Assembly (NCBI GenBank): GCA_947446975.1
Contig: CANFHM010000008.1
Location: 1 to 64,000 of the forward strand
Direction: 5' to 3'
From: Microthrixaceae bacterium
GTDB taxonomy: Bacteria > Actinomycetota > Acidimicrobiia > Acidimicrobiales > Acidimicrobilacustridaceae
DNA: 64,000 nucleotides
Shown: positions 1 through 64,000 of the stretch, piece by piece
Position numbering within the stretch: position 1 is the first letter of the stretch
Layout of the letters: each line of letters opens with the position of its first letter
Program-made: the position numbers and the translations under genes
The notes under the pieces: generated by a model
Told to the model about the DNA's origin: nothing
The model's database searches: none
Seen by the model: the letters and a program-made list of their open reading frames with translations, nothing else

Positions 1-420
1 CTCCATGCCCGTGAGGTCGCACACCATCGTCTGGAAGGTGAGGAGCACCTCGAGCCGCCCCTGGGAGATCTCGGGCTGGTACGGGGTGTAGGCGGTGTAC
101 CACGCCGGGTTCTCGAGCACGTTGCGGCGCAGGACCGGGGGCGTGATCGCCCCGTAGTACCCCTTCCCGATCATCGAGGTGCGCACGGTGTTGCGGTCGG
201 CGAGTTCCGACAGTGCGGTGAGCACCGCCCGCTCGTCGCGGGGTTCGGGCAGGGCGAGTCGGGCTCGTTCCCTGATGCTGGGCGGCACGACGGTGTCCAC
301 GAGCTCGTCGACCGACTGGAAGCCGACAGCGGCGAGCATCGTGTCGATCTCACTCGTGGCCGGACCGATATGGCGGCCGATGAAGGAGTCGGGGGCAGGG
401 GAGTAGGGGTCGGGGGTCAT
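1..420 (-). CDS. gcvP: Glycine dehydrogenase (decarboxylating), N-terminal part
   Basis: P protein of the glycine cleavage system, a PLP enzyme that decarboxylates glycine and passes the aminomethyl group to lipoylated GcvH. The reverse frame from ATG at 420 runs off the left edge, so about 140 of the usual ~950 residues are visible. They include the family N-terminus (FIGRHIGP), the segment MIGKGYYG and the stretch [20 protein letters not shown], all typical of GcvP. GGAGG lies just upstream of the ATG. A tandem glycine riboswitch occupies the leader, so expression should rise with glycine. The PLP lysine lies outside the window. Confidence 0.95.
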
Positions 421-474
421 CGAGGTCCTCCGTGGATCCGGCTCTCGCCGGTGCGCATTGCGCGTCGGATACGG

Positions 475-702
475 ACCCCGATCTGTCGTTGGACCTGAGA
501 GTTTCATCCACGCCCGGTGGGGGCATCCCCGGGAACCCGTCCCGATGCGGCCACCGCAGAGCATCGATTTTCCCCGTCGGTGAGATCCGCCACAGGTGGG
601 GGATCTGCTCTCCAGAGTCGCCTACATCTGCGGTACTGGTGCCTGAGAGTTTCCCGGGGGGTTGCTCCTTCGGCGCCGACGCGGGCCGGACTCTCCCGCA
701 GA
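475..702 (-). promoter_or_regulatory. Tandem glycine riboswitch upstream of gcvP
   Basis: Read on the minus strand, this gap holds two glycine-riboswitch aptamers in series. The first has GGGAGAGTCC (about 699-690), the core GCCGAAGGAGCAA (about 675-663), AAACTCTCAGGCA (about 651-639) and the closing ACTCTGGAGAG (618-608). That closing segment overlaps the opening GGAGAG of the second aptamer, which ends with AAACTCTCAGGTCC (about 504-491). Loss of the canonical GCCGAAGGAGCAA core in aptamer 2 (CACCGACGGGGAAAA instead) is the main deviation. It lies between the aldolase stop (732) and the gcvP start (420), so it controls gcvP. The class normally activates glycine catabolism when glycine is bound. 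Confidence 0.92.
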
Positions 703-731
703 TGATGCTTGGCTTCAGTTGTGGGGCGAAC

Positions 732-1538
732 CTAGTCCAGAAGGTCCGGTTCGTCGCGCAGGATCACACTGTGCAGCGGCTGGAACGAGAACCAGCCGGC
801 GAAGTGGCTCCCGACCTGGGAGTGGGTGAGCCGGGCCGCCTCGGGATCGATGAGGATCGGATCGCCCGCGGCCATGGCCAGCAGCTGGGCCTGACAGGTG
901 CGCTCCATGGTGATGAACCACCATGCGGCTTCGTCGACGCTGTGACCCACGGTGAGCAGTCCGTGGTTGCGGAGGATGGCGGCCTTCCGGTCGCCGAGAC
1001 CCTCGGCGATCCGACGACCCTCGGAGGTGTCGAGCACCACCCCGGTGAAGTCATCGAACAGGACGTGGTCGTCGTAGAACGCGCAGGCGTCCTGGGTGAT
1101 CGGATCGAGGAGTCGTCCGAGTGAGGAGAAGGCCTTCCCGTTGACCGAATGGGTATGGGCGGCGGCGACCACGTCGGGGCGGGCGGCATGCACCTGCGAG
1201 TGGATGGCGAAGGCTGCCTGGTTGATGGCGTAGTCGCCGACGACGATGGTGCCGTCATGGTCGACGCACACGAGATCGGAGGTGCGGATGAGGCGGAAGT
1301 CGACGCCGAACGGGTTCAGCCAGAACCGATCGGGGAACTCCGGATCGCGCACCGTGATGTGCCCGGCGACCCCCTCGCCGAATCCGAACCGGCCGAACAG
1401 ACGGAACGCCGCAGCGAGGCGCTGCTTACGATGCAGGCGCTCGGCCTCGACATCGGCGAACTCGGGGAAGTCGTAGGGGATGGGCTTGCTCCGCCCTGCC
1501 ACGAGTGCTGAGTCCGGTTCCTGCATGAGTTCGGGCAT
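732..1538 (-). CDS. Class II aldolase/adducin family protein
   Basis: Predicted 268-residue class II aldolase/adducin-fold protein. The family includes fuculose- and ribulose-phosphate aldolases and epimerases, which use a metal bound by histidines to stabilise an enediolate. Candidate ligands are the pair in AAHTHS (H128, H130) and the later NHG histidine (H192). LNPFG and VAGHITVRD fit the family core. A Shine-Dalgarno-like AAGGA precedes the ATG. The gene ends just upstream of the glycine riboswitch. The substrate cannot be told from sequence; the closest annotated relatives are usually called only class II aldolase/adducin domain proteins. Confidence 0.85.
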   Translation of the reverse strand: MPELMQEPDSALVAGRSKPIPYDFPEFADVEAERLHRKQRLAAAFRLFGRFGFGEGVAGHITVRDPEFPDRFWLNPFGVDFRLIRTSDLVCVDHDGTIVVGDYAINQAAFAIHSQVHAARPDVVAAAHTHSVNGKAFSSLGRLLDPITQDACAFYDDHVLFDDFTGVVLDTSEGRRIAEGLGDRKAAILRNHGLLTVGHSVDEAAWWFITMERTCQAQLLAMAAGDPILIDPEAARLTHSQVGSHFAGWFSFQPLHSVILRDEPDLLD

Positions 1539-1624
1539 GGTGTCCGCATCCTTCCGATCGGGGCGTGTGCGAGGAGTCTACGAGGCGGTGCTTGTGCTTC
1601 GGGGCGACGCATGATTCACTGCTC

Positions 1625-1762
1625 ATTGCAATCAGAGGCGTCAGGTGAGGGGAAGTCCGGTGCGAATCCGGCGCTGTCCCGCAACCGTGTGTCAGAGGCT
1701 GTGGACGGGGAGACCCGGCCGGGGCTGCTGGCGAGTCGGATCACCGAACCTGTCGCTCAGAC
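1625..1762 (+). promoter_or_regulatory. Cobalamin (adenosylcobalamin-type) riboswitch
   Basis: The segment carries the conserved B12 riboswitch core: GGGGAAGTCCGGTGCGAATC around 1649-1668, then CGGCGCTGTCCCGCAACCGT, and later GGGGAGACCCGGCC around 1707-1720. The outer helix P1 can be drawn from GCGTCAGG (1638-1645) with CCTGTCGC (1749-1756), 7 of 8 pairs. Downstream, GGAACGTG (1780-1787) can pair with CACGTTCC (1820-1827), a possible expression-platform hairpin ahead of the start codon at 1878. The class normally represses downstream genes when B12 is plentiful. No transporter or B12 biosynthesis gene follows in this window. Confidence 0.9.
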
Positions 1763-1877
1763 TCAACCACCATCACCGTGGAACGTGATGCCGAGTCCGA
1801 GAAGATGTCGCCCCGGGACCACGTTCCGGCGTTGCAGCGTTCGGTCGGTGTCACCGATGCGGGGAAGCCGAGGATCC

Positions 1878-3056
1878 ATGTCCGCAGTGTCCAGCGCCAT
1901 CCGAACCGATGCCACACGCCAGCGACACCGCTGGCGTTCCCGAGCCGTCATCGCCGGTGTCGTCGCCATGCTCATCTCGTTGATCCCGAGCACCGGGGTC
2001 ACGTCTGCGACCGCCGCCACCTCCACCGCCTCGTGGCTCGCGTCGCAGGTCGGTGTCGATGGCTCGGTGATCGATCCCTATGGCACCGAACCCTCGGTGG
2101 ACTGGACGGTGAACGTGGCGCTGTCACTTCTGGCCACCGCTGATCAGCCCGAGGCGCTCGACCGGGCGGTCGGCTATGTCGAGGCCAACGCCGACACGTA
2201 CGTCACCGACGGCACCTCCGATCAGGCGGGTCATCTCAGCTGGCTGATCCTGCTGGCGACGTTCACCGGGCACGACCCGCGCTCCTTCGGCGCCGGTTCG
2301 CTCGATCTCGTGAGCCTGCTGCAGGACCGGCTCGGCGTCGCCGAGGACGGCCTCTTCGGTGTCGTGGATGACTACACGCCCGTCACCAACCAGTCGCTGG
2401 CGATCATCGCACTCACCGCTGCTGGAGTCCCTGTGCCCGCCATGGCAGTGACCTGGTTGCGTGCCCAGCAGTGTGATGCACCCGCGGAGCAGGCCGGCGG
2501 CTGGCAGGGTCATCGCTCGGAACTCTCTCCCGGGGTGCTCGAGCCCTGTGAGCCGGTGAGCTCTGCTGCCTACACACGGGCGGACGCCGCCAGCACCTCG
2601 TTCGCGCTGCAGGCCCTCGCCGCCATCGGCAGTGTCGACGACCCCGCGATCCTGTCGGGCCTCGCATGGTTGCACCGTCTGCAGTCGGCGGCGACGCCAG
2701 CACCGGGCGGATTCGGCCAGTACATCGGTGACCCGTCCGACCCCAACTCGACGGCACTGGTGATCCAGGCCCTGCGGGCGACCGACTCTCTCGACAGCGG
2801 TTGGATCCTCGGCGGGGGAGATCCTGCCTCCTCGCTCGCCTCGTGGGTGATCGATTCCGGGCTCGATGCCGGGGCGATGGCCTCGCCGTACAGCTCGGGC
2901 GCCGCTGATCTCTTCGCCACCTATCAGGGCATCTGGGGGATCGAGCAGCGAGCGCTGCCGACGCACCTGTTCGTGCCCGCCACCGGGCCGACCATCGAGG
3001 ATCCGTCCGTGGTGGGGGACCCCGGCGCGGTGCAGACACCGAGCTTCACCGGCTGA
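1878..3056 (+). CDS. Secreted prenyltransferase/squalene-cyclase-fold-like protein under B12 riboswitch control
   Basis: A 392-residue exported protein. The frame is open from 1611, but the ATG at 1878 follows GAGGATCC and gives a normal signal sequence: a basic stretch (RQRHRWRSR) followed by a hydrophobic segment ending around TSATAA. The mature part has repeated helical modules of the kind seen in terpenoid-cyclase/prenyltransferase alpha-barrels (WTVNVALSLLAT, QSLAIIALTAAG, STSFALQALAAIG, NSTALVIQALRATD). The same fold forms the B12-binding barrel of eukaryotic intrinsic factor and transcobalamin. No sortase motif or C-terminal anchor is seen. A role in capturing corrinoids outside the cell is inference from fold plus riboswitch. 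Confidence 0.75.
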   Translation: MSAVSSAIRTDATRQRHRWRSRAVIAGVVAMLISLIPSTGVTSATAATSTASWLASQVGVDGSVIDPYGTEPSVDWTVNVALSLLATADQPEALDRAVGYVEANADTYVTDGTSDQAGHLSWLILLATFTGHDPRSFGAGSLDLVSLLQDRLGVAEDGLFGVVDDYTPVTNQSLAIIALTAAGVPVPAMAVTWLRAQQCDAPAEQAGGWQGHRSELSPGVLEPCEPVSSAAYTRADAASTSFALQALAAIGSVDDPAILSGLAWLHRLQSAATPAPGGFGQYIGDPSDPNSTALVIQALRATDSLDSGWILGGGDPASSLASWVIDSGLDAGAMASPYSSGAADLFATYQGIWGIEQRALPTHLFVPATGPTIEDPSVVGDPGAVQTPSFTG

Positions 3057-3168
3057 GGCCAAGGCGGTCGGTGCCGGCACGCGCACCGGGCGTGTGTCGG
3101 CCCCTCCGGGTCGGGGCGGACCGGGCGCCATCGACGGGCCGAGTCGCTCATCGCCCTAGTATCGTCAC

Positions 3169-3597
3169 GTGACGAAACCACAGGGGAGTGACGGTGGCGG
3201 CGGTGGAGAGCCACCGGAGCGGTCAGGACCAACGGAGCATCGAACGGTCGATGATCCACGTGCCCGGCGGTGCGCCTGGTGTGGTCGTGCGCTGGCGGCC
3301 GAGGGCGGTGTCGGTCGGCCACGGAGGTTCTGTCGATCCGGTTGCCGACAGCAGGCCTACATGGCCCGCAAGCTGGCGGCGGCCCACGGGCTCGGCGATG
3401 ACGACCTGATCATCTCGCGCGAGCAGCTCGAGGAGTTCCAGAGTCGGCTGTACTGCCTGCAGGCCGCGCTCGAGGACGTCGCCAGGGATCTCGAGCGTTC
3501 ATCGGAACCGGAGGATGTCGCCGAGGCGTTCGACTGGTTGCGCACCAATGCAGAACCGGTGGCCGAGTGCTGGATCGAACCCCGAACCGTGTCCTGA
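3169..3597 (+). CDS. Hypothetical protein with small treble-clef-like Cys motif
   Basis: A 142-residue protein with CAWCGRAL followed by FCRSGCRQQAYMARK, a CxxC...CxxxC arrangement common in small actinobacterial proteins with an FCS- or MYND-like zinc knuckle. The C-terminal half is acidic and helical (EQLEEFQSRLYCLQAALED), suggesting a short coiled coil. It starts with GTG at 3169, and TAGTAT lies six bases before it, so the transcript is probably leaderless. Function unknown. Confidence 0.7.
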   Translation: MTKPQGSDGGGGGEPPERSGPTEHRTVDDPRARRCAWCGRALAAEGGVGRPRRFCRSGCRQQAYMARKLAAAHGLGDDDLIISREQLEEFQSRLYCLQAALEDVARDLERSSEPEDVAEAFDWLRTNAEPVAECWIEPRTVS

Positions 3598-3633
3598 GCT
3601 CCTGGTCGATGCCCGCCCCGGTGTGGGTTCATC

Positions 3634-3661
3634 ACTTTACATAACGAGGATTATCGGCACC
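3634..3661 (-). other. dif: dif-like chromosome dimer resolution site (XerCD target)
   Basis: Read on the minus strand, this 28-bp intergenic site has a XerC-type arm GGTGCCGATAA, a 6-bp centre TCCTCG, and a XerD-type arm TTATGTAAAGT. The E. coli dif arms, GGTGCGCATAA and TTATGTTAAAT, each match at 9 of 11 positions, and the 11-6-11 spacing is exact. The site is AT-rich against a very GC-rich background and lies between a hypothetical gene and a phosphatase gene. The one-sided gene orientation to its right supports placing the replication terminus here. No integrase or phage gene adjoins it, so a prophage attachment site is less likely. Confidence 0.82.
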
Positions 3662-3713
3662 CGAGGTGCGGACGGATCGGACGGATCCCGAACCGACCAT
3701 CCGGCCCGGCCGG

Positions 3714-4415
3714 TCAGGTCGGCGCCTCTGCCCCGCCGGTGAACGCCGGATCGAGATGGTTCGTGTCGTTGAACCGGCGGACGATCCATCGGTCACCGTG
3801 GATGATCAACTGACTGATCGACGCGTTGTCGGCCGAGGCGAACGCCAGGGACCGGGCGCCGGTCGCCTCGGCGAGGATGGCGCCGATCGCTCCCCCATGG
3901 CTCACGACCACGACGCGCTGGCCACCATGGGCCCCGTGGATCCGTTCGATCGCCCGTCGAACGCGTGTGCGGAGCTGCTCGGAGCTCTCTGCGCCGGGCA
4001 CCGCGCCCCAGTCCTGGGTGGCGTTCATCTCGGCGAATGCCGGATGCCGCTCCGCTGCCATCCGGCGATAGAGGCCTCCCTCCCACTCCCCGAGGTGCAC
4101 CTCTCGCAGATCCGGTTCGACGATCGGAGTGATGCCGATCGAGGTGGCCAGTGGATCGATCGTCTGGCTGGTGCGCTGCAACGTGGTGACGTAGATGGCA
4201 TCGATGGGGACCGGACCGAGTCGACGGGCGACAAGCCGGGCCTGTGCGTGACCGTGGTCCGACAGCGGCGGATCCCCCTGTCCGTCGACGAGCGCGAAGG
4301 GCTGTCCATCCAGATACGACGCGGACTGGCCGTGGCGCACGAGCAGGATCTCGGTGGCATCGGGCGGCGGCTCATAGGGGCGCTGACCGAAGTCGGCTGC
4401 GGTGGGTCTGCTCAT
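3714..4415 (-). CDS. Histidine phosphatase (phosphoglycerate mutase-like) family protein
   Basis: A 233-residue branch-1 histidine phosphatase. The catalytic RHG (R27-H28-G29 in LLVRHGQS) and the second catalytic histidine in VVVSHGGAIGAIL are present. So is the helix REVHLGEWEGG, containing the acid/base glutamate region of cofactor-dependent mutases and broad-specificity phosphatases. The family removes phosphate from small molecules or proteins through a phosphohistidine intermediate; the substrate is not predictable. GAGGA precedes the ATG. Its 3' end is about 50 bp from the dif-like site. Confidence 0.9.
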   Translation of the reverse strand: MSRPTAADFGQRPYEPPPDATEILLVRHGQSASYLDGQPFALVDGQGDPPLSDHGHAQARLVARRLGPVPIDAIYVTTLQRTSQTIDPLATSIGITPIVEPDLREVHLGEWEGGLYRRMAAERHPAFAEMNATQDWGAVPGAESSEQLRTRVRRAIERIHGAHGGQRVVVVSHGGAIGAILAEATGARSLAFASADNASISQLIIHGDRWIVRRFNDTNHLDPAFTGGAEAPT

Positions 4416-4569
4416 GTTCCTCGTCGGCCTCCGTGATCGAGACTGCGACGGTGGGATCCGGGCATCGGGTGCTGGATCCGGCGCCGCATGTCGGGCGAAC
4501 GTACCAGTCGCAGTCCGTGCAGAGGGTGCGTTCGCCCCGACCCCGTGCGGCGATTAGCGTTGCACGCCT

Positions 4570-6261
4570 ATGTCTCGTCGCATCGAAATCGAACTCACCA
4601 GCTCACGCCCCGATGGATCCTGGACCTGGCGTGCAGCCGGCGCCAAGCTCCCGAAGGGCGACCTCGACGGCTCGCTCCTCTTCGACGGGGCGAAGGCCGG
4701 CGACGTCGTGCGTGCCGACGCCGATTTCATGCTCGACGGCATCGTCATCCTGTCCGTGCTCCCTCCGAAGGGCGCCCGGAAGGAACCCGAACGTATCGAG
4801 GTGGTCGGCACACCCCGCAAGGACGACGACCAGCTCGTCACCACCACGCTCGCCCCCAAGCAGAAGCGTGAGGGTCGCGGCGATCGCGGCCCCCGACGCG
4901 ACGGCGATGGCGATCGTCCCCGACGCGACGGTGCCGGTCGCGATGGTGGAGCACGTCCGCCCCGTGAGCGTCGACCGCGTCCCGAGGGCGAAACCGCGGG
5001 CGCCGAGCGTCGCGAGCGCAAGCCCCGACCGCCGCGCGCCGAGCGTCCGGCGCCCGAGCCGAAGCCGAAGCCGAAGCGTCTCCGTGCCGAGCGGACCCAT
5101 CGCGATGCGGTGCTCGCCGGTCTGCCCGAGGAGCAGAAGCCGATCGCCGAGCAACTGCTGCGTGGGGGCATCCCCGCCGTGCGCACGGCGGTCGACAAGC
5201 AGAACGAGGCCAACCGGGCGGAGGGTCGCCCCGAGATCAGCCCCGCTCCCCTGCTCTCCCTCGCCGAGCAGCTCATGCCGGCCCTTCGGGTTGCCGAGTG
5301 GCGCGACAAGGCCGAGGCCGCACTCGCCGGTGCCGCTGAGATCGATCTCCGTGATCTCCGTTCCGTCGTGGTCGCTGCCGACGACGCTGCTCGTGATGAG
5401 GAGACCCGCGAACTCGCGGCGGCACTGCGCACGGCGCTCTCCGACCGTGTGGAGGCGGAACACACCGCCTGGATCGAGGAGGTCCGCGAGACCCTCGCCG
5501 CCGGTCGCACCGTCCGTGCACTGCGGGTGAGCTCGCGTCCGCCGAAGGCCGGCTCCCCGTTCCCGGCCGAACTCGGCGCGGCGCTGGCTGCAGCAGCATC
5601 GGCGTCGCTCACCGCCGAGACCGCCCCCGATCGCTACGCTACGGTGCTCGATGCCCTGGCGTACTCACCGGTCCGCTCGCAGGTCACGCCGCTGGGGATC
5701 CCCGCCGAACCGGGCGAGGCCCTCGTCGCCGCAGTCACCAAGCTCTCGTCCCGCATCCCCACCATCGCCGCCCTGTTCGGCATCGAGGCCACTGCACCGT
5801 CGAAGGGTGGCCGTGGTCGGACCCGAGCCGGTGCCGGTGCCGGCGCCCCGAAGCCGCTCCCGCCGAAGCCTCCGGTCGCCCCGTCCCCACAGCAGAGCGC
5901 CACGGACTCCCCCGCCCCAGCAGCTGCTGACGAGCCTGTCGTCGATGCTGTGGTCGTCGAGGAGGTCGATGTCGAGATCATCGAGACCATCGACATCGTC
6001 ACCGATGGTGAGACCACCGTCGTCGTGGATGTCACCGATGTCGAGATCATCGAGACCACTGAGGTCATCACTGCGGACGCCGATGTGATCGTCGTCGACG
6101 TCACCGAGATCGAGGTCACCGAGACCACGATCATCGAGGCCGACGGCACCGAGACCACCATCACCGAGACGGCCGTCGTGGAATCCGAGACGGTCGCCGT
6201 CATCGAGTCCGCCGATCCGGATGATGCGTCGGAGACGACGGAGCAGGAACCCGCGTCCTGA
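4570..6261 (+). CDS. Large hypothetical protein with charged linker and repetitive acidic tail
   Basis: A 563-residue protein of unknown function with three parts. Residues 1-95 are a compact conserved-looking domain (ELTSSRPDGSWTWRAAGA). Residues ~95-175 are an Arg/Asp/Pro-rich disordered stretch. Residues ~175-410 are helical and Ala/Glu-rich. The last ~110 residues are built from short repeats of the EIIETTxxIT type; a 23-bp DNA direct repeat (5967-5989 and 6036-6058, offset 69 bp) shows recent duplication in frame. TAGCGT lies nine bases before the ATG. One of few plus-strand genes in this half. The basic linker could bind nucleic acid, but that is speculation. Confidence 0.75.
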   Translation: MSRRIEIELTSSRPDGSWTWRAAGAKLPKGDLDGSLLFDGAKAGDVVRADADFMLDGIVILSVLPPKGARKEPERIEVVGTPRKDDDQLVTTTLAPKQKREGRGDRGPRRDGDGDRPRRDGAGRDGGARPPRERRPRPEGETAGAERRERKPRPPRAERPAPEPKPKPKRLRAERTHRDAVLAGLPEEQKPIAEQLLRGGIPAVRTAVDKQNEANRAEGRPEISPAPLLSLAEQLMPALRVAEWRDKAEAALAGAAEIDLRDLRSVVVAADDAARDEETRELAAALRTALSDRVEAEHTAWIEEVRETLAAGRTVRALRVSSRPPKAGSPFPAELGAALAAAASASLTAETAPDRYATVLDALAYSPVRSQVTPLGIPAEPGEALVAAVTKLSSRIPTIAALFGIEATAPSKGGRGRTRAGAGAGAPKPLPPKPPVAPSPQQSATDSPAPAAADEPVVDAVVVEEVDVEIIETIDIVTDGETTVVVDVTDVEIIETTEVITADADVIVVDVTEIEVTETTIIEADGTETTITETAVVESETVAVIESADPDDASETTEQEPAS

Positions 6262-6269
6262 CAGCTGCC

Positions 6270-6818
6270 TCAGCGACCCAGGATCTCGAGGAGGTCCTGC
6301 GGTCGTTCGAGCACGATGTCGCCGGTGCGCGGCACGGCCCGGGGGTTCCATCCGGCCAGAGCGAAGGTCACGCCGGCCTCGCTCGCGCATGCCCGGTCAT
6401 GGTCGGTGTCGCCGAGGAACACTGCGTCTGAGGGCTGCAGCGAGAGCTCCTCGAGCATCGGTCCGAGGCGCTTGGGGCCGTCGAAGGCGTCTGCGAACAT
6501 GGAGCGACGCGGGGTCCAACCGAGCCGCTCGAGTTCCGCCCGACCGGACACGACATGCTTGTTCGAGCAGATCGCCCACCGGTCGAGGGACTCGATGAGT
6601 TCGACAACGCCCGGGAACGGCTGCGCCGCTGCGGTGTCGTAGGCGTCGATGTACGCATCGAGCGAGATGCCCAGACGCTCGCACTCCTCGGCGATCACAT
6701 GGCCGAAACTGATCGAGGATCGCGGGACACCGAGGGTGATGAACGCCTCGACGAGCGCCGCGTCGGAATCGATGAGGGTTCCGTCGAGATCACAGATTGC
6801 GAAGCGTCCGGTGGACAT
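6270..6818 (-). CDS. HAD-superfamily hydrolase
   Basis: A 182-residue haloacid-dehalogenase-type phosphatase. Motif I is ICDLDGTLID (D10 and D12), motif II/III residues are in AICSNKH and the following lysine region, and motif IV is FLGDTDHD. The cap region resembles phosphoglycolate phosphatase-like enzymes. The frame is open further upstream, but ATG at 6818 puts motif I at the N-terminus as usual and has TACCGT six bases before it (leaderless pattern). Substrate unknown. Confidence 0.85.
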   Translation of the reverse strand: MSTGRFAICDLDGTLIDSDAALVEAFITLGVPRSSISFGHVIAEECERLGISLDAYIDAYDTAAAQPFPGVVELIESLDRWAICSNKHVVSGRAELERLGWTPRRSMFADAFDGPKRLGPMLEELSLQPSDAVFLGDTDHDRACASEAGVTFALAGWNPRAVPRTGDIVLERPQDLLEILGR

Positions 6819-6905
6819 CGGCGCACGGTACCAGTCGCTGTCGCAGACGGACCGCACGCCGCAGTGGGAGTCAGCTGTCCGACCCGCGATGGCTAAGGTT
6901 TCGGA

Positions 6906-7667
6906 ATGGTTGAATACGAAGTCAAAGGCCATGTGGCCGTTCTCACACTGAACCGTCCCGAAGCACGCAACGCCATCAACGGCGAGGTGGCGCAGGCGAT
7001 GGAAGCCGCACTCGACCGGATGGAGGCCGACCCGGAGGTCTGGGTCGGCGTCCTCGCCGCCAACGGTCCGGTGTTCTGCGCCGGCGCCGATCTCAAGGCG
7101 ATCAACTCCGGCCGCGCCGGGGAGCTCGCCACGGCGAAGGGCGGCTTCGGTGGGTTCACCACCTATCAGCGCCGCAAGCCGGTCATCGCCGCGATCGACG
7201 GACTGGCCACCGCCGGTGGCTGCGAGATCGCCCTCGCCTGCGACATGATCGTCGCCTCGAGTCAGGCGGCGTTCGGACTCGCCGAGGTGAAGCGCAACCT
7301 CGTGGCTGCGGCCGGCGGTCTCTACCGTCTTCCGAAGCTCATCGGCAAGAACGTTGCACTCGAGGTGGCGCTCACCGGTGAGCCGCTCTCGGCGGAGCGG
7401 GCCCTCGGTCTCGGTCTCGTCAACAGCGTGGTGGAGCCCGGTCAGGCCCTCGCCGCTGCGATGGAACTCGCCGAGAAGATCGCCGCCAACGCCCCGCTCG
7501 CCGTGTGGGAGAGCCGTGCGCTCATCGTCGCCGCCGATTGGGAGGACGAGGCCACATTGCAGCGGATCACGGGAGAGGCCTTCGGACGGGTCCTCGCCTC
7601 GGAGGACACCGGTGAGGGCCTCACCGCGTTCATCGAGAAGCGTGCTCCCCAGTGGAAGGGTCGCTGA
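6906..7667 (+). CDS. Enoyl-CoA hydratase/isomerase (crotonase) family protein
   Basis: A 253-residue crotonase-fold enzyme acting on acyl-CoA thioesters, most likely in fatty-acid or branched-chain oxidation. It has the N-terminal LTLNRPEARNAIN, the oxyanion-hole segment CAGADLKAI, and TAGGCEIALACDM, which carries one of the usual glutamates. The second catalytic position lies in LAEVKRNLVAAAGG. The length is typical. It is divergent from the HAD gene, with TAAGGT six bases before its ATG. The exact reaction (hydratase or isomerase) is undetermined. Confidence 0.9.
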   Translation: MVEYEVKGHVAVLTLNRPEARNAINGEVAQAMEAALDRMEADPEVWVGVLAANGPVFCAGADLKAINSGRAGELATAKGGFGGFTTYQRRKPVIAAIDGLATAGGCEIALACDMIVASSQAAFGLAEVKRNLVAAAGGLYRLPKLIGKNVALEVALTGEPLSAERALGLGLVNSVVEPGQALAAAMELAEKIAANAPLAVWESRALIVAADWEDEATLQRITGEAFGRVLASEDTGEGLTAFIEKRAPQWKGR

Positions 7668-7679
7668 CCCACCGGTCGT

Positions 7680-8150
7680 TCAGAGGGAGAGGCTCACCGT
7701 CAGTGCCCTGGCGGTGAGCCCGAACCCCTCGAAGAAGTTCTTGGCATCGCGGGTGCCGGGCAGCACCGCAGCATCGATGGCGATCGCCCCCTGCTCGCGT
7801 GCCCAGGCGACGCAGGCGTCCATCATGGCCTCACCGACGCCCACATGACGGGCCTCGGGGAGGGTGAAGAGGTCGGTGACCCGCACGAGGCGCCGACCGT
7901 CCGTGGTGGGGCGGAGCTTGGCGACGGCGTACCCGACCGGTACCTCGTCGATCACCCCGCACAGCACGACGGCCTCCGCTGATGAGAGATCATCGCCGAA
8001 GGTGTCCTCGATCGGTTCGACCCTCGCATCGGTGACCGACCACACCGCTCCCCCGCGCTGGCCCCTGAGGTCCTCGATGCAGGCCCGGGCGAGCATGGAG
8101 AGGTCCTCGACATCGGCGGAGCTCGCCGGTCGGGCGCTGCAGTTCGTCAT
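7680..8150 (-). CDS. GNAT-family N-acetyltransferase
   Basis: A 156-residue GNAT acetyltransferase. The acetyl-CoA binding motif A is seen in VRVTDLFTLPEARHVGVGEAMMDACVAWAREQG interpreted in two parts: the beta strand VTDLFTLPEARHVGVG and the following helix. The C-terminal FFEGFGLT is the usual strand before the end of the fold. The start ATG overlaps the stop of the upstream gene (ATGA), so the two are translationally coupled. The acceptor is unknown. Confidence 0.85.
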   Translation of the reverse strand: MTNCSARPASSADVEDLSMLARACIEDLRGQRGGAVWSVTDARVEPIEDTFGDDLSSAEAVVLCGVIDEVPVGYAVAKLRPTTDGRRLVRVTDLFTLPEARHVGVGEAMMDACVAWAREQGAIAIDAAVLPGTRDAKNFFEGFGLTARALTVSLSL

Positions 8151-8686
8151 GGACGCGGATCGGCTCCGAGCTGCTCGATCCTGTTGAGGATCGTGCGTCG
8201 ACTGCGGTTCGCGGATTCGTGAACGGCGATCGCAGCCCGCTGGGCGGGATCGAGCGCGGCCAGCATCGGGACGATCTCGGCCGCTCTGAGGTCGTCGTAG
8301 TCGGCGATGGGAAGCCCGGTGGCGACAGGAGCAGCAGCGGGTTCGGACTCGCTCGGTGCGGTGTCGCCGACGGATGCGTCCTTCGAGGCTGGCGACGACG
8401 CCGCTGCGCCTCCACCGAGCCGGGAGCCGGCGAGCTCGAGCAGGGACCGCAGCACGGTCTCGAGCTGCTTCTGGGCGTCGCCGGCGGTGCCCTGGAGCTT
8501 CTGGGAACCGGCCCGCACGGCGAACTCGCCGATGGTGCGGGCCATCACGGCCTGGGAGCGACCCCGCTCGACGAGCCCGGGGAGGAGTTCATCGAGCTGG
8601 GTGACCAACCCGAGTGGCGCATACACGAGCAGATCGAGGAGTGACTCGATGGGATCGGTCTGCTCCTGTTCGTGCTCGCCAGTCAT
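8147..8686 (-). CDS. Hypothetical actinobacterial protein
   Basis: A 179-residue protein with no recognised enzyme motif. The N-terminal ~80 residues are amphipathic helices (LLDLLVYAPLGLVTQLDELL). A Ser/Ala/Pro-rich linker follows. The C-terminus, LPIADYDDLRAAEIV...LNRIEQL, resembles a motif found at the end of several actinobacterial hypothetical proteins. The ATG at 8686 follows the upstream stop in the arrangement TGAGATG, and its own end overlaps the acetyltransferase start by four bases, so the three genes probably form an operon. An in-frame open stretch to 8893 overlaps the upstream gene and is rejected. Confidence 0.7.
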   Translation of the reverse strand: MTGEHEQEQTDPIESLLDLLVYAPLGLVTQLDELLPGLVERGRSQAVMARTIGEFAVRAGSQKLQGTAGDAQKQLETVLRSLLELAGSRLGGGAAASSPASKDASVGDTAPSESEPAAAPVATGLPIADYDDLRAAEIVPMLAALDPAQRAAIAVHESANRSRRTILNRIEQLGADPRP

Positions 8687-8687
8687 C

Positions 8688-9341
8688 TCAGGCCTTCTTC
8701 CTCGGGGCGGTCTTCCTGGCCGGGGTCTTCGCCGGTGCTGCCTTCTTCGCAGGAGCCTTCTTGGCAGCAGCCTTCGTTGCTGTCTTCGCTGCTGTCTTCG
8801 TAGCGGGCGATTTCGTCGATGCGGTCGGGGCCGCCTCGAGCTGTTCGATCGCCGGGCACACAGCTTCGCCGACCGGGCACTGCATCGCCCCATCGGGCCC
8901 GAACTGTCCGCGGTTCACCAGCAGGAAGCAGCCGGTGCAGGTGAACTCGTTGGCCTTCTTGGGAGTGACTCCCTCGGCGACATCGGTGGCGGAGCGGGTC
9001 TCGGGGACGACGTCCTCGTCCTCATCATCCTCGTCGTCCGCGGCGGCGATGCGGTCCTTGAGGATGGCGTCGAGATCGGCCTCGACGTCATCGGGGTCGA
9101 CCTCGTCCTCGTCGTCGTCCTCGTCCTCTCGCTTCGGACGGGCCGGGAGGGTCGGATCCTCGTCCTCGGCGTCGTCGTCGATGGCATCGCCCTCGAGGGC
9201 ATCGTCGACGAGCACGTCGTCGAGGCCCTCCTCGAGCACGTCGTCATCGCCATCGAGGTCGAGATCGATCTCGACCTCGACCTCGATGTCACCTTCGATC
9301 TCTCCGTCGAAGTCCTCGTCGTCGGTCGGTTTGTCAGCCAT
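8688..9341 (-). CDS. DUF4193-like acidic zinc-ribbon protein with histone-H1-like tail
   Basis: A 217-residue three-part protein. Residues 1-115 are extremely acidic (Asp/Glu runs). Residues ~131-165 are a cysteine motif (FTCTGCFLLVNRGQFG, then C155 and C162), resembling the C-terminal zinc-binding part of the actinobacterial DUF4193 family. Residues ~175-217 are Lys/Ala/Pro-rich (AAAKKAPAKKAAPAK), as in histone H1 and mycobacterial HupB tails. ATG at 9341 follows AAGGAACCC, which is better than the upstream start at 9377. The tail suggests nucleic-acid contact; the function of DUF4193 is unknown. Confidence 0.75.
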   Translation of the reverse strand: MADKPTDDEDFDGEIEGDIEVEVEIDLDLDGDDDVLEEGLDDVLVDDALEGDAIDDDAEDEDPTLPARPKREDEDDDEDEVDPDDVEADLDAILKDRIAAADDEDDEDEDVVPETRSATDVAEGVTPKKANEFTCTGCFLLVNRGQFGPDGAMQCPVGEAVCPAIEQLEAAPTASTKSPATKTAAKTATKAAAKKAPAKKAAPAKTPARKTAPRKKA

Positions 9342-9445
9342 GGGTTCCTTGCGGGTGGTACGAGTTCGGTCGAACATCGCAGTGCCGATGTCGTGGGCGG
9401 ATCATAGGCACGGATGAGGGAGTGCTTTCTACCGCCTCCCGGGTG

Positions 9446-9471
9446 AGTTCGCGCGTATGGTCGCGCGAACT
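9446..9471 (-). terminator. Hairpin just after the ThyX-like gene
   Basis: A perfect 10-bp inverted repeat, AGTTCGCGCG (9446-9455) and CGCGCGAACT (9462-9471), with a 6-base loop. It starts directly after the stop of the minus-strand gene at 9472. No T-run follows, so it is a likely but not canonical intrinsic terminator. Confidence 0.6.
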
Positions 9472-11100
9472 TCAGGAGCCGAGTCGGCGGCTCTCCGCCC
9501 GCCGTTCTGCCTGCAGCCGCTCGAGCTCGGGCTCGGAGCTGTGATCCACGAACCGCATCATCTCGGCGATGGCCGTGTGTCCTGCCTGCTCGGCGATGAG
9601 TCGGTGCATCTCCTGACCGACGATGCGATAGGCCGGGTGCCCCTGGGGCGTGGTGCGGAGCTCGATGAGATGCATGGCCTCACGGGCGTTCATGTCCATC
9701 GAGAACCGTACCCGGTACGCGAGCGACACGGCATAGGAGGCCTGGGCCGGGAAATCAGCGAGCATCGCATCGTGCAGCGACGCCGAGCGGGCCATGGCGT
9801 CGTCGAAGCGGGCACCCACACCGGCTTCGTCCACCGCCTCGGGCCGGGTGTACCCGTGGATCGGTGAGAGTCGCTGCCAGTCGATGGTGAGCATGCGGTG
9901 GCGCTGGAGATCGCGGAAGGCGCCGTAATCGGCGAGCACATCGAACCGATACCCGGGCCGCTCGAGGGCGCGTCCGGGCTTGTGCCGGCGATTGGCCCGG
10001 TCGCCCTCGTAGGCCCGCAGGACGGCGAGACGCTCCTCGGTGGTCATCCGTCTCACCTGCTCCTCGATCTGCACTTCGGGCAGGGCGAGATGCGGATAGA
10101 GCGCACTGGCGACCAGCTTCACCTCGGCATCGGGGTCGAAGTCCACGAGCGTGACGACCGGCGCCGGATCGATGGGGGTGCCCGCCGGGAAGAGACGGCC
10201 GGCGAGATCCTCCATGGCGTTGCGACTGTCCTCGAAGTAGCCGCTCCAGGCCACACCGCGCTGTTCCAGATCGACCCGCTTGAGGAACGAGGGGATGACC
10301 TTGCGCAGTTCGGAGAGCATGAGGTCGGCGTACGAGCGTGCTTCGGGGAGCGGATGTGAACGCATGCGCAGGAGCAGTTGCTCGTACCCCTGCCCGGTGC
10401 CGTAGATGCCGACATTGGAAAGCGACGCTGCGGGGAGCAGTCCACGGATGGAGTCGAAGGCCTTCGCCCGGATGGCCTGGCGATAGACGAAATCGCTGTC
10501 ACCGGGATCCTTGGGGATGGTCTCCCGGAAGTGATCGACGACGATGGGCAGGAGCTCGGCATAGGTGTCGAACATGCGGTCCATATCGCCGACGTAGCGG
10601 GTGCCGAGGGCGGACTGGAGCACCTCGGGCGGGCGATGGAAGCGGTACCGACCGCCGATGCGGGCGTCGTAGGCGATGTAGCGGGTCGACTGCTCGAGGT
10701 ACGCCATGAGACGGCCCCACTCGAGGACCTTCGTCAGCACGTTCGACGCCTGCTCACAGGCGAGATGGACACCACCGAGCTGGGCGACCGAATCGTCGCC
10801 GTACTCGAAGAAGACCTTGTCGTAGAGCTCCTCAGCGCGGCGCAGACCGATGGTGGCGTCGATCCCGGCGTCGCCGGAGATGTCGAGTTCTCCGACGAAT
10901 TCATCGAGGAAGAGGCGCCTGAGGCTCTTGGAGGAGCGGGAGTAGCGGGCGAACAGGGCACCCTTCACGACCTCGGGCAGGTTCACGAGGGCGAACACCG
11001 GCCCGTAGAGGTTGGTGAAATACCTCCGGAGGATGTCGGCCTCTTCGGCGTTGAACTCCTCAGCCACGTACACACTCACGAGGTGCGAGCGTACGGGCAT
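9472..11100 (-). CDS. Double-length ThyX-like protein (FAD-dependent thymidylate synthase family)
   Basis: A 542-residue protein with two ThyX-like halves; classical ThyX is about 220-250 residues. The first half has EQASNVLTKVLEWGRLMAYL followed by EQSTRYIAYD, close to the ThyX substrate-loop region. The second half has the RHR core (LQRHRMLTIDWQRLSP), but the residues after RHR deviate from the usual RHRxxSxNExSxRY motif, and a late helix, MNAREAMHLIELR, resembles the ThyX C-terminal motif. True FAD-dependent dUMP methylation is therefore uncertain. Extended proteins of this kind are usually annotated as thymidylate synthase complementing protein. A 3' hairpin follows the gene. Confidence 0.8.
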   Translation of the reverse strand: MPVRSHLVSVYVAEEFNAEEADILRRYFTNLYGPVFALVNLPEVVKGALFARYSRSSKSLRRLFLDEFVGELDISGDAGIDATIGLRRAEELYDKVFFEYGDDSVAQLGGVHLACEQASNVLTKVLEWGRLMAYLEQSTRYIAYDARIGGRYRFHRPPEVLQSALGTRYVGDMDRMFDTYAELLPIVVDHFRETIPKDPGDSDFVYRQAIRAKAFDSIRGLLPAASLSNVGIYGTGQGYEQLLLRMRSHPLPEARSYADLMLSELRKVIPSFLKRVDLEQRGVAWSGYFEDSRNAMEDLAGRLFPAGTPIDPAPVVTLVDFDPDAEVKLVASALYPHLALPEVQIEEQVRRMTTEERLAVLRAYEGDRANRRHKPGRALERPGYRFDVLADYGAFRDLQRHRMLTIDWQRLSPIHGYTRPEAVDEAGVGARFDDAMARSASLHDAMLADFPAQASYAVSLAYRVRFSMDMNAREAMHLIELRTTPQGHPAYRIVGQEMHRLIAEQAGHTAIAEMMRFVDHSSEPELERLQAERRAESRRLGS

Positions 11101-11193
11101 GATGATCGAACCTCGCGGATAGTCGCCCGGAGCTCGGAGATGGACGAGCCGGGCAGGGCTGCGGCCGGGCTGCGGCCGGGGAGGAGCCGCGTG

Positions 11194-12366
11194 TCAGCGG
11201 GCCCGGAAGGCCTCCACCGCCTCGTCGAGCGCACCCTCGGTGGCCCAGAGATCCGCGATGGTCATCGCCATGGCCTTCGCTCCATCGATCACGGCGAGAT
11301 CACCGGCTGCGGACCCTGCATGGCGTTCGAACTCCGGGGTGTGGATGCCGATCCCGGTTGGGGCCACAGCGATCATCGGATGGATGCTCGGGACGACATG
11401 GCTCACGTTGCCCATGTCGGTGGAGCCGATCACGGCGTTGTCGCCGTCCGGGGGGACCACGGAGCGGCCGAGACGGCGGGCGTTGTCGACATAGAGGCGG
11501 GTCATCGGGTCGCTGTCGACGAGATCGGCATAGACGGGGTCTCGCCAGGTGATCTCCACCGTGCATCCCGCCGCCGCCGCACCGGCCTCCAGTGCGGCCA
11601 CCACACGGGGCTTGAGCCGTTCGAGCGAGGCGACATCGGCAGCTCGCACGTACCAGTTCATCGCCGCGCGTGCCGGCACGATGTTCGGGCGCTCCCCACC
11701 ATCGGTGAAGATCCCGTGGATCCGCTCGGTGGGTGCGATGTGCTGACGGAGCGCGGCGATGTTCATGTACCCGAGCACGGCGGCGTCGAGCGCGTTCCTG
11801 CCCTGCCACGGGTGGGCCGCCGCATGCGCCGCCTCGCCGGTGTAGACGGCGTCGAGCCCGTGGTAGGCGATGGCGTTCATCGTGGTGAGATCCGCATCGG
11901 CAGGATGGATCATCATCGCCGCATCGACACCTTCGAGGGCGCCCCGGTCGATCATGAACACCTTGCCTCCCCCACCCTCCTCTGCGGGGGATCCGAGCAT
12001 CGTGACCCGTCCACCGGCCGTGGGCGCGAATGCGGCCGCAGCCAGTCCGGCACCGAGACCCGCTGCGGCGATGATGTTGTGGCCGCACGCATGACCGAGT
12101 CCCGGGAGGGCGTCGTACTCCAGCAGCACGGCGATATCGGGACCGGTGGAACCGATCCGGGCCCGGAAGGCGGTCGGCAGATCGAACGCATGGCGCTCGA
12201 CGGTGAGCCCCGTCTGCTCGATCAGATCGCATAGACGATCGTGGGCATGATGCTCCTCGAACTTCTCCTCGGGGTGCGCATGGAGATCATGTGAGATCTC
12301 GATGAGCTCCGCACTGATCGAGTCGATGTGCGCACACATCGCGTCCTTGAGGGTCGGGGCGTCCAT
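11194..12366 (-). CDS. M20-family amidohydrolase/peptidase
   Basis: A 390-residue M20D-type metallohydrolase, the family of aminobenzoyl-glutamate, indole-acetyl amino acid and N-acyl amino acid hydrolases. Metal-site motifs are GHACGHN (around residues 91-97), PAEEGGGGK, and the late histidine in GIGIHTPEF. The dimerisation (lid) domain lies between about 180 and 300. TAGCGT is six bases before the ATG, giving a leaderless pattern. The substrate is probably an N-acylated amino acid or short peptide; this is inference from the family. Confidence 0.9.
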   Translation of the reverse strand: MDAPTLKDAMCAHIDSISAELIEISHDLHAHPEEKFEEHHAHDRLCDLIEQTGLTVERHAFDLPTAFRARIGSTGPDIAVLLEYDALPGLGHACGHNIIAAAGLGAGLAAAAFAPTAGGRVTMLGSPAEEGGGGKVFMIDRGALEGVDAAMMIHPADADLTTMNAIAYHGLDAVYTGEAAHAAAHPWQGRNALDAAVLGYMNIAALRQHIAPTERIHGIFTDGGERPNIVPARAAMNWYVRAADVASLERLKPRVVAALEAGAAAAGCTVEITWRDPVYADLVDSDPMTRLYVDNARRLGRSVVPPDGDNAVIGSTDMGNVSHVVPSIHPMIAVAPTGIGIHTPEFERHAGSAAGDLAVIDGAKAMAMTIADLWATEGALDEAVEAFRAR

Positions 12367-12466
12367 GTCCGAACGCTACCGGTCACTCCGACCAGCGGGC
12401 GGCGGCAGCTCCGATTCCGCCGGACCGGCAGCAGCCGGGTACCTGGACGGAACAGAAGGGCCCGGA

Positions 12467-13084
12467 TCAGAGATGGGCGATGAAGGCGGCGGGTTCCACG
12501 CTGAGGGTCGCCGTGGCGAGGGAGAGTCGCCTGCGTCCGTCGATGAAGGCCGACACCGGGCGTTCGAGCGCCACCGTGTGCTCCGGGCTGCGCCGGGTCC
12601 GGAGCTGGGGATGCGGGAGATGGGTGCCCGAACGGGCCCTGTTCCGGGCGACCAGGCGCTGACGCAGCGGGAGGCTCCCCTCGGTGATGTCGAGGAGACC
12701 GTCAGCGGGGTGCGAACGCGGGCCGAGGTCGAGGGGGCCGCACCACTGGGCGTTCATCGCCACCACGAACGGCCCCGACCACAGTGGTGAGCGGAGCACC
12801 GTGTGCGCCACGAACAGCCATTCCTCATCGTCGGTCAGCAGCACGCCGAGATCGACGGGGACCCGCAGCCGCAGCGGTGATGCCGCGGTGGCGTCGGCTC
12901 GCACCGCAGCGCCACCGCCGAGTGTGCGATGGAGATCGCCGCCTCGCAGAAGCAGGGTCGGCAGCGGCTGACCCTCCCGACGGGCGATCGCCAGTGCTCG
13001 GCTGGCCTCGGCATCGGAGCTGACCTCGACGGCATCGCTCGGGGGGTCCGCCCGTTCGCCGTAGGGATCTCCCGGTCGGATCAT
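12467..13084 (-). CDS. Diacylglycerol-kinase-like protein lacking a canonical GGDGT site
   Basis: A 205-residue protein that resembles the C-terminal substrate/lipid domain of bacterial diacylglycerol or sphingosine kinases (GPFVVAMNAQWCGPLDLGPR, HPADGLLDI). LLLRGGDLHRTLG sits where the GGDGT nucleotide motif would be expected, but the motif is incomplete, and full kinases are ~300 residues. It may be a degenerate or accessory form. Its start ATG overlaps the helY stop by four bases (ATGA), so it is coupled to the helicase gene. Confidence 0.5.
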   Translation of the reverse strand: MIRPGDPYGERADPPSDAVEVSSDAEASRALAIARREGQPLPTLLLRGGDLHRTLGGGAAVRADATAASPLRLRVPVDLGVLLTDDEEWLFVAHTVLRSPLWSGPFVVAMNAQWCGPLDLGPRSHPADGLLDITEGSLPLRQRLVARNRARSGTHLPHPQLRTRRSPEHTVALERPVSAFIDGRRRLSLATATLSVEPAAFIAHL

Positions 13085-15789
13085 GATCCGAGGTCTCCCC
13101 AGCTGCCCCCCTCAGCCATGGACACGGAGTGCTCGCCGCCGAACGGGTCCGACGGATCGGCGACGATGTCGTCCGCTGAGGAAGCGCCGATCGTGGCCGG
13201 AGCAGAGGCCGAGACCACTCCGCGGAAGAGCGAGTCAGCGGCGATCCGAGCGGCTGCCGCTGTGGCATCGACGGGGGCGGCATCGCCCATCTGTCGGAGG
13301 AGATCGATGAGCTGCTTGATGGTGCGCACGAAGTCGCCACCGGAGAGATCGTCGTCGTCGAGGATGCGATCGAACGACTCTCCGCTCGACCAGGCATGGG
13401 CCAGGGGGAAGAACGTGGCGTCCGGTTGGCGGGTGGTGGGCAGGCCGAGCCTGCGCTCGGTGCCGTTGATGGCGGTCGCGAGATCCGTGATCTCGTCGGC
13501 GCGGGCGGCCACGTCCCGGCTCGGGAACCACCGGCCGATCTCCGGTGCCGAGTTCCGATGCTCGTAGATGAAGCTCGAGGCGAGGCCCGCCACGGTCGGG
13601 GCGTCCACGTCATCGAAGAGCCCTGCCACGAGCGCTTCGGCGATGAGCAGATCGCACTCGTGGAAGATCCGGACCAGTTGCTCGCCCTTCTCGCTCAGTG
13701 CCCATCCGTCGAGATGACCCCATTCCTCGAGGACCTGCAGCACACGATCGAAGACCTCGGCGAGGGAATCGGCCCGGTTCCTGATGCGGTCCTCGGTGGT
13801 GCGCAGCTCATCGGCGATCCTGGTGGCCCGACGCAGGGCCCGCAGATGGGCATCACGCTGTGGGCAGCTGTGGACGGGGTGGGTGTCGATCCCGTTGGGG
13901 GCACGGGTGCCGCCATCGGCGCTGCGCTTCCGGGGTCGTCCCGAACTCACCCGGCTGAGGCCGGCCACGACCTGCTTCTGGAACGAGGTCTTCGACGGGG
14001 CGTACGGGACGGGAAGGGGGATGGAGCCCACGATGTCGGGCGCTTCAGCGAGATCGGCGGACCCGATCGTGAGGAGCCGTCGACGCGCGGTGATGGCCCG
14101 GAGCCGGGTTCCTCCACCTCGTCGCTGCGAGACGGAGAGCACCGCCACATGCTCCTCGAGATGATCGACCACGAGCACATCGCCGGGCTTCACCCGCCGC
14201 AGCGCCTGCTCGATGCTGCCGTCGGAGGAGGATCCCGCTCCCCCGCCACCCTTCATGCCGCGACCCCGGTCGAGCAGTCTGCGGTACTCGATGACATCGC
14301 CCCGCTCGCATCGGGACTCGTCCCTCAGCGCGTCGAGGGTCTCGCGGCGGGCGGTGAGGTGCGCTTCGAGTCGGACGATGTCGGCGTCGGCCTGGTACTG
14401 GGCGAAGCTCATCGACAGCAATCGGTGGGCCTCCTCTGCGGAGTAGCGGCGCACGAGATTGGCGGCGATGTTGTACGTGGGTCGGAAGGAACTCGTGAGT
14501 CGGAAGCTGCGACTGGCGACGAGCCTCGCCGAGTCCTGGAACGACACGAATGGCGACCACAGGACGATCGCATGGCCGTGATCATCGATGCCGCGCCGCC
14601 CTGCCCGACCGGTCAACTGCGTGAACTGGGCCGCAGTGAGGAAATCGTGTCCGTCGCCGGTGTATTTGGTGAGTTTCTCGATCACCACGGAGCGGGCGGG
14701 CATGTTGATCCCGAGTGCGAGGGTCTCGGTGGCGAACACCACCCTGACCAGCCCGGCGATGAAGCATTTCTCGACCGCCTCCTTGAAGGGAGGGACCATG
14801 CCGGCATGGTGCGCCGCCACCCCGGACTCGAGGGCGGCCAGCCAGTGGTCGTACTCGAGGACCCGCAGGTCCTCGTCGGTGAGGTTGGCGACATGGTGCT
14901 CGGCGATCTCGCGGATGCGGTCGCGCTCCTCGGGTGTGGTGAACGAGAGCCCCATCCGCATGCAGGACCGGACGGCGTCATCGCATGCCGCCCGGCTGAA
15001 GATGAAATAGAGAGCCGGGAGCATGTCTCGGGCGGCGAGCAGCTCGATCACCCCGGTGCGGCCCGGGGTCGCCCAGCGTCGTTGCGGACGGCCGCCACGG
15101 GTGTTGCGCGGTACATCGCGCTGGTCGCTGTCGAAGCGATGCCCATCGGGATTCGGCTCGCCGTCGATGAGGGTCTCGATCATGACGAGCTCACCGGTCT
15201 GGCGATCATCGGCGAGGAACCAGTTGTCGAGGGTGACGGGTCGTCGGGTCTCCACGACGACATCGGTGGGACCGCGCACCGCCTCGATCCAGGCCGCCAG
15301 CTCCGGCGCGTTGGACACCGTGGCCGACAGACACACCAGTCGCACCGATCGCGGCAGATGGATGATGATCTCCTCCCACACGGAACCCCGGTAGGCGTCC
15401 TGCAGGTAGTGCACCTCGTCGAGGACCACCCAGCTGAGACCGTGGAGTCCGCTCGATCGGGTGTGGATCATGTTGCGGAGCACCTCGGTGGTCATCACCA
15501 CGACCGGCGCATCGCCGTTGATCGAGGTGTCGCCGGTGAGGAGACCGACCCTGCCGGCGCCGTGGATCTCCACGAGGTCGTGGAACTTCTGGTTGGAGAG
15601 CGCCTTGATCGGGGTGGTGTAGAACGCCCGGGTCGACGAGGCGAGCGCCACCTCGACGGCATGCTCGGCGACGATCGTCTTGCCCGATCCGGTCGGAGCG
15701 CTCACCAGCACCGAGCGTCCCCGGTCGACCGACGCGATCGCCTCCCGCTGGAAATCGTCGAGTTCGAAGGATCGGGGCTCGCTGCTCAC
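13081..15789 (-). CDS. helY: Ski2-like superfamily 2 helicase, HelY family
   Basis: A 902-residue DExH helicase. Motif I is APTGSGKT near residue 30, motif II VVLDEVHYLQD, motif III CLSATVSN, and motif VI LTGRAGRRG. The ~500-residue C-terminal part matches the length of Ski2/Mtr4-type helicases, which unwind structured RNA in 3'-to-5' direction. In M. tuberculosis, helY lies directly after pafABC-tatA-tatC; the same order here (with two inserted genes) supports the name. The GTG start has TAGCCT six bases upstream. It overlaps the downstream DGK-like gene. Confidence 0.92.
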   Translation of the reverse strand: MSSEPRSFELDDFQREAIASVDRGRSVLVSAPTGSGKTIVAEHAVEVALASSTRAFYTTPIKALSNQKFHDLVEIHGAGRVGLLTGDTSINGDAPVVVMTTEVLRNMIHTRSSGLHGLSWVVLDEVHYLQDAYRGSVWEEIIIHLPRSVRLVCLSATVSNAPELAAWIEAVRGPTDVVVETRRPVTLDNWFLADDRQTGELVMIETLIDGEPNPDGHRFDSDQRDVPRNTRGGRPQRRWATPGRTGVIELLAARDMLPALYFIFSRAACDDAVRSCMRMGLSFTTPEERDRIREIAEHHVANLTDEDLRVLEYDHWLAALESGVAAHHAGMVPPFKEAVEKCFIAGLVRVVFATETLALGINMPARSVVIEKLTKYTGDGHDFLTAAQFTQLTGRAGRRGIDDHGHAIVLWSPFVSFQDSARLVASRSFRLTSSFRPTYNIAANLVRRYSAEEAHRLLSMSFAQYQADADIVRLEAHLTARRETLDALRDESRCERGDVIEYRRLLDRGRGMKGGGGAGSSSDGSIEQALRRVKPGDVLVVDHLEEHVAVLSVSQRRGGGTRLRAITARRRLLTIGSADLAEAPDIVGSIPLPVPYAPSKTSFQKQVVAGLSRVSSGRPRKRSADGGTRAPNGIDTHPVHSCPQRDAHLRALRRATRIADELRTTEDRIRNRADSLAEVFDRVLQVLEEWGHLDGWALSEKGEQLVRIFHECDLLIAEALVAGLFDDVDAPTVAGLASSFIYEHRNSAPEIGRWFPSRDVAARADEITDLATAINGTERRLGLPTTRQPDATFFPLAHAWSSGESFDRILDDDDLSGGDFVRTIKQLIDLLRQMGDAAPVDATAAAARIAADSLFRGVVSASAPATIGASSADDIVADPSDPFGGEHSVSMAEGGSWGDLGS

Positions 15790-15832
15790 ACGATGAGGCT
15801 AGGGCGCCATGTCAGGACACGGTGCCGGATCC

Positions 15833-16612
15833 TCACGCCGCAGCAGCGGAGCGACGCCGGCGTCGGCGACGCAGGGCGAGCAGGATGGCGCCGACCCCGG
15901 CGGAGAGGAAGTACAGCACGAGCATCGGAACGGCGAGGGCGATCATCGAGATCGGATCGCCACTCGGAGTGATGACCGCCGCGATGATCGCGATGAGCAC
16001 GATGGCCATGCGCCACCACTGCATCAGCCGTCGCGGCGTGAGCACGTTGGTGAGCTGCAGTGCGACGAGGATCACCGGGAACTCGAACCCCACGCCGAAG
16101 GCCAGCATCATCCAGACGATCAGCGTGACGTAGCTCTCGGCCGTGTAGAAGGGCGTGATGTCCGATCCGCCGATGCTGGTGAGGAACTCGAGGGTCGGGT
16201 TGAGGGAGAAGTAGGCGACCGAGGCTCCCATCGCGAACAGTGTGAGTGCGCTCACCATGAACGGGATGGCGTACTTCTTCTCATGTGCGTAGAGGCCGGG
16301 TGTCACGAAGCGCCACACCTGCCAGAGGATCACCGGCATGGCCACTGCGATACCGATGTAGGCGCTCATCTTGATGCGCAGACCGAAGGCCTGGAGCGGC
16401 TCGGTGGCGATGAACTGGCAGGTCGGCTGCACCTGGCAGAACGGATGCTGCAGGAAGTTCAGGACGTACGGGTACAGGAACCACCCGGCGACCGCTCCGA
16501 CCACGACGGCGATGATCACCCGCAGGAGCCTCGTGCGCAGCTCGCCGATGTGCTCCCAGATGGTCATGTGACCACCGAGGGTGGGCGGGGCCTCGGTGTC
16601 GCTCACGGTCAT
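15833..16612 (-). CDS. tatC: Sec-independent (twin-arginine) translocase subunit TatC
   Basis: A 259-residue integral membrane protein with six predicted membrane segments and TatC signatures: HIGELRTRLLR at the N-terminus and LWQVWRFVTPGLYAHEKK in the second half. TatC is the receptor that binds twin-arginine signal peptides and, with TatA/TatB, moves folded proteins across the membrane. The C-terminus is Arg-rich (LRRRRRRRSAAAA). The start overlaps the tatA stop by four bases (ATGA), so the two are coupled. Confidence 0.97.
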   Translation of the reverse strand: MTVSDTEAPPTLGGHMTIWEHIGELRTRLLRVIIAVVVGAVAGWFLYPYVLNFLQHPFCQVQPTCQFIATEPLQAFGLRIKMSAYIGIAVAMPVILWQVWRFVTPGLYAHEKKYAIPFMVSALTLFAMGASVAYFSLNPTLEFLTSIGGSDITPFYTAESYVTLIVWMMLAFGVGFEFPVILVALQLTNVLTPRRLMQWWRMAIVLIAIIAAVITPSGDPISMIALAVPMLVLYFLSAGVGAILLALRRRRRRRSAAAA

Positions 16613-17001
16613 GCGGAGGGCTCGTCGGGGCGCGGGGTGCGCGGCTCGGACAGATCAGCGACGAAGGCCCGCTTCGCCGCCGGGGTCGAGGTGGGAGTGG
16701 GCTCCGCTGACGAAGGAGCGGCGACCGCCGGGCTGCCCGTCGGGGCGGGACCGACGAGTTCGGGGCCCGTGGTGGTGCGATGGATGGCGTCGTCGGCCGT
16801 GGAGATGCCGCTGCTGCCGAGGCCGAGGCTGTCGATGTCCATCGCCTTCCTGACCTCCTGTTCGAAGCCGGAGGTCATCCGACGGATCTCGTGGAGGAAG
16901 CGGCCGACCTTCTTGGCCGTGGACGGCAGCTTGTCCGGGCCGAGGACGAGGAGGGCGAGCAGGAGGATGACGATGATCTCTCCACCTCCGACATTGAACA
17001 T
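16609..17001 (-). CDS. tatA: Twin-arginine translocase subunit TatA/TatB
   Basis: A 130-residue single-span protein: an N-terminal membrane helix (GGGEIIVILLLALLVLGPDK) with the family LGPxKLP hinge, then an amphipathic helix (AKKVGRFLHEIRRM) and a disordered Pro/Thr-rich tail. The length and the acidic residue in the membrane helix would also suit TatB, and no other tatA/B gene is in the window. It forms the pore or receptor partner of TatC. TAGCAT is six bases before the ATG. It begins the tatAC-helY-DGK-like unit. Confidence 0.93.
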   Translation of the reverse strand: MFNVGGGEIIVILLLALLVLGPDKLPSTAKKVGRFLHEIRRMTSGFEQEVRKAMDIDSLGLGSSGISTADDAIHRTTTGPELVGPAPTGSPAVAAPSSAEPTPTSTPAAKRAFVADLSEPRTPRPDEPSA

Positions 17002-17109
17002 GCCGAGATGCTATCCGTCCGATCCCCCGTCGCCCTGTCGGCGGGCGCGCCCGATGCGTCCGCCGCATGGGGTTCGCCGCAGTGTGGATGGGTGCGCAAT
17101 GCTTCCCCG

Positions 17110-17814
17110 GTGACCCGACTGCCCTCCGCCCGTCCTCCCATCGGATTCGCCCATCGGGGGGCCAGATCTCTGGCGCCGGACAACACGATGGAGTCGTTCC
17201 GGCTGGCGCTGCGTCTCGGTGCCGCTGGGCTCGAGAGCGACGTCTGGATCACCTCGGACGGTGTCGCCGTGCTCGATCACGACGGTGTCGTCGGTGGTCG
17301 TCTCCGCCGTCGACCGATCTCGGAGACCCTCCGCACCGATCTCCCCGAGCACATCCCCCCCCTCGCCGAACTGTTCTCGGTCATCGGCACCGACGTCGAT
17401 CTCTCCCTCGACATCAAGGATCCGGCTGCGGCCGCCGAGGTCGTCGCCTGTGCCCGTGACGTCGGTGCGGAGCATCGTCTGTGGATGTGCCACCCCGATC
17501 GGGAGCTCGTCACCTCATGGCGCGAACTCTCGGCTGCGATCCACCTCGTGGAGTCGACCCGGGTGACCCGCTTCGACGGGAGCTTCGAGCGTCATGTCGC
17601 GGCGTCGGCGGCGATGGGCGTCGAGGTCATCAACCTTCATCACAGCGAATGGACCGGTGGCCAGATCGCGCTGGTCCACCGGTTCGACATGCTGGCGTTC
17701 GGCTGGGACGCCCAGTTCGATCGGGTTCTCGACGGCCTGCTCGATGCTGGGATCGATGGCGTCTTCAGCGATCACGTCGATCGCATGACATCGGCGCTCG
17801 ACAGGATCCGGTGA
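17110..17814 (+). CDS. Glycerophosphodiester phosphodiesterase family protein
   Basis: A 234-residue GDPD TIM-barrel protein that would hydrolyse glycerophosphodiesters to glycerol-3-phosphate and an alcohol. The catalytic HRG motif is in GFAHRGARS, followed by NTMESFRLAL, ESDVWITSDG and VLDHDG, which hold the metal-binding Glu/Asp and second His. GTG at 17110 places the motif near the N-terminus as is usual; an upstream ATG at 17008 would add 34 residues. It is the only plus-strand gene between tatA and the ferredoxin and interrupts a block that is contiguous in mycobacteria. Confidence 0.88.
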   Translation: MTRLPSARPPIGFAHRGARSLAPDNTMESFRLALRLGAAGLESDVWITSDGVAVLDHDGVVGGRLRRRPISETLRTDLPEHIPPLAELFSVIGTDVDLSLDIKDPAAAAEVVACARDVGAEHRLWMCHPDRELVTSWRELSAAIHLVESTRVTRFDGSFERHVAASAAMGVEVINLHHSEWTGGQIALVHRFDMLAFGWDAQFDRVLDGLLDAGIDGVFSDHVDRMTSALDRIR

Positions 17815-17818
17815 CTCC

Positions 17819-18493
17819 CTAGAGCCAGGCGATCCGATCCAGCGGCCACACCACGACGAAGGCCCGACCCACGATGGTCCTCTGCTCGATGGGTCCGAAA
17901 TAGCGGCTGTCCTTGGAGTCGTTGCGGTTGTCCCCCATGACCCAGACGTCGCCGGGTGGGACGAGACAGGGCGCCTCGACGGTGCACCGGTTCGGAGCGA
18001 ACTCTGCAGTGGTGGTGACGCCGGCGGGGAGATACGGCTCGGCGAGCTGCTCGCCGTTGACGAACACATGCCCGTTCTGGAAGGTGATGGAATCACCGGG
18101 CAGTCCGATGACCCGCTTGATGAGATCGGGGATCGTCGACGCCTCCTCGGAGGGGGGTCGTTCGAACACGACGACGTCGCCACGGTTGACGTCGTGGAGG
18201 TGATAGCTCAGCTTGTTGACGAGCACCCGGTCGCCGACCTTGAGCGTCGGGTACATCGAGGGTGACGGGATGTAGAACGCCTGGAGCAGGAACACCTTGA
18301 CGATCAGGGCCAGCACGATTGCACCGGCGATCACGCTGGCCCACTCCACGATCGTGGCCCCGGTGGGTCCGAACAGCCGCTCGAGTCGACCCTGCTTCTT
18401 CGGGGCCGCCGGGGGGATGATGCTGCTCAGATCGAGCGAGAAGTCATCTGCCGATGCTGGGGACTCGGGATCTTCGGAGATCGATGAGGTCAT
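17819..18493 (-). CDS. lepB: Signal peptidase I
   Basis: A 224-residue type I signal peptidase that cleaves signal peptides from Sec- and Tat-exported proteins. A disordered N-terminus is followed by one membrane helix (~50-70). The catalytic serine is in IPSPSMYPTL (S79) and the catalytic lysine in LIKRVIGLPGD (K126); GDNRNDSKDSRYFGP is the conserved C-terminal box. ATG at 18493 is chosen because the longer open frame to 18976 overlaps pafC. It lies between pafC and tatA; the functional link to Tat export is plausible. Confidence 0.96.
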   Translation of the reverse strand: MTSSISEDPESPASADDFSLDLSSIIPPAAPKKQGRLERLFGPTGATIVEWASVIAGAIVLALIVKVFLLQAFYIPSPSMYPTLKVGDRVLVNKLSYHLHDVNRGDVVVFERPPSEEASTIPDLIKRVIGLPGDSITFQNGHVFVNGEQLAEPYLPAGVTTTAEFAPNRCTVEAPCLVPPGDVWVMGDNRNDSKDSRYFGPIEQRTIVGRAFVVVWPLDRIAWL

Positions 18494-18527
18494 GAGGTCT
18501 CGCTGAGGGTGTGCACTGCGCGGCAGG

Positions 18528-19472
18528 CTACCGCAGGTACCGATGCAGCACTCTGCGCGCGGCGTCGGCCCGGGCGCCGACGAGCGAAGGGTCGGCGGAC
18601 ACGATGGTGGCGTCGTCGCCGAGGCGCAGCAGCAGACGCTCGAGCCAGGGGCCGGCCGTGATGGCGAGGGTGACCCGGGTCGTTCCATCCTCCAGGAGCC
18701 GGTGATCCTCCACCGGGTACTGGGTGGCGACCCATGCCCCCGCCGGCGTGAGGTCGAGGGTGATCGTGGGGAGCTCCGCGCCCTCCGGGAACACAGCGAG
18801 GGGCGCCAGCTCGGTGGGCGGCTCGAAGGTGGTGGAGAGGATGCTGATGTTGCGGATCCGATCGACCCGGAACACCCGTAGGTCCGAGGCTGTGTGGCAG
18901 TGAGCCTCGAGATACCAGTTGCCGTCGAGCGACTGCACCCGCAGCGGATCGACCGTGCGCGTGCTCCAGACATCACGTGCGAACGAGTAGTACTCGATCT
19001 CGATCTGCTGATGGTCGGCGACAGCTCGCTGGATGGTGGTGAGGATCTCGGTCGGTGCCGTGTCGATATCGATGGCGACGGCGGATCCGGCCCCGCTCAT
19101 GTCGATGAGCTTGCCGAGCGCACGGGCGAGCGGCCCCTCGGTGTCGGCACCGGGCACTGACAGCAGCGCCCGACCGGCGGCGATGAGCCCGAAGGTCTGG
19201 GTCGGCGTGAGGCGGAGAGGACGCCGGAAGTACTCGGGGAGTCGGACCCGCACATGGTCATGTTCGACGAACGCCTCGAGGAGTTCGTCGGGGGTGTAGG
19301 GGTACACCCCGACCATCGAGACGGTGGCGAGACAGCTGCCCAGCTGATCGACGTCGAGATCGAAGCGGCGACAGACCTCCCCGACCGAGGCGTAGCCGCC
19401 CTGGGATGCGATCCACGGCACGATGGCGAGGGCTCGCTCGAGTGTCTCGCTCGCGGTGAGCTTCCGGCTCAT
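18528..19472 (-). CDS. pafC: WYL-domain transcriptional regulator PafC
   Basis: A 314-residue protein with an N-terminal winged helix-turn-helix and a central WYL domain (residues ~145-215, containing DGNWYLEAHCH and FRVDRI). In mycobacteria PafB and PafC form a heterodimer that activates DNA-damage genes independently of LexA, and the genes are always with pafA. ATG at 19472 overlaps the pafB stop by four bases (19469-19472), so the two subunits are translationally coupled, as expected for an obligate pair. Confidence 0.93.
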   Translation of the reverse strand: MSRKLTASETLERALAIVPWIASQGGYASVGEVCRRFDLDVDQLGSCLATVSMVGVYPYTPDELLEAFVEHDHVRVRLPEYFRRPLRLTPTQTFGLIAAGRALLSVPGADTEGPLARALGKLIDMSGAGSAVAIDIDTAPTEILTTIQRAVADHQQIEIEYYSFARDVWSTRTVDPLRVQSLDGNWYLEAHCHTASDLRVFRVDRIRNISILSTTFEPPTELAPLAVFPEGAELPTITLDLTPAGAWVATQYPVEDHRLLEDGTTRVTLAITAGPWLERLLLRLGDDATIVSADPSLVGARADAARRVLHRYLR

Positions 19473-20443
19473 GCTGCACCCTCCTGCGCATATCCCTGCA
19501 GCCAGCGCACCAGATCGGCCCGCAGCTCGGCCGGTTCGAGGAGCTCGGCGTGATCGAGGAATCCGAGGAGGAAGGAGCGGAACGGTGCCCAGGAGGTGAC
19601 GGGGACCTCGAACAGATGTGAACCGTCGGGCTCGACCGACCGGAGCGTCGATGCACCGAGGGCGTCGAGGGCCCAACCGGACTGCTCCTCGTCGAAGCGG
19701 ACGAGCGCCAGGATCTGCTCGGGACCGCCATCGTCCCAGGGGCGGTACTCGGAGTCATCGATCTCCGGCGCAGGGCCGCGGAAGGTGTCGGGCTCATCGA
19801 GTTCCACCGCGTCGCCCATCCGATCGAGCCGGAACTGGCGCGAGGCGTCGCGGTCCTGATCGAAACCGGTGAGGTACCAGTGTCCGCGCTGGTATCCGAC
19901 CCGCCAGGGTTCGACGACCCGTTCCGCCGACGCTCCACCACTGCTGTAGGTGAATCGGCAGACACGACGCTCGAGCACCGCTCGGAAGAGCTGGCTGTGA
20001 CGGGCATCGACCGGGATGGCGGCGAGTCGATCCGCCTCCCCCGCCGCGGCACCGTCGGCCACACCCCCGAGCCGCCAGAGCGCGGCAGCGTCGGCACCGC
20101 CTCCGGCGCTCGGGCCGCCCACGCTGACCGCCTGCATGGCGAGGTGCAGTGCAGCGACCTCGTCGGCATCGAGGTCGAGGTCCGGGAGCTCATAGGTGCG
20201 TCGGTCGACGATGTAGCCCTCGAGCTCGGGAAAGGTTCCCGGGATGGTTCCGACGCGGATCGGGACACCGAGACTGCGAAGCTCGTCCTTGTCGCGCTCG
20301 AAGGTGCGGCGGAAGGCCTCCTTCTCCGATGCGTAGCCTGCGACCCGCTGCTGGATCTGCTCGGCCGAGATCGGCCGCTCGGCATCGAGGAGGGCGGCGA
20401 GCAGGTTCATCATGCGTTCGAACTTGTCAGCAGTGGCAGCCAT
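19469..20443 (-). CDS. pafB: WYL-domain transcriptional regulator PafB
   Basis: A 324-residue partner of PafC with an N-terminal winged helix (KFERMMNLLAALLDAERPIS) and a WYL domain (VEPWRVGYQRGHWYLTGFD). The ATG at 20443 follows the pafA stop by only a few bases, so it is co-transcribed with the Pup ligase gene. PafBC is the DNA-damage response activator in mycobacteria; whether the same regulon exists here is inference. Confidence 0.93.
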   Translation of the reverse strand: MAATADKFERMMNLLAALLDAERPISAEQIQQRVAGYASEKEAFRRTFERDKDELRSLGVPIRVGTIPGTFPELEGYIVDRRTYELPDLDLDADEVAALHLAMQAVSVGGPSAGGGADAAALWRLGGVADGAAAGEADRLAAIPVDARHSQLFRAVLERRVCRFTYSSGGASAERVVEPWRVGYQRGHWYLTGFDQDRDASRQFRLDRMGDAVELDEPDTFRGPAPEIDDSEYRPWDDGGPEQILALVRFDEEQSGWALDALGASTLRSVEPDGSHLFEVPVTSWAPFRSFLLGFLDHAELLEPAELRADLVRWLQGYAQEGAA

Positions 20444-20448
20444 TGGTC

Positions 20449-21807
20449 CTAGAGGGAGGCGATGAGGTTCTCGACGCGCTCGTCGTGAGAACGGAACGGG
20501 TCCTTGCACAGCACGGTCCGCTGGGCCTGATCATTGAGCTTCAGATGCACCCAGTCGACGGTGTAGTCACGCTTTCGCTCCTTGGCGACCCGGATGAACT
20601 CGCCGCGCAGGCGGGCACGGGTGGTCTGCGGAGGAGTCTCCATCGCCTCGTCGATCTCCCGGTCGTCGCACATCCGCTCGACCATGCCACGGTCCTGCAG
20701 TTTGTAGAAGATCCCGCGGTCCCGTCGGATGTCGTGGTACTGCAGATCGAGGAGGGCGATGCGGGGATCGGTCAGCGCGAGGTCGTGCCGTGCGCGGTAG
20801 GACTCGACGAGGTTGTGCTTGATCACCCAGTCGGCCTCGCGGTCCTGACCGAGGGGATCGATCTCGATCTGCGTGAGCGCCCGCTCCCACATCATCAGGG
20901 CCTGCTTCTCCAACGGTGAGAGGTCGCGACGCTCGGCGTAGCGCAGCGCCCGCGTGAGGTACTCGGACTGGATCTCGAGCGCAGTGGCCTCGCGCCCGTT
21001 GGCGAGTCGGACCTTGCGGGTGCAGGTGATGTCGTGGCTGATCTCACGGATGGCCCGGATCGGATTCTCGAGCGACATGTCGCGCAGCACGACGTTGGGC
21101 TCCTCGAGCATCCGCAGCAGGATCGAGGTTGCTCCGACCTTGAGGAACGTGGCGTACTCGCTCATGTTCGAGTCGCCGACGATCACATGGAGTCGGCGAT
21201 AGGTGTCGGCGTCGGCATGGGGTTCGTCGCGGGTGTTGATGATGGGTCGGCTCCGCGTGGTGGCGGAGGAGACGCCCTCCCAGATGTGCTCGGCGCGCTG
21301 ACTGATGCAGAACTTGGCGCCACGAGCGGTCTGCAGCACCTTGCCCGACCCGGCGTAGATCTGCCTGGTGACGAGGAACGGGATGAGTGCGTCGGCGTAG
21401 TACGAGAACTCGTCGATCCGAGATGTCAGGTAGTTCTCATGGCATCCGTAGGAGTTCCCGGCCGAGTCAGTGTTGTTCTTGAACAGGTAGATATCGCCGT
21501 TGATGCCCTCCTCGGCGAGCCGCTCCTCAGCGCCCGTCAGGAGCGATTCGAGGATCCGCTCCCCCGCCTTGTCGTGCACGACGAGTTCATGGATGGAGTC
21601 GCATTCGGCGGTGGCGTATTCGGGATGCGAGCCGACGTCGAGATACAGGCGAGAGCCATTGGCGAGGAAGACGTTGGAGCTTCGACCCCATGACACGACC
21701 CGACGGAACAGATACCGGGCGACTTCATCGGGGCTGAGCCGACGCTGCCCGCGGAGCGTGCAGGTGACGCCGTACTCGTTCTCGAGGCCGTAGATCCGTC
21801 GCTCCAT
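20449..21807 (-). CDS. pafA: Proteasome accessory factor A, Pup-protein ligase
   Basis: A 452-residue carboxylate-amine ligase of the glutamine-synthetase/gamma-glutamyl-cysteine-ligase fold. Using ATP, it activates the C-terminal glutamate of Pup and joins it to substrate lysines. Visible signatures are [12 protein letters not shown] at the N-terminus, the base-loop Asp57 in [31 protein letters not shown] and [11 protein letters not shown]. It lacks the long insert after the first strand that the paralogous Dop carries. TAGCGT is six bases before the ATG, so it has its own leaderless promoter ahead of pafBC. Confidence 0.97.
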
Positions 21808-21865
21808 GGGGCAACGCTATCGGGCGGTCGGATGCTGGACCGGCCCGGGGGCCGATCGGTCCGGT

Positions 21866-22552
21866 TCAGTCACCGTCGGAGAGCAGGGCGGGGAGATCGG
21901 CCCGATCGAGACGGCGGAAGGCCCGACGTTCGGCCGTGCGCTCGAGGACCGCGACCTCGAGGTCGACGCCGTCGAGACGTCGTTCGTCGCCGGCGAGGGC
22001 AGCGACCGCCACTCGCAGTGCAGTGGCCAGATCCATGTCCGGTGAATAGGCCACTGAGAGTCGGGCCGAGATGGCCTCGGCCTCGCCGCCGAGGACGGAG
22101 AACCGTTCCTCGTCCATCACGGTGCCGTCGTAGAGGATGTGGAACAACTGATCGTCGGCGGCGGTGGCCGTGACCTCGGCGACCAGGATCTCCACCTCCA
22201 TCGGCTTCATCTCGTGGGTGAAGACCTGACCCAGGATCTGGGCGTAGTTGTTGGCGAGACTCCGCGCGTCGACGTCCTCACGGCTGTAGGTGTACCCCTT
22301 GAGGTCGGCGGCGCGGACGCCGGCGATGCGCATCTGGTCGAACTCGTTGTACTTGCCGACACCGGCGAAGGCGATCCGGTCGTAGATCTCACTGATCTTG
22401 CGGAGCGTGGCCGAGGGGTTCTCGGCGCACAGCAGGATGCCATCGGCGTAGATGAGCGCCACCAGCGAACGACCACGGGCGATCCCCTTGCGGGCGTAAT
22501 CGGCCCGGTCCTTCATGACCTGTTCCGGAGCGACGTAGAACGGCATGCTCAT
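21866..22552 (-). CDS. prcA: Proteasome alpha subunit
   Basis: A 228-residue alpha-type 20S subunit. It has the alpha-specific N-terminal helix and gate region (MPFYVAPEQVMKDRADYARK) and ARGRSLVALIYADGILLCAENP; no N-terminal catalytic threonine is exposed. Seven of these cap each end of the core and dock the ARC ATPase. The start overlaps prcB by four bases (22549-22552), consistent with assembly of the half-proteasome from coupled translation. Confidence 0.97.
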   Translation of the reverse strand: MSMPFYVAPEQVMKDRADYARKGIARGRSLVALIYADGILLCAENPSATLRKISEIYDRIAFAGVGKYNEFDQMRIAGVRAADLKGYTYSREDVDARSLANNYAQILGQVFTHEMKPMEVEILVAEVTATAADDQLFHILYDGTVMDEERFSVLGGEAEAISARLSVAYSPDMDLATALRVAVAALAGDERRLDGVDLEVAVLERTAERRAFRRLDRADLPALLSDGD

Positions 22553-23394
22553 CGCTGTGCACCTCCCGTCTCGGTACTGGTCTCAGGCACCCGTGCGGAA
22601 CCCGACTCCCGCCCGGTGAGCACGCTCACCAGACCGGCGAACCGCTCGGCGATCTCGTCATCGCCCACCCGCTGGAAGCCCGATGCGGTGATGGTGGCCA
22701 CCACGGGATAGATGCCACGGATGAGATCGGGGCCGCCGGTTGCGGAATCGTCATCAGCGGCGTGGAAGAGTGCGCTGATGGCGAGGTCGATCGCCGCATC
22801 TCGAGCGAGACCGTCGCGGTAGCCCTGCTTGATCACGCTGGCGGCCAGCGACCCACCGGATCCGCTGGTGGTGAAATGGGACTCCTCGTAGCGCCCGCCG
22901 GTGGCGTCGTACTGGAAGAGCCTGCCCGTGCCCCGCCGGGTGTCGTAGCCGGCGAAGATCGGCACGACCATGAGACCCTGCATGGCGGCCGGGAGGTTGG
23001 AACGGACCATCTGCGCCAGCTGGTTGGCCTTGCCCTCGAGCGAGAGCGGGGCGCCCTCCACCTTCTCGTAGTGCTCGAGCTGCAGCTGGAACAGCTTCAC
23101 CATCTCCATGGCCGGACCGGCGGCGCCGGCGATGGCGACACCGGAATGACGGTCGGCGGCGAAGACCTTCTCGATGGCGCGGTGGGCGATGATGTTGCCG
23201 GAGGTGGCCCGACGATCGCCGGCCATGATCACCCCATCGGCGTGTCGGATGGCGACCACGGTGGTGGCATGGGTGACGGGCACCCGACCCTCGAGGGCCG
23301 AGGAGGGCACGACGGGGTCGAGGCCGAGGCGGCGGACGAGGGCGGCGAAATCCGGACCCGGATCATCGCTCGGTGAGAAGAAGGGCATGGACAC
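22549..23394 (-). CDS. prcB: Proteasome beta subunit (catalytic)
   Basis: The catalytic subunit, made with a propeptide of about 40 residues. The mature N-terminal threonine is the first Thr of HATTVVAIRH (T42 counted from the ATG at 23388), followed by GVIMAGDRRATSG with the usual Asp/Arg and the supporting lysine in IEKVF. Start: GTG at 23394 sits eight bases after TAGCCT and would make a leaderless mRNA; ATG at 23388 is the alternative and differs by two residues. The longer open frame to 23508 is unlikely because it would contain that promoter. Confidence 0.96.
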   Translation of the reverse strand: MSMPFFSPSDDPGPDFAALVRRLGLDPVVPSSALEGRVPVTHATTVVAIRHADGVIMAGDRRATSGNIIAHRAIEKVFAADRHSGVAIAGAAGPAMEMVKLFQLQLEHYEKVEGAPLSLEGKANQLAQMVRSNLPAAMQGLMVVPIFAGYDTRRGTGRLFQYDATGGRYEESHFTTSGSGGSLAASVIKQGYRDGLARDAAIDLAISALFHAADDDSATGGPDLIRGIYPVVATITASGFQRVGDDEIAERFAGLVSVLTGRESGSARVPETSTETGGAQR

Positions 23395-23443
23395 AGAGCG
23401 TGAGGCTACCGGTTGTGGTCCCCGGCTCCGCTGTCGATCCGCG

Positions 23444-23647
23444 CTACTCCCCGCCCTTCTGGACGAAGCTGCGCACGAAATCCTCGGCGTTGGTCTCGAG
23501 GACCTCATCGATCTCGTCGAGCAGATCGTCGAGTTCGGCCTTGAGACGATCGCCGGCAGCGGTGCTCCCCGCCTTCGTCTCGGTGTCCTCGGTCTCGTCG
23601 GTCGTCCTGTCAGTGGCTGGACGGCGCAGATGCTCCTGTTCCGGCAT
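23444..23647 (-). CDS. pup: Prokaryotic ubiquitin-like protein Pup
   Basis: A 67-residue, acidic, intrinsically disordered tagging protein. The central region ([20 protein letters not shown]) is the segment that forms a helix on the ARC coiled coils. It ends in SFVQKGGE, so the C-terminal residue is already glutamate; pups ending in Gln must first be deamidated by Dop. GAGGGACC precedes the ATG. It sits between dop and prcB in the usual order. Confidence 0.98.
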
Positions 23648-23700
23648 GGTCCCTCGTTTCGTGTCAGGGTGCGTCGGGCGGTCGTGACCGTGGGTCTGTC

Positions 23701-25224
23701 TCAGGTCGTCGGAGAACCACCGAGTCGCTCGAGCAGCTCCGAGGCGTTCTCCGAGGATTCGATGATCGGACCGACGAGGTCGACCGTACCGCGCAGTGGC
23801 TCCATCATGGGGACACGGCGCAGGGATTCCTCGCCGATGTCGAACACGAGCGAGTCCCAGTTCGCCGCGATGATCTCCTCGCCGAACCTACGCAGGCAGG
23901 TCCCCCGGAAGTAGGCCCGGGTGTCGGGCGGTGGGGTGTCGATCCCCCGGGTGATCTCCTCGTCCGAGCAGAACGTCCGCAGGCCGACCCGCGGTGCCAG
24001 GCCCCGCTCGGGCCGCAGGTCGTGGTACTGGAGATCGAGGGCGGCGAGCCGGGCGTCGGTCCAGCGCAGACCATGTCGCTCGCGGTACCCGTCGATCAGG
24101 CGATGCTTGGCGATCCAGTCGATCCGATCGGCGAGGGATCCGGGGTCGCGTTCGAGCCCGACGAGGACCTCGTGCCAGTCATGCAGGATCTGCACACCGA
24201 CCGCGGCGCCGACGCATTCGAGTCCATGTGTCTCCGCATACGCCACCGCGTCCTCGTACAGCGACCACTGGACGTCGAGCGCCGAGGCGGTCGAGCCGTC
24301 GTCGAGGAGGTGCACCGCCGTGAGTGAGAGATCGTGGCTGACGGCTCGCAGCGTGGCCACCGGCGAGCTGAACCGGAAGGTCCGGGAGATCCGGTGGTCC
24401 TCGAGCATGGCGAGGATGATCGCCGTGGTACCGACCTTCAGGAATGTGGCGGTCTCGCTCATGTTGGCGTCCCCGATGATCACATGGAGACGTCGATATT
24501 TCAGTGGATCGGCATGGGGTTCATCGCGGGTGTTGATGATCGGACGCTTCAGGGTGGTCTCGAGCCCGACCTCCTCCTCGAAGAAGTCGGCCCGCTGGCT
24601 GATCTGGAAGTCGACGGGACCGCTGTGCCGGCTGGTCTCGCTGCCGACCTTCCCGGCGCCGCAGTAGATCTGACGGGTGATGAAGTGCGGAGTGATCCCG
24701 TGGACGATCTCGCCGAACGGGAGTGCGCGATCGACGAGGTAGTTCTCATGGCAGCCGTAGGAGTTGCCCTTGCCATCAGAATTGTTCTTGTAGATCACGA
24801 GTTCCTGGCCCGGCGGCAGCAGCCGATTCGCAGCCAGCATCGACAGCTGCAGCACACGCTCGGCGGACCGGTCGAACACGACGACATCCCGGGCGTTGGT
24901 GCATTCCGGCGTGCTCATCTCGGGATGGGCGTGATCGACGTAGTAGCGCGCGCCGTTCGTGAGCACGGCGTTGACGAGATGCGACTCGACCTCCGGGGGG
25001 AGTGCTCCGAGCGGCGCATACCCACGGGCGTCGGTGCCGGGCTGCTCCCCTTCGAAGTCCCACTCGAACCTGAGCCCCGATCCGGGGCGCCCGGCTCCTT
25101 CGGCCAGGGCAGAGACATAACTGTTGATCAGGATCGAGGATGCCGCGATCGGATCGGGATCCTCGATCCCCCGCCAGACGATGCCGTACTCGGTCTCGAT
25201 CCCACAGATCTTCGCGATGGCCAC
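23701..25224 (-). CDS. dop: Depupylase / Pup deamidase Dop
   Basis: A 507-residue homologue of PafA that removes Pup from conjugates. It shares [27 protein letters not shown] and [11 protein letters not shown] with PafA, but carries the extra segment after the first strand (about residues 35-75, [16 protein letters not shown] onward) known as the Dop loop. Since Pup here ends in Glu, deamidation is unnecessary and depupylation should be the main role. The GTG start has TAACGT six bases upstream, a leaderless pattern. Confidence 0.96.
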
Positions 25225-25267
25225 AGCGGCACGTTAGCGATGCCGGTGCGTCGGGCACCGATCAGGA

Positions 25268-27025
25268 TCAGAGGTACTGGCCGGTTCCGACGCGTTCGAT
25301 GGCCCGACCGCCCCGTGGGTCGGCATCGGGGGTCTTGACGAGCGTTCTGATGTACACGATGCGCTCCCCCTTCTTGCCGGAGATCTTCGCCCAGTCATCG
25401 GGGTTGGTCGTGTTCGGGAGATCCTCGTGCTCCTTGTACTCCTGATGGATGGAGTCGATGAGGTCCGCGGTGCGGATCCCGCCCACGCCGGTGGCGATCA
25501 GGCGCTTGATCGCCAGCTTCTTCGCCCGACGGACCACGTTCTCGATCATCGCCCCCGAGGAGAAGTCCTTGAAGTACATGATCTCCTTGTCGCCGTTCTG
25601 GTAGGTGACCTCGAGGAACTGGTTGTCCTCGTCCTCCCGGTACATCTCGGCGACGGTCGACTCGATCATCATCCGCACGGCCTTCTCGGGGTCACCGCCA
25701 CCGACGGTCTGCACCTCGTCAGCATCGAGGGGCAGATCAGCGGTGAGGTAGCGGCCGAAGATCTGCGCAGCGGCGTCCTCGTCGGGACGCTCGATCTTGA
25801 TCTTCACGTCGAGGCGACCCGGGCGGAGGATCGCCGGGTCGATGAGATCCTCACGGTTGGAGGCCCCGATGACGATCACGTTCTTGAGCGTCTCGACACC
25901 GTCGATCTCGGCGAGCAGCTGGGGCACGATCGTGGACTCCATGTCGGAGCTGATGCCGGTGCCGCGGGTGCGGAACAGGGAATCCATCTCGTCGAAGAAC
26001 ACGATGACCGGCCATCCCTCCTCGCTCTTCTCTCGTGCCCGCTCGAACACGAGTCGGATCTGGCGTTCCGTCTCGCCGACGTACTTGTTGAGCAGCTCCG
26101 GTCCCTTGATGTTGAGGAAGTAGCTCCGGGCCTGCTTGTCGCCGGAGACCTCGGCCACCTTCTTGGCCAAGGAGTTGGCGACGGCCTTGGCGATGAGGGT
26201 CTTGCCGCAGCCGGGAGGTCCGTAGAGCAGGATCCCCTTCGGGGCCGGCAGCCGGTACTCGGCGAAGAGTGCCTGGTGCACGAACGGGAGCTCGACGGCG
26301 TCCATGATCTGTTCGATCTGGGAGTCCAGACCGCCGACATCGGTGTAGGAGATGTCGGGCACCTCCTCGAGCACGAGCTCCTCGACCTCCGGTCGCGGCA
26401 GCTTCTCGATGAGCAGTGACGCCCGGGGATCGAGCAGCACGGAATCACCCGAACGCAGGCGCTCGCCCAACAGGGAGTCGCCGAGCTCGACCACGAGTTC
26501 CTCATCGGCCCGGCCGATGATCATGGCGCGACGGCCGTCATCGAGCAGTTCCTTGAAGGTGACGATCTCGCCCGTGCGCTCCGGGGAACGAGCCAGCACC
26601 ACGTTGAGCGATTCGTTGAGGACGACCTCGGATCCTCGCTCGAGCACGGTCGAGTCGAGATCGGGATGCAGCGAGACGCGGATCTTGCGGCCGCTCGAAA
26701 AGACGTCGACAGTGCCGTCGTCGTTCCTGCCGGCGAAGGTCCCGTACGCCGAAGGCGGCTGGGAGAGCTTCTCGACCTCATCACGGAGCGCAGCGATGTG
26801 GTCACGGGCCTCACGCAGCGTGTAGGTGAGCTTCTCGTTCTGGGTCACGGCCTGTGTGAGCTGGCCCTTGGTCTCGAGCAGGCGCTCCTCGAGGAGACGG
26901 ACCCGCTTGGGCACATCCTGGAGCCGGCGACGCAACGAGGCGATCTCCTCCTCGAGGAAGGCGATCTGGGCATGCAGTTCCGGAACCGTCGCCTCGGGAC
27001 CCTCTGGATCGACGTCTGGTGCCAT
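25268..27025 (-). CDS. arc: Proteasome-associated AAA ATPase ARC/Mpa
   Basis: A 585-residue hexameric unfoldase that recognises Pup and threads substrates into the 20S core. In order: an N-terminal coiled coil (residues ~10-85), tandem OB domains (~90-230), and a AAA domain with Walker A GPPGCGKT and Walker [11 protein letters not shown]. The last residues GQYL provide the penultimate tyrosine that docks in alpha-subunit pockets. GAGGAG lies upstream of the ATG. The neighbouring trmI is also near mpa in mycobacteria. Confidence 0.97.
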
Positions 27026-27322
27026 GTTCGGATCGGACTCCTCGCGATGATGCTGCCCGGGCGGATGCGTCGGACCCTATCGCCGCGGTCCACCGTCGTC
27101 GCACCGGACGAGGCCCTCGCCCCCCGAGCCGCCGACGCTACCGACTCCTACCTCGACGCTCCGTCGGGATCCCGAAGCGCACCTCTCGGCACCGGTTCTG
27201 GCGAACGAGTCCGCCGGAGTGGGGATGCATGCGTCCACCGCACTACAGTCTCAACGTCGCCGATTCCCCGGAACGGTCGGCACTTCCGAAACCATCCCCC
27301 TCACGAAGAGGTTTTTCAACGT

Positions 27323-27559
27323 ATGAAGGTCTGGATCGATCAGGATCTCTGCACGGGCGACGGACTCTGTGAGGAGATCGCCCCCGACGTGTTCACGCTG
27401 CTCGACGATGGCCTCGCCTACGTCAAGGAGGGCGACAAGGTGTTCTCCGACCCGGGTGGCGCCGCCGGTCTCGCCAACTTCCCCGAGAGCCAGCTCGAGG
27501 GTGTCATCGAATCCGCTGAGGAATGCCCCGGCGAATGCATCTTCATCGAGGTCGAGTAA
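27323..27559 (+). CDS. 3Fe-4S-type ferredoxin
   Basis: A 78-residue single-cluster ferredoxin with KVWIDQDLCTGDGLC (C10 and C16), then EECPGECI. The CxGDGxC spacing, with Asp/Gly where a fourth Cys would stand, is the pattern of small 3Fe-4S (or convertible) ferredoxins that often serve cytochromes P450. No P450 or reductase gene lies nearby. ATG at 27323 follows GAAGAGG. A strong hairpin follows the stop. Confidence 0.88.
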   Translation: MKVWIDQDLCTGDGLCEEIAPDVFTLLDDGLAYVKEGDKVFSDPGGAAGLANFPESQLEGVIESAEECPGECIFIEVE

Positions 27560-27580
27560 CACCTCATCCTCCGATCATCA

Positions 27581-27616
27581 CGAAGGCCCCGATGCTCATC
27601 GAGCTCGGGGCCTTCG
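27581..27616 (+). terminator. Terminator hairpin after the ferredoxin gene
   Basis: A perfect 12-bp inverted repeat, CGAAGGCCCCGA (27581-27592) and TCGGGGCCTTCG (27605-27616), with a 12-base loop. It starts about 20 bases after the ferredoxin stop, before the convergent protease gene. The following sequence is only weakly T-rich. It could act in both directions. Confidence 0.75.
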
Positions 27617-27709
27617 TCGTTCCCGGGTGATCCTTCGTCCACAGCCGGGTCATGGATGGAGCTTCATCGTTGCCACGGAACCCGGTGTGAGGTCGGTCGG
27701 CGGGCCGTG

Positions 27710-28873
27710 TCACAGACACGTGCCGGTGCCGACAGCGTTCCTCCCCGCGGCGGCGAGCACGGCACGCACCTCTGAGGGATCGAGCGCATAGGCGACATCA
27801 GCCCGATCCCGGGCCACGGCGAACGCCACCCCGACGACCCGACCGCCCCCGTCCACCAGCGCTGAGCCCGAATCACCGGGCCGCAGTCCGGCTCCGAGCT
27901 CGAGGACCCGCCGGGTGGTGGCGGTGCTCCCGTAGATGTCGAGCCCCCGGGCGTCGAGGGTGCGGGAGATCTCGAAGGGGGCGATCCGCAGTGGCTCGCC
28001 GCCTGGATGGCCGAACACCCCACCGGTCGTCCCGACGCGGGTGGCGTCGGGTCCGAGTACGAGGGCGGGCCGGTCGAAGCCCCCGACCACGAGCACGGCG
28101 AGATCCCGTGCCGGGTCGAAGGCGACGACCTCAGCGGGGAACCGACGTCCGTCATCCCTGATCACGGTCGCATCACGCTCCCCCGCGATGACATGGGCGT
28201 CGGTGATCACCGTGTCCGGGGCGATGACGAAACCCGAGCCATCCTGGATGCGCCGACAGGACCGACCCTCGATCTTGACCACGCTGCGAGCGACCGCAGC
28301 CGAGAGGTCCGCACCCAGTCCCGTCGATGCCGGCGGCGGCTGGACCGATGGGGTCGGGCGGAGTGCGGCGAACACGTCCGGATAGGCATCGGTGGCGAGT
28401 GCATCGCGTATGGCGAACAGCGCATCTGGTGCCGTGGGCATCAGATCGTCGAGCCGTCGGGTGATGGTCGAGGATGTCGCGACGCTGCTGAGGGTCCCCG
28501 GGGCCGCCACCATCGCCGGGGTGCACAGCCAGAGCAGGGCGAGCACGCCGACGACTGCCAGTGCCGCACCCAGGACCCGGTCGACCACCCGCAGACCCGG
28601 CAGTGGCGGTAGCGGCAGGAGCCTGCCGATGGCATGGCCGATCATCTGCCCGGCGATCCCGCAGGATGCGATCGTCCCGATGGTGAGCACCAGCAGCAGC
28701 GACTGGCTCTGGGTCGTGAGATGAGCGAGAACGAGCCGGAGCAGCTGGATCCCCGCCCACAGACCGGCGGCGAGTCCCAGCCATGTGAGCACCCGCGCGA
28801 TGAAGCCCAGCCGGTACCCGGCGACCGCAGCGAGCGCCGCCACCACCACGATGAGCAGATCGAGCGCGTTCAC
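27710..28873 (-). CDS. CvpA-type membrane-anchored trypsin-like serine protease (MarP-like)
   Basis: A 387-residue protein with four N-terminal membrane segments of the CvpA/colicin V production type (residues 1-125) and a periplasmic trypsin-fold domain (~190-380). The triad is readable: H227 in TDAHVIAG, D257 in DPARDLAVL, S335 in RPGDSGSA. C206 and C386 could form the disulfide known from mycobacterial MarP, the protease needed for acid resistance. GTG at 28873 is chosen because the open frame beyond it overlaps trmI. It ends convergent to the ferredoxin. Confidence 0.9.
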   Translation of the reverse strand: MNALDLLIVVVAALAAVAGYRLGFIARVLTWLGLAAGLWAGIQLLRLVLAHLTTQSQSLLLVLTIGTIASCGIAGQMIGHAIGRLLPLPPLPGLRVVDRVLGAALAVVGVLALLWLCTPAMVAAPGTLSSVATSSTITRRLDDLMPTAPDALFAIRDALATDAYPDVFAALRPTPSVQPPPASTGLGADLSAAVARSVVKIEGRSCRRIQDGSGFVIAPDTVITDAHVIAGERDATVIRDDGRRFPAEVVAFDPARDLAVLVVGGFDRPALVLGPDATRVGTTGGVFGHPGGEPLRIAPFEISRTLDARGLDIYGSTATTRRVLELGAGLRPGDSGSALVDGGGRVVGVAFAVARDRADVAYALDPSEVRAVLAAAGRNAVGTGTCL

Positions 28874-28904
28874 GATGGGCGCAGCTCGGGGTGGTTCGTG
28901 GGGT

Positions 28905-29678
28905 TCAACCCCCGAGGAGCCGGGCGTGGGTGAGGAAACCGGTGTGCGCGACCATGCGATGGTCGGGGCGGACGGCCTGACCCTCCACATGCCAGGTGCG
29001 GTTGAGCACCTCCATGGTCTCGGGCATGTCGAACGCGCTCGTCTCGAAGGCCTCCCGCAGCTGCATCGCCTGGACGATGCTCGGCGTGTAGGCGAGGAGG
29101 ATGCCGCCGGGATGCAGCGCCTTCTCGGCGTGCTTCACAACCTGCCAGGGTTCGGGCAGATCGAGGATCACCCGATCCAGATCGGTCTCGTCGATGCCGT
29201 CGTAGCAGTCGCGCAGCTCCACCCGGTACCGGCTCAGCGCCTCCTCGCCGAGGAAGGACTCCACGTTCTCCTTGGCCCGATCGGCGAAATCCTCCCGCAG
29301 CTCGTAGCCGACGATGTCGGCGCCGGCTCGGAGCATGGCCATCGAGAGCGCGCCCGACCCCACACCCGATTCCAGCACGCGAGCGCCGGGGAAGATGTCG
29401 GCGAGCATGAGGATCGGACCGAGATCCTTCGGGTAGATCACCTGGGCGCCGCGGGGCATCTTGAGGACGAAATCCGAGAGGGTCGGCTTGACGGCGAGAT
29501 AGGCCTGGTTCCTGGTGGAACGGACGGTCGTGCCCTCCGAGTTGCCGATCATGGTGTCGTGCGGGACGAACCCGGCGTGCGAATGGAACTCGCCACCCTC
29601 CTTGAGGGTGATGAGGTAGCGGCGCTTCTTGGAATCGATGAGGAGAACCCTGTCTCCGACGGCGAACTGGCGACTCAC
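28905..29678 (-). CDS. trmI: tRNA (adenine-58-N1)-methyltransferase TrmI
   Basis: A 257-residue SAM-dependent enzyme making m1A58 in the tRNA T-loop. It has the N-terminal beta domain (FAVGDRVLLIDSKKRRYLI), IYPKDLGPIL, the SAM site VLESGVGSGALSMAMLR, DLPEPW and the C-terminal VEGQAVRPDHRMVAHTGF box. GTG at 29678 overlaps the ttuA stop by four bases (GTGA), and the longer open frame to 29972 would lie inside ttuA. trmI sits near mpa/arc in mycobacteria as well. Confidence 0.94.
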   Translation of the reverse strand: MSRQFAVGDRVLLIDSKKRRYLITLKEGGEFHSHAGFVPHDTMIGNSEGTTVRSTRNQAYLAVKPTLSDFVLKMPRGAQVIYPKDLGPILMLADIFPGARVLESGVGSGALSMAMLRAGADIVGYELREDFADRAKENVESFLGEEALSRYRVELRDCYDGIDETDLDRVILDLPEPWQVVKHAEKALHPGGILLAYTPSIVQAMQLREAFETSAFDMPETMEVLNRTWHVEGQAVRPDHRMVAHTGFLTHARLLGG

Positions 29679-30634
29679 GGGGTGGACCTCGTTCTGGTCG
29701 ACCCGAGCTCCACCGGCACGGGTTCTGGTTGATGGCCACCGGCTCGTTCGACGAGGCGGCAGAAGGCACAGATCTCCGAAGGCGTGGGAGCTCCGCAGGT
29801 CAGGCAGGGCTGGAGTCCCTCGCGATCGTCCTCGGCCTCGGGGGCGAACAGGTTCGACGCCCGGTCGAGGAATCCGAAGTAGAAGGAATGCTTCGCTCCG
29901 GGAGACTTGACCTCGATGTCGTTGAGCGCCTCCTTGTAGGAGAGATGACGGTTGCCCGCCGCCATCGGACACTCGTCGACGAGATAGTCGATGCCTCGCA
30001 GCAGGCAGTAGGCGGCGGTCTCGCGTTCGGTGAGGCGGACGAGCGGCTTCACCTTCTTCGGGAAGCCGTCACGGGCCGGGAGGACCGGGAGCTGACGACC
30101 GAGGTACTCGGTGTGCCAGTGGAGGGTGTTGCCGAACAGGACGGCCGCCTCATCATCGAGGTTGTGGCCGGTGACGAGGACGTCGTAGCCGCCCTCGAGT
30201 GCCGCCGCATCGAAGAGATGTCGCTTCGAGAGACCGCACGCCGAGCAGGGGGCCCGGCGGGCGGCGCGGGAGCCCGTCGGGATGTCGTAGCCGTACGTGC
30301 CCGGGAGATCGACGGTGCGCAGTGTGAGCCCACGGGACTCGGCGAAGGCGGCCGCGTGGGTGTGGGAGACCTCGCTGTACTCGCCGATGCCGAGTCCCAC
30401 ATAGAGACCGTCAGCCTGATACCCGAGCTCGACCAGGAGATCCCAGATGGCGAGGGAGTCCTTGCCCCCGGACACGGCGACGAGCACACGGTCCGAGCGC
30501 GCGATCATCTTCCATTCATCGATGGCCTTGGTGACCTGACGGCGACACTGCTCGAAGAAATGCTCGACGCAGTAGTTGGCGTTCTGCCGCCGGATGTCGA
30601 TGACCGCCGGACCCCGGCAGGTGACGCACTTCAT
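29675..30634 (-). CDS. ttuA: tRNA-5-methyluridine-54 2-sulfurtransferase TtuA
   Basis: A 319-residue PP-loop thiolase. It has an N-terminal zinc site (C3, C6, C22, H25), the ATP PP-loop SGGKDS (55-60), three cysteines placed for a [4Fe-4S] cluster (C130 and C133 in APCSACG, C222 in DECPMAAG), and a C-terminal zinc site (C277, C280, C289, C292). Spacing of all three sites matches Thermus TtuA, which puts sulfur on U54 using the carrier TtuB. The start overlaps the sulfur-carrier stop (ATGA). The related CTU1/NcsA and TtcA acting on other positions are less likely. Confidence 0.92.
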   Translation of the reverse strand: MKCVTCRGPAVIDIRRQNANYCVEHFFEQCRRQVTKAIDEWKMIARSDRVLVAVSGGKDSLAIWDLLVELGYQADGLYVGLGIGEYSEVSHTHAAAFAESRGLTLRTVDLPGTYGYDIPTGSRAARRAPCSACGLSKRHLFDAAALEGGYDVLVTGHNLDDEAAVLFGNTLHWHTEYLGRQLPVLPARDGFPKKVKPLVRLTERETAAYCLLRGIDYLVDECPMAAGNRHLSYKEALNDIEVKSPGAKHSFYFGFLDRASNLFAPEAEDDREGLQPCLTCGAPTPSEICAFCRLVERAGGHQPEPVPVELGSTRTRSTP

Positions 30635-30831
30635 CGTTCGCCGCCAGAGATCACCGGACGGACCTCGATGACATCGCTGTCGTCGAGTGCGGCGTCACCG
30701 GGGATGAGCTCACCGTCGCGCATCACGAGATGGGCCTCACGATTGAGGTCCAGCGTCGCCAGCAGATTGATGACCGTGCGGGGGCCGGAGATGTCGAGCT
30801 CCCGACGTGGATTGCGCAGAATGACCTTCAT
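30631..30831 (-). CDS. MoaD/ThiS-family sulfur carrier (TtuB-like) with two residues after Gly-Gly
   Basis: A 66-residue beta-grasp protein. VINLLATLDLN, LVMRDGELIPGD and DDSDVIEVRPVISGG fit the MoaD/ThiS/TtuB family, which carries sulfur as a C-terminal Gly-Gly thiocarboxylate. Here the diglycine is followed by Glu-Arg before the stop, which overlaps the ttuA start. Either the last two residues are removed by a protease, or the carrier works differently. ATG at 30831. Its position next to ttuA makes a role in tRNA thiolation likely. Confidence 0.85.
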   Translation of the reverse strand: MKVILRNPRRELDISGPRTVINLLATLDLNREAHLVMRDGELIPGDAALDDSDVIEVRPVISGGER

Positions 30832-30869
30832 GGCAGAATGTTCGCAGGGTTCGGGGTGTGGTCCGACAT

Positions 30870-31121
30870 TCAGTGCTGCCTGCGCTCGCGTCGAGCCGCA
30901 CGGCGGCGGCGGCGACGGCTCGGCAGCGGCGGGAGCTGGGTGATCGTGATGGACTCCCCCTCGGCGAGATCGCCGCTGAAGACCCGGATGGGCGCCGGCT
31001 TCCACGCCCAGCGGAGCGCCTTGATGCTCCAGGCGGCGACACCGAGCACGAGCCACAGCCGGCTGTTGCCGAGCAGTCCCCGTTCGATCCCGTAGCGACG
31101 GGCAGTGGCGAGCGGATCCAT
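30870..31121 (-). CDS. Small hypothetical membrane protein
   Basis: An 83-residue protein with one membrane segment (SRLWLVLGVAAWSIKALRWAW, seen in two pieces around residues 20-41) and a strongly basic C-terminus (RRRRRRAARRERR). Its start overlaps the stop of the next gene upstream (TGATG), so it belongs to a run of small membrane proteins. Function unknown. Confidence 0.7.
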   Translation of the reverse strand: MDPLATARRYGIERGLLGNSRLWLVLGVAAWSIKALRWAWKPAPIRVFSGDLAEGESITITQLPPLPSRRRRRRAARRERRQH

Positions 31122-31336
31122 CAGGAGCGTCGGACCTCGACGATGGTGCGTCGCTTGCGTCCCCGACGGGAACCGAGCGCGAACGCCAGCACGACGATGA
31201 CGGCTCCGGCCACGACCACGACCGCAGCGAGGGATGACCGGGCCTCATCCTCGACCGCCACGACCTCGCCCTGGATCTCTCGGAAACGGGACTCGATGTC
31301 GTCCCGGGTGATTCGGGGAGCAGGAGTCGGGGTCAT
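31121..31336 (-). CDS. Small single-span membrane protein
   Basis: A 71-residue protein: ITRDDIESRFREIQGEV forms an N-terminal helix, then a membrane segment (SSLAAVVVVAGAVIVVLAFA) and a basic tail ending in TIVEVRRS. The pattern recurs in actinobacterial hypothetical proteins. ATG at 31336 overlaps the stop of the holin-like gene by four bases. The longer open frame to 32221 covers other genes and is rejected. Confidence 0.7.
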   Translation of the reverse strand: MTPTPAPRITRDDIESRFREIQGEVVAVEDEARSSLAAVVVVAGAVIVVLAFALGSRRGRKRRTIVEVRRS

Positions 31337-31668
31337 CGGGGGTCCTGACCTTCGTGGGAGTGGGCTTCGCGACTGATGCGGGAGACGACGAACGCGACGA
31401 CGGCGCTGAGGATCACGATGACGACGAGATAGGGCACCCAGGACCAGAAACCGGCGAAGAGGTCGCCGGTCATCGACTGCATGGCCCGCAGGACGCTCAT
31501 GGCGAGGAGGAACACACCGAGGGTGATCAGGGACATCCCGGCCAGACCGAAGCCGAGATACCGCCCGAGCGTGCGCAGGGGGTCGATGGTCTCCTGCTTG
31601 GTGTAGGACACCAGCAGACGCCAGAGATCGCGAACGGTGTCCTGGATCGAGCTGAAGGAAGGAAGCAT
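31333..31668 (-). CDS. Holin-superfamily-III-like membrane protein
   Basis: A 111-residue protein with two membrane helices (LGFGLAGMSLITLGVFLLAM and VPYLVVIVILSAVVAFVV) and an amphipathic N-terminus. It resembles the actinobacterial holin-X (phage holin family) proteins found widely in non-phage chromosomal loci. ATG at 31668 follows GAAGGAAG. It overlaps the next gene. No phage genes are near, so a lysis role is doubtful. Confidence 0.75.
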   Translation of the reverse strand: MLPSFSSIQDTVRDLWRLLVSYTKQETIDPLRTLGRYLGFGLAGMSLITLGVFLLAMSVLRAMQSMTGDLFAGFWSWVPYLVVIVILSAVVAFVVSRISREAHSHEGQDPR

Positions 31669-31712
31669 CGGTGACCTCGTCGACACCGGCCGATGCCGAC
31701 GTCGGGAGAACC

Positions 31713-32348
31713 CTACCAATCCGGTGGTTGCTGACCCATCGCCAGTTCTGCTCCGAACAGGACCCGCTGGTCGAGGAGTCGTTGCTCGAGCAGGTCGAGT
31801 CGGGTGATCGCATCAGGGGCGCAGAGGAGGTCGTAGCGATCCGATTCACCGAGCGGACAGGTGGCCACCAGCCGTTGCACGAGTTCCAGCTCGGAGAGTG
31901 CGTCGAGCTGGTTGGGACCGATGGGTCGGTATCCGAGTGAACCTGCCATCGCCGCCACCTCCCTGCGGAGCTGCTCGACCTCGAGGCAGCGCTCGCGTTC
32001 GGGGAGGAGATCGTTCTCGTCCGGCCAGAGCTCGATCTGGGCGATCGGATGGGGATCGTCGTCGAGCCAGCGCAGGACACGGAAGCGATCGGTGCCCCGG
32101 GCCAGCACCGCCCATCGGCCATCGTCGTGCTCGATCGCCTCCTCGACCATCGCCAGCACACCCACAGCCGTGCGGAGGTCGCCCCCGCCGACCTCGTGGC
32201 CCTGTGCGATGAGGGTGACACCGAACCCGGTCGGTCGTTCGAGGCAGGTGCGGATGAGCGTCCGGTAGCGGTCCTCGAAGATGTGCAGGGGCAGCGGCGC
32301 TGATGGGAGCAGCACTGATCCGAGCGGGAACATCGGGATCGGGGTCAT
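31713..32348 (-). CDS. LON-substrate-binding-domain protein
   Basis: A 211-residue stand-alone Lon N-terminal (PUA-like) domain: IPMFPLGSVLLPSAPLPLHIFE at the N-terminus (two blocks), YRTLIRTCL, GVLAMVEEA, and a helical C-terminus. There is no ATPase or protease domain. Such proteins are common in actinobacteria and of unknown function, perhaps binding unfolded protein. The start overlaps the dacB stop by four bases. Confidence 0.88.
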   Translation of the reverse strand: MTPIPMFPLGSVLLPSAPLPLHIFEDRYRTLIRTCLERPTGFGVTLIAQGHEVGGGDLRTAVGVLAMVEEAIEHDDGRWAVLARGTDRFRVLRWLDDDPHPIAQIELWPDENDLLPERERCLEVEQLRREVAAMAGSLGYRPIGPNQLDALSELELVQRLVATCPLGESDRYDLLCAPDAITRLDLLEQRLLDQRVLFGAELAMGQQPPDW

Positions 32349-33772
32349 CGGTTCGGGAGGGGGCCGAGCGCGTCGAGCGAGGGGCCGTCGCCGAACATGA
32401 CCACGCGCTCGGCGAAACCATCGGTGACCCCCGTGCCACGCGGATCGGTCCCGTTCTCGATCATGGAGAAGACGAGTCGGGGCCCGGACTTCGGCTCGGC
32501 GAAGCCGACGAGTGCGTTGACCGTGTTGAGCGTGCCGGTCTTGGCCCTGACCTTCCCGGCGGCCGCCGTGTTGAGCAATCGCTTGCGAAGCGTGCCGGTG
32601 CGACCGGCGACGGCGAGACTCCTGATGATCGGGTTGTCCTCGGGGAGCCGCTCGAGCGCCGCGAGCAGGAGCGGACAGGTGACCCGGTCGGCGGGGTCGA
32701 GACCGGAGCCGTCGTTGATCGTGAACCCATCGAGCGGGAGTCCGAGGCGTTCGAGGACGGAGCGGATGGCGGCGGTGCCGGCCACTGATGTCGGGCTTCC
32801 CGATGCCTCCCGACCGATCTCACGGGTGAGGAGCTCTGCGGTGGTGTTGTCGGAATCGGTGATCATCTCGCCGACGATCTCGGCGACCGTGGCCGAGTCG
32901 ATGCCGGCGATCTCGTCGGATCCGGCCGGTGCGGTGCCCGATCCGGTGGATCCGCCCACCCTGATCCCCTTCCGCTCGAGCAGGGTCTTGAGCGTGGCCG
33001 CCGCGAGCGCCGGAGGGTCTCCCGCCCGGCGATCAGGGTTGGCCCGATCCGGCTGCTCGACGAACCCGCTCTGTCCGTCGTTGACCATCAGGGCCGACAA
33101 CGGGCCGACGACGCCGCCGATCTGGTATCGAGTGGGCCAGGCCGGGAGCCATCGGGTGCGGTCATGGCGGGAGTCATCTCCGAGGATGCTGCCGCGGATC
33201 TCGCGGACCCCTGACCGTTCGATGGCGTCTGCGAGGGTGGCGAAGTCGGTGGTCAGCTGATCAGGATCCTCGAGACTCTGGCGATAGCCGCCGGTGACCA
33301 GCAGCGGGTCCCCTCCCCCGACGACGTAGACATCGCCCTGGACCACGCCATCGCGGACGTCTGCCGACGAGACGACGCTGGTGCGGAGTCGGGTGTCGGC
33401 ACCGAGCACCACGAGCGCAGCTGTGGCGGTGAGCACCTTGATGGTCGAGGCAGGGGCCAGTGACTGGTCCGTGTTCCTCGAGTAGATGACCCGACCATTC
33501 TCCGTGACGAGCGTGCAGGTCGTCCCGGCAGCACGGTCGAGATACGGGCCGAGGGACGCGATGAACTTCGGGTCGGCGACGGCGCCGAACATCACCTCGG
33601 GGAGCCTCCGGGCCGACAGCATCGGTGTCTGGAGCTCGACAGGACTCTTCGACGGTGAGTCCGCCGACGCAGACTGCACCGCAGCAGTGGCGAGCGTTCC
33701 GGAGAGGCTGAGCACGGCGACGGCGAGGGCCGACCGTCGGCGGAGGCTGGATCTCGTCGGAGCGGAGATCAC
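32345..33772 (-). CDS. dacB: D-alanyl-D-alanine carboxypeptidase/endopeptidase (PBP4 type)
   Basis: A 475-residue class C penicillin-binding protein exported by an N-terminal signal (RRRSALAVAVLSLSG...SASA). Active-site motifs are STIK (S109-K112), SDN in ITDSDNTTAELL, and KTG in RAKTGTLN. It trims or cleaves peptidoglycan cross-links. It starts with GTG at 33772, overlapping the acdA stop by four bases, an unusual partner for a cell-wall enzyme. Confidence 0.94.
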   Translation of the reverse strand: MISAPTRSSLRRRSALAVAVLSLSGTLATAAVQSASADSPSKSPVELQTPMLSARRLPEVMFGAVADPKFIASLGPYLDRAAGTTCTLVTENGRVIYSRNTDQSLAPASTIKVLTATAALVVLGADTRLRTSVVSSADVRDGVVQGDVYVVGGGDPLLVTGGYRQSLEDPDQLTTDFATLADAIERSGVREIRGSILGDDSRHDRTRWLPAWPTRYQIGGVVGPLSALMVNDGQSGFVEQPDRANPDRRAGDPPALAAATLKTLLERKGIRVGGSTGSGTAPAGSDEIAGIDSATVAEIVGEMITDSDNTTAELLTREIGREASGSPTSVAGTAAIRSVLERLGLPLDGFTINDGSGLDPADRVTCPLLLAALERLPEDNPIIRSLAVAGRTGTLRKRLLNTAAAGKVRAKTGTLNTVNALVGFAEPKSGPRLVFSMIENGTDPRGTGVTDGFAERVVMFGDGPSLDALGPLPNR

Positions 33773-35253
33773 GGAGCGAACGGCGGGAGTCCGCGTCTAT
33801 CGCGCCAGGCACGGAGCCGGTGGAGGCGATCGAGGGCGACGACCGCTCGATCGGCCGACGGGTAGCAGAAGCGCCCGGCGTCGTGCATCGCGGACACGGC
33901 GGCATTGTCGGGATCGGCGATGGCGAGCTCGGTGGCGATGAGCACCGGTTTGTCGAACTCGGCCGAGAGCTCGATCGCGGTCTCGACGTAGCGTCGATCC
34001 TGGCGATCGTGGAAGGCGACGATCCGCTCGAGACCGTGTTCGGGATAGAAGGGGCCGTTGCGTTCCAGCGATCCCTGGTTCGACTGGATGCCGACCCCGA
34101 GCATGATCACGGCGTCGATCCCGGGATGGGCGACGACTGATCGCAGCACCTCGGGGACGGTGTCCTTGGTCTCGCCACCGGCCATGTCGATCGGGTTGTT
34201 CCGGCTCCAGCGGGGCGGGAGCAGCGTGTCGAGGTGATCCCGGAGATCGGCGGGCAGCTCGACGAGTTCGAGTCCGGTGTGACTGAGGGCGTCGGCGGTG
34301 ACCACGCCCCAGCCTCCCACCGTGGTGACCACAGCGGTGCGCGGGCCGCTGGGCAGCGGCTGGCTGACGAGGGTGGCGGCGCAGTCGAAGGCCTCGGTGA
34401 GGGTGGCGGCCCGCACGATCCCGTACTGGGCGCACATCCCGTCGAAGACCCTGTCGTCGGTGGCGAGCGAACCGGTGTGACTGGCGGCGGCCTGGGCGCC
34501 GGATGCGGTGGTTCCGCCCTTGAGCACCACCACGGGCATCCTGCGGGCCACGGCGCCGAGCCGCTCGGCGAACTCGCGACCGTCGGGGATCCCTTCGACA
34601 TAGATCAGCCCGACGGAGGTGTGCGGATCATCGGCGAAGAACTCGAGGGCATCGAGAACGCCCACCTGGGCGGCGTTGCCGACAGACACCGCCCTGCTCA
34701 CGCCGACACCGGACTGGCGCGACAGGTTCATGAACGAGGAGACGAAGTTCCCCGACTGACTGGCGATGCCGATGCTGCCGGCTGGTGGGTAGGGAGCGAC
34801 GATCTGCGCGCACAGCGACGACGGCGTGGACACCAGACCCTGCCCGTTGGGACCGACGATGAGCATGCCGAGCTCATCGGCCAGCTCGACGAGCTCGTCC
34901 TGACGTCGTCGTCCTTCGTCGTCGCTCTCGCCGTAGCCCGCCGAAGCGATAAACGCCGCTCGCACACCCTTGGCCGCAGCCTCCCTGAGGAGATCTCCGT
35001 TGGTGGACGCCGGGGTGCAGACGAACATGAGATCCGCGGCACCCTCCGGCACCTCGTCGATCGAGCGCAGCGTCTGGTGACCGAGCACCTCGGCGCCATC
35101 GCGATTGGTGGCGAAGATCTCGCCCCGGTACCCGCAGGTCACGATGTTGTGCAGTACGACAAAGCCGAACTTCCCGGGGTGGGTCGATGCTCCGGCGACG
35201 ATGATGCCACGGGGGTCGAAGAGGGCGGAGAACTGCTCGTTGCGGAGAGTCAT
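33769..35253 (-). CDS. ADP-forming acyl-CoA ligase, alpha subunit (CoA-binding/ligase domains)
   Basis: A 494-residue protein with a succinyl-CoA-synthetase-alpha-like CoA-binding domain (GASTHPGKFGFVVLHNIVTCG in two blocks; GPNGQGLV) and the ligase domain with the phosphoryl-accepting histidine region AAASHTGSLA. With the ATP-grasp beta subunit it would make an acyl-CoA or release the acid while forming ATP. NDP-forming acetyl-CoA synthetases of this kind act on acetate or larger organic acids; the substrate is not clear. ATGA overlap with the beta subunit gene. Confidence 0.88.
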   Translation of the reverse strand: MTLRNEQFSALFDPRGIIVAGASTHPGKFGFVVLHNIVTCGYRGEIFATNRDGAEVLGHQTLRSIDEVPEGAADLMFVCTPASTNGDLLREAAAKGVRAAFIASAGYGESDDEGRRRQDELVELADELGMLIVGPNGQGLVSTPSSLCAQIVAPYPPAGSIGIASQSGNFVSSFMNLSRQSGVGVSRAVSVGNAAQVGVLDALEFFADDPHTSVGLIYVEGIPDGREFAERLGAVARRMPVVVLKGGTTASGAQAAASHTGSLATDDRVFDGMCAQYGIVRAATLTEAFDCAATLVSQPLPSGPRTAVVTTVGGWGVVTADALSHTGLELVELPADLRDHLDTLLPPRWSRNNPIDMAGGETKDTVPEVLRSVVAHPGIDAVIMLGVGIQSNQGSLERNGPFYPEHGLERIVAFHDRQDRRYVETAIELSAEFDKPVLIATELAIADPDNAAVSAMHDAGRFCYPSADRAVVALDRLHRLRAWRDRRGLPPFAP

Positions 35254-35900
35254 CGTTCGGCCACCTCGACGAGGGCGTCGACGGCGACGGGTCGACCGTC
35301 GACGATCATCAGCGGGTTGAGATCGATCGAGACGATCGTGGAGGTCGATGTGATTGCTTCGGACAGGCCGAACAGCACCCTGCAGAGAACCTCGGTGTCC
35401 ACCGCCGGCTCGCCACGGAACGGGCCGAGGAGGGTCTGACTGCTCATCGATTCGATCATCTCCATGGCATCGACGGCGGTGAGCGGAGCGAGTCGGACGA
35501 CGACATCGGAGATCGCCTCGGCGAGGATCCCGCCCACACCGAGCAGCACGGTGGGACCGAACTGCGGATCGAGCACGGCCCCGGCGATGAGCTCACGCGA
35601 TGCGGAGACCATCGGGGCGATGAGGACCTGGACAGCACCATCGGCCGGAGTGGCGGCGGCGAGGAGCTGCTCGGCGGCGTCGGCGACATCGGCGCTCGTG
35701 CGGAGCCCGAGCTTCACGAGACCACGTTCTGTCTTGTGGGCGATCGCATCGCCGCAGAGCTTGGCGACGACCGGCAACCCGAGCTCCGTGGCTGCGTCGG
35801 AGGCCTCATGCGGGTTGTCGACGAGGCGCTCGGACAGGAACGGGAGCCCGAATGGTTCGAGGAGCAGCTTGGACTGCGCCTCCGAGAGCGTGGTTGTCAC
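35250..35900 (-). CDS. ADP-forming acyl-CoA ligase, beta subunit (ATP-grasp)
   Basis: A 216-residue ATP-grasp subunit, the usual length for AcdB-type beta subunits: [33 protein letters not shown] (the nucleotide-binding segment with phosphohistidine-facing HKT), and IDLNPLMI near the end. The GTG start at 35900 overlaps the tetR stop by four bases, and its own stop overlaps the alpha subunit start, so the two subunits are coupled under the regulator. Confidence 0.88.
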
Positions 35901-36508
35901 AGTTGGAGTGCCGCCCGGAAGAAGGATCGGAGGTGTTCGAGTCGATCGTCGAGCGCTCTGTCGGTGAGCGGATCGCGATCGAGAAGACCCTCGATGAACG
36001 GAAGATCGGAGAAGTAGCTGAGGAGGGCACCGTACCCAGTGAGCAGGAGCTGCTCGGCATCGAACCGGCGGAAGTGCCCGAGCTCCATCTCCGACTCGAA
36101 GTAGGTCACGGCACGACGGAACAGGGGTCGCAGGGATACACCGAGATCGATCCCGAGACGCTGACCGCCGTCGAGGGCCTCCCGGCGCACGATGCGCACG
36201 AACTCGGGGTTCTCCTTGAAGAAGTCGAAGCCTGCGGTGAGGACGTGGTCGACCTTGCCCCATCCCTCCATTGGATCGAAGGTGGCGGCGTCGACACGCT
36301 CGATCCACCGCACGAGCGCCAGTTCGAACACCTCGCGGTAGATCGCGTCCTTGCTCGGGAAGTGGTGCAGCACACTGGAGCGACGGATGCCCACGGCCTC
36401 GGCGATGTCGTTGAGGGAGGTCCCGTCGAAGCCGTTCGCGGCGAAGCAGCGTTCCGCCTCGTTGAGGATGGCCTCACGTGTCGGCGTCCCCGCTTCGCTC
36501 ACAGCCAC
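35897..36508 (-). CDS. TetR-family transcriptional regulator
   Basis: A 203-residue TetR repressor. The N-terminal helix-turn-helix reads [20 protein letters not shown], then [21 protein letters not shown]; the rest is the ligand-binding helical domain. It leads a tight operon with the acyl-CoA ligase genes, so an acyl-CoA or organic acid is a reasonable inducer guess. GTG at 36508 has TACCCT six bases before it, so the operon promoter lies at 36509-36520. Confidence 0.9.
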
Positions 36509-36566
36509 CCGCAGAGGGTACCGGTCGGAGGTGGGCCGAACGGTGGACTCCCACTACGTTGCCGCC

Positions 36567-36953
36567 ATGGACATCATCTCCGCCCTCTTCATCGAGAACA
36601 TCGAACTGCGTCAGGTCGAGGGACCCTCGACCCGGATCGACCTCTCCGGGGTCCAGTTCTCCATGGCCTCGCCGCAACCGGTCCCCCACACGATCGAGCC
36701 CCATCTCTGCGTGATCGTGCACTGCCCGATCGGAGCGAAGGGTGCCGGAGCGCTCGAGGTCGTGTATTTCCGCGGTGAGGAGCAGATCGCCAGGAATGTG
36801 CAGCCCCTCCAGGTCGAGCCCGGGAAGTTCAACTACCGCCTCGTCCGGGCCGAACTCAGCTTCGAGGAGTACGGCTCGATCGAGGCGCGGTGCCGAATCG
36901 ATCTCGGCCCGATCACGGTCGTCCCCTTCACCCTGCTCCCGCCGGTGGGTTGA
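36567..36953 (+). CDS. Hypothetical protein, predicted beta-rich
   Basis: A 128-residue protein with alternating beta-strand character (CVIVHCPIG, LEVVYFRGEEQI, NYRLVRAELSFEEYG, CRIDLGPITVVPFTLLP). No family recognised. ATG at 36567 has TACGTT six bases before it. It is divergent from tetR. Upstream of transketolase by about 80 bp. Confidence 0.75.
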   Translation: MDIISALFIENIELRQVEGPSTRIDLSGVQFSMASPQPVPHTIEPHLCVIVHCPIGAKGAGALEVVYFRGEEQIARNVQPLQVEPGKFNYRLVRAELSFEEYGSIEARCRIDLGPITVVPFTLLPPVG

Positions 36954-37036
36954 ACCACTTCGTGCCGTGCGGCGGGTGATCGCCCGCCGTCCGGAGCAGC
37001 ACGCCGGTGCGCGTGGCCACCACTAGTGTCGGGCCC

Positions 37037-38998
37037 GTGACCGACAGAGACATCCAAGAGCGCACCATCAACGTCATCCGAGGCTTCTCGATGGATGCCC
37101 CGCAGCGGGCCAACTCCGGCCATCCCGGCACGGCGATGGCGCTGGCACCGCTCGCCTACACGCTCTTCACCCGCATCATGCGGTACGACGCATCGGCCCC
37201 CACCTGGCCGAACCGTGATCGCTTCGTGCTCAGTGGTGGTCACGCCTCGATCCTGCAGTACGCGCTTCTCCATCTGTGCGGCTTCGGCCTCGAACGCTCC
37301 GATCTCGAGGACTTCCGTCAGTGGGGATCGCTCACCCCGGGTCATCCCGAGCTCCATCACACCCCGGGGGTCGAGGTCACCACCGGTCCGCTCGGACAGG
37401 GCTTCGCCAACGCCGTCGGCATGGCACTCGCCGAGCATTCGCTCCGGGCCACCTTCGGCAGCCAGCTGTTCGACCATCACACCTTCGTGATCTGCGGCGA
37501 TGGCGACCTCGAGGAGGGGCTCAGCCATGAGGCGGCCTCGCTCGCCGGCCATCTCGGTCTCGGCAAGCTGGTCGCGATCTACGACGACAACCACATCTCG
37601 ATCGACGGGCCCACCGAGCTGGCGCTGTCCGATGACGCCGCCGCTCGGTTCCGGGCCTGCGGCTGGAACGTCGTCGAGGCGGGCGAGATCGCCGAGGACG
37701 TCGACGCTCTCGAGGCGGTGATCCGTTCCGTCCTCGCAGTCGAGGACAAGCCGTCGCTCATCATCCTGCGGAGCCACATCGGCTATCCGTCGCCGAAGTA
37801 CACCGACACCGCACACGCTCACGGCAATCCGCTCGGTGCCGAGGAGATCAGCGCCACCAAGGCCCTGCTCGGCATGCCCGATGAGTCGTTCTGGGAGCCC
37901 GACGACGTCGTCGCGCACATGCGTGCCGCCGGACTGCGCGGCTCCGATGCGCGCGTCCGCTGGGAGGTACTGCGAGAGGGATGGTCCGAGAACCGCGAGG
38001 CCCTCGACGCCGCGCTCGCCGGCACGGGTCTTCCCGGCTGGCAGGACGCCCTCCCCCGGTTCGAGGTCGGGCAGAGCATCGCCACCCGGAACGCCGGCAA
38101 GAAGATCCTCAACGCGCTGCTCCCCTTCGTCCCCTCCCTCATCGGCGGAGGCGCAGATCTCACAGGCAACTGCGGCGTGGAGATCGATGGCACCGGTCCG
38201 TTCTCGCTCACTGATCGCACGTCGCGCCAGATCCACTTCGGGATCCGCGAGCATGCGATGGGCTCCGTCATGAACGGCATGGCGGCCCATGGCGGTGTGC
38301 TCCCGTTCGGCGGCACCTTCTTCATCTTCTCCGACTACATGCGTCCTGCGGTCCGGCTCGCCGCACTCAGCGATCTCCACGTCATCTACTCGTGGACCCA
38401 CGATTCGGTGGGTGTCGGTGAGGACGGACCCACGCATCAGCCCATCGAGCAGCTCGCCTCACTGCGGGCGATGCCGAAGCTCCGGATCATCCGCCCCGCC
38501 GACGCCAACGAGACCGTCGACGCCTGGCGCATCGCCATCGAACGCGGCGGTCCCACGGCGCTCATCCTGAGTCGACAGAACCTCCCCGTGCTCGAGGGCA
38601 CCGGCCGAGTCGGCGATGTCGATCGAGGGGCGTACGTCCTGCGGGCCACCGACGGCGAGCCCGACGTCGTGCTCATCGGCACCGGTTCGGAGGTGCAGCT
38701 GTGCATGCAGGCGGCACAGGAACTGGCGGAGAGTGGAGTCGCCGCCCGGGTCGTCTCCATGCCCAGCTGGGACCTCTTCCTCGAGCAGGACGACGACTAC
38801 CAGCTGTCCGTGCTCGGCGAGGAGATCCCGCGTGTGTCGGTGGAGGCTGGATCCACCTTCGGCTGGTCGCTGTGGGCCGAGGCGAACGTCGGCATCGATC
38901 ATTTCGGCGCCAGTGCCCCCGGTGCCGAGCTCATGGAGAAGTTCGGGATGAACGTGGCCAACGTCCTCGAACACGTCCGAGCCGTCCTCGAAGACTGA
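37037..38998 (+). CDS. tkt: Transketolase
   Basis: A 653-residue thiamine diphosphate enzyme that moves two-carbon units between pentose phosphate and glycolytic sugars. It has SGHPGTAMALAPL, the ThDP-binding GDGDLEEG with the following NNHIS-like DDNHIS, the pyrimidine-domain glutamate in FGIREHAMG, and DSVGVGEDGPTHQP. GTG at 37037 follows TAGTGT by seven bases, so it is probably leaderless. It starts a plus-strand set of pentose phosphate genes. Confidence 0.97.
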   Translation: MTDRDIQERTINVIRGFSMDAPQRANSGHPGTAMALAPLAYTLFTRIMRYDASAPTWPNRDRFVLSGGHASILQYALLHLCGFGLERSDLEDFRQWGSLTPGHPELHHTPGVEVTTGPLGQGFANAVGMALAEHSLRATFGSQLFDHHTFVICGDGDLEEGLSHEAASLAGHLGLGKLVAIYDDNHISIDGPTELALSDDAAARFRACGWNVVEAGEIAEDVDALEAVIRSVLAVEDKPSLIILRSHIGYPSPKYTDTAHAHGNPLGAEEISATKALLGMPDESFWEPDDVVAHMRAAGLRGSDARVRWEVLREGWSENREALDAALAGTGLPGWQDALPRFEVGQSIATRNAGKKILNALLPFVPSLIGGGADLTGNCGVEIDGTGPFSLTDRTSRQIHFGIREHAMGSVMNGMAAHGGVLPFGGTFFIFSDYMRPAVRLAALSDLHVIYSWTHDSVGVGEDGPTHQPIEQLASLRAMPKLRIIRPADANETVDAWRIAIERGGPTALILSRQNLPVLEGTGRVGDVDRGAYVLRATDGEPDVVLIGTGSEVQLCMQAAQELAESGVAARVVSMPSWDLFLEQDDDYQLSVLGEEIPRVSVEAGSTFGWSLWAEANVGIDHFGASAPGAELMEKFGMNVANVLEHVRAVLED

Positions 38999-39021
38999 AC
39001 CCCACAGATCCGGAGAATCAG

Positions 39022-40113
39022 ATGAGTCGTCTCCACGACCTCCACACCCAGTTCGATCAGAGCCCCTGGCTCGACAACGTCCGACGTGACTGGATCCGCA
39101 GTGGCGAGATGGAACGTTGGCGCGAGCGCGGCGTGCGTGGGGTCACCTCCAACCCCACCATCTTCCAGAAGGCGATCTCCGGCGGCGTCGACTACGACGA
39201 GCAGCTCGGTTCGCTGCTGGCGTCGGGGACCAGCATCGTCGACTGCTACTGGGACATGGTCGTGGCCGATATCCGCGACACCCTGGCGATCTTCCGCCCG
39301 GTCTTCGAAGCCAGCGACGGGCTGGACGGCTTCGTCTCGGTCGAAGTCTCTCCCCTGCTCGCCCGCGACACGGAGGGCACCATCGACGCCGCACGGGTCC
39401 TCGACGAGCGGATCGACGAACCGAACCTGTACATCAAGATCCCGGGCACTGCGGAGGGGCTTCCGGCCATCACGCAGGTGATCGCCGAGGGTCGCAGCGT
39501 CAACGTCACCCTGCTGTTCTCCCTCGAGCGCTACCGCGAGGTCATGGAGGCGTACATCAGCGGTCTCGAACGCTGCGAGGGCGACCTCTCCGGGGTGTCA
39601 TCGGTGGCGTCGTTCTTCATCAGCCGGGTCGACAGCGAGGCCGATGCCCGCCTCGAGAGCATCGGCACCCCTGAGGCCCTTGCGCTGCGGGGCAGGGTCG
39701 CGGTCGCCAACGCCCGGCTCGCCTACGAGGCCTTCCTCGAGACCTTCTCCGGTCCTCGATGGGACGCCCTCGTCGCCCGTGGCGCCCGGGTCCAGCGACC
39801 GTTGTGGGCCTCGACCTCCACCAAGAATCCGGCGTACCCCGACACGCTCTACGTGGACAGCCTCATCGGTCCGCGCAGCGTCAACACGATCCCCGACTCG
39901 ACCCTCGCCGATTTCGAGGACCACGGCACCCTCGCCCGCACGATCGACGCCGACCTCGCCGACGCCCATGCGGTGATCGACGGTCTCGCCGCCGTGGGCG
40001 TGGATCTCGTGGATGTCACCACGAAGCTCGAGGTCGAGGGCGTGGCGTCGTTCTCGGCATCGTTCGACGACCTCCTCGCCACCCTGGCCGAGAAGGCAGC
40101 CTCGCTTCGATGA
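39022..40113 (+). CDS. tal: Transaldolase
   Basis: A 363-residue class I aldolase that transfers dihydroxyacetone units in the pentose phosphate pathway. Signatures are GVTSNPTIFQKAI, the Schiff-base lysine in NLYIKIPGT, and GVSSVASFFISRVD; RPLWASTSTKNPAY is the C-terminal box typical of actinobacterial Tal. CGGAG precedes the ATG. It lies 23 bases after tkt, so they are co-transcribed. Confidence 0.97.
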   Translation: MSRLHDLHTQFDQSPWLDNVRRDWIRSGEMERWRERGVRGVTSNPTIFQKAISGGVDYDEQLGSLLASGTSIVDCYWDMVVADIRDTLAIFRPVFEASDGLDGFVSVEVSPLLARDTEGTIDAARVLDERIDEPNLYIKIPGTAEGLPAITQVIAEGRSVNVTLLFSLERYREVMEAYISGLERCEGDLSGVSSVASFFISRVDSEADARLESIGTPEALALRGRVAVANARLAYEAFLETFSGPRWDALVARGARVQRPLWASTSTKNPAYPDTLYVDSLIGPRSVNTIPDSTLADFEDHGTLARTIDADLADAHAVIDGLAAVGVDLVDVTTKLEVEGVASFSASFDDLLATLAEKAASLR

Positions 40114-40123
40114 CACCGTCGTC

Positions 40124-40792
40124 ATGAACGGCGAACTCGTCGTCGTCGACGATGTCGCAGCCGCGTTCTGCGACCTCATCCTCGAACACCTGGCCGTCGA
40201 AGGATCCTCGCGGGTCATCGCACTCTCGGGTGGCGGCACCGCCCGCCGGTGCTACGAGCAGCTCGCATCCCGCACCGATCCCACACTCTGGTCATCGGTC
40301 GATGTGGTGTGGGGCGACGAACGCTGCGTGCCGCTCGACGATCCCGATTCGAATCATGCCCTCGCCGCCGAGGCGCTCGGTGAATCGCTGGCGGCGGCCC
40401 GGTCCGTCCACCCGATGCGATGCGACCGGGGCGCAGCGGCCTATGCCGGGATCCTCGACTCGCTCGGCGGGCCCGGGATCATCCATCTCGGGCTCGGACC
40501 CGATGGACACACCGCGTCACTGTTCCCCGGGGCGGAGTCGCTCCGGGCCACCGAGGATGTCGTCCTCACCGCCGATCCCCTCGGCCTCAACCCGCACCCG
40601 CGCATGAGCCTCACGTTCCCCGCGATCGCCCGCGCTGAACTCGTGATCGTCACCGTGGAGGGCGCAGCCAAGCTCGACGCCATGCGCCGAGTGCTCGATG
40701 GCGACCCCTCGGCGCCGGCGTCGTTGCTCTCTGCGCGCCGTCTCGTGTGGCTCGTCGATCAGGCTGCACTCGGCCGCTCGTCACCCCGATAG
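40124..40792 (+). CDS. pgl: 6-phosphogluconolactonase
   Basis: A 222-residue enzyme hydrolysing 6-phosphogluconolactone in the oxidative pentose phosphate branch. It has VIALSGGGTARRCYEQL, VVWGDERCVPLDDPDSN and HLGLGPDGHTASLFPG, the standard motifs. ATG at 40124 is ten bases after the tal stop. The glucose-6-phosphate dehydrogenase (zwf) and opcA genes often found between tal and pgl are absent here. Confidence 0.95.
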   Translation: MNGELVVVDDVAAAFCDLILEHLAVEGSSRVIALSGGGTARRCYEQLASRTDPTLWSSVDVVWGDERCVPLDDPDSNHALAAEALGESLAAARSVHPMRCDRGAAAYAGILDSLGGPGIIHLGLGPDGHTASLFPGAESLRATEDVVLTADPLGLNPHPRMSLTFPAIARAELVIVTVEGAAKLDAMRRVLDGDPSAPASLLSARRLVWLVDQAALGRSSPR

Positions 40793-40801
40793 GGTTCGTC
40801 C

Positions 40802-43141
40802 ATGTCGCGTTTCGACGTCCCGCTCGAGGACCTCATGGCCGAAGCCCGTGCGATCCGTGACACACGGTTCGGCACACGGGTCACCTACTCGCCGAAGGTG
40901 TTCATCCCGCTCACGATGCTGTGTCGCGATCGCTGCGGTTACTGCACGTTCGCCCAGCCACCGGCCCGCCTCGATGCCCCGTTCCTCACTGCGGCGCAGG
41001 TGCGCGCCCTGGCCACGTCCGGCGCCCGGGTCGGCTGTCATGAGGCGCTGTTCACGCTCGGTGAGGCACCCGAGGAGCGCTATCCGGTGGCCGCCCAGTG
41101 GCTCGAGGAGCACGGTTTCGGATCCACCGTCGACTACCTCGTCGCCATGAGCCGCCTCGTCATCGACGAGACCGGTCTGCTCCCCCATGCCAATGCCGGA
41201 GCTCTCTCCCGAGAGGACCTCGCCCGTCTCCGCACGGTGTCGCCATCGCAGGGGATGATGATCGAGTCGCTGCGTGCCGACCTCCCCTGCCATCGAGGCG
41301 CCCCGGACAAGACCCCCGAGCGCCGCCTGGCCACCCTCGAATGGGCCGGTGAGCTCCAGGTCCCCTTCACCACTGGGATCCTCGTGGGCATCGGCGAGGA
41401 TCGACAGGATCGGATCGACGCCCTGGAGGCCATCGCCGCATCGCATCGTCGACATGGTCATGTGCAGGAGGTGATCGTCCAGAACTTCCTGCCCAAGGAG
41501 GGCACGGCGATGCACGCCGAACCGGCCTGTCCCGCAGATGTGTACCTCGAGGCGATCGCCCTCGCCCGGCTCATCCTTCCGCCCGACGTGCATCTGCAGG
41601 CCCCGCCGAACCTCTCGGATGACTTCGGCGTCCTGCTCGATGCCGGTATCGACGACTGGGGCGGCGTCTCACCTGTCACCGCGGATCATGTGAATCCCGA
41701 ACGCCCGTGGCCCGATCTCGATCTGCTGCGCAGCGTGAGCGAGGCCCGTGGATTCGTGCTGGCGCCCCGTCTCACCATCCACCCGGAATTCGCCCTGGAC
41801 CCCGATCGTTGGATCGATGAGTCGCTGCGATTCCCCGTGCTCGATCGGAGCGATGCCGAGGGTCTCGGGCGGGACGATCCCGGCTCGGTCCTGCCGCAGA
41901 AGCTCTCTCCGCCCAGCCCCGAACAGGTCGATGGTGGGATCGAGATCCTGCAGGTGGGTGCCCGGTCCACCGCGTGGTACTCGGGTGCCAATGTGGCGCC
42001 GCCGACGCTCGTGCCCTCAGTCGGCTCGGCCCGCGGCCGGATCGCCGAGATCCTCGCAGGCAGTGCGCTCGGGCAGACCCTCGGGGTCGAGGAGATCGTG
42101 GCGCTCTTCGGGGCGCGTGGTCCCGAACTCGCCGCCGTGGCCGCGCATGCCGATGAGCTCCGGCGCTCGGTGGTCGGCGATGTCGTCACCTGGGTGCACA
42201 ACCGCAACATCAACTACACGAACGTCTGCACGTTCAAGTGCCGGTTCTGCGGCTTCAGCAAGGGTCCGCTCTCACTCAACCTGCGAGGCACCCCGTATCT
42301 GCTCACCCTCGAGGACCTCGCCGAACGTACCGCGGAAGCTGCGGCGCTCGGGGCCACCGAGGTGTGCCTGCAGGGCGGTATCCATCCCGACTTCGACGGC
42401 GAGTACTACATCGAGGTCACCCGGGCGGTGAAGGCAGCTGTGCCGAACATCCATGTGCACGGGTTCACCGCGCTCGAGGTCACCGAGGGAGCCAAGCGTC
42501 TCGGTGAACCGCTGTCGGAGTACCTGGTCCGCCTCATGGACGCCGGACTCCGGACCCTCCCGGGCACCGCTGCGGAGATCCTCGATGACGAGATCCGGGC
42601 GATCATCTGCCCCGACAAGATCGACACCGAGGAATGGCTCGACGCGCACCGCACCGCGCATTCGGTCGGGCTCCGGTCCAACATCACGATCATGTTCGGT
42701 TCGGTCGAGCAGCCGATCCACTGGGCCCGCCACATCGTCCGGACCCGCGACCTCCAGGCGGAGACCGGCGGGTTCACGGAGTTCGTCCCGCTGCCGTTCG
42801 TGCACATGGCCACACCGCTGTACCTGCAGCGACGGGCCCGGCGCGGCCCGACCTTCCGTGAAGCGGTGCTGATGCATGCTGTTCCCCGCATCGCCTACCA
42901 CGGCTACATCGACAACATCCAGGCCTCCTGGGTGAAGCTCGGTGCCGGCGGAGCCCGCCAGATGCTCCAGGCCGGAGCGAATGATCTCGGCGGCACGCTC
43001 ATGGACGAGAACATCAGTCGGGCCGCAGGTGCCGACCATGGTCAGGGCATGGAACCCCGGGACTTCGCCGACCTCGTCGCCCCGCTCGGTCGCACCCTCG
43101 AGCAGCGCACCACGCTCTACGGACGTCTCGCCACCGCGTGA
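40802..43141 (+). CDS. fbiC: FO synthase (CofG/CofH fusion)
   Basis: A 779-residue bifunctional radical SAM enzyme that makes the deazaflavin FO, precursor of coenzyme F420. The CofG half has the cluster motif CRDRCGYC (C41, C45, C48), and the CofH half has CTFKCRFC (C476, C480, C483). Fusion is typical of actinobacteria; archaea use two proteins. TAGGGT is six bases before the ATG, so it is transcribed separately from pgl despite the 9-bp gap. F420-dependent glucose-6-phosphate dehydrogenase would link it to the pathway next door, but no such gene is in the window. Confidence 0.97.
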   Translation: MSRFDVPLEDLMAEARAIRDTRFGTRVTYSPKVFIPLTMLCRDRCGYCTFAQPPARLDAPFLTAAQVRALATSGARVGCHEALFTLGEAPEERYPVAAQWLEEHGFGSTVDYLVAMSRLVIDETGLLPHANAGALSREDLARLRTVSPSQGMMIESLRADLPCHRGAPDKTPERRLATLEWAGELQVPFTTGILVGIGEDRQDRIDALEAIAASHRRHGHVQEVIVQNFLPKEGTAMHAEPACPADVYLEAIALARLILPPDVHLQAPPNLSDDFGVLLDAGIDDWGGVSPVTADHVNPERPWPDLDLLRSVSEARGFVLAPRLTIHPEFALDPDRWIDESLRFPVLDRSDAEGLGRDDPGSVLPQKLSPPSPEQVDGGIEILQVGARSTAWYSGANVAPPTLVPSVGSARGRIAEILAGSALGQTLGVEEIVALFGARGPELAAVAAHADELRRSVVGDVVTWVHNRNINYTNVCTFKCRFCGFSKGPLSLNLRGTPYLLTLEDLAERTAEAAALGATEVCLQGGIHPDFDGEYYIEVTRAVKAAVPNIHVHGFTALEVTEGAKRLGEPLSEYLVRLMDAGLRTLPGTAAEILDDEIRAIICPDKIDTEEWLDAHRTAHSVGLRSNITIMFGSVEQPIHWARHIVRTRDLQAETGGFTEFVPLPFVHMATPLYLQRRARRGPTFREAVLMHAVPRIAYHGYIDNIQASWVKLGAGGARQMLQAGANDLGGTLMDENISRAAGADHGQGMEPRDFADLVAPLGRTLEQRTTLYGRLATA

Positions 43142-43165
43142 GCCACCCGCTCGACGAGAGTGCCC

Positions 43166-43372
43166 TCAGTGCGGGTCGAGATCGTCGGGTTCGCGCAGGA
43201 TGCTGATGGCCTTCTCGACGGCCCGACGGGCCCGGGTGAGACGCTTCTCGTCGATCGGGTACTCGGTGCCACCGGCATCGATGGACTCGAGGAGTCGGGA
43301 GATGGCGAGATCGGCGAGCTCCTCGGCGATCGTCTCGAGTCGGGCGCGTATGTGGTCGAACTCCCCTGCCAT
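43166..43372 (-). CDS. Small hypothetical helical protein
   Basis: A 68-residue protein, mostly one long charged helix (FDHIRARLETIAEELADLAI), then DEKRLTRARRAVEKAISIL. No family assigned with confidence. ATG at 43372 is chosen; a GTG at 43390 would add six residues. It is convergent with fbiC and divergent from the cysteine-rich protein gene. Confidence 0.65.
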   Translation of the reverse strand: MAGEFDHIRARLETIAEELADLAISRLLESIDAGGTEYPIDEKRLTRARRAVEKAISILREPDDLDPH

Positions 43373-43446
43373 CGGGCCATCATGACGCACCGGGTGTGAC
43401 AGCGCGTACCGGTAAGGTTCCGAGGTCCCCCGACTCGAAGGCCGTG

Positions 43447-44202
43447 ATGTCCCGTCCAGTCCGTTCCCAGATCACCGACGACGATGTCCACGAGTGGATC
43501 TCCTTCGATCACCGCGGTGAGACCTACACCTGCGACCTCACCTGGTTGCTGAGCCCCTGGAACTGCATCTACGGGAACGGCTGTCTCGGGATCGGCACCG
43601 CACCGGCCCCCGAGCAGCACCTCGGATGCTGCTCCTTCGGCGCCCATTTCGTCGACAAGGCCGACCGGGTCAAGGTCCGGGCTGCGGCTGCCCGGCTGCG
43701 GCCCGACGAATGGCAGTTCCAGTCGGTCGCCGAGGAACTCGGCGGGCCGATCCACAAGGTCGACGGCGATTGGATGACCCGGGTCCACGAGGGTGCATGC
43801 ATCTTCCTCAACCGACCGGACCATCCTGCTGGTCCCGGCTGTGCGTTCCACACCGCCGCCATCGATCGGGGTGAGTCCTATCTCGACTGGAAGCCGTCGG
43901 TGTGCTGGCAGGTGCCGATCCGTCTCGACTTCCACACCGACGACAACGACCACACCACCAACATCCTCCGGGAGTGGAAGCGCCGCGACTGGGGCGAGGG
44001 CGGCGAGGAGTTCCACTGGTGGTGCACCGAGGACCCTCGGGCGTTCACTGCGGCGGAGCCCGTCTACATCGGCTCCCGCAGCGAGATCATCGCCCTGATC
44101 GGCGAGGGTCCCTACGAGCGTCTTGTTGAACTCATCGGTGCACGCAGCAGTGAGGTGCTCCTGCCGCACCCCTCGCTGCGCCGGCGGCCAGCCAGCGACT
44201 GA
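43447..44202 (+). CDS. Cysteine-rich conserved hypothetical protein
   Basis: A 251-residue protein with conserved-looking cysteines: WNCIYGNGCLGIG, HLGCCSFGAHF, GACIFL, GPGCAFH and SVCWQVP. The spacing suggests a metal or Fe-S site similar in style to DUF3109/YkgJ-type proteins, but not a standard ferredoxin. Tryptophan- and histidine-rich (EFHWWCTEDP). TAAGGT at 43413-43418 and GAAGG before the start indicate a short leader. Function unknown; related sequences appear in actinobacteria. Confidence 0.75.
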   Translation: MSRPVRSQITDDDVHEWISFDHRGETYTCDLTWLLSPWNCIYGNGCLGIGTAPAPEQHLGCCSFGAHFVDKADRVKVRAAAARLRPDEWQFQSVAEELGGPIHKVDGDWMTRVHEGACIFLNRPDHPAGPGCAFHTAAIDRGESYLDWKPSVCWQVPIRLDFHTDDNDHTTNILREWKRRDWGEGGEEFHWWCTEDPRAFTAAEPVYIGSRSEIIALIGEGPYERLVELIGARSSEVLLPHPSLRRRPASD

Positions 44203-44203
44203 C

Positions 44204-46072
44204 TCAGTTCTTGCTGGCCCTGCGGCGGTCGGATTCCTTGAGGATCCGCTTGCGCAGTCGCAGCGAGGATGGGGTCACCTCGACCAGTTCATCGTCGGCG
44301 ATGAACTCGATGGCGGTCTCGAGCGTGATGTCGCGGGGCGGCACCAGCTTGATCGCCTCGTCGGCGGAGTGGGTCCGGATGTTGGTCTTCTGCTTCTCGC
44401 GCACGACGTTGACATGCATGTCATCAGCACGGGCGTTCTCACCGACGACCATGCCCTCATAGACCTTCTCGCCGGGCCCGACGAAGAGCTCGCCGCGCTG
44501 CTGCAGGTTGTCGAGTGCGTAGCCGGTGGTGACGCCCTCACGATCGGAGATCATCGCACCGCCCTTGCGGGTGGGGAGCTCCCCGACCCATGGGGTCCAG
44601 CCGGCGTGATGCTGATGCATGAGCGCCGTGCCACGGGTTGCGGTGAGCAGCTGTGACCGGAAGCCGATGAGACCGCGGGCGGGTGCCTCGATGGTGACCA
44701 CGGTGCGCCCGATGTCGCCCGGGCGGAGATCGGTGACCTTGCCCTTGCGGGGAGCGAGTGCCTGGGTGACGGTGCCGACATGCTCGTCGGGGACGTCGAT
44801 CACGGCTCGTTCCAGCGGCTCATGACGCTTGCCGTCGATATCGCGAACGATGACCTCGGGTCGGGACACCTGGAGCTCATAGCCCTCACGGCGCATCGTC
44901 TCGATGAGGACCGCCAACTGGAGCTCGCCGCGACCGGCGACCTCGATGATGTCGGGCGAGGCCGTGGGCTCGACCCTGATCGACACGTTGCCGAGGATCT
45001 CACGGTCGAGGCGCTCACGGAGGTGGCGGGAGGTGAGGAACGACCCCTCCTTGCCGGCGATCGGCGAGGTGTTGACGCCGAAGGTCATTCGCAGCACCGG
45101 CTCGTCGACGGTGAGGCGGGGAAGGGCCACCGGATTGGCGGGGTCGGCGAGGGTGTCGCCGATCTCGACCTCGGGGAACCCGGCCACCACGAAGAGGTCG
45201 CCCGCCTCGATGGTGTCGGCCTCCTCACGGGTGATGCCCTGGAAGGTCATCAGCTGACTGAGCTTGCGCTTGAGCGGGGCCTGACCCTCGTCCTCCTCGA
45301 TGAGGGCGATCTGCTCGTTGCGACGCAGTGTCCCCTCCATGACCCGCCCGATGGCGAGGCGACCGAGGTAGTCCGATGCGTCGAGGTTGGTGACGATCGC
45401 CTGCACCGGGGCGGCGGGATCACCCTTGGGTGCCGGCACCGTGGCGACGATCGCCTCGAACAGCGGGGTGAGGTCATCGTCGTCGCCGGGCATTCCGATC
45501 CCGGAGACTGCCCTGCCGTCGCGGGCGATGGCCGAGATGACCGGGAACTCGATCATCGATTCATCCGCGTCGAGGTCGAGGAAGAGTTGGTAGATCTCGT
45601 CGAGGACCTCTTCGGGACGTGCGTCGCCCCGATCGACCTTGTTGAGCACCACCACGGCGGGGAGCCCGGCGGCCAGTGCCTTCGAGAGCACGTAGCGGGT
45701 CTGGGGCAGGGGGCCCTCGGCGGCGTCGACGAGCAGCACCACACCGTCGACCATCGTGAGCGCCCGCTCCACCTCACCGCCGAAGTCGGAGTGACCCGGG
45801 GTGTCGACGAGATTGATCCGGATGCCGTTCCAGGTGACCGAGGCGGCCTTGGCGAGGATGGTGATGCCGCGCTCGCGCTCCTGGTCGTTGGAGTCCATCA
45901 CCCGGTCGACGACCGCCTGATGGTCACCGAAGGTGCCCGTGGCGCGCAGCAGCGCATCGACGAGTGTGGTCTTTCCGTGATCGACGTGGGCCACGAGGGC
46001 CACACTGCGAAGGTTTCTTCCTGTGGAATCGGCGGGGGGCAAGATTCTCAGATCCTCTCGGTGGGTTCCCAC
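44204..46072 (-). CDS. typA: Translational GTPase TypA/BipA
   Basis: A 622-residue ribosome-binding GTPase of the EF-G family, involved in ribosome assembly and stress or cold adaptation. G1 is [13 protein letters not shown]3 [13 protein letters not shown]4 [10 protein letters not shown]. The C-terminal domain with [17 protein letters not shown] is specific to TypA. GTG at 46072 gives an unusual 17-residue extension and lies inside a hairpin; TTG at 46042, preceded by GAGAGG, is a credible alternative. Confidence 0.96.
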
Positions 46073-46095
46073 CCGACCGATGGATCGGGAGGGGT

Positions 46096-46284
46096 CTAGT
46101 TGTTCCAGGCGGACTCATCCGCGTCGTTGTCGTACATGCACCAGCTGGAGTGGTCGTGGCCGGGATCGGCTCCACACTCCGGACAGGGCTCGGCATCCTT
46201 CGCATCGAGGATGGCGTCGAGATTGTCATTGGTGCGTTTGAGTGCTCGGGCTTCTTCGAAGCGCCGATGTCGCCCCTTTTTCAC
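46096..46284 (-). CDS. Small zinc-ribbon-like protein
   Basis: A 62-residue protein with a basic helical N-terminus (KKGRHRRFEEARALKRTN) and a CPECGADPGHDHSSWC motif giving Cys/His ligands. The GTG start follows GGGAG. It lies 23 bases upstream of typA on the same strand, so probably co-transcribed. Function unknown. Confidence 0.7.
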   Translation of the reverse strand: MKKGRHRRFEEARALKRTNDNLDAILDAKDAEPCPECGADPGHDHSSWCMYDNDADESAWNN

Positions 46285-46426
46285 GGGTTAGCTCCCGTCG
46301 GTGAGATGTCGTCAGAGTGGAAGGGCGGTCCCGGCTGCTCGGCCATCCGCGCCCGAGGAGCGAAGCTAGCAGCCGCAGCGCCGTGGTTCGCGGTTCTCAC
46401 CAGTGACCACCGCCACTGCTGGGGGT

Positions 46427-47623
46427 TCAGGCCGATGGGGTCGCTCCGGATCCCCCGACCACGGGACGATGGCTGCGTTCCTCGATCACCAGTTCCCCAT
46501 CCCCGGCGAAGGCCACTGCGACGTCGCCGCTCACGAGTCGCCGGATCGGGTCGCCGACGAGCTCGGCGCGCCATCCCTCCCGCAGGCGGGCACCGGGGGC
46601 ATCGCCGAGGAGTGCCTCGAGATCGCCGCGGGTGGCGAGCAGGGTGGCATCGATCTGGAGGTCGCGGGCCATCTGGCTGACCCACGCCGAGATGAGTGCC
46701 ACCGCCGGACGCAGATCGCGATCGAGCGGTGCGGTGACCACGACCTCCGAGGGTTCCGGGGTGGGATCGTCGAGCGCTCTGCGCACGACATCGAGGATCT
46801 GGGCGACGACGTCATCGCGCAGGCCCCGGTCGAAGCCACGGATCTTCTCGAGATCGCGTCGGTGCTGCGGGGGTCGCTGGGCGATGCCGAGCACGGCGAT
46901 GTCGGAGATGACATAACGGACGGGGATGTCGAGCTCGGCGGCGCGACGTTCCCTCCATGCTGCGACGGCCCGGGCGACGGCCCGTGTGCGACCCCGCAGC
47001 TGGCGCGCCTCCTTGATCCGTCGATACGCCTCCTCGGGATCCCGCTGTCCCCGGCTCCGGAGACGTTGGTTCTCGCACTCGTCGAGCGCCCAGCGGAGGC
47101 GGCCGCGGCTCTCGAGATCCTGTGTGAGCATCGAATGGATCTCGAGGAGATGGACCACATCGGTGGCGGCGTAGTTCAGCTGGTCGGCGGTGAGCGGGCG
47201 CTGGAGCCAGTCGGTGAGACGGTCGCCCTTGCCGACCCTCACCCCGAGGAAGCGTTCGTAGAGCGTGGCCAGCGACGGCGTGCTCATCCCGATGAAGCCG
47301 GCGGCGATCTGGGTGTCGAACAGCATCGTGGGAAGGGCACCGCACGCAAGCAGCAGCACCTCGAGATCCTGGTCGGCGGCGTGGATCACTGCGGTGGCGT
47401 CGCTCTCGAGCACCGCCCGGAAGGGAGTGAGATCCACCGCGAGCGGATCGACCAGGACGAGATCGTCGTCCCAGGCCAGCTGCATGAGCGCCAGCTTCGG
47501 GAAGTAGGTCTTCTCCCTGTGGAACTCCGTGTCGAGGGCGTACGCCGGCTGATCGATCAGGGCGGCGATGACATCGTCGAGCTCAGCTGCGGTGCTGACG
47601 TATCGATGCTCGGTGGGGGTCAA
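46427..47623 (-). CDS. rnd: Ribonuclease D
   Basis: A 398-residue 3'-to-5' exoribonuclease for tRNA and small RNA maturation. DEDD motifs are ALDTEFHREKTY (Exo I), IHAADQDLEVLL (Exo II) and NYAATDVVHLLE (Exo III with Tyr). An HRDC-type domain follows (~200-290). The only start that keeps the N-terminus is TTG at 47623, six bases after the rhodanese stop, with no clear Shine-Dalgarno, so coupling to the upstream gene is likely. Confidence 0.9.
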   Translation of the reverse strand: MTPTEHRYVSTAAELDDVIAALIDQPAYALDTEFHREKTYFPKLALMQLAWDDDLVLVDPLAVDLTPFRAVLESDATAVIHAADQDLEVLLLACGALPTMLFDTQIAAGFIGMSTPSLATLYERFLGVRVGKGDRLTDWLQRPLTADQLNYAATDVVHLLEIHSMLTQDLESRGRLRWALDECENQRLRSRGQRDPEEAYRRIKEARQLRGRTRAVARAVAAWRERRAAELDIPVRYVISDIAVLGIAQRPPQHRRDLEKIRGFDRGLRDDVVAQILDVVRRALDDPTPEPSEVVVTAPLDRDLRPAVALISAWVSQMARDLQIDATLLATRGDLEALLGDAPGARLREGWRAELVGDPIRRLVSGDVAVAFAGDGELVIEERSHRPVVGGSGATPSA

Positions 47624-47629
47624 GTGGGA

Positions 47630-47953
47630 TCAGGCCGGTTCGGGGCCGGTGACATGGACGGCACCGGAGTTGATCCAGGCGCCCGTTCCCCCGGCGATGT
47701 TGACGGCGTCGATCCCGTTGGCCCGCAGGAACTCGACTGCTCGTGCGCTCCTGCCGCCGGCGGCGCAGATGACATGGACCGTGCGGTCGGTCGGGAGATC
47801 ACCGACGGCGTCGGGGATGGTGGCCAGGGGGATGAGGATCGCGCCCGGGACATGGGCCTCGATGTACTCATCGGGCTCACGGACGTCGATGAGATGGACG
47901 TCCTCGAGGATGGCGGCGAGCTGCACCACGTCGATCTCCGGTACTTCTGCCAT
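47630..47953 (-). CDS. Single-domain rhodanese-like protein
   Basis: A 107-residue rhodanese domain with LIDVREPDEY, AHVPGAILIPL, and the active-site loop VICAAGGRSARA whose Cys would carry the persulfide. The start overlaps the mobA-like stop (TGATG), a natural pairing since molybdenum cofactor synthesis needs sulfur. Single-domain rhodaneses act as sulfur donors, but the partner is not determined. Confidence 0.9.
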   Translation of the reverse strand: MAEVPEIDVVQLAAILEDVHLIDVREPDEYIEAHVPGAILIPLATIPDAVGDLPTDRTVHVICAAGGRSARAVEFLRANGIDAVNIAGGTGAWINSGAVHVTGPEPA

Positions 47954-48561
47954 CAGAACTCCCCTGTCTTGCGGTCTCGGGCGAGATGAGCGTAGCGGTG
48001 GACATCCGTCGGGTTGTCGAGGTCGATGAGCGCGTCAGGATCGGCGCAGGAGATCGTGGCGATCGGGAGGCTGTTGAGCAGCCGGCGAGGCGCTCGTTCC
48101 CCGTTCGCGAACGCGGTGTCGAGAGCGTCGAGAGCGAGAGAGCATCGCCAGATCGCGGTGAGCGGCTGCGCACGCCCGTCCAGTTCGATGAGCACCCCGG
48201 CAACCTGCGGCGAGGATCTGGCCTCACTGATGAGACCGGAGATCGGATCGGCGGTGAGGAACGGCATATCGCACGCGATCACGACGACCAGATCATGGGG
48301 CGACCACCGCAGCGCCGTGATGATCCCGCCCAACGGTCCCTCATCGGGATGCTCGTCGGGCACCGCCTCGGTGGACGGGGGCAGTGTTCGTGTCGGGTCG
48401 GCGCCGACTGCAGCGACACGGGTCACTCCGGCGCCGTGCAACGCGCGGACTGCGATCCCGAGCATCGTGCCCTGACCGAACGGGTCGAGCGCAGCCTTGT
48501 CGTTCCCCATCCTCGAGGAACGACCGCCGACGAGGACTGCCGCAGCGACCTCCTCGATCAC
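47953..48561 (-). CDS. Molybdenum cofactor guanylyltransferase-like protein
   Basis: A 202-residue nucleotidyltransferase of the MobA/GT-A fold: AAVLVGGRSSRMGNDKAAL (the NTP-binding loop), VIACDMPFL and the late DLDNPTD. MobA adds GMP to molybdopterin. GTG at 48561 is preferred over the longer start at 48621, because it overlaps the DUF3151 gene stop by exactly four bases (GTGA), the pattern used throughout this region. Other nucleotidyltransferases of the family remain possible. Confidence 0.82.
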   Translation of the reverse strand: MIEEVAAAVLVGGRSSRMGNDKAALDPFGQGTMLGIAVRALHGAGVTRVAAVGADPTRTLPPSTEAVPDEHPDEGPLGGIITALRWSPHDLVVVIACDMPFLTADPISGLISEARSSPQVAGVLIELDGRAQPLTAIWRCSLALDALDTAFANGERAPRRLLNSLPIATISCADPDALIDLDNPTDVHRYAHLARDRKTGEF

Positions 48562-49010
48562 TGCGTCCGGAGATCGGCCGGCGGCCAGCTCGGATCGCAC
48601 TGCCGAAGGAACAGTTCGCATCGTTCGGCCTCATCGTGCTCGCCGATCTCGGCTGCCCGGCGGGCCAGCCCGGCGAGTGCACGCAGGAAGCCCCGGTTGG
48701 AGTCGTCGATCCAGCGCACATAGCCAGAACCGCGCCAGCCGTTGGCGCGCAGCGAGTCGAGACCACGGTGGTAGCCGACCCGGTAATAGGCGTAGGACTC
48801 GATCGGTTCCTCGGTGCAGTCGCCGAGGGCGGCCCAGGCACCGCACCAGCGCGGCTGGGCCGCGACGATCAACCGCAGGGCATCGCGGCGGTCATCGCCC
48901 TCGAGGCCCAGCGCCAGTTCGAGCGCCCGACGCACCGGTTCGGATTCTGCGGGCAGCTCCGTGGAGGGAGGGCCGCTGGTGGTCAGGTTCACTGGCTTCG
49001 AGTCGCTCAC
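48558..49010 (-). CDS. DUF3151 family protein
   Basis: A 150-residue actinobacterial conserved protein: PRWCGAWAALGDCTEEPIESY, then YYRVGYHRGLDSLRANGWRG and PNRGFLRAL-like NRGFLRALAGLARRA (blocks listed separately). Function unknown; helical, TPR-like character. GTG at 49010 has TAGCCT six bases before it, so it begins the operon DUF3151-mobA-rhodanese-rnd. Confidence 0.85.
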   Translation of the reverse strand: MSDSKPVNLTTSGPPSTELPAESEPVRRALELALGLEGDDRRDALRLIVAAQPRWCGAWAALGDCTEEPIESYAYYRVGYHRGLDSLRANGWRGSGYVRWIDDSNRGFLRALAGLARRAAEIGEHDEAERCELFLRQCDPSWPPADLRTQ

Positions 49011-49033
49011 ACCGTGAGGCTAGGCGACCCGGA

Positions 49034-49816
49034 TCATCCACCCACCGCGTCGGCCAGCGTGCGTACCGCACGGGCGAAGGCGTCGGGGTCGGCGACATGT
49101 GCGTTGTGGGGCGCACCGGGCAGTTCGACACGGATCGAGCCGGGAAGCGCAGCGAGCTGGGTCTCTGTCGATCGGAGCCGCGTCCCGACGAGTCCGGATC
49201 CACCGGCGACGACGGCAGGCATCGTGAGTCGATCCCATCGCATGGGCCCATGGCGACGCGCCGTGTGCAGTTCCGCCTCCAGCACCGGACCCTCCGCCCG
49301 ACGGCGGGCTCTCGTCCCCTCGGGGAGTTCCTCCCATGCATCGTCGCCGATCAATCGCCGGATGAACGACTCCCCGGCATTCTGCGAGCGAGGGTCGGCA
49401 CGGCTGTTCGGTTCCTCGGCGGGCCACCACGGCTCCCAGAGCAGCGGCGACTCGAAGGTCATGAGCCCCGCCGCTGCGTCCGGGTCGCGCTCGCATGCCC
49501 TCATCGCGATCGAACCACCGAGACTGTGGCCCACCAGCAGTGGCACCGTTCCGTGGCGATGCCGAGCCACGGCGCAGAGATCCAACAGATCGACGACATG
49601 CTGCTCGAAGCCCACGGCATCAGAACCCTCGGGCAGGACGGAACGTCCGTATCCCCGCCGGTCATGCGCGAGCACCGGATGCTCGTCGAGGATCCGCATC
49701 ACCCGAAGGAACGCCGCCGAGCGATCCATCGCGCCATGGACGAACACGACGGGACGACGAACACCGGTGCTGCGCTGTCTGACGAGGAGTCCGTCGCGGA
49801 CGAACGTCCCGCCCAT
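49034..49816 (-). CDS. Alpha/beta hydrolase
   Basis: A 260-residue alpha/beta hydrolase. It has the oxyanion-hole HGAMD in VVFVHGAMDRS, the nucleophile elbow VGHSLGGS, and the late histidine in PGAPHNAHVADP. Substrate undefined. The ATG lies five bases after the pyruvate kinase stop, so it is co-transcribed with pyk. Confidence 0.9.
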   Translation of the reverse strand: MGGTFVRDGLLVRQRSTGVRRPVVFVHGAMDRSAAFLRVMRILDEHPVLAHDRRGYGRSVLPEGSDAVGFEQHVVDLLDLCAVARHRHGTVPLLVGHSLGGSIAMRACERDPDAAAGLMTFESPLLWEPWWPAEEPNSRADPRSQNAGESFIRRLIGDDAWEELPEGTRARRRAEGPVLEAELHTARRHGPMRWDRLTMPAVVAGGSGLVGTRLRSTETQLAALPGSIRVELPGAPHNAHVADPDAFARAVRTLADAVGG

Positions 49817-49821
49817 CGGGC

Positions 49822-51288
49822 TCAGGGGACCCGGATGATCCGGACGTTGTCGGTGACTCGACCGTCGTAGAGGCTGGATCCGCCTGCGAAGACGACGAGG
49901 TCGCCCGAGGCGATCTCACCGTGCTCCTTGGCGCATTCGATGGCGCGGCGGGCGTTCTCGGCCTCATCGCCACGGGTGGTCTCGAGGAGGTAGGGCGTGG
50001 TGCCCCAGCTCATCGTGAGCTGGTTGATGGTCCGCTGATTGGGTGAGAACCCGATGATCCGCGCCCGGGGGCGGAACCGGGCGATCGAGCGGACGCTGAA
50101 GCCGCTGGACGAGATGCAAAGGATCGCCGCAGCACCGATCTCGTTGGCGGCGCGCTGCGCCGCCGAGGTGATGGCGTTGGTGATGGAGGCCTCCTGCGTG
50201 ATGTTCGGCTGCTGGTTCATCGCAGTGAGCCACTCAGGCCAGGCGTCGTAGTCGAATGCGGCGTCGGCGCGCTCGGCGATATCGGACATGACTGACACGA
50301 CGTTCGCAGGGTCGCGCCCCACTGCGGTCTCTCCGGAGAGCATCACGGCGGAGGTTCCGTCGAACACTGCGTTCGCGACATCGGAGGCCTCGGCTCGCGT
50401 CGGTGACGGCGCGTGGATCATCGACTCGAGCATCTGGGTGGCGGTGATGACGGGACGGCCGACGGCGATGCACCGCCGGATGATCTGCTTCTGGAGGTGC
50501 GGCAGTTCCGAGATCGGGAATTCGGCGCCGAGATCGCCGCGGGCCACCATCACCGCTCCGGAGGCCTTGACGATCTCGTCGAGATTCTCGACGGCAGCCC
50601 TGGTCTCGATCTTGGCGACGATCTGGGGACCCGTCGGGTTCGGTTCGAGAGTGATCGCGCCGGCCAGCGAGGGCTCCGACTCGAGGCGACGGAGGTCATC
50701 GGCCGAGCGCACGAAGGACAGGGCGACCATGTCGACACCGACCTCGACGAACGCCGCGAGGATCCGCAGATCCTCCGTCGTGGGAGTGTGGAGCTTCGTG
50801 TGGTCCGATGGGATGTGGATCCCGGGCCGACCGGTGAGCCGACCACCATGCACGACCTCCACCTCGACCACATCGCCGCGCACACCGAGGGAACGGACCT
50901 GCACCGCGCCGTCGCCGAAGGTGAGGAGATCTCCGTCGCGGACGTCCTCGAGCAGCGTCGCATGATCGACCTGGATGATCCCGGCCGAACTCGGGTCGTT
51001 CCCCGGGACGAGGCTGAGGCGGGTGCCCTCCGACATGGTGATGCCGTCCTCGGGGATCTGCCCGACCCTGATCTTCGGACCGGGGAGGTCGACGAGGATC
51101 CCGACCGAACGGCCGCGCTCTGCCGCCACGCGGCGGATCCGATGGAAACGCTCGAGCCCGTGCTCGAGAGTTCCGTGCGAGAGATTGATCCGTGCGATAT
51201 CCATGCCCGCATCGATGAGCGACGCCAGACCCGACTCGCTCTCGGAGGCGGGACCGATGGTTGCGATGATCTTCGTTCTGCGGGGCAT
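49822..51288 (-). CDS. pyk: Pyruvate kinase
   Basis: A 488-residue glycolytic enzyme converting phosphoenolpyruvate and ADP to pyruvate and ATP. TKIIATIGPAS at the N-terminus, RINLSHGT, the active-site KIETRAAVEN and MVARGDLGAE, and the C-terminal allosteric domain are all present. ATG at 51288 has TAGCGT eight bases upstream. The downstream hydrolase is in the same unit. Confidence 0.97.
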   Translation of the reverse strand: MPRRTKIIATIGPASESESGLASLIDAGMDIARINLSHGTLEHGLERFHRIRRVAAERGRSVGILVDLPGPKIRVGQIPEDGITMSEGTRLSLVPGNDPSSAGIIQVDHATLLEDVRDGDLLTFGDGAVQVRSLGVRGDVVEVEVVHGGRLTGRPGIHIPSDHTKLHTPTTEDLRILAAFVEVGVDMVALSFVRSADDLRRLESEPSLAGAITLEPNPTGPQIVAKIETRAAVENLDEIVKASGAVMVARGDLGAEFPISELPHLQKQIIRRCIAVGRPVITATQMLESMIHAPSPTRAEASDVANAVFDGTSAVMLSGETAVGRDPANVVSVMSDIAERADAAFDYDAWPEWLTAMNQQPNITQEASITNAITSAAQRAANEIGAAAILCISSSGFSVRSIARFRPRARIIGFSPNQRTINQLTMSWGTTPYLLETTRGDEAENARRAIECAKEHGEIASGDLVVFAGGSSLYDGRVTDNVRIIRVP

Positions 51289-51312
51289 GGACCCCAACGC
51301 TACCGGCCGTCG

Positions 51313-52098
51313 TCAGTTCATCCGGGAGCGCATGCGGTCACGGGCGCTCAACAGCGTGGCTGCGGTCTCGGGATCAGCGAGCGACGCCAGGCATTCGAAG
51401 ATCTCGGCGGCAGCATCGAACTGACCGCTGTTGGCGAGCACCATGGCGACATCCGCCCTGTGCGACAGCGTGGCCTGCGGGAGATGCGCGCGCAGTCGCG
51501 ACACCCACAGCTGGGACCGGAGATCGCCGTCCGACCGGAAGATAGTCAGGAGGTTGTTGAGCATCCGCTCGATGATCAACAGGGGTCCGACCGGGGCGAG
51601 CATCGATGGATCGAACCGGACGCTGCTCCCGTGGAGCTGATGGAAGAGGGCGACGCAATCAGCTGTCGAGAGCAGCGCACCGGCGTCGAACGGGTCGAGG
51701 TAGGTGTCGGGCTGATCGGTGAGCGCGACGAGGAAGTGACCCGGCATGCCGACGCCCTCCACGGCGATCGCGGATCGCCGCGCCACGGCCATCGTCAGGA
51801 CGCTCAGCGTGATCGGGATCCCCCGCCGACGGCTGAGCACGCGGTCGAGATAGGAGTTGTCGGGGTCGTAGTACGTGCAGGTGTCGCCGCCGAAACCGAG
51901 CTGGTCGAACAGCACCGATCGGAGGGACTCGACACGACCCGGCTCGACGGAGCTGGCCATCTCGTCGATCGAAGCGAGCGCCGCGGCGACATCGAGATCG
52001 TGGTGCGCATGGGCGGCGATGAGCATCGCCGCCTCCTCGAGGATGAGGTCCTGTGAGGGTCCGGTGACACAGGCGATGAATCGATCGGTCGCACTCAC
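51313..52098 (-). CDS. SirB1/transglutaminase-like family protein
   Basis: A 261-residue protein of the SirB1 type: RRRGIPITLSVLTMAVARR and GVGMPGHFLVAL, then YLDPFDAG, with TPR-like helices at the C-terminus (DVAMVLANSGQFDAAAEIF). These carry a degenerate transglutaminase fold; the role is unknown. GTG at 52098 has TACCCT seven bases upstream, divergent from the GDPD gene. The open frame continues to 52509 but would overlap that gene. Confidence 0.85.
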   Translation of the reverse strand: MSATDRFIACVTGPSQDLILEEAAMLIAAHAHHDLDVAAALASIDEMASSVEPGRVESLRSVLFDQLGFGGDTCTYYDPDNSYLDRVLSRRRGIPITLSVLTMAVARRSAIAVEGVGMPGHFLVALTDQPDTYLDPFDAGALLSTADCVALFHQLHGSSVRFDPSMLAPVGPLLIIERMLNNLLTIFRSDGDLRSQLWVSRLRAHLPQATLSHRADVAMVLANSGQFDAAAEIFECLASLADPETAATLLSARDRMRSRMN

Positions 52099-52164
52099 CG
52101 GCCGAAGGGTACCGAAACCTCGGGACGGTTCAACCCTGTGAGGGGAGGCGTCTACGCTCGCGCC

Positions 52165-52926
52165 GTGGGCACGGAGACGCATCCCTTCCTCGACAACGGC
52201 GGACCCATCGCCTTCGCCCATCGCGGCGGGGCGAGCGACGAACCCGAGAACACGATGCCGGCCTTCGCCCGTGCGGTCGAACTCGGGTACCGGTACGTCG
52301 AGACCGATGCGCATCTCACCGCCGATGGGAAGGTCCTGGCGTTCCATGACGACCGACTCGACCGTGTCACCGATGGCACCGGCGTCATCGAGGACCTGCC
52401 ATGGGAGCAGGTGCGCACCGCCCGTGTCGACGGTCGCGAACCCATCCCGCTGCTCGCCGAACTGCTCACCACATGGCCCGACCTCCGTGTGAACATCGAT
52501 CCCAAGCACGACGCCGTCGTCGAACCGCTCGCCGCACTGCTCCGAGAGCTCGACGCAGTTGATCGTGTCTGTGTCGGCTCGTTCTCCGACCGGCGCATCG
52601 ATCGGATGTCGGAACTGCTCGGCCCGGAGCTCTGCACGTCACTGGGCCCGAAGGGTGTGGCGAAGCTGAGGGCCTCGAGTTTCGGTCTGGGACGACGCCA
52701 CCCCGGTGGGCGTTGCGTGCAGGTCCCCGTCACGACCGCCGGTGTCACCCTCGTGGATCGCCGATTCATCGAACGTGCGCATGCCTGTTCGCTCGATGTG
52801 CATGTCTGGACCATCGACGACCCCGACGAGATGCATCGGCTCCTCGAACTCGGCGTCGACGGGATCATGACCGATCGTCCTGCGGTGCTCCGCGACGTGA
52901 TGATCGAACGCGGGTGCTGGTCGTGA
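52165..52926 (+). CDS. Glycerophosphodiester phosphodiesterase
   Basis: A 253-residue GDPD. It has IAFAHRGGASDEPENTMPAF, the metal Glu/Asp in YVETDAHLTADG, FHDDRLDRVTDG, and near the end VHVWTIDDPDEM and GIMTDRP. It is more canonical than the GDPD at 17110. GTG at 52165 follows TACGCT by six bases (leaderless pattern). The enzyme recycles phospholipid head groups. Confidence 0.93.
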   Translation: MGTETHPFLDNGGPIAFAHRGGASDEPENTMPAFARAVELGYRYVETDAHLTADGKVLAFHDDRLDRVTDGTGVIEDLPWEQVRTARVDGREPIPLLAELLTTWPDLRVNIDPKHDAVVEPLAALLRELDAVDRVCVGSFSDRRIDRMSELLGPELCTSLGPKGVAKLRASSFGLGRRHPGGRCVQVPVTTAGVTLVDRRFIERAHACSLDVHVWTIDDPDEMHRLLELGVDGIMTDRPAVLRDVMIERGCWS

Positions 52927-52983
52927 GATCCCCCTGTCGCCGCCCGCTCCAGCGCCGCGCGCCCGCGGTGTCGCTGCAGTTGT

Positions 52984-53012
52984 TGACAGTGGCCCTGCCA
53001 TTGCCTAGCTTT
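52984..53012 (+). promoter_or_regulatory. Sigma-70-type promoter of the dpp operon
   Basis: TTGACA (52984-52989) and TAGCTT (53007-53012) are separated by exactly 17 bases. The start point would be near 53019, giving a leader of about 170 bases before the dppB ATG. It is the best -35/-10 match noticed in the window. Confidence 0.75.
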
Positions 53013-53072
53013 CGCCCTGCTGTGGCGCCGGTCACACAGTCCTTGGGGGGAGTGACCAGCAAGCGCCTGCAC

Positions 53073-53114
53073 CGGAGTGGTGTCGTCCGTCGGGGGGCGG
53101 TCGACACCACTCCG
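53073..53114 (+). promoter_or_regulatory. Perfect 13-bp inverted repeat in the dpp leader
   Basis: CGGAGTGGTGTCG (53073-53085) and CGACACCACTCCG (53102-53114) form a perfect stem with a 16-base, G-rich loop. It lies between the promoter and the dppB start. It could be a transcription attenuator, an mRNA-stability element, or an operator. No T-run follows. It matches no riboswitch class I recognise. Confidence 0.6.
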
Positions 53115-53188
53115 CGCTTCACCGTTCCGAGCATCACGCCCATGCAACAACCACCCGACCAGACCGAGCTCCATCCAAGGGAACACGC

Positions 53189-54142
53189 ATGAGATTCGTC
53201 CGCAAGAAGCTTGTGCAGCTGGTCGTCGTGGTGCTGTGCGTCACCTTCTTCTCGTTCCTGCTCCTCGAGCTGCTCCCCGGCGACACCGCCACGACCCTGT
53301 GCGCCGGCGCCGGCGGCACCGAGTGCATCGCCCAGAAGACCGCCGAGTTCCATCTCGACGATCCGATGCCGGTGCGCTACGTGCGCTGGCTCGGTGGCGT
53401 GGTCAGCGGTGATTTCGGGAGCTCCGCTCGCAACGCCCAGCCGGTGTCGGAGGCCCTGAAGCAGCGGCTCCCGGTCACCATCGAGCTTCTGCTGTACTCG
53501 CAGTTCCTGGCGCTCATCATCGCCGTGCCCATCGGCCTCATCGCCGCCCAGCGTGCCGGTGGCCTCTTCGATCGCGGCTCCACCGGTGTGCTGTTCCTGT
53601 TCCTCGCCATCCCCAACTTCATGCTGGCGCTGGTGCTGATCCTGATCTTCCCTGTGAAGCTGAAGTTGTTGAACGCAGTTGGCTACACGCCCTTCAGCGA
53701 GAACCCCTTCAAGAGCCTCGGGAGCCTGCTGCTGCCGGCAGTCACGCTGGCGGCGGCCGAGATGGCCACCTACATGCGTCTGCTGCGCACCGATCTCATC
53801 GCCACGATGCAGGAGGACTACATCACGATGGCGAAGGCGAAGGGCATGTCTCCTCGCCACATCCTGCTGCGTCATGCGTTCAAGCCCTCGAGCTTCTCGC
53901 TCATCACCGTCATCGGACTCAACTTCGGACGCCTCATCGGCGGCACGCTGCTCGTCGAGGTCATCTTCAGCATCAACGGACTCGGCAAGTACACCGTCGA
54001 CGGCATCCTCGGCCGCGACTACATCCCCGTGCAGGGGGCGATCGTCGTCATCGCCCTCGGCTACGTCCTCGTCAACTTCGCCGTCGACATGATCTACGCC
54101 GCTCTCGATCCAAGGATCCGTCATGCCCGCTCACTCGCCTGA
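53189..54142 (+). CDS. dppB: Peptide/nickel ABC transporter permease, DppB type
   Basis: A 317-residue inner-membrane permease with six predicted spans, an N-terminal helix (LVVVVLCVTFFSFLLLELLP), and the cytoplasmic EAA-like loop MAKAKGMSPRHILLRHAF that contacts the ATPases. The family imports di- and oligopeptides or nickel. AAGGGAACACGC precedes the ATG. The 3' end overlaps dppC by 20 bases. Confidence 0.92.
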   Translation: MRFVRKKLVQLVVVVLCVTFFSFLLLELLPGDTATTLCAGAGGTECIAQKTAEFHLDDPMPVRYVRWLGGVVSGDFGSSARNAQPVSEALKQRLPVTIELLLYSQFLALIIAVPIGLIAAQRAGGLFDRGSTGVLFLFLAIPNFMLALVLILIFPVKLKLLNAVGYTPFSENPFKSLGSLLLPAVTLAAAEMATYMRLLRTDLIATMQEDYITMAKAKGMSPRHILLRHAFKPSSFSLITVIGLNFGRLIGGTLLVEVIFSINGLGKYTVDGILGRDYIPVQGAIVVIALGYVLVNFAVDMIYAALDPRIRHARSLA

Positions 54143-55103
54143 CACGCCCGGCGTCATGCCCTCGAAATCCTCGATCTTCGCCGGCAGCGGCGATCTCGCC
54201 ACCGAGATCTCCCGCATCGCCGATGGCTCTGCCCACGAGCACGACATCCTCGGTGCCGTGGACTCCGACGAGGACGGTCGCAGCGCCAAGAAGCGCCTCG
54301 GTCCGATCTTCTGGATCGCCGCCGGATGGTTCATCCTGGTGGCCCTCGCCGCCCTGCTCGCCCCCGTGCTCCCGCTCAAGTCGTACACCGCTCCGTCGGC
54401 GTACATCCGCAAGCCTCCGAGCGCCCAGTTCTGGTTCGGCACTGACACCATCGGTCGTGACATCTTCAGTCGTGTCGTCTGGGGTGGTCGGGTCTCGCTC
54501 GCCGTGGCGTTCGCCTCGATCTCCTTCGGCGTGGTGGTCGGCGGGACGATCGGCATCGTCTCGGGATACTTCAGGGGTCGGATCGAGACCCTGCTCATGG
54601 GGTTCTGCGACGTCCTGCTCTCGTTCCCGGCGCTGCTGCTCGCCCTCTCGATCGTCGCCTTCCGAGGTGATCAGCGCGATCTGCTCACCATCTCTCTGGC
54701 CATCGGTGTGGTGTCGATCGCACCGGTCGCCCGTCTCGTCCGGGCCAACACGCTCGTCTACGCCCAGCGCGAGTTCGTCACCGCCGCTCGATCCCTCGGC
54801 GCCCGTCGGGCCCGCATCATCCTGCGAGAGATCCTCCCCAACGTGATCTTCCCGGTGCTGTCGTTCTCGATCATCGCCATCGGTCTCGCCATCGTCGCCG
54901 AGGGCGGCCTCGCCTTCCTCGGCCAGTCCGTGCAGCCGCCCACTCCCACCTGGGGCGGCATGATCTCCGACGGTCGGAACTATCTCGCCACGGCGCCGTG
55001 GATCAGCCTCATGCCATGTCTGATCCTGTTCCTGACGGTTCTCGCGCTGAACCTCGCCGGAGATCGCATCCGTGAGTACTTCGACATCAAGGACAACGAC
55101 TGA
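54123..55103 (+). CDS. dppC: Peptide/nickel ABC transporter permease, DppC type
   Basis: A 326-residue second permease with a ~60-residue cytoplasmic N-terminus, six membrane segments, and the loop AARSLGARRARIILREILPN. DTIGRDIFSRVVWGGRVSL is the usual DppC N-terminal region. Overlap with dppB and the TGATG junction with dppD indicate strict coupling. Confidence 0.92.
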   Translation: MPAHSPDTPGVMPSKSSIFAGSGDLATEISRIADGSAHEHDILGAVDSDEDGRSAKKRLGPIFWIAAGWFILVALAALLAPVLPLKSYTAPSAYIRKPPSAQFWFGTDTIGRDIFSRVVWGGRVSLAVAFASISFGVVVGGTIGIVSGYFRGRIETLLMGFCDVLLSFPALLLALSIVAFRGDQRDLLTISLAIGVVSIAPVARLVRANTLVYAQREFVTAARSLGARRARIILREILPNVIFPVLSFSIIAIGLAIVAEGGLAFLGQSVQPPTPTWGGMISDGRNYLATAPWISLMPCLILFLTVLALNLAGDRIREYFDIKDND

Positions 55104-56212
55104 TGACCGCCACCGAGACCGACACCAACCTGTCCGTCGGCCAACGTGCGACCCTGCTCGAGGTCACTGATCTCTCGACCTCCTTCCGCACCGAACGCGG
55201 CATCGTCCACGCTGTCGATGGCGTCACCTTCACCCTCGACCGCGGTCGGACCCTCGGCGTCGTCGGTGAGTCGGGGTCCGGCAAGACCGTGCTCTCCCGT
55301 TCGGTCATGGGCCTGCTCACCGGCAAGCATGTGATCCGCGAGGGCAGCGTCAAGTACGAGGGCACCGAGATCATCGGCTACTCGGCCAAGCAGATGAGCA
55401 ACGTCTGGGGCGCCGAGATGAGCATGGTGTTCCAGGATCCGATGACCTCGCTCAACCCGGTGATGAAGATCGGGAAGCAGATCACCGAATCGCTGCGCCG
55501 CCATCTCGGTGTCGACAAGGACGAGGCCGACAAGACGGCGATCGCCCTGCTCAAGTCGGTCGGCATCCCGGCCCCCGAGCAACGACTCGGCGAGTACCCC
55601 CACCAGCTCTCCGGTGGTATGCGTCAGCGGGTCACCATCGCGATCGCACTGGCCTGCGGGCCCAAGATCCTCTTCGCCGATGAGCCCACCACTGCACTCG
55701 ATGTCACGGTGCAGGCCCAGATCCTCGATCTGCTCGACGATCAGCAGCGCGAGCGTCATATGGCAATGATCCTCGTCACCCATGACCTCGGCGTGGTGCG
55801 CACCCGCGCTGACGAGATCATCGTGATGTACGGCGGCAAGGTCGTCGAGCAGGCACCCACCAGCACCCTGTTCGCCTCGATGCGGATGCCCTACACCGAG
55901 GCGCTGCTGCGTTCCATCCCCCGCCTCGACATGCCGAGCCACACCCGCCTCGACGCCATCCCCGGACGCCCGCCGGATCTCATCGCACCTCCCGCCGGCT
56001 GCAACTTCGCCGCCCGCTGCCGGTACGTCCAGCCCCGATGCCTCGAGGAGCGTCCGCCCCTCGTGGCCGCCGCCGATCCCGGCCACTTCTACCGCTGCTT
56101 CTTCCCGGTGGGGACCCCCGAGGGCGCAGCTGCGCTCGAGGCCAATCTCGCAGCGGGAACGGCCGTCGCCGATCCCGCCCCCCGACGCACGACCACGACC
56201 GAGGAGTCCTGA
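55103..56212 (+). CDS. dppD: Peptide ABC transporter ATP-binding protein, DppD type
   Basis: A 369-residue ATPase with Walker A GESGSGKT, signature LSGGMRQRV, Walker B ILFADEPTTAL and the H-loop VTHDLGV. The C-terminal oligopeptide-type extension contains FAARCRYVQPRC. It energises import with DppF. The start overlaps the dppC stop (TGATG). Confidence 0.95.
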   Translation: MTATETDTNLSVGQRATLLEVTDLSTSFRTERGIVHAVDGVTFTLDRGRTLGVVGESGSGKTVLSRSVMGLLTGKHVIREGSVKYEGTEIIGYSAKQMSNVWGAEMSMVFQDPMTSLNPVMKIGKQITESLRRHLGVDKDEADKTAIALLKSVGIPAPEQRLGEYPHQLSGGMRQRVTIAIALACGPKILFADEPTTALDVTVQAQILDLLDDQQRERHMAMILVTHDLGVVRTRADEIIVMYGGKVVEQAPTSTLFASMRMPYTEALLRSIPRLDMPSHTRLDAIPGRPPDLIAPPAGCNFAARCRYVQPRCLEERPPLVAAADPGHFYRCFFPVGTPEGAAALEANLAAGTAVADPAPRRTTTTEES

Positions 56213-57246
56213 TGGCCGGCAGCGGCACCGCTCACCTGCGCGACCCGGAGACCACCCTCCTGCGAGCCGAACATCTCGTGGTGGAGTTCCCGGTCGGCAA
56301 CACCGGGCTCAAGGTCCACGCCGTGTCCGACGTCTCCCTCGACATCCTCCCCGGCGAGACCCTCGGTCTCGTCGGTGAATCCGGCTCCGGCAAGTCGACC
56401 ACGGGCCGGGCGCTGATGCAGATGCCGAGCCCCCGTTCCGGCAGCGTCACTCTGGACGGTCGCGAGCTCACCGGGCTGAAGTCGAACGAGCTGCGCGAAC
56501 TCCGTCCGCAGATGCAGATGATCTTCCAGGATCCGATCTCCTCGCTCAACCCCCGTCGTCGGGTCGGCGACATCGTGGGCGAACCCCTTCGGATCTGGAA
56601 GCGCGGCACCGCCGCCGAGCAGGACGCCATGATCGATGCGACGCTCGAAGCCGTCGGTATCGATCCGGCGGCGGCTCGGAATCGCCGCCCGCACGAGTTC
56701 TCCGGTGGTCAGTGCCAGCGGATCTGCGTCGCCCGTGCGCTCATGCTCGATCCCAAGATCATCATCTGCGATGAGCCGGTGTCGGCCCTCGATGTCTCGG
56801 TGCAGGCCCAGATCCTCAACCTCCTGCAGGACATGAAGGAGCGCTACGGACTCACCATGCTCTTCATCGCCCACGATCTCGCCGTGGTCAAGAACGTGAG
56901 TGACAGGGTCGCAGTGATGTATCTCGGGAAGCTCTGCGAGGTGGGAAGTCCCGACGACATCTACGCCCGCCCGGCGCATCCCTACACGCAGGCGCTCATC
57001 GATTCGATCCCGTCGGCCGACGTGGAATCCGACACCCATGGCGGTGTCCGACTCACCGGCGAGATCCCCTCCCCCGTCGCCCCGCCGAGCGGCTGCCGCT
57101 TCCGCACCCGCTGTCCCGCCGCCCAGGAGCTCTGCGCCCAGGTCGAGCCGGTGATGCGCGAGGTGGCTCCGGCCCAGTTCGTCGCCTGCCACTTCCCGTT
57201 GCACGACGAGAGCGGCACAAGCACTGCGGCGGCCAGCCCCGCCTGA
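56212..57246 (+). CDS. dppF: Peptide ABC transporter ATP-binding protein, DppF type
   Basis: A 344-residue second ATPase: Walker A GESGSGKS, signature FSGGQCQRI, Walker B IIICDEPVSALD, and the C-terminal CRFRTRCPAAQELC segment. ATG at 56212 overlaps the dppD stop. The signature has Cys where Arg is usual (GGQRQR). No substrate-binding protein gene (dppA/oppA) is in the operon or window; it must be elsewhere. Confidence 0.95.
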   Translation: MAGSGTAHLRDPETTLLRAEHLVVEFPVGNTGLKVHAVSDVSLDILPGETLGLVGESGSGKSTTGRALMQMPSPRSGSVTLDGRELTGLKSNELRELRPQMQMIFQDPISSLNPRRRVGDIVGEPLRIWKRGTAAEQDAMIDATLEAVGIDPAAARNRRPHEFSGGQCQRICVARALMLDPKIIICDEPVSALDVSVQAQILNLLQDMKERYGLTMLFIAHDLAVVKNVSDRVAVMYLGKLCEVGSPDDIYARPAHPYTQALIDSIPSADVESDTHGGVRLTGEIPSPVAPPSGCRFRTRCPAAQELCAQVEPVMREVAPAQFVACHFPLHDESGTSTAAASPA

Positions 57247-57267
57247 TCCCAGCAGGTCGGCCCTCGA

Positions 57268-57897
57268 TCAGCTCGAGGTCAGATCCGGATCATCGGTGAC
57301 CCGCCAGCAGTACCAGGCGACGATGCTGCGGTGCGGACGGAAGCGTTCCCCATGGCTGAGGAGCTCAGTCGGAGTCGGCACCGCGCCGAGCCCGAACGCC
57401 CGGGCGAATCCGACTCGGACCCCGAGGTCACCGGTGGGCCAGACATCCAGCCGACCCAGTTCGTTCATCAGGAACATCTGGGCGGTCCAGGGCCCGATCC
57501 CTCGGACCGCCACGAGCTGTTCGATGACCTGCTCGTCGTGCAGACGACCGAGTCGATCCAGCTGGAGCCGCCCGTCAGCCACATGTTCGGCGAGATCCAG
57601 CACTGCGGCGGTCTTCGCCCCCGAGAGCCCGGCGGAACGCAGCAGCGCGGGATCGAGCGACAGCACCGCATGGGGCTCGAACGGGCCCTCGATCAGTGCT
57701 TCGACCCGGGACCAGATGGTGGCGGCGGCCCGTCCGGCGAGCTGCTGGTATGCGATCGTCTGGGCCAGCATCTCGAACCGACGGGCCACGGGCACGCCAC
57801 GACCGACGCGCATCGGGCCGTAACGTTCGAACATCGATGCGACCACCGGGTCCTTCTCGGCGAGGAGACGGCTGGCATCGCGATGGGCGGCGCTCAT
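57268..57897 (-). CDS. DNA-3-methyladenine glycosylase (HhH-GPD family)
   Basis: A 209-residue AlkA-like glycosylase that excises alkylated bases. The helix-hairpin-helix is LVAVRGIGPWTAQMFLM, followed by the catalytic aspartate in DVWPTGDLGV. FEMLAQTIAYQQLAGRAA is the conserved N-terminal block. It lacks a C-terminal 4Fe-4S motif. ATG at 57897 has TACGCT seven bases before it; divergent from the cyclophilin gene. Confidence 0.93.
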   Translation of the reverse strand: MSAAHRDASRLLAEKDPVVASMFERYGPMRVGRGVPVARRFEMLAQTIAYQQLAGRAAATIWSRVEALIEGPFEPHAVLSLDPALLRSAGLSGAKTAAVLDLAEHVADGRLQLDRLGRLHDEQVIEQLVAVRGIGPWTAQMFLMNELGRLDVWPTGDLGVRVGFARAFGLGAVPTPTELLSHGERFRPHRSIVAWYCWRVTDDPDLTSS

Positions 57898-57937
57898 GGG
57901 TGTGAGCGTAGGTGGTCCCGTGTGCCACGATTGTCGG

Positions 57938-58414
57938 ATGGCTTCCCCACATGCAATGGAAATCGATCTCGGCACGATCTACACCGTCACGATCAGCACC
58001 GACAAGGGTGACATCGTCATGGATCTCGATCCCCGCCTCGCTCCGAAGACGGTCAACAACTTCGTGATCCTCGCCCGTCAGGGCTTCTACGACGGTCTCA
58101 CGTTCCACCGTGTCGTGCCCGGGTTCGTCATCCAGGGCGGTTGCCCCCATGGCACCGGCACCGGTGGCCCGGGCTACAAGTTCGAGGATGAGCCCGTGCA
58201 GGGCAACTACCGCGACGGCGCCGTGGCGATGGCCAACTCCGGGCCCGACACGAACGGCTCGCAGTTCTTCATCTGCCTCGGTGACCAGCTGGGCCTTCCC
58301 AAGCAGTACAGCCTCTTCGGCCACACCGTCGCCGGTCTCGACGTCGTGGGGAAGATCAGTGTCGGCGATGTCATGAACAGCGTCACCGTGGCCGAGCGCC
58401 CGATCGACGCCTGA
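57938..58414 (+). CDS. Peptidyl-prolyl cis-trans isomerase (cyclophilin type)
   Basis: A 158-residue cytoplasmic cyclophilin. It has FHRVVPGFVIQGGCPHGTGTG, where the catalytic Arg lies in FHRV, and GSQFFICLGDQ. There is no signal peptide. It accelerates proline isomerisation in folding. ATG at 57938 is chosen; the open frame runs upstream into the divergent promoter of the glycosylase. Confidence 0.93.
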   Translation: MASPHAMEIDLGTIYTVTISTDKGDIVMDLDPRLAPKTVNNFVILARQGFYDGLTFHRVVPGFVIQGGCPHGTGTGGPGYKFEDEPVQGNYRDGAVAMANSGPDTNGSQFFICLGDQLGLPKQYSLFGHTVAGLDVVGKISVGDVMNSVTVAERPIDA

Positions 58415-58477
58415 TCCTCTCCCGGCTGCACCACACCTGCCGACCGGTTCGTCGGCTGGTCGACCACCCGACGTCCA

Positions 58478-58666
58478 TCAGTCCTTGGTGGCCACCGCGT
58501 TGGGTGTGACGTTCATCTTCGGCTCGTACGCAGCCGCCTCGACCTCTCGGGCCGCGCTCCCCTGCGTGGCCCGGAGCTCGGTGGTGCATGCCGCGCACGG
58601 ACCGTAGAACCGTCCCTCGACCTCCGATCCACATCGGGGGCAGGTGAAGATCAGCGGCTCATCCAT
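58478..58666 (-). CDS. Small zinc-ribbon protein
   Basis: A 62-residue protein with a rubredoxin-like pair of CxxC motifs (FTCPRCGSEVEG and GPCAACTTEL), then a basic/polar C-terminal tail ending in NAVATKD. GGAGAGGA precedes the ATG. It starts 15 bases after the membrane mannosyltransferase gene, in the same unit. Function unknown. Confidence 0.75.
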   Translation of the reverse strand: MDEPLIFTCPRCGSEVEGRFYGPCAACTTELRATQGSAAREVEAAAYEPKMNVTPNAVATKD

Positions 58667-58681
58667 GGATTCCTCTCCAGA

Positions 58682-59794
58682 TCACGGGACGTACGCGCCC
58701 ATCCAGGCCATCGAGGCGAGGGCGACGAAGCCGCCGGCGAGCGCCACCCGGACCATGTCGCCGATCTCGCGGCGATGGCAGATGATGGCCAGCGCCACCA
58801 CGATCGGGAAGGCGTTGAGCCCGTAGCGCTCCAGCGAGTTGAGATTCTCGGTGGCCAATGAGGTGAGAAGCACGCACGCGGTGAAGACTCCGTAGGAGAT
58901 GGGCAGCCGTCGGAGAACCACCACGAGCAGCCCGAGGAACGCGAGCGCGAACGGGATGTGCAGACCATCACCGAGACGTTCCGGGCCCAACAGCTGGGAG
59001 AACCCCTCCCACAGGCGCGAGAACGGGTCGATGCCGGACCCGCGGAGCGTCCCCTGTACCGAGAACGGCAGCCATGCATCGCCGAACGCACCCCGCACCC
59101 ACAGCATGTAGGCGCCGGTGCCGAGGATCGGGCTGACGACGGCGAGAACGCCGGTCGAGCGCTCCCGGGTGTCGATGCGGCGCCAGTTCCTGATGAGCTC
59201 GATGGCCACCGGGATGGCGAGCACGACACCGAGCGGACGGCTGAGACCGGCGACGAATCCTGCGAGGGCTGCCCACAACCATCGCCGGGATCGGATGGTG
59301 AGGAAGAGCGACACCGCGGCGAGGAGCCAGAGGGCCTCGGCGTAGGCCCACGCCAGCACGAACGCCCCCGGGAACAGCACCAGGAACCAGATCGCCCGCT
59401 CGATCGTGTGCTCGTCGAACCGCTCGTGACGCAGCAGCCGGCGCAGCACGACGAGGAGTGCGACCGAGCAGAGGTTGGCGATGATGATCAGGGCGAGGTC
59501 GCTCCGGCCGAGCAGGAGCACCCCGAGTCCACGCCCGAGCATCGGGAACAGCGGGAAGAATCGGAGGCCCTCCTGCGGCAGCGACCGGTACCCGTGGACG
59601 GCGATATCGCGGTACCAGGTGCCGTCCCATGCGATGAGTCCCTCGGTGAGGGCGGTGGGCCGAGCGCCGGGCAGCACACGATCAGCGATGGCCAGACACG
59701 ACACGTAGGCGGTGAGCAGCAGCACCCGGGCGGTGACCCACGGAACGGCGACAGCTCGGAGATCCGACCGCACTCCTCCGGCGCTGTCGGTCAT
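58682..59794 (-). CDS. PIG-V-like membrane mannosyltransferase
   Basis: A 370-residue polytopic protein with about ten membrane segments. IAWDGTWYRDIAVHGY near residue 55 matches the catalytic loop of GPI mannosyltransferase 2/PIG-V family enzymes, which use a lipid-linked mannose donor at the outer face. Its C-terminus, MAWMGAYVP, also fits the family. The start overlaps the upstream glycosyltransferase gene by four bases (ATGA). Confidence 0.85.
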   Translation of the reverse strand: MTDSAGGVRSDLRAVAVPWVTARVLLLTAYVSCLAIADRVLPGARPTALTEGLIAWDGTWYRDIAVHGYRSLPQEGLRFFPLFPMLGRGLGVLLLGRSDLALIIIANLCSVALLVVLRRLLRHERFDEHTIERAIWFLVLFPGAFVLAWAYAEALWLLAAVSLFLTIRSRRWLWAALAGFVAGLSRPLGVVLAIPVAIELIRNWRRIDTRERSTGVLAVVSPILGTGAYMLWVRGAFGDAWLPFSVQGTLRGSGIDPFSRLWEGFSQLLGPERLGDGLHIPFALAFLGLLVVVLRRLPISYGVFTACVLLTSLATENLNSLERYGLNAFPIVVALAIICHRREIGDMVRVALAGGFVALASMAWMGAYVP

Positions 59795-61434
59795 CGTGGG
59801 CGGTACCGGATGAGACTGGCGTGCTCGAACGCCGAGGAGCTGGACTGCACGAGTTCGGTGCCGTCCATGGTCGAGCCGAGGACCGACGCGATGGCCTCAC
59901 AGTCACCGTCGAACGTGCGGTACTCACCGTTCCACACGAAGTACACGGTGCGACCCTGACCGGCGGCGGCCATCTTCGCGACCTCCGTGGCGAAGGCGGC
60001 CGGATCGGCGGCGTCGTTGCGCTGCTGGTAGTCAACCCAGTCGACGAAGTGGATGTCGCCGCGGGCGGGATAGGAGAACGCGTCGATGGCCGGACCTGAT
60101 CCGCGCCGATCGAGCTCGCGACTGATCGAGGGTCCGAGCTGATCGGGGCACACGACGAGGATGTCTCCCGCACCCCCGCCAGCGGCGCGCTCGACTGCCG
60201 AACCCTGATCGGCGGTGATGGCCTCCACGATCTGACTCGACTGCGAGCGGGTCTCACGGGCCGAGAGCACACTTCCGCCGAGCATCGGGAGCAGGACCAC
60301 GAGCGCGACGAGGAGGCGGATCCGGGGGGCGAGGAACCGGGTGATGCCGGCGGCCACGATCACCGCCACCATCGGGAAGTACACCGCCGAGTACCGAGGG
60401 GCGAATCCGGCGCCGGCGAGGACGGACGTGACCGTCGAGATCACGATCACTGCAACGATGATGAGGCCTTCGACGGCGAACTGGGCCCGGGGGCGGAACC
60501 GGAGCTCGATGGACTCACGGGTGCGTCCGTACCCGAAGAGCGCCAGGGCGATCATCGAGAACAGCACTGCTGCGAACAGTGCGGCGTCGGCGTAATCGCC
60601 GAAGGCGAACGAGCACAGTGTCCATGCGACCATCGCTGTGGGACGCATGGCGCTCGCCCACGGGGTGCCGGTGTGCGCCGACTGGTACAGCATCGTCGGG
60701 ATCCACGGGAGGAACAGGACCAGACCGGCGAGAAGGCAGAGGATGACCCGGCGAGCGGCGGACCGCAGGCCGGGATCAGAGGCCCGGAAGGCCACGAACA
60801 GCGTGAGGAGTCCCACGGCGGCACACAGCCACAGCGCCCAGTACTGGGTGTACAGCAGCGCTGCGGTGGTGGCGATCAGGGCGAGATGGCGAAGGATGCC
60901 GGCCCGACGCAGTCGCAGGAGATCGTCGAGCAGCAGCCAGCCGACGAACACCAGCAGCATCACCAGCGAGTACATCCGGGCCTCGTCGGAGTACCGCACA
61001 GCGAAGGGCGACACGGCGACGACGGCGACGGCGAGCCAGCCGAGCAGGGAGCCGCCGCGGCGGCGACCGATGATGAACGCCAGCGGGAGACACAGCAGTC
61101 CGAACAGTCCCGACAGCGATCGGATGGCGATGTTCGAGGTGCCGAAGAGGTCCATCCAGCCGTGCAGCAGGACGTAGTAGAGCGGTGGGTGCCCATCGTG
61201 ACGAAGTGCCCCGAGGATGGTGGAGGCGCCGTCGTCGCCTCCACCGGAACTGGTCCCGAAGATGGGCAGCCGGGCGATGTTCACCGAGAGGGCCTCATCG
61301 AGCCACATCGGTGAACGCGAGGCCACCCGCAGTGCTGCTCCGAGCACGATGGCGACCACGGCGATCGCCCGGATCGAGGGTGACGCGACCTCGGCTGGAT
61401 CGCCCGATGCAGGGGTCTCGTCGGGAGCGGCCAT
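59791..61434 (-). CDS. Glycosyltransferase family 39-like (PMT/ArnT type) membrane protein
   Basis: A 547-residue polytopic GT-C glycosyltransferase. [16 protein letters not shown], with the acidic pair in the first periplasmic loop, and [16 protein letters not shown] match PMT/ArnT-type enzymes. About ten membrane segments precede a C-terminal soluble domain. ATG at 61434 has TAGTGT eight bases before it; the longer open frame to 61650 lies in the divergent gene. It heads a surface-glycan operon. Confidence 0.87.
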
Positions 61435-61540
61435 GGCGGGGAACACTAACCGGACGACCACGTCGGACTGCGGAGCCACATCGCCGATCCCACGGGGCCG
61501 TCTCACTACACTCGTGAGGTTCTCAGCAGAAAGCAGACCC

Positions 61541-63181
61541 ATGTCGTCCTCATCCGAGCAACCGATCGACACCAGCTCCGAGTCCGGTCTCCGGGACGGC
61601 GCTGATCCCGCCGGAATCGTCGTCATCGGCGCCGGTCCCGCCGGTCTCACGGCGGCCTATGAACTCTCGAAGCTCGGTCGCACCGCCACGGTGCTCGAAG
61701 CCACCGACATGGTGGGCGGCATCTCCCGCACCGTCGAACGCGACGGCTGGCGGTTCGATCTCGGGGGCCACCGGTTCTTCACGAAGGTGCAGCCGGTCAC
61801 CGACCTCTGGCACGAGATCCTCCCCGAGGAGGACTTCCTGCTGCGCCCCCGCATGAGTCGCATCTACTACGACGGCAAATACTTCGACTATCCGCTCAAG
61901 GCCTCCAACGCCCTCGGGAACCTCGGGCTGATCGAGGCATTCCGGTGCGTCCTGTCGTACTTCTACGCCCAGGCCGATGGTTCGATCCGGCGCCTCCTCG
62001 GCCGCCCGAAGACCGACGACAGCCTCGAGGACTGGATCACTGCCCGGTTCGGCAAGCGGCTCTACAAGCACTTCTTCAAGACCTACAACGAGAAGGTCTG
62101 GGGTGTTCCAGCGAGTGAGATCCAGGCGGACTGGGCGGCCCAGCGCATCAAGAACATGTCGCTGTGGAACGCCGGCATCAACGCCATCGTCGATTCACTG
62201 CCGAAGAGCCTCTCGTTCCTCAATCGGGCGAAGGCCACCGATGTCACCTCGCTCATCGAGGAGTTCGAGTACCCGAAGTTCGGGCCGGGCATGATGTGGG
62301 AGGTCTGCACCGACAAGGTGCGCGCCGCCGGTTCAACGGTCGAACTCGAGACGAAGGTCGTGAAGATCAACCACGCCGATGGCGCTGCTGTCTCGGTCGT
62401 CACCGAGCACGATGGCGTGCGGACCACCATCCCGTGCACCGACGTCATCTCCTCGATGCCCATGTCGCGTCTCCTGCAGGCCATGGATCCTCCTCCGCCG
62501 GCTGATGTGCTCCACGCCGCCGGAGATCTCCGGTACCGCGACTTCCTCACCGTGGCACTCGTGGTCCCCGAGCGCGACGGCTTCCCCGACAACTGGATCT
62601 ACATCCACTCCCCCGAGGTGAAGGTCGGCCGCATCCAGAACTTCGGCTCATGGTCGCCGTTCATGGTCAAGCCCGGGCTCACCTGCCTCGGTCTCGAGTA
62701 CTTCGTGTTCGAGGGCGATGAGGTCTGGAGCTCCTCCGACGAGGATCTCGTGGAGCTCGCCAAGCGGGAGCTCGTGAAGATCGGCCTCTCGAAGGTCTCG
62801 GAGATCGAAGCCGGGTATGTCGTCCGCGTCCCGAAGGCGTATCCGTTCTACGACGAGCGCTACAAAGCCAATGTGGCACGGATGCGTGAATGGCTCGAGG
62901 ACTGCACGCCGAATGTGCACCCTGTCGGCCGCAACGGCATGCATCGCTACAACAACCAGGACCACTCCATGTACACGGCGATGCTCACCGTCGAGAACAT
63001 CGCCAAGGGTGCCTCCTACGATGTCTGGGAGGTCAACGTCGAGGAGGAGTACCACGAGGAGGCCGCTCCGGCCCGCACCGGCGCCTCGGGTGGCTCCTCC
63101 GCCGGCACCGGTCGTGACGCACCGATCATCCCCCGGGAGAAGTTCGGCGCCGATCATCCGATCAACAGGCAGCCCGACTGA
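61541..63181 (+). CDS. FAD-dependent oxidoreductase, UDP-galactopyranose mutase/amine-oxidase-like
   Basis: A 546-residue flavoprotein. The Rossmann dinucleotide motif is [16 protein letters not shown], followed by [21 protein letters not shown], the typical second block. [19 protein letters not shown] is a block seen in UDP-galactopyranose mutase-like and protoporphyrinogen-oxidase-like proteins. Mutase activity would make furanose sugars for the cell wall, but the identity is inference. A low-complexity C-terminus follows residue ~510. It begins at ATG 61541, divergent from the GT39 gene; TACACT at 61507 may be its -10. Confidence 0.82.
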
Positions 63182-63190
63182 GCCCATCGC

Positions 63191-64000
63191 GTGACATCCA
63201 GTCCCGGGGTCTCCGATATCGCTGCGCTCGCCGCAGAGGCAGGCCTGCGTCGCGTGCATGTCCTGGCCTGGCGCGACCTCGTCGACATCGAGGCCGGTGG
63301 TTCGGAGCTGCACGCTGATCGGATCCTGCAGCTGTGGGCGGAGGCCGGTCTCGAGATCACGATGCGCACCTCGTACGCCCAGGGACATCCCGAGCGGGCC
63401 CGGCGCAACGGCTATCGGGTGATCCGACGCAGCGGCCGGTTCGGGGTGTTCCCGAACGCCGTGCTCAGCGAGATCGCAGGACGCCACGGTCGTCGTGACG
63501 GACTCGTCGAGATCTGGAACGGCGTGCCGTTCCTCACCCCGATCTGGGCCCGAGGCCCTCGCATCGCCTGGATCCACCATGTCCATCGGGAGATGTGGTC
63601 GATGGTGCTCCAACCGTCACTGGCCCGGGCCGGACGCACCTTCGAGCACCGTGTGGCTCCCCCGTTCTACCGACGCACGCCGATCGTCACCCTCTCCAAC
63701 TCCTCCCAGTCCGAGATCGTGGACTACCTCGGTCTTCCCGCCGAGAACATCTCGGTCGTGCACCCCGGTATCGACGAGTTCTTCGCACCCGGGGAGCAGC
63801 GGTCCGCCACCCCGTTGATGCTGGCAGTGGGTCGACTCATGCCGTCCAAGGCCTTCGACCAGCTCATCCGTATCGCCAGCGATCTCAAGGCCGAGGTGCC
63901 TCAGCTGCAGCTGGTGATCGCCGGAGAGGGGTATCAGAAGCCGATGCTCGAGGCGCAGATCGCCCAGCTCGACGCCAGCAGCTGGATCCGACTCGCTGGG
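63191..64000 (+). CDS. GT4-type glycosyltransferase, C-terminus cut by window
   Basis: An open frame of 270 residues from GTG at 63191 to the window end. It has the GT-B fold of family 4 glycosyltransferases: AWRDLVDIEAGGSELHADRI at the N-terminus (donor loop region), WIHHVHREMW, IVTLSNSSQSEIVDYLG, ISVVHPGIDEFF and MLAVGRLMPSKAFDQLI. The C-terminal Glu-rich donor-binding motif lies beyond the window. It follows the flavoprotein gene by ten bases, so the two are co-transcribed in the surface-glycan cluster. Confidence 0.9.
   Translation, partial: MTSSPGVSDIAALAAEAGLRRVHVLAWRDLVDIEAGGSELHADRILQLWAEAGLEITMRTSYAQGHPERARRNGYRVIRRSGRFGVFPNAVLSEIAGRHGRRDGLVEIWNGVPFLTPIWARGPRIAWIHHVHREMWSMVLQPSLARAGRTFEHRVAPPFYRRTPIVTLSNSSQSEIVDYLGLPAENISVVHPGIDEFFAPGEQRSATPLMLAVGRLMPSKAFDQLIRIASDLKAEVPQLQLVIAGEGYQKPMLEAQIAQLDASSWIRLAG

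Follow-up and report, generated by a model that had tools for sequence, protein, structure and literature searches.

The dpp operon described here lies in the window, the 64,000-nucleotide stretch of DNA that we analysed, which is part of contig C8 of a 2.35 Mb genome that is 88.6% complete. On the basis of Pfam matches, four genes follow each other on the forward strand in the order dppB-dppC-dppD-dppF (53189-57246), 3′ of a gene for a glycerophosphodiester phosphodiesterase (GDPD; 52138-52926, forward strand; PF03009, 2.6e-43). They are a dppB-type permease gene (53189-54142; PF00528 and PF19300), a dppC-type permease gene (54123-55103; PF00528), and the dppD-type (55103-56212) and dppF-type (56212-57246) ATPase genes, each with PF00005 and PF08352 (oligo_HPY). 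Relatives of dppB were found in 35 of the 37 genomes of the family. We read 34 leaders, belonging to 30 dppB loci and to the genomes G009, G030, G031 and G032; G024, which has two fragmentary dppB matches, is the sole dppB-matching genome without a leader read. The dppB tree comprises 26 loci, all of the 30 except L035-L038.

The promoter claimed in the initial annotation is present on the forward strand, with a −35 element TTGACA (52983-52988) and, after a 17-nt spacer, a −10 element TAGCTT (53006-53011). A promoter scan of 52000-54500 listed none, we think because TAGCTT falls under the scan threshold. Using a script, we found TTGACA or TTGACT, a 17-nt spacer and TANNNT at the corresponding place in 22 of the 30 dppB loci. 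Across 424 kb of the genome, made up of L202-L219 together with the window, crude gene calls gave 215 first-of-unit starts. TANNNT stands 31 times between −16 and −10 ahead of them, where its frequency from −60 to −21 predicts about 4, with a peak of 22 at the single offset −12 relative to the start codon. This peak looks like the signature of leaderless mRNAs, and leaderless starts look common in the genome; the earlier statement that most other genes are leaderless stands to that extent, "most" going beyond what the counts demonstrate. Calibrated by the −12 peak, transcription of dpp is predicted to start at about 53018 (53018-53020, forward strand), which gives a leader of about 171 nt, in agreement with the earlier estimate of about 170 bases. 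No copies of the leader were found elsewhere in the genome, except for its own inverted arms and short matches. The likely ribosome binding site of dppB is AAGGGA (53177-53182, forward strand), 6 nt 5′ of the ATG. The leaders of G006 and G020 (L014 and L016) are nearly identical at their ends, where a very short ORF encodes MNIENHR and has a stop codon that overlaps the start of dppB.

Directly downstream of the predicted start lies a palindrome, TGTGGCgccgGTCACA, which is the most widely conserved element of the leader and was absent from the initial annotation. Pattern match and conservation mark it as a predicted CRP-type operator (TGTGGCGCCGGTCACA; 53021-53036, forward strand), and the start calibrated above would place it at about +4 to +19. 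Its half-sites, TGTGG and TCACA, share 9 of 10 letters with TGTGA-N6-TCACA, with exact spacing over 16 bp. The pattern TGTGNCNNNNGNCACA has its single match in the window here (0.03 expected); in the whole genome it occurs at 4 places, three of them away from dppB, against 2 for the reversed control. A strict form of the palindrome (TGTGNC-N4-GNCACA, at most 320 nt from dppB) was present in all 24 leaders that have no binding-protein C-terminus motif in the upstream DNA examined, 19 of which show a GDPD motif upstream (L020 covers 159 nt only), and in one of the 10 leaders directly behind a binding-protein gene (L037 of G028, at −40). The whole arrangement, TTGAC[AT]-17-TANNNT followed after 6-10 nt by TGTGNC-N4-GNCACA, was found by script in 22 of the 30 loci. 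The palindrome of L017 (G034) stands at −276, behind TTGACA-17-CATGCT, and that of G009 at −69, with a poor −35. The earlier suggestion of a repressor site is thus probably right for the leader, at this palindrome and not at the hairpin.

The genome encodes a 219-aa CRP homologue with cNMP_binding and HTH_Crp_2 domains, along with three more proteins that have a cNMP domain. The nearest solved structure to this homologue by sequence is a CRP/FNR-family regulator (7.8e-42), and both proteins contain GASRE-x-VNKA; we take its top structure matches to be Rv3676 and GlxR. The palindrome also occurs upstream of an SBP_bac_5 (peptide-binding-protein) gene, with no mismatches in G000 and one mismatch each in G007 and G010, where it lies 2 nt before TAATGT (G000) or TAAAGT (G007 and G010). 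The contig of the G018 counterpart ends before the site could be read. Of the 25 SBP_bac_5 loci looked at in five genomes, the others carry no strict match in the part scanned ahead of the gene. In G000, the gene with the palindrome is on contig C72 and its start was read as a lipoprotein signal; two SBP_bac_5 genes are neighbours on this contig (L240 and L249), the palindrome being upstream of the first. The protein encoded there may be the binding protein that the dpp operon lacks.

As an RNA, the whole leader folds in an ordinary way (z −1.55 over 176 nt, with equally good folds in 13 of 200 shuffles), so that the surprise lies in its 13-bp stem itself. This stem belongs to a long hairpin, P2 (53073-53114, forward strand), the perfect 13-bp arms of which, CGGAGTGGTGTCG (53073-53085) and CGACACCACTCCG (53102-53114), enclose a 16-nt interior with GGGGGG; both the stem and the G-rich loop were correctly described in the initial annotation. 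None of 3000 dinucleotide-preserving shuffles of the 171-nt leader reached a perfect 13-bp arm, the longest being 11. Stems of at least 8 bp occur in 30 of the 173 called intergenic gaps of 25-800 bases (424 kb), and among the best stems of those gaps the sole other 13-bp arm is at 27580. That second hairpin (27580-27617) is perfect and U-less and lies behind what we read as a ferredoxin-like gene; three of four genomes retain the core of its stem, whereas G010 has another in its place. P2 folds better on the sense strand than on the antisense strand in all four hairpins compared, and in the consensus fold AAGGGA is free of pairing with it. The 5′ part of the leader forms another hairpin, P1 (53018-53071, forward strand; helices 53024-53028/53063-53067 and 53030-53035/53052-53057), which overlaps the operator. 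All P1 pairs are kept in four genomes, with one double change and two wobble changes; the double change was reached by 112 of 500 shuffles and is not significant.

The initial annotation proposed conservation of the stem in relatives as a check. The leader could be read in 20 genus members; P2 precedes dppB in four of them, G000, G007, G018 and G010, and is absent from the other 16. The four carriers form one clade (support 100/99 in the tree of 26 loci). In their alignment, A1, 41 consecutive columns across P2 are invariant, while in dppB of the same four genomes 29 of 154 shared four-fold sites (19%) are invariant and the longest invariant run is 20. The invariance of P2 would come to about 2e-30 if sites were independent, a figure to be read as an order of surprise and not as an exact probability. 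The ferredoxin-side hairpin, taken as a control, varies in its loop and outer stem among the same genomes. A frozen P2 next to a variable dppB and a variable control hairpin suggests that selection acts on the letters of P2 and not on pairing alone; a covariation check detected no compensatory change in P2 within the four-genome clade.

The loop, GTCGGGGGGC (53089-53098, forward strand), does not vary among the four clade members. It is the same again in G034, a genome of genus g11, where dppB is preceded by two tandem hairpins whose stems are different but which both carry GTCGGGGGGC(GG). No such hairpins were found in G035, the other g11 genome, and the hairpin trait needs two changes on the dppB tree. 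When we compared seven hairpins (four distinct), 7 of 18 pairs were changed on both sides and 88.9% of cells were paired, against 39-60% when slid, a comparison that leans toward structure since we trimmed the rows so that the loops line up and chose G022 for its ability to fold. A model, R1, was built from chosen sequences, namely the four clade members, both G034 hairpins and G022; G036, which lacks the full loop, was left out of A3. R1 matched eight of the 37 family genomes at E 0.1 (five dpp genomes, G022, G012 and G023), the matches to its own source genomes being there by construction. The G022 match lies before a lipoprotein-like gene that is cut by the contig end and has no Pfam match, the G012 match is a hairpin 8-20 nt after a tRNA-Val gene, and the G023 match is a hairpin followed by TTTTT when read on the other strand. 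The hairpin after tRNA-Val (CAC) in L159 of G012 (1501-1530) has the tip CGTCCGTCGGGGCGG, close to that of the dpp hairpin. Order-wide, six of 397 genomes matched at E 0.001, four of them already matched and the others G135 and G050, in which a hairpin with the same or a near loop lies between ORFs read as convergent genes. The same cap is found, rarely, on terminator-like hairpins.

In the convergent gaps called in the host genome from crude, codon-score ORFs, 11 of 39 hold a stem of at least 8 bp and none is followed by four T's in a row. We considered whether the loop motif might be a common terminator cap in the family, where GTCGGGGGGCGG occurs at 107 places, against 50 for its reversed control, and CGTCCGTCGGG-N0-3-CG at 130, against 37. 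Folding of 30 contexts of each motif gave four long stems apiece, three dpp leaders and G022 for the former, three dpp leaders and the G012 tRNA hairpin for the latter. Since so few folded contexts are long-stemmed, the motif alone, even though enriched, is no terminator signature, and we rejected this idea.

Directly 3′ of P2 stands CGCTTCACCGTT, which lacks the U-tract of a canonical intrinsic terminator, and no run of four T's follows the hairpin in the other four P2 genomes. P2 does have the strong stem without a U-tract that characterizes I-shaped terminators. At gathering scores, Rfam 15 gave three matches in the window and none in the leader; lax settings gave four matches, all far below the gathering scores, and nothing in the leader, which agrees with the earlier remark that the leader fits no known riboswitch class. 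Two adjacent glycine riboswitch aptamers (482-708, reverse strand) and a cobalamin riboswitch (1603-1736, forward strand) score above the gathering thresholds elsewhere in the window. In favour of the suggested attenuator, P2 has identical letters in four species and its loop recurs with other stems in a genome of another genus; against an attenuator of the classical kind, the leader has no U-tract, no conserved antiterminator and no conserved leader peptide. For a ribosome-mediated attenuator in particular, the uORF frame is not conserved in the genus and no competing pairing appears in the consensus fold, where a search that was not exhaustive gave no conserved alternative fold. A downstream pseudoknot of 53089-53097 with 53151-53159 was rejected when CCACCCGAC proved not to be kept in relatives.

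Our preferred reading, which we hold tentatively and at somewhat below an even chance, is that dppBCDF is under two layers of control, a CRP-type repression at the start and a terminator-like brake by P2 after initiation. In the first layer, a dimer of the CRP/FNR family, most likely the CRP homologue that resembles mycobacterial CRP, would bind TGTGGCgccgGTCACA at about +4 to +19 and block RNA polymerase, so that initiation at dppBCDF would be repressed; repression is what we would expect of a dimer just downstream of a start or over a promoter. As a similar site overlaps the promoter of the peptide-binding-protein gene, transporter and binding protein might respond together. In the second layer, confined to this clade, the nascent leader would fold into P1 and the very stable P2 with its invariant GUCGGGGGGC loop, and P2, acting like a terminator hairpin of the U-less, "I-shaped" kind, would most likely lower readthrough or slow the polymerase, an effect that a factor reading its loop perhaps modulates. 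Conservation, base pairing and gene neighbourhood follow from sequence comparison, whereas we infer that a regulator binds and represses, where transcription begins and what effect, if any, P2 has. The case for the first layer is made by conservation, by architecture and by the presence of a regulator. By its conservation P2 appears to be a real feature, and the terminator look-alikes and a published I-shaped element favour a brake, while the fixed loop favours recognition in trans. Against the second layer stand the missing U-tract after P2 in all five genomes, the absence of a conserved competing fold and with it of a visible switch, and the lack of compensatory changes in P2 within the clade, the one in P1 being matched by shuffles; moreover, a plain terminator has no need of a fixed loop, and P2 is missing in 16 of 20 genus members, from which it would follow that it is not essential to dpp control. 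Against the first layer count the three palindrome places away from dppB, the two places of the reversed control and the three further cNMP-domain proteins.

The fixed loop leads to another explanation, which we regard as somewhat unlikely: P2 could show its GUCGGGGGGC loop to a partner in trans, and this partner, an RNA-binding protein or a small RNA whose own loop is C-rich, would decide the fate of the leader, the stem serving only for display. Indeed, the loop is the sole part kept where the stem has been replaced (G034a and G034b), and in the clade loop and stem are frozen far beyond the neutral expectation, whereas the U-less ferredoxin-side hairpin varies in the same genomes. RNAs with C-rich loops, such as 6C RNA, are said in PMC9569102 to act on several genes in actinobacteria. 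However, a search of the 88.6% complete host genome for 6C RNA (RF01066) gave no match at E 0.001. At the 4 places in G018 and 10 in G007 where we found GCCCCCCGAC, the 10-nt complement of the loop, it sits in the loop of a long stem only on the leader's own antisense; one G007 place forms a 5-pair hairpin using half of the letters. A stretch at the end of dppD (56175-56193) complementary to the loop region at 18 of 19 letters is not conserved (G007, G018, G010 and G034 have at best 5-7 mismatches) and was dismissed as chance. For the small-RNA target of the initial annotation speak the conservation of P2 and the recurrence of its loop in G034; against it speak the negative 6C search in this genome and the lack, in G018 and G007, of a partner with the full loop complement in the loop of a long stem. 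A wider version, in which P2 would be a lineage-specific cis-regulatory RNA absent from Rfam, its GUCGGGGGGC loop read by a small RNA or a protein, arisen or kept twice before dppB (once in tandem) on top of an older CRP operator, seems to us rather doubtful.

A purely structural role is also unlikely. P1 and P2 could act as a shield, guarding the long dpp transcript at its 5′ end or halting a nuclease, with no sensing involved. Their stems are strong and sited between the start and the ribosome binding site, which they leave uncovered, and G036 has another strong hairpin between its binding-protein gene and dppB. The gap between a binding-protein gene and a permease gene is a usual place for differential mRNA stability. 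A shield, however, would leave the invariant loop and the invariant stem letters unexplained, and it is absent from the same 16 genus members. Still more improbable is that the 16-bp palindrome is a 5′-terminal RNA stem-loop and not a DNA operator, even though in most genomes its two halves could join in a stem of six pairs close to the 5′ end of the RNA, and the lowest-energy structures predicted for the G000 and G007 leaders include this stem. In L015 (TGTGCC..GTCACA), L017 (TGTGAC..GCCACA) and G009 (TGTGTC..GTCACA), the RNA pairing is broken at one position while the DNA half-sites are intact, which fits a DNA operator better; moreover, at the binding-protein gene the palindrome is 5′ of a −10-like hexamer and hence would not be transcribed there. 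Finally, a conserved leader peptide coupling translation to dppB, encoded from a GTG at 53053 through the hairpin to a TGA overlapping the dppB start, is very improbable: no stop codon interrupts the frame in any of the four hairpin genomes, with length differences that are multiples of 3, but the peptides diverge outside the hairpin, third positions inside it are as frozen as the others, the palindrome-to-ATG distances of other genus members (−104, −103, −80 and −181) break the frame, and GGGGGG almost abuts the GTG, a poor Shine-Dalgarno spacing.

With two-layer control as the preferred reading, what had been a vague "structured leader" can be split into two elements, each with precise coordinates: a CRP-type operator that is conserved widely and a younger hairpin, P2, in which the loop letters are kept and the stems differ between genera. 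As far as a limited literature search goes, the regulation of peptide uptake in these small-genome actinobacteria, represented only by metagenome-assembled genomes, looks unstudied. Rv3676, the CRP of M. tuberculosis, and GlxR of Corynebacterium use TGTGA-N6-TCACA sites. The dpp operator (TGTGG-N6-TCACA) resembles these in architecture and spacing, and a homologous regulator is encoded in the genome; it differs in its left half, TGTGG, and in where the sites are predicted to lie, one spanning about +4 to +19 at dppBCDF and the other across the binding-protein promoter. The E. coli CRP consensus is given as TGTGAnnnnnnTCACA in PMC4005916, which also links CRP-cAMP of Pseudomonas putida to the use of dipeptides as nitrogen sources. 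That tie between CRP and dipeptides is a likeness to the present case, in another phylum and drawn without comparing mechanism or sites. The G6 loop of P2 resembles a 6C RNA target in that pairing with a C-rich loop is conceivable (PMC9569102), but no 6C RNA was found in this genome. In M. smegmatis, an I-shaped hairpin without a U-trail cut the expression of a downstream reporter, according to PMC5335608, which also cites work in which the mycobacterial polymerase needs a U-tract in vitro. P2 is similar to the I-shaped terminator after tsaD in the M. tuberculosis alr-groEL1 operon, as presented in PMC5335608, both being strong U-less stems in a high-GC actinobacterium. P2, whose terminating activity is putative, differs from that element in lying in a 5′ leader, in the fixed letters of its loop and in being duplicated in one genome.
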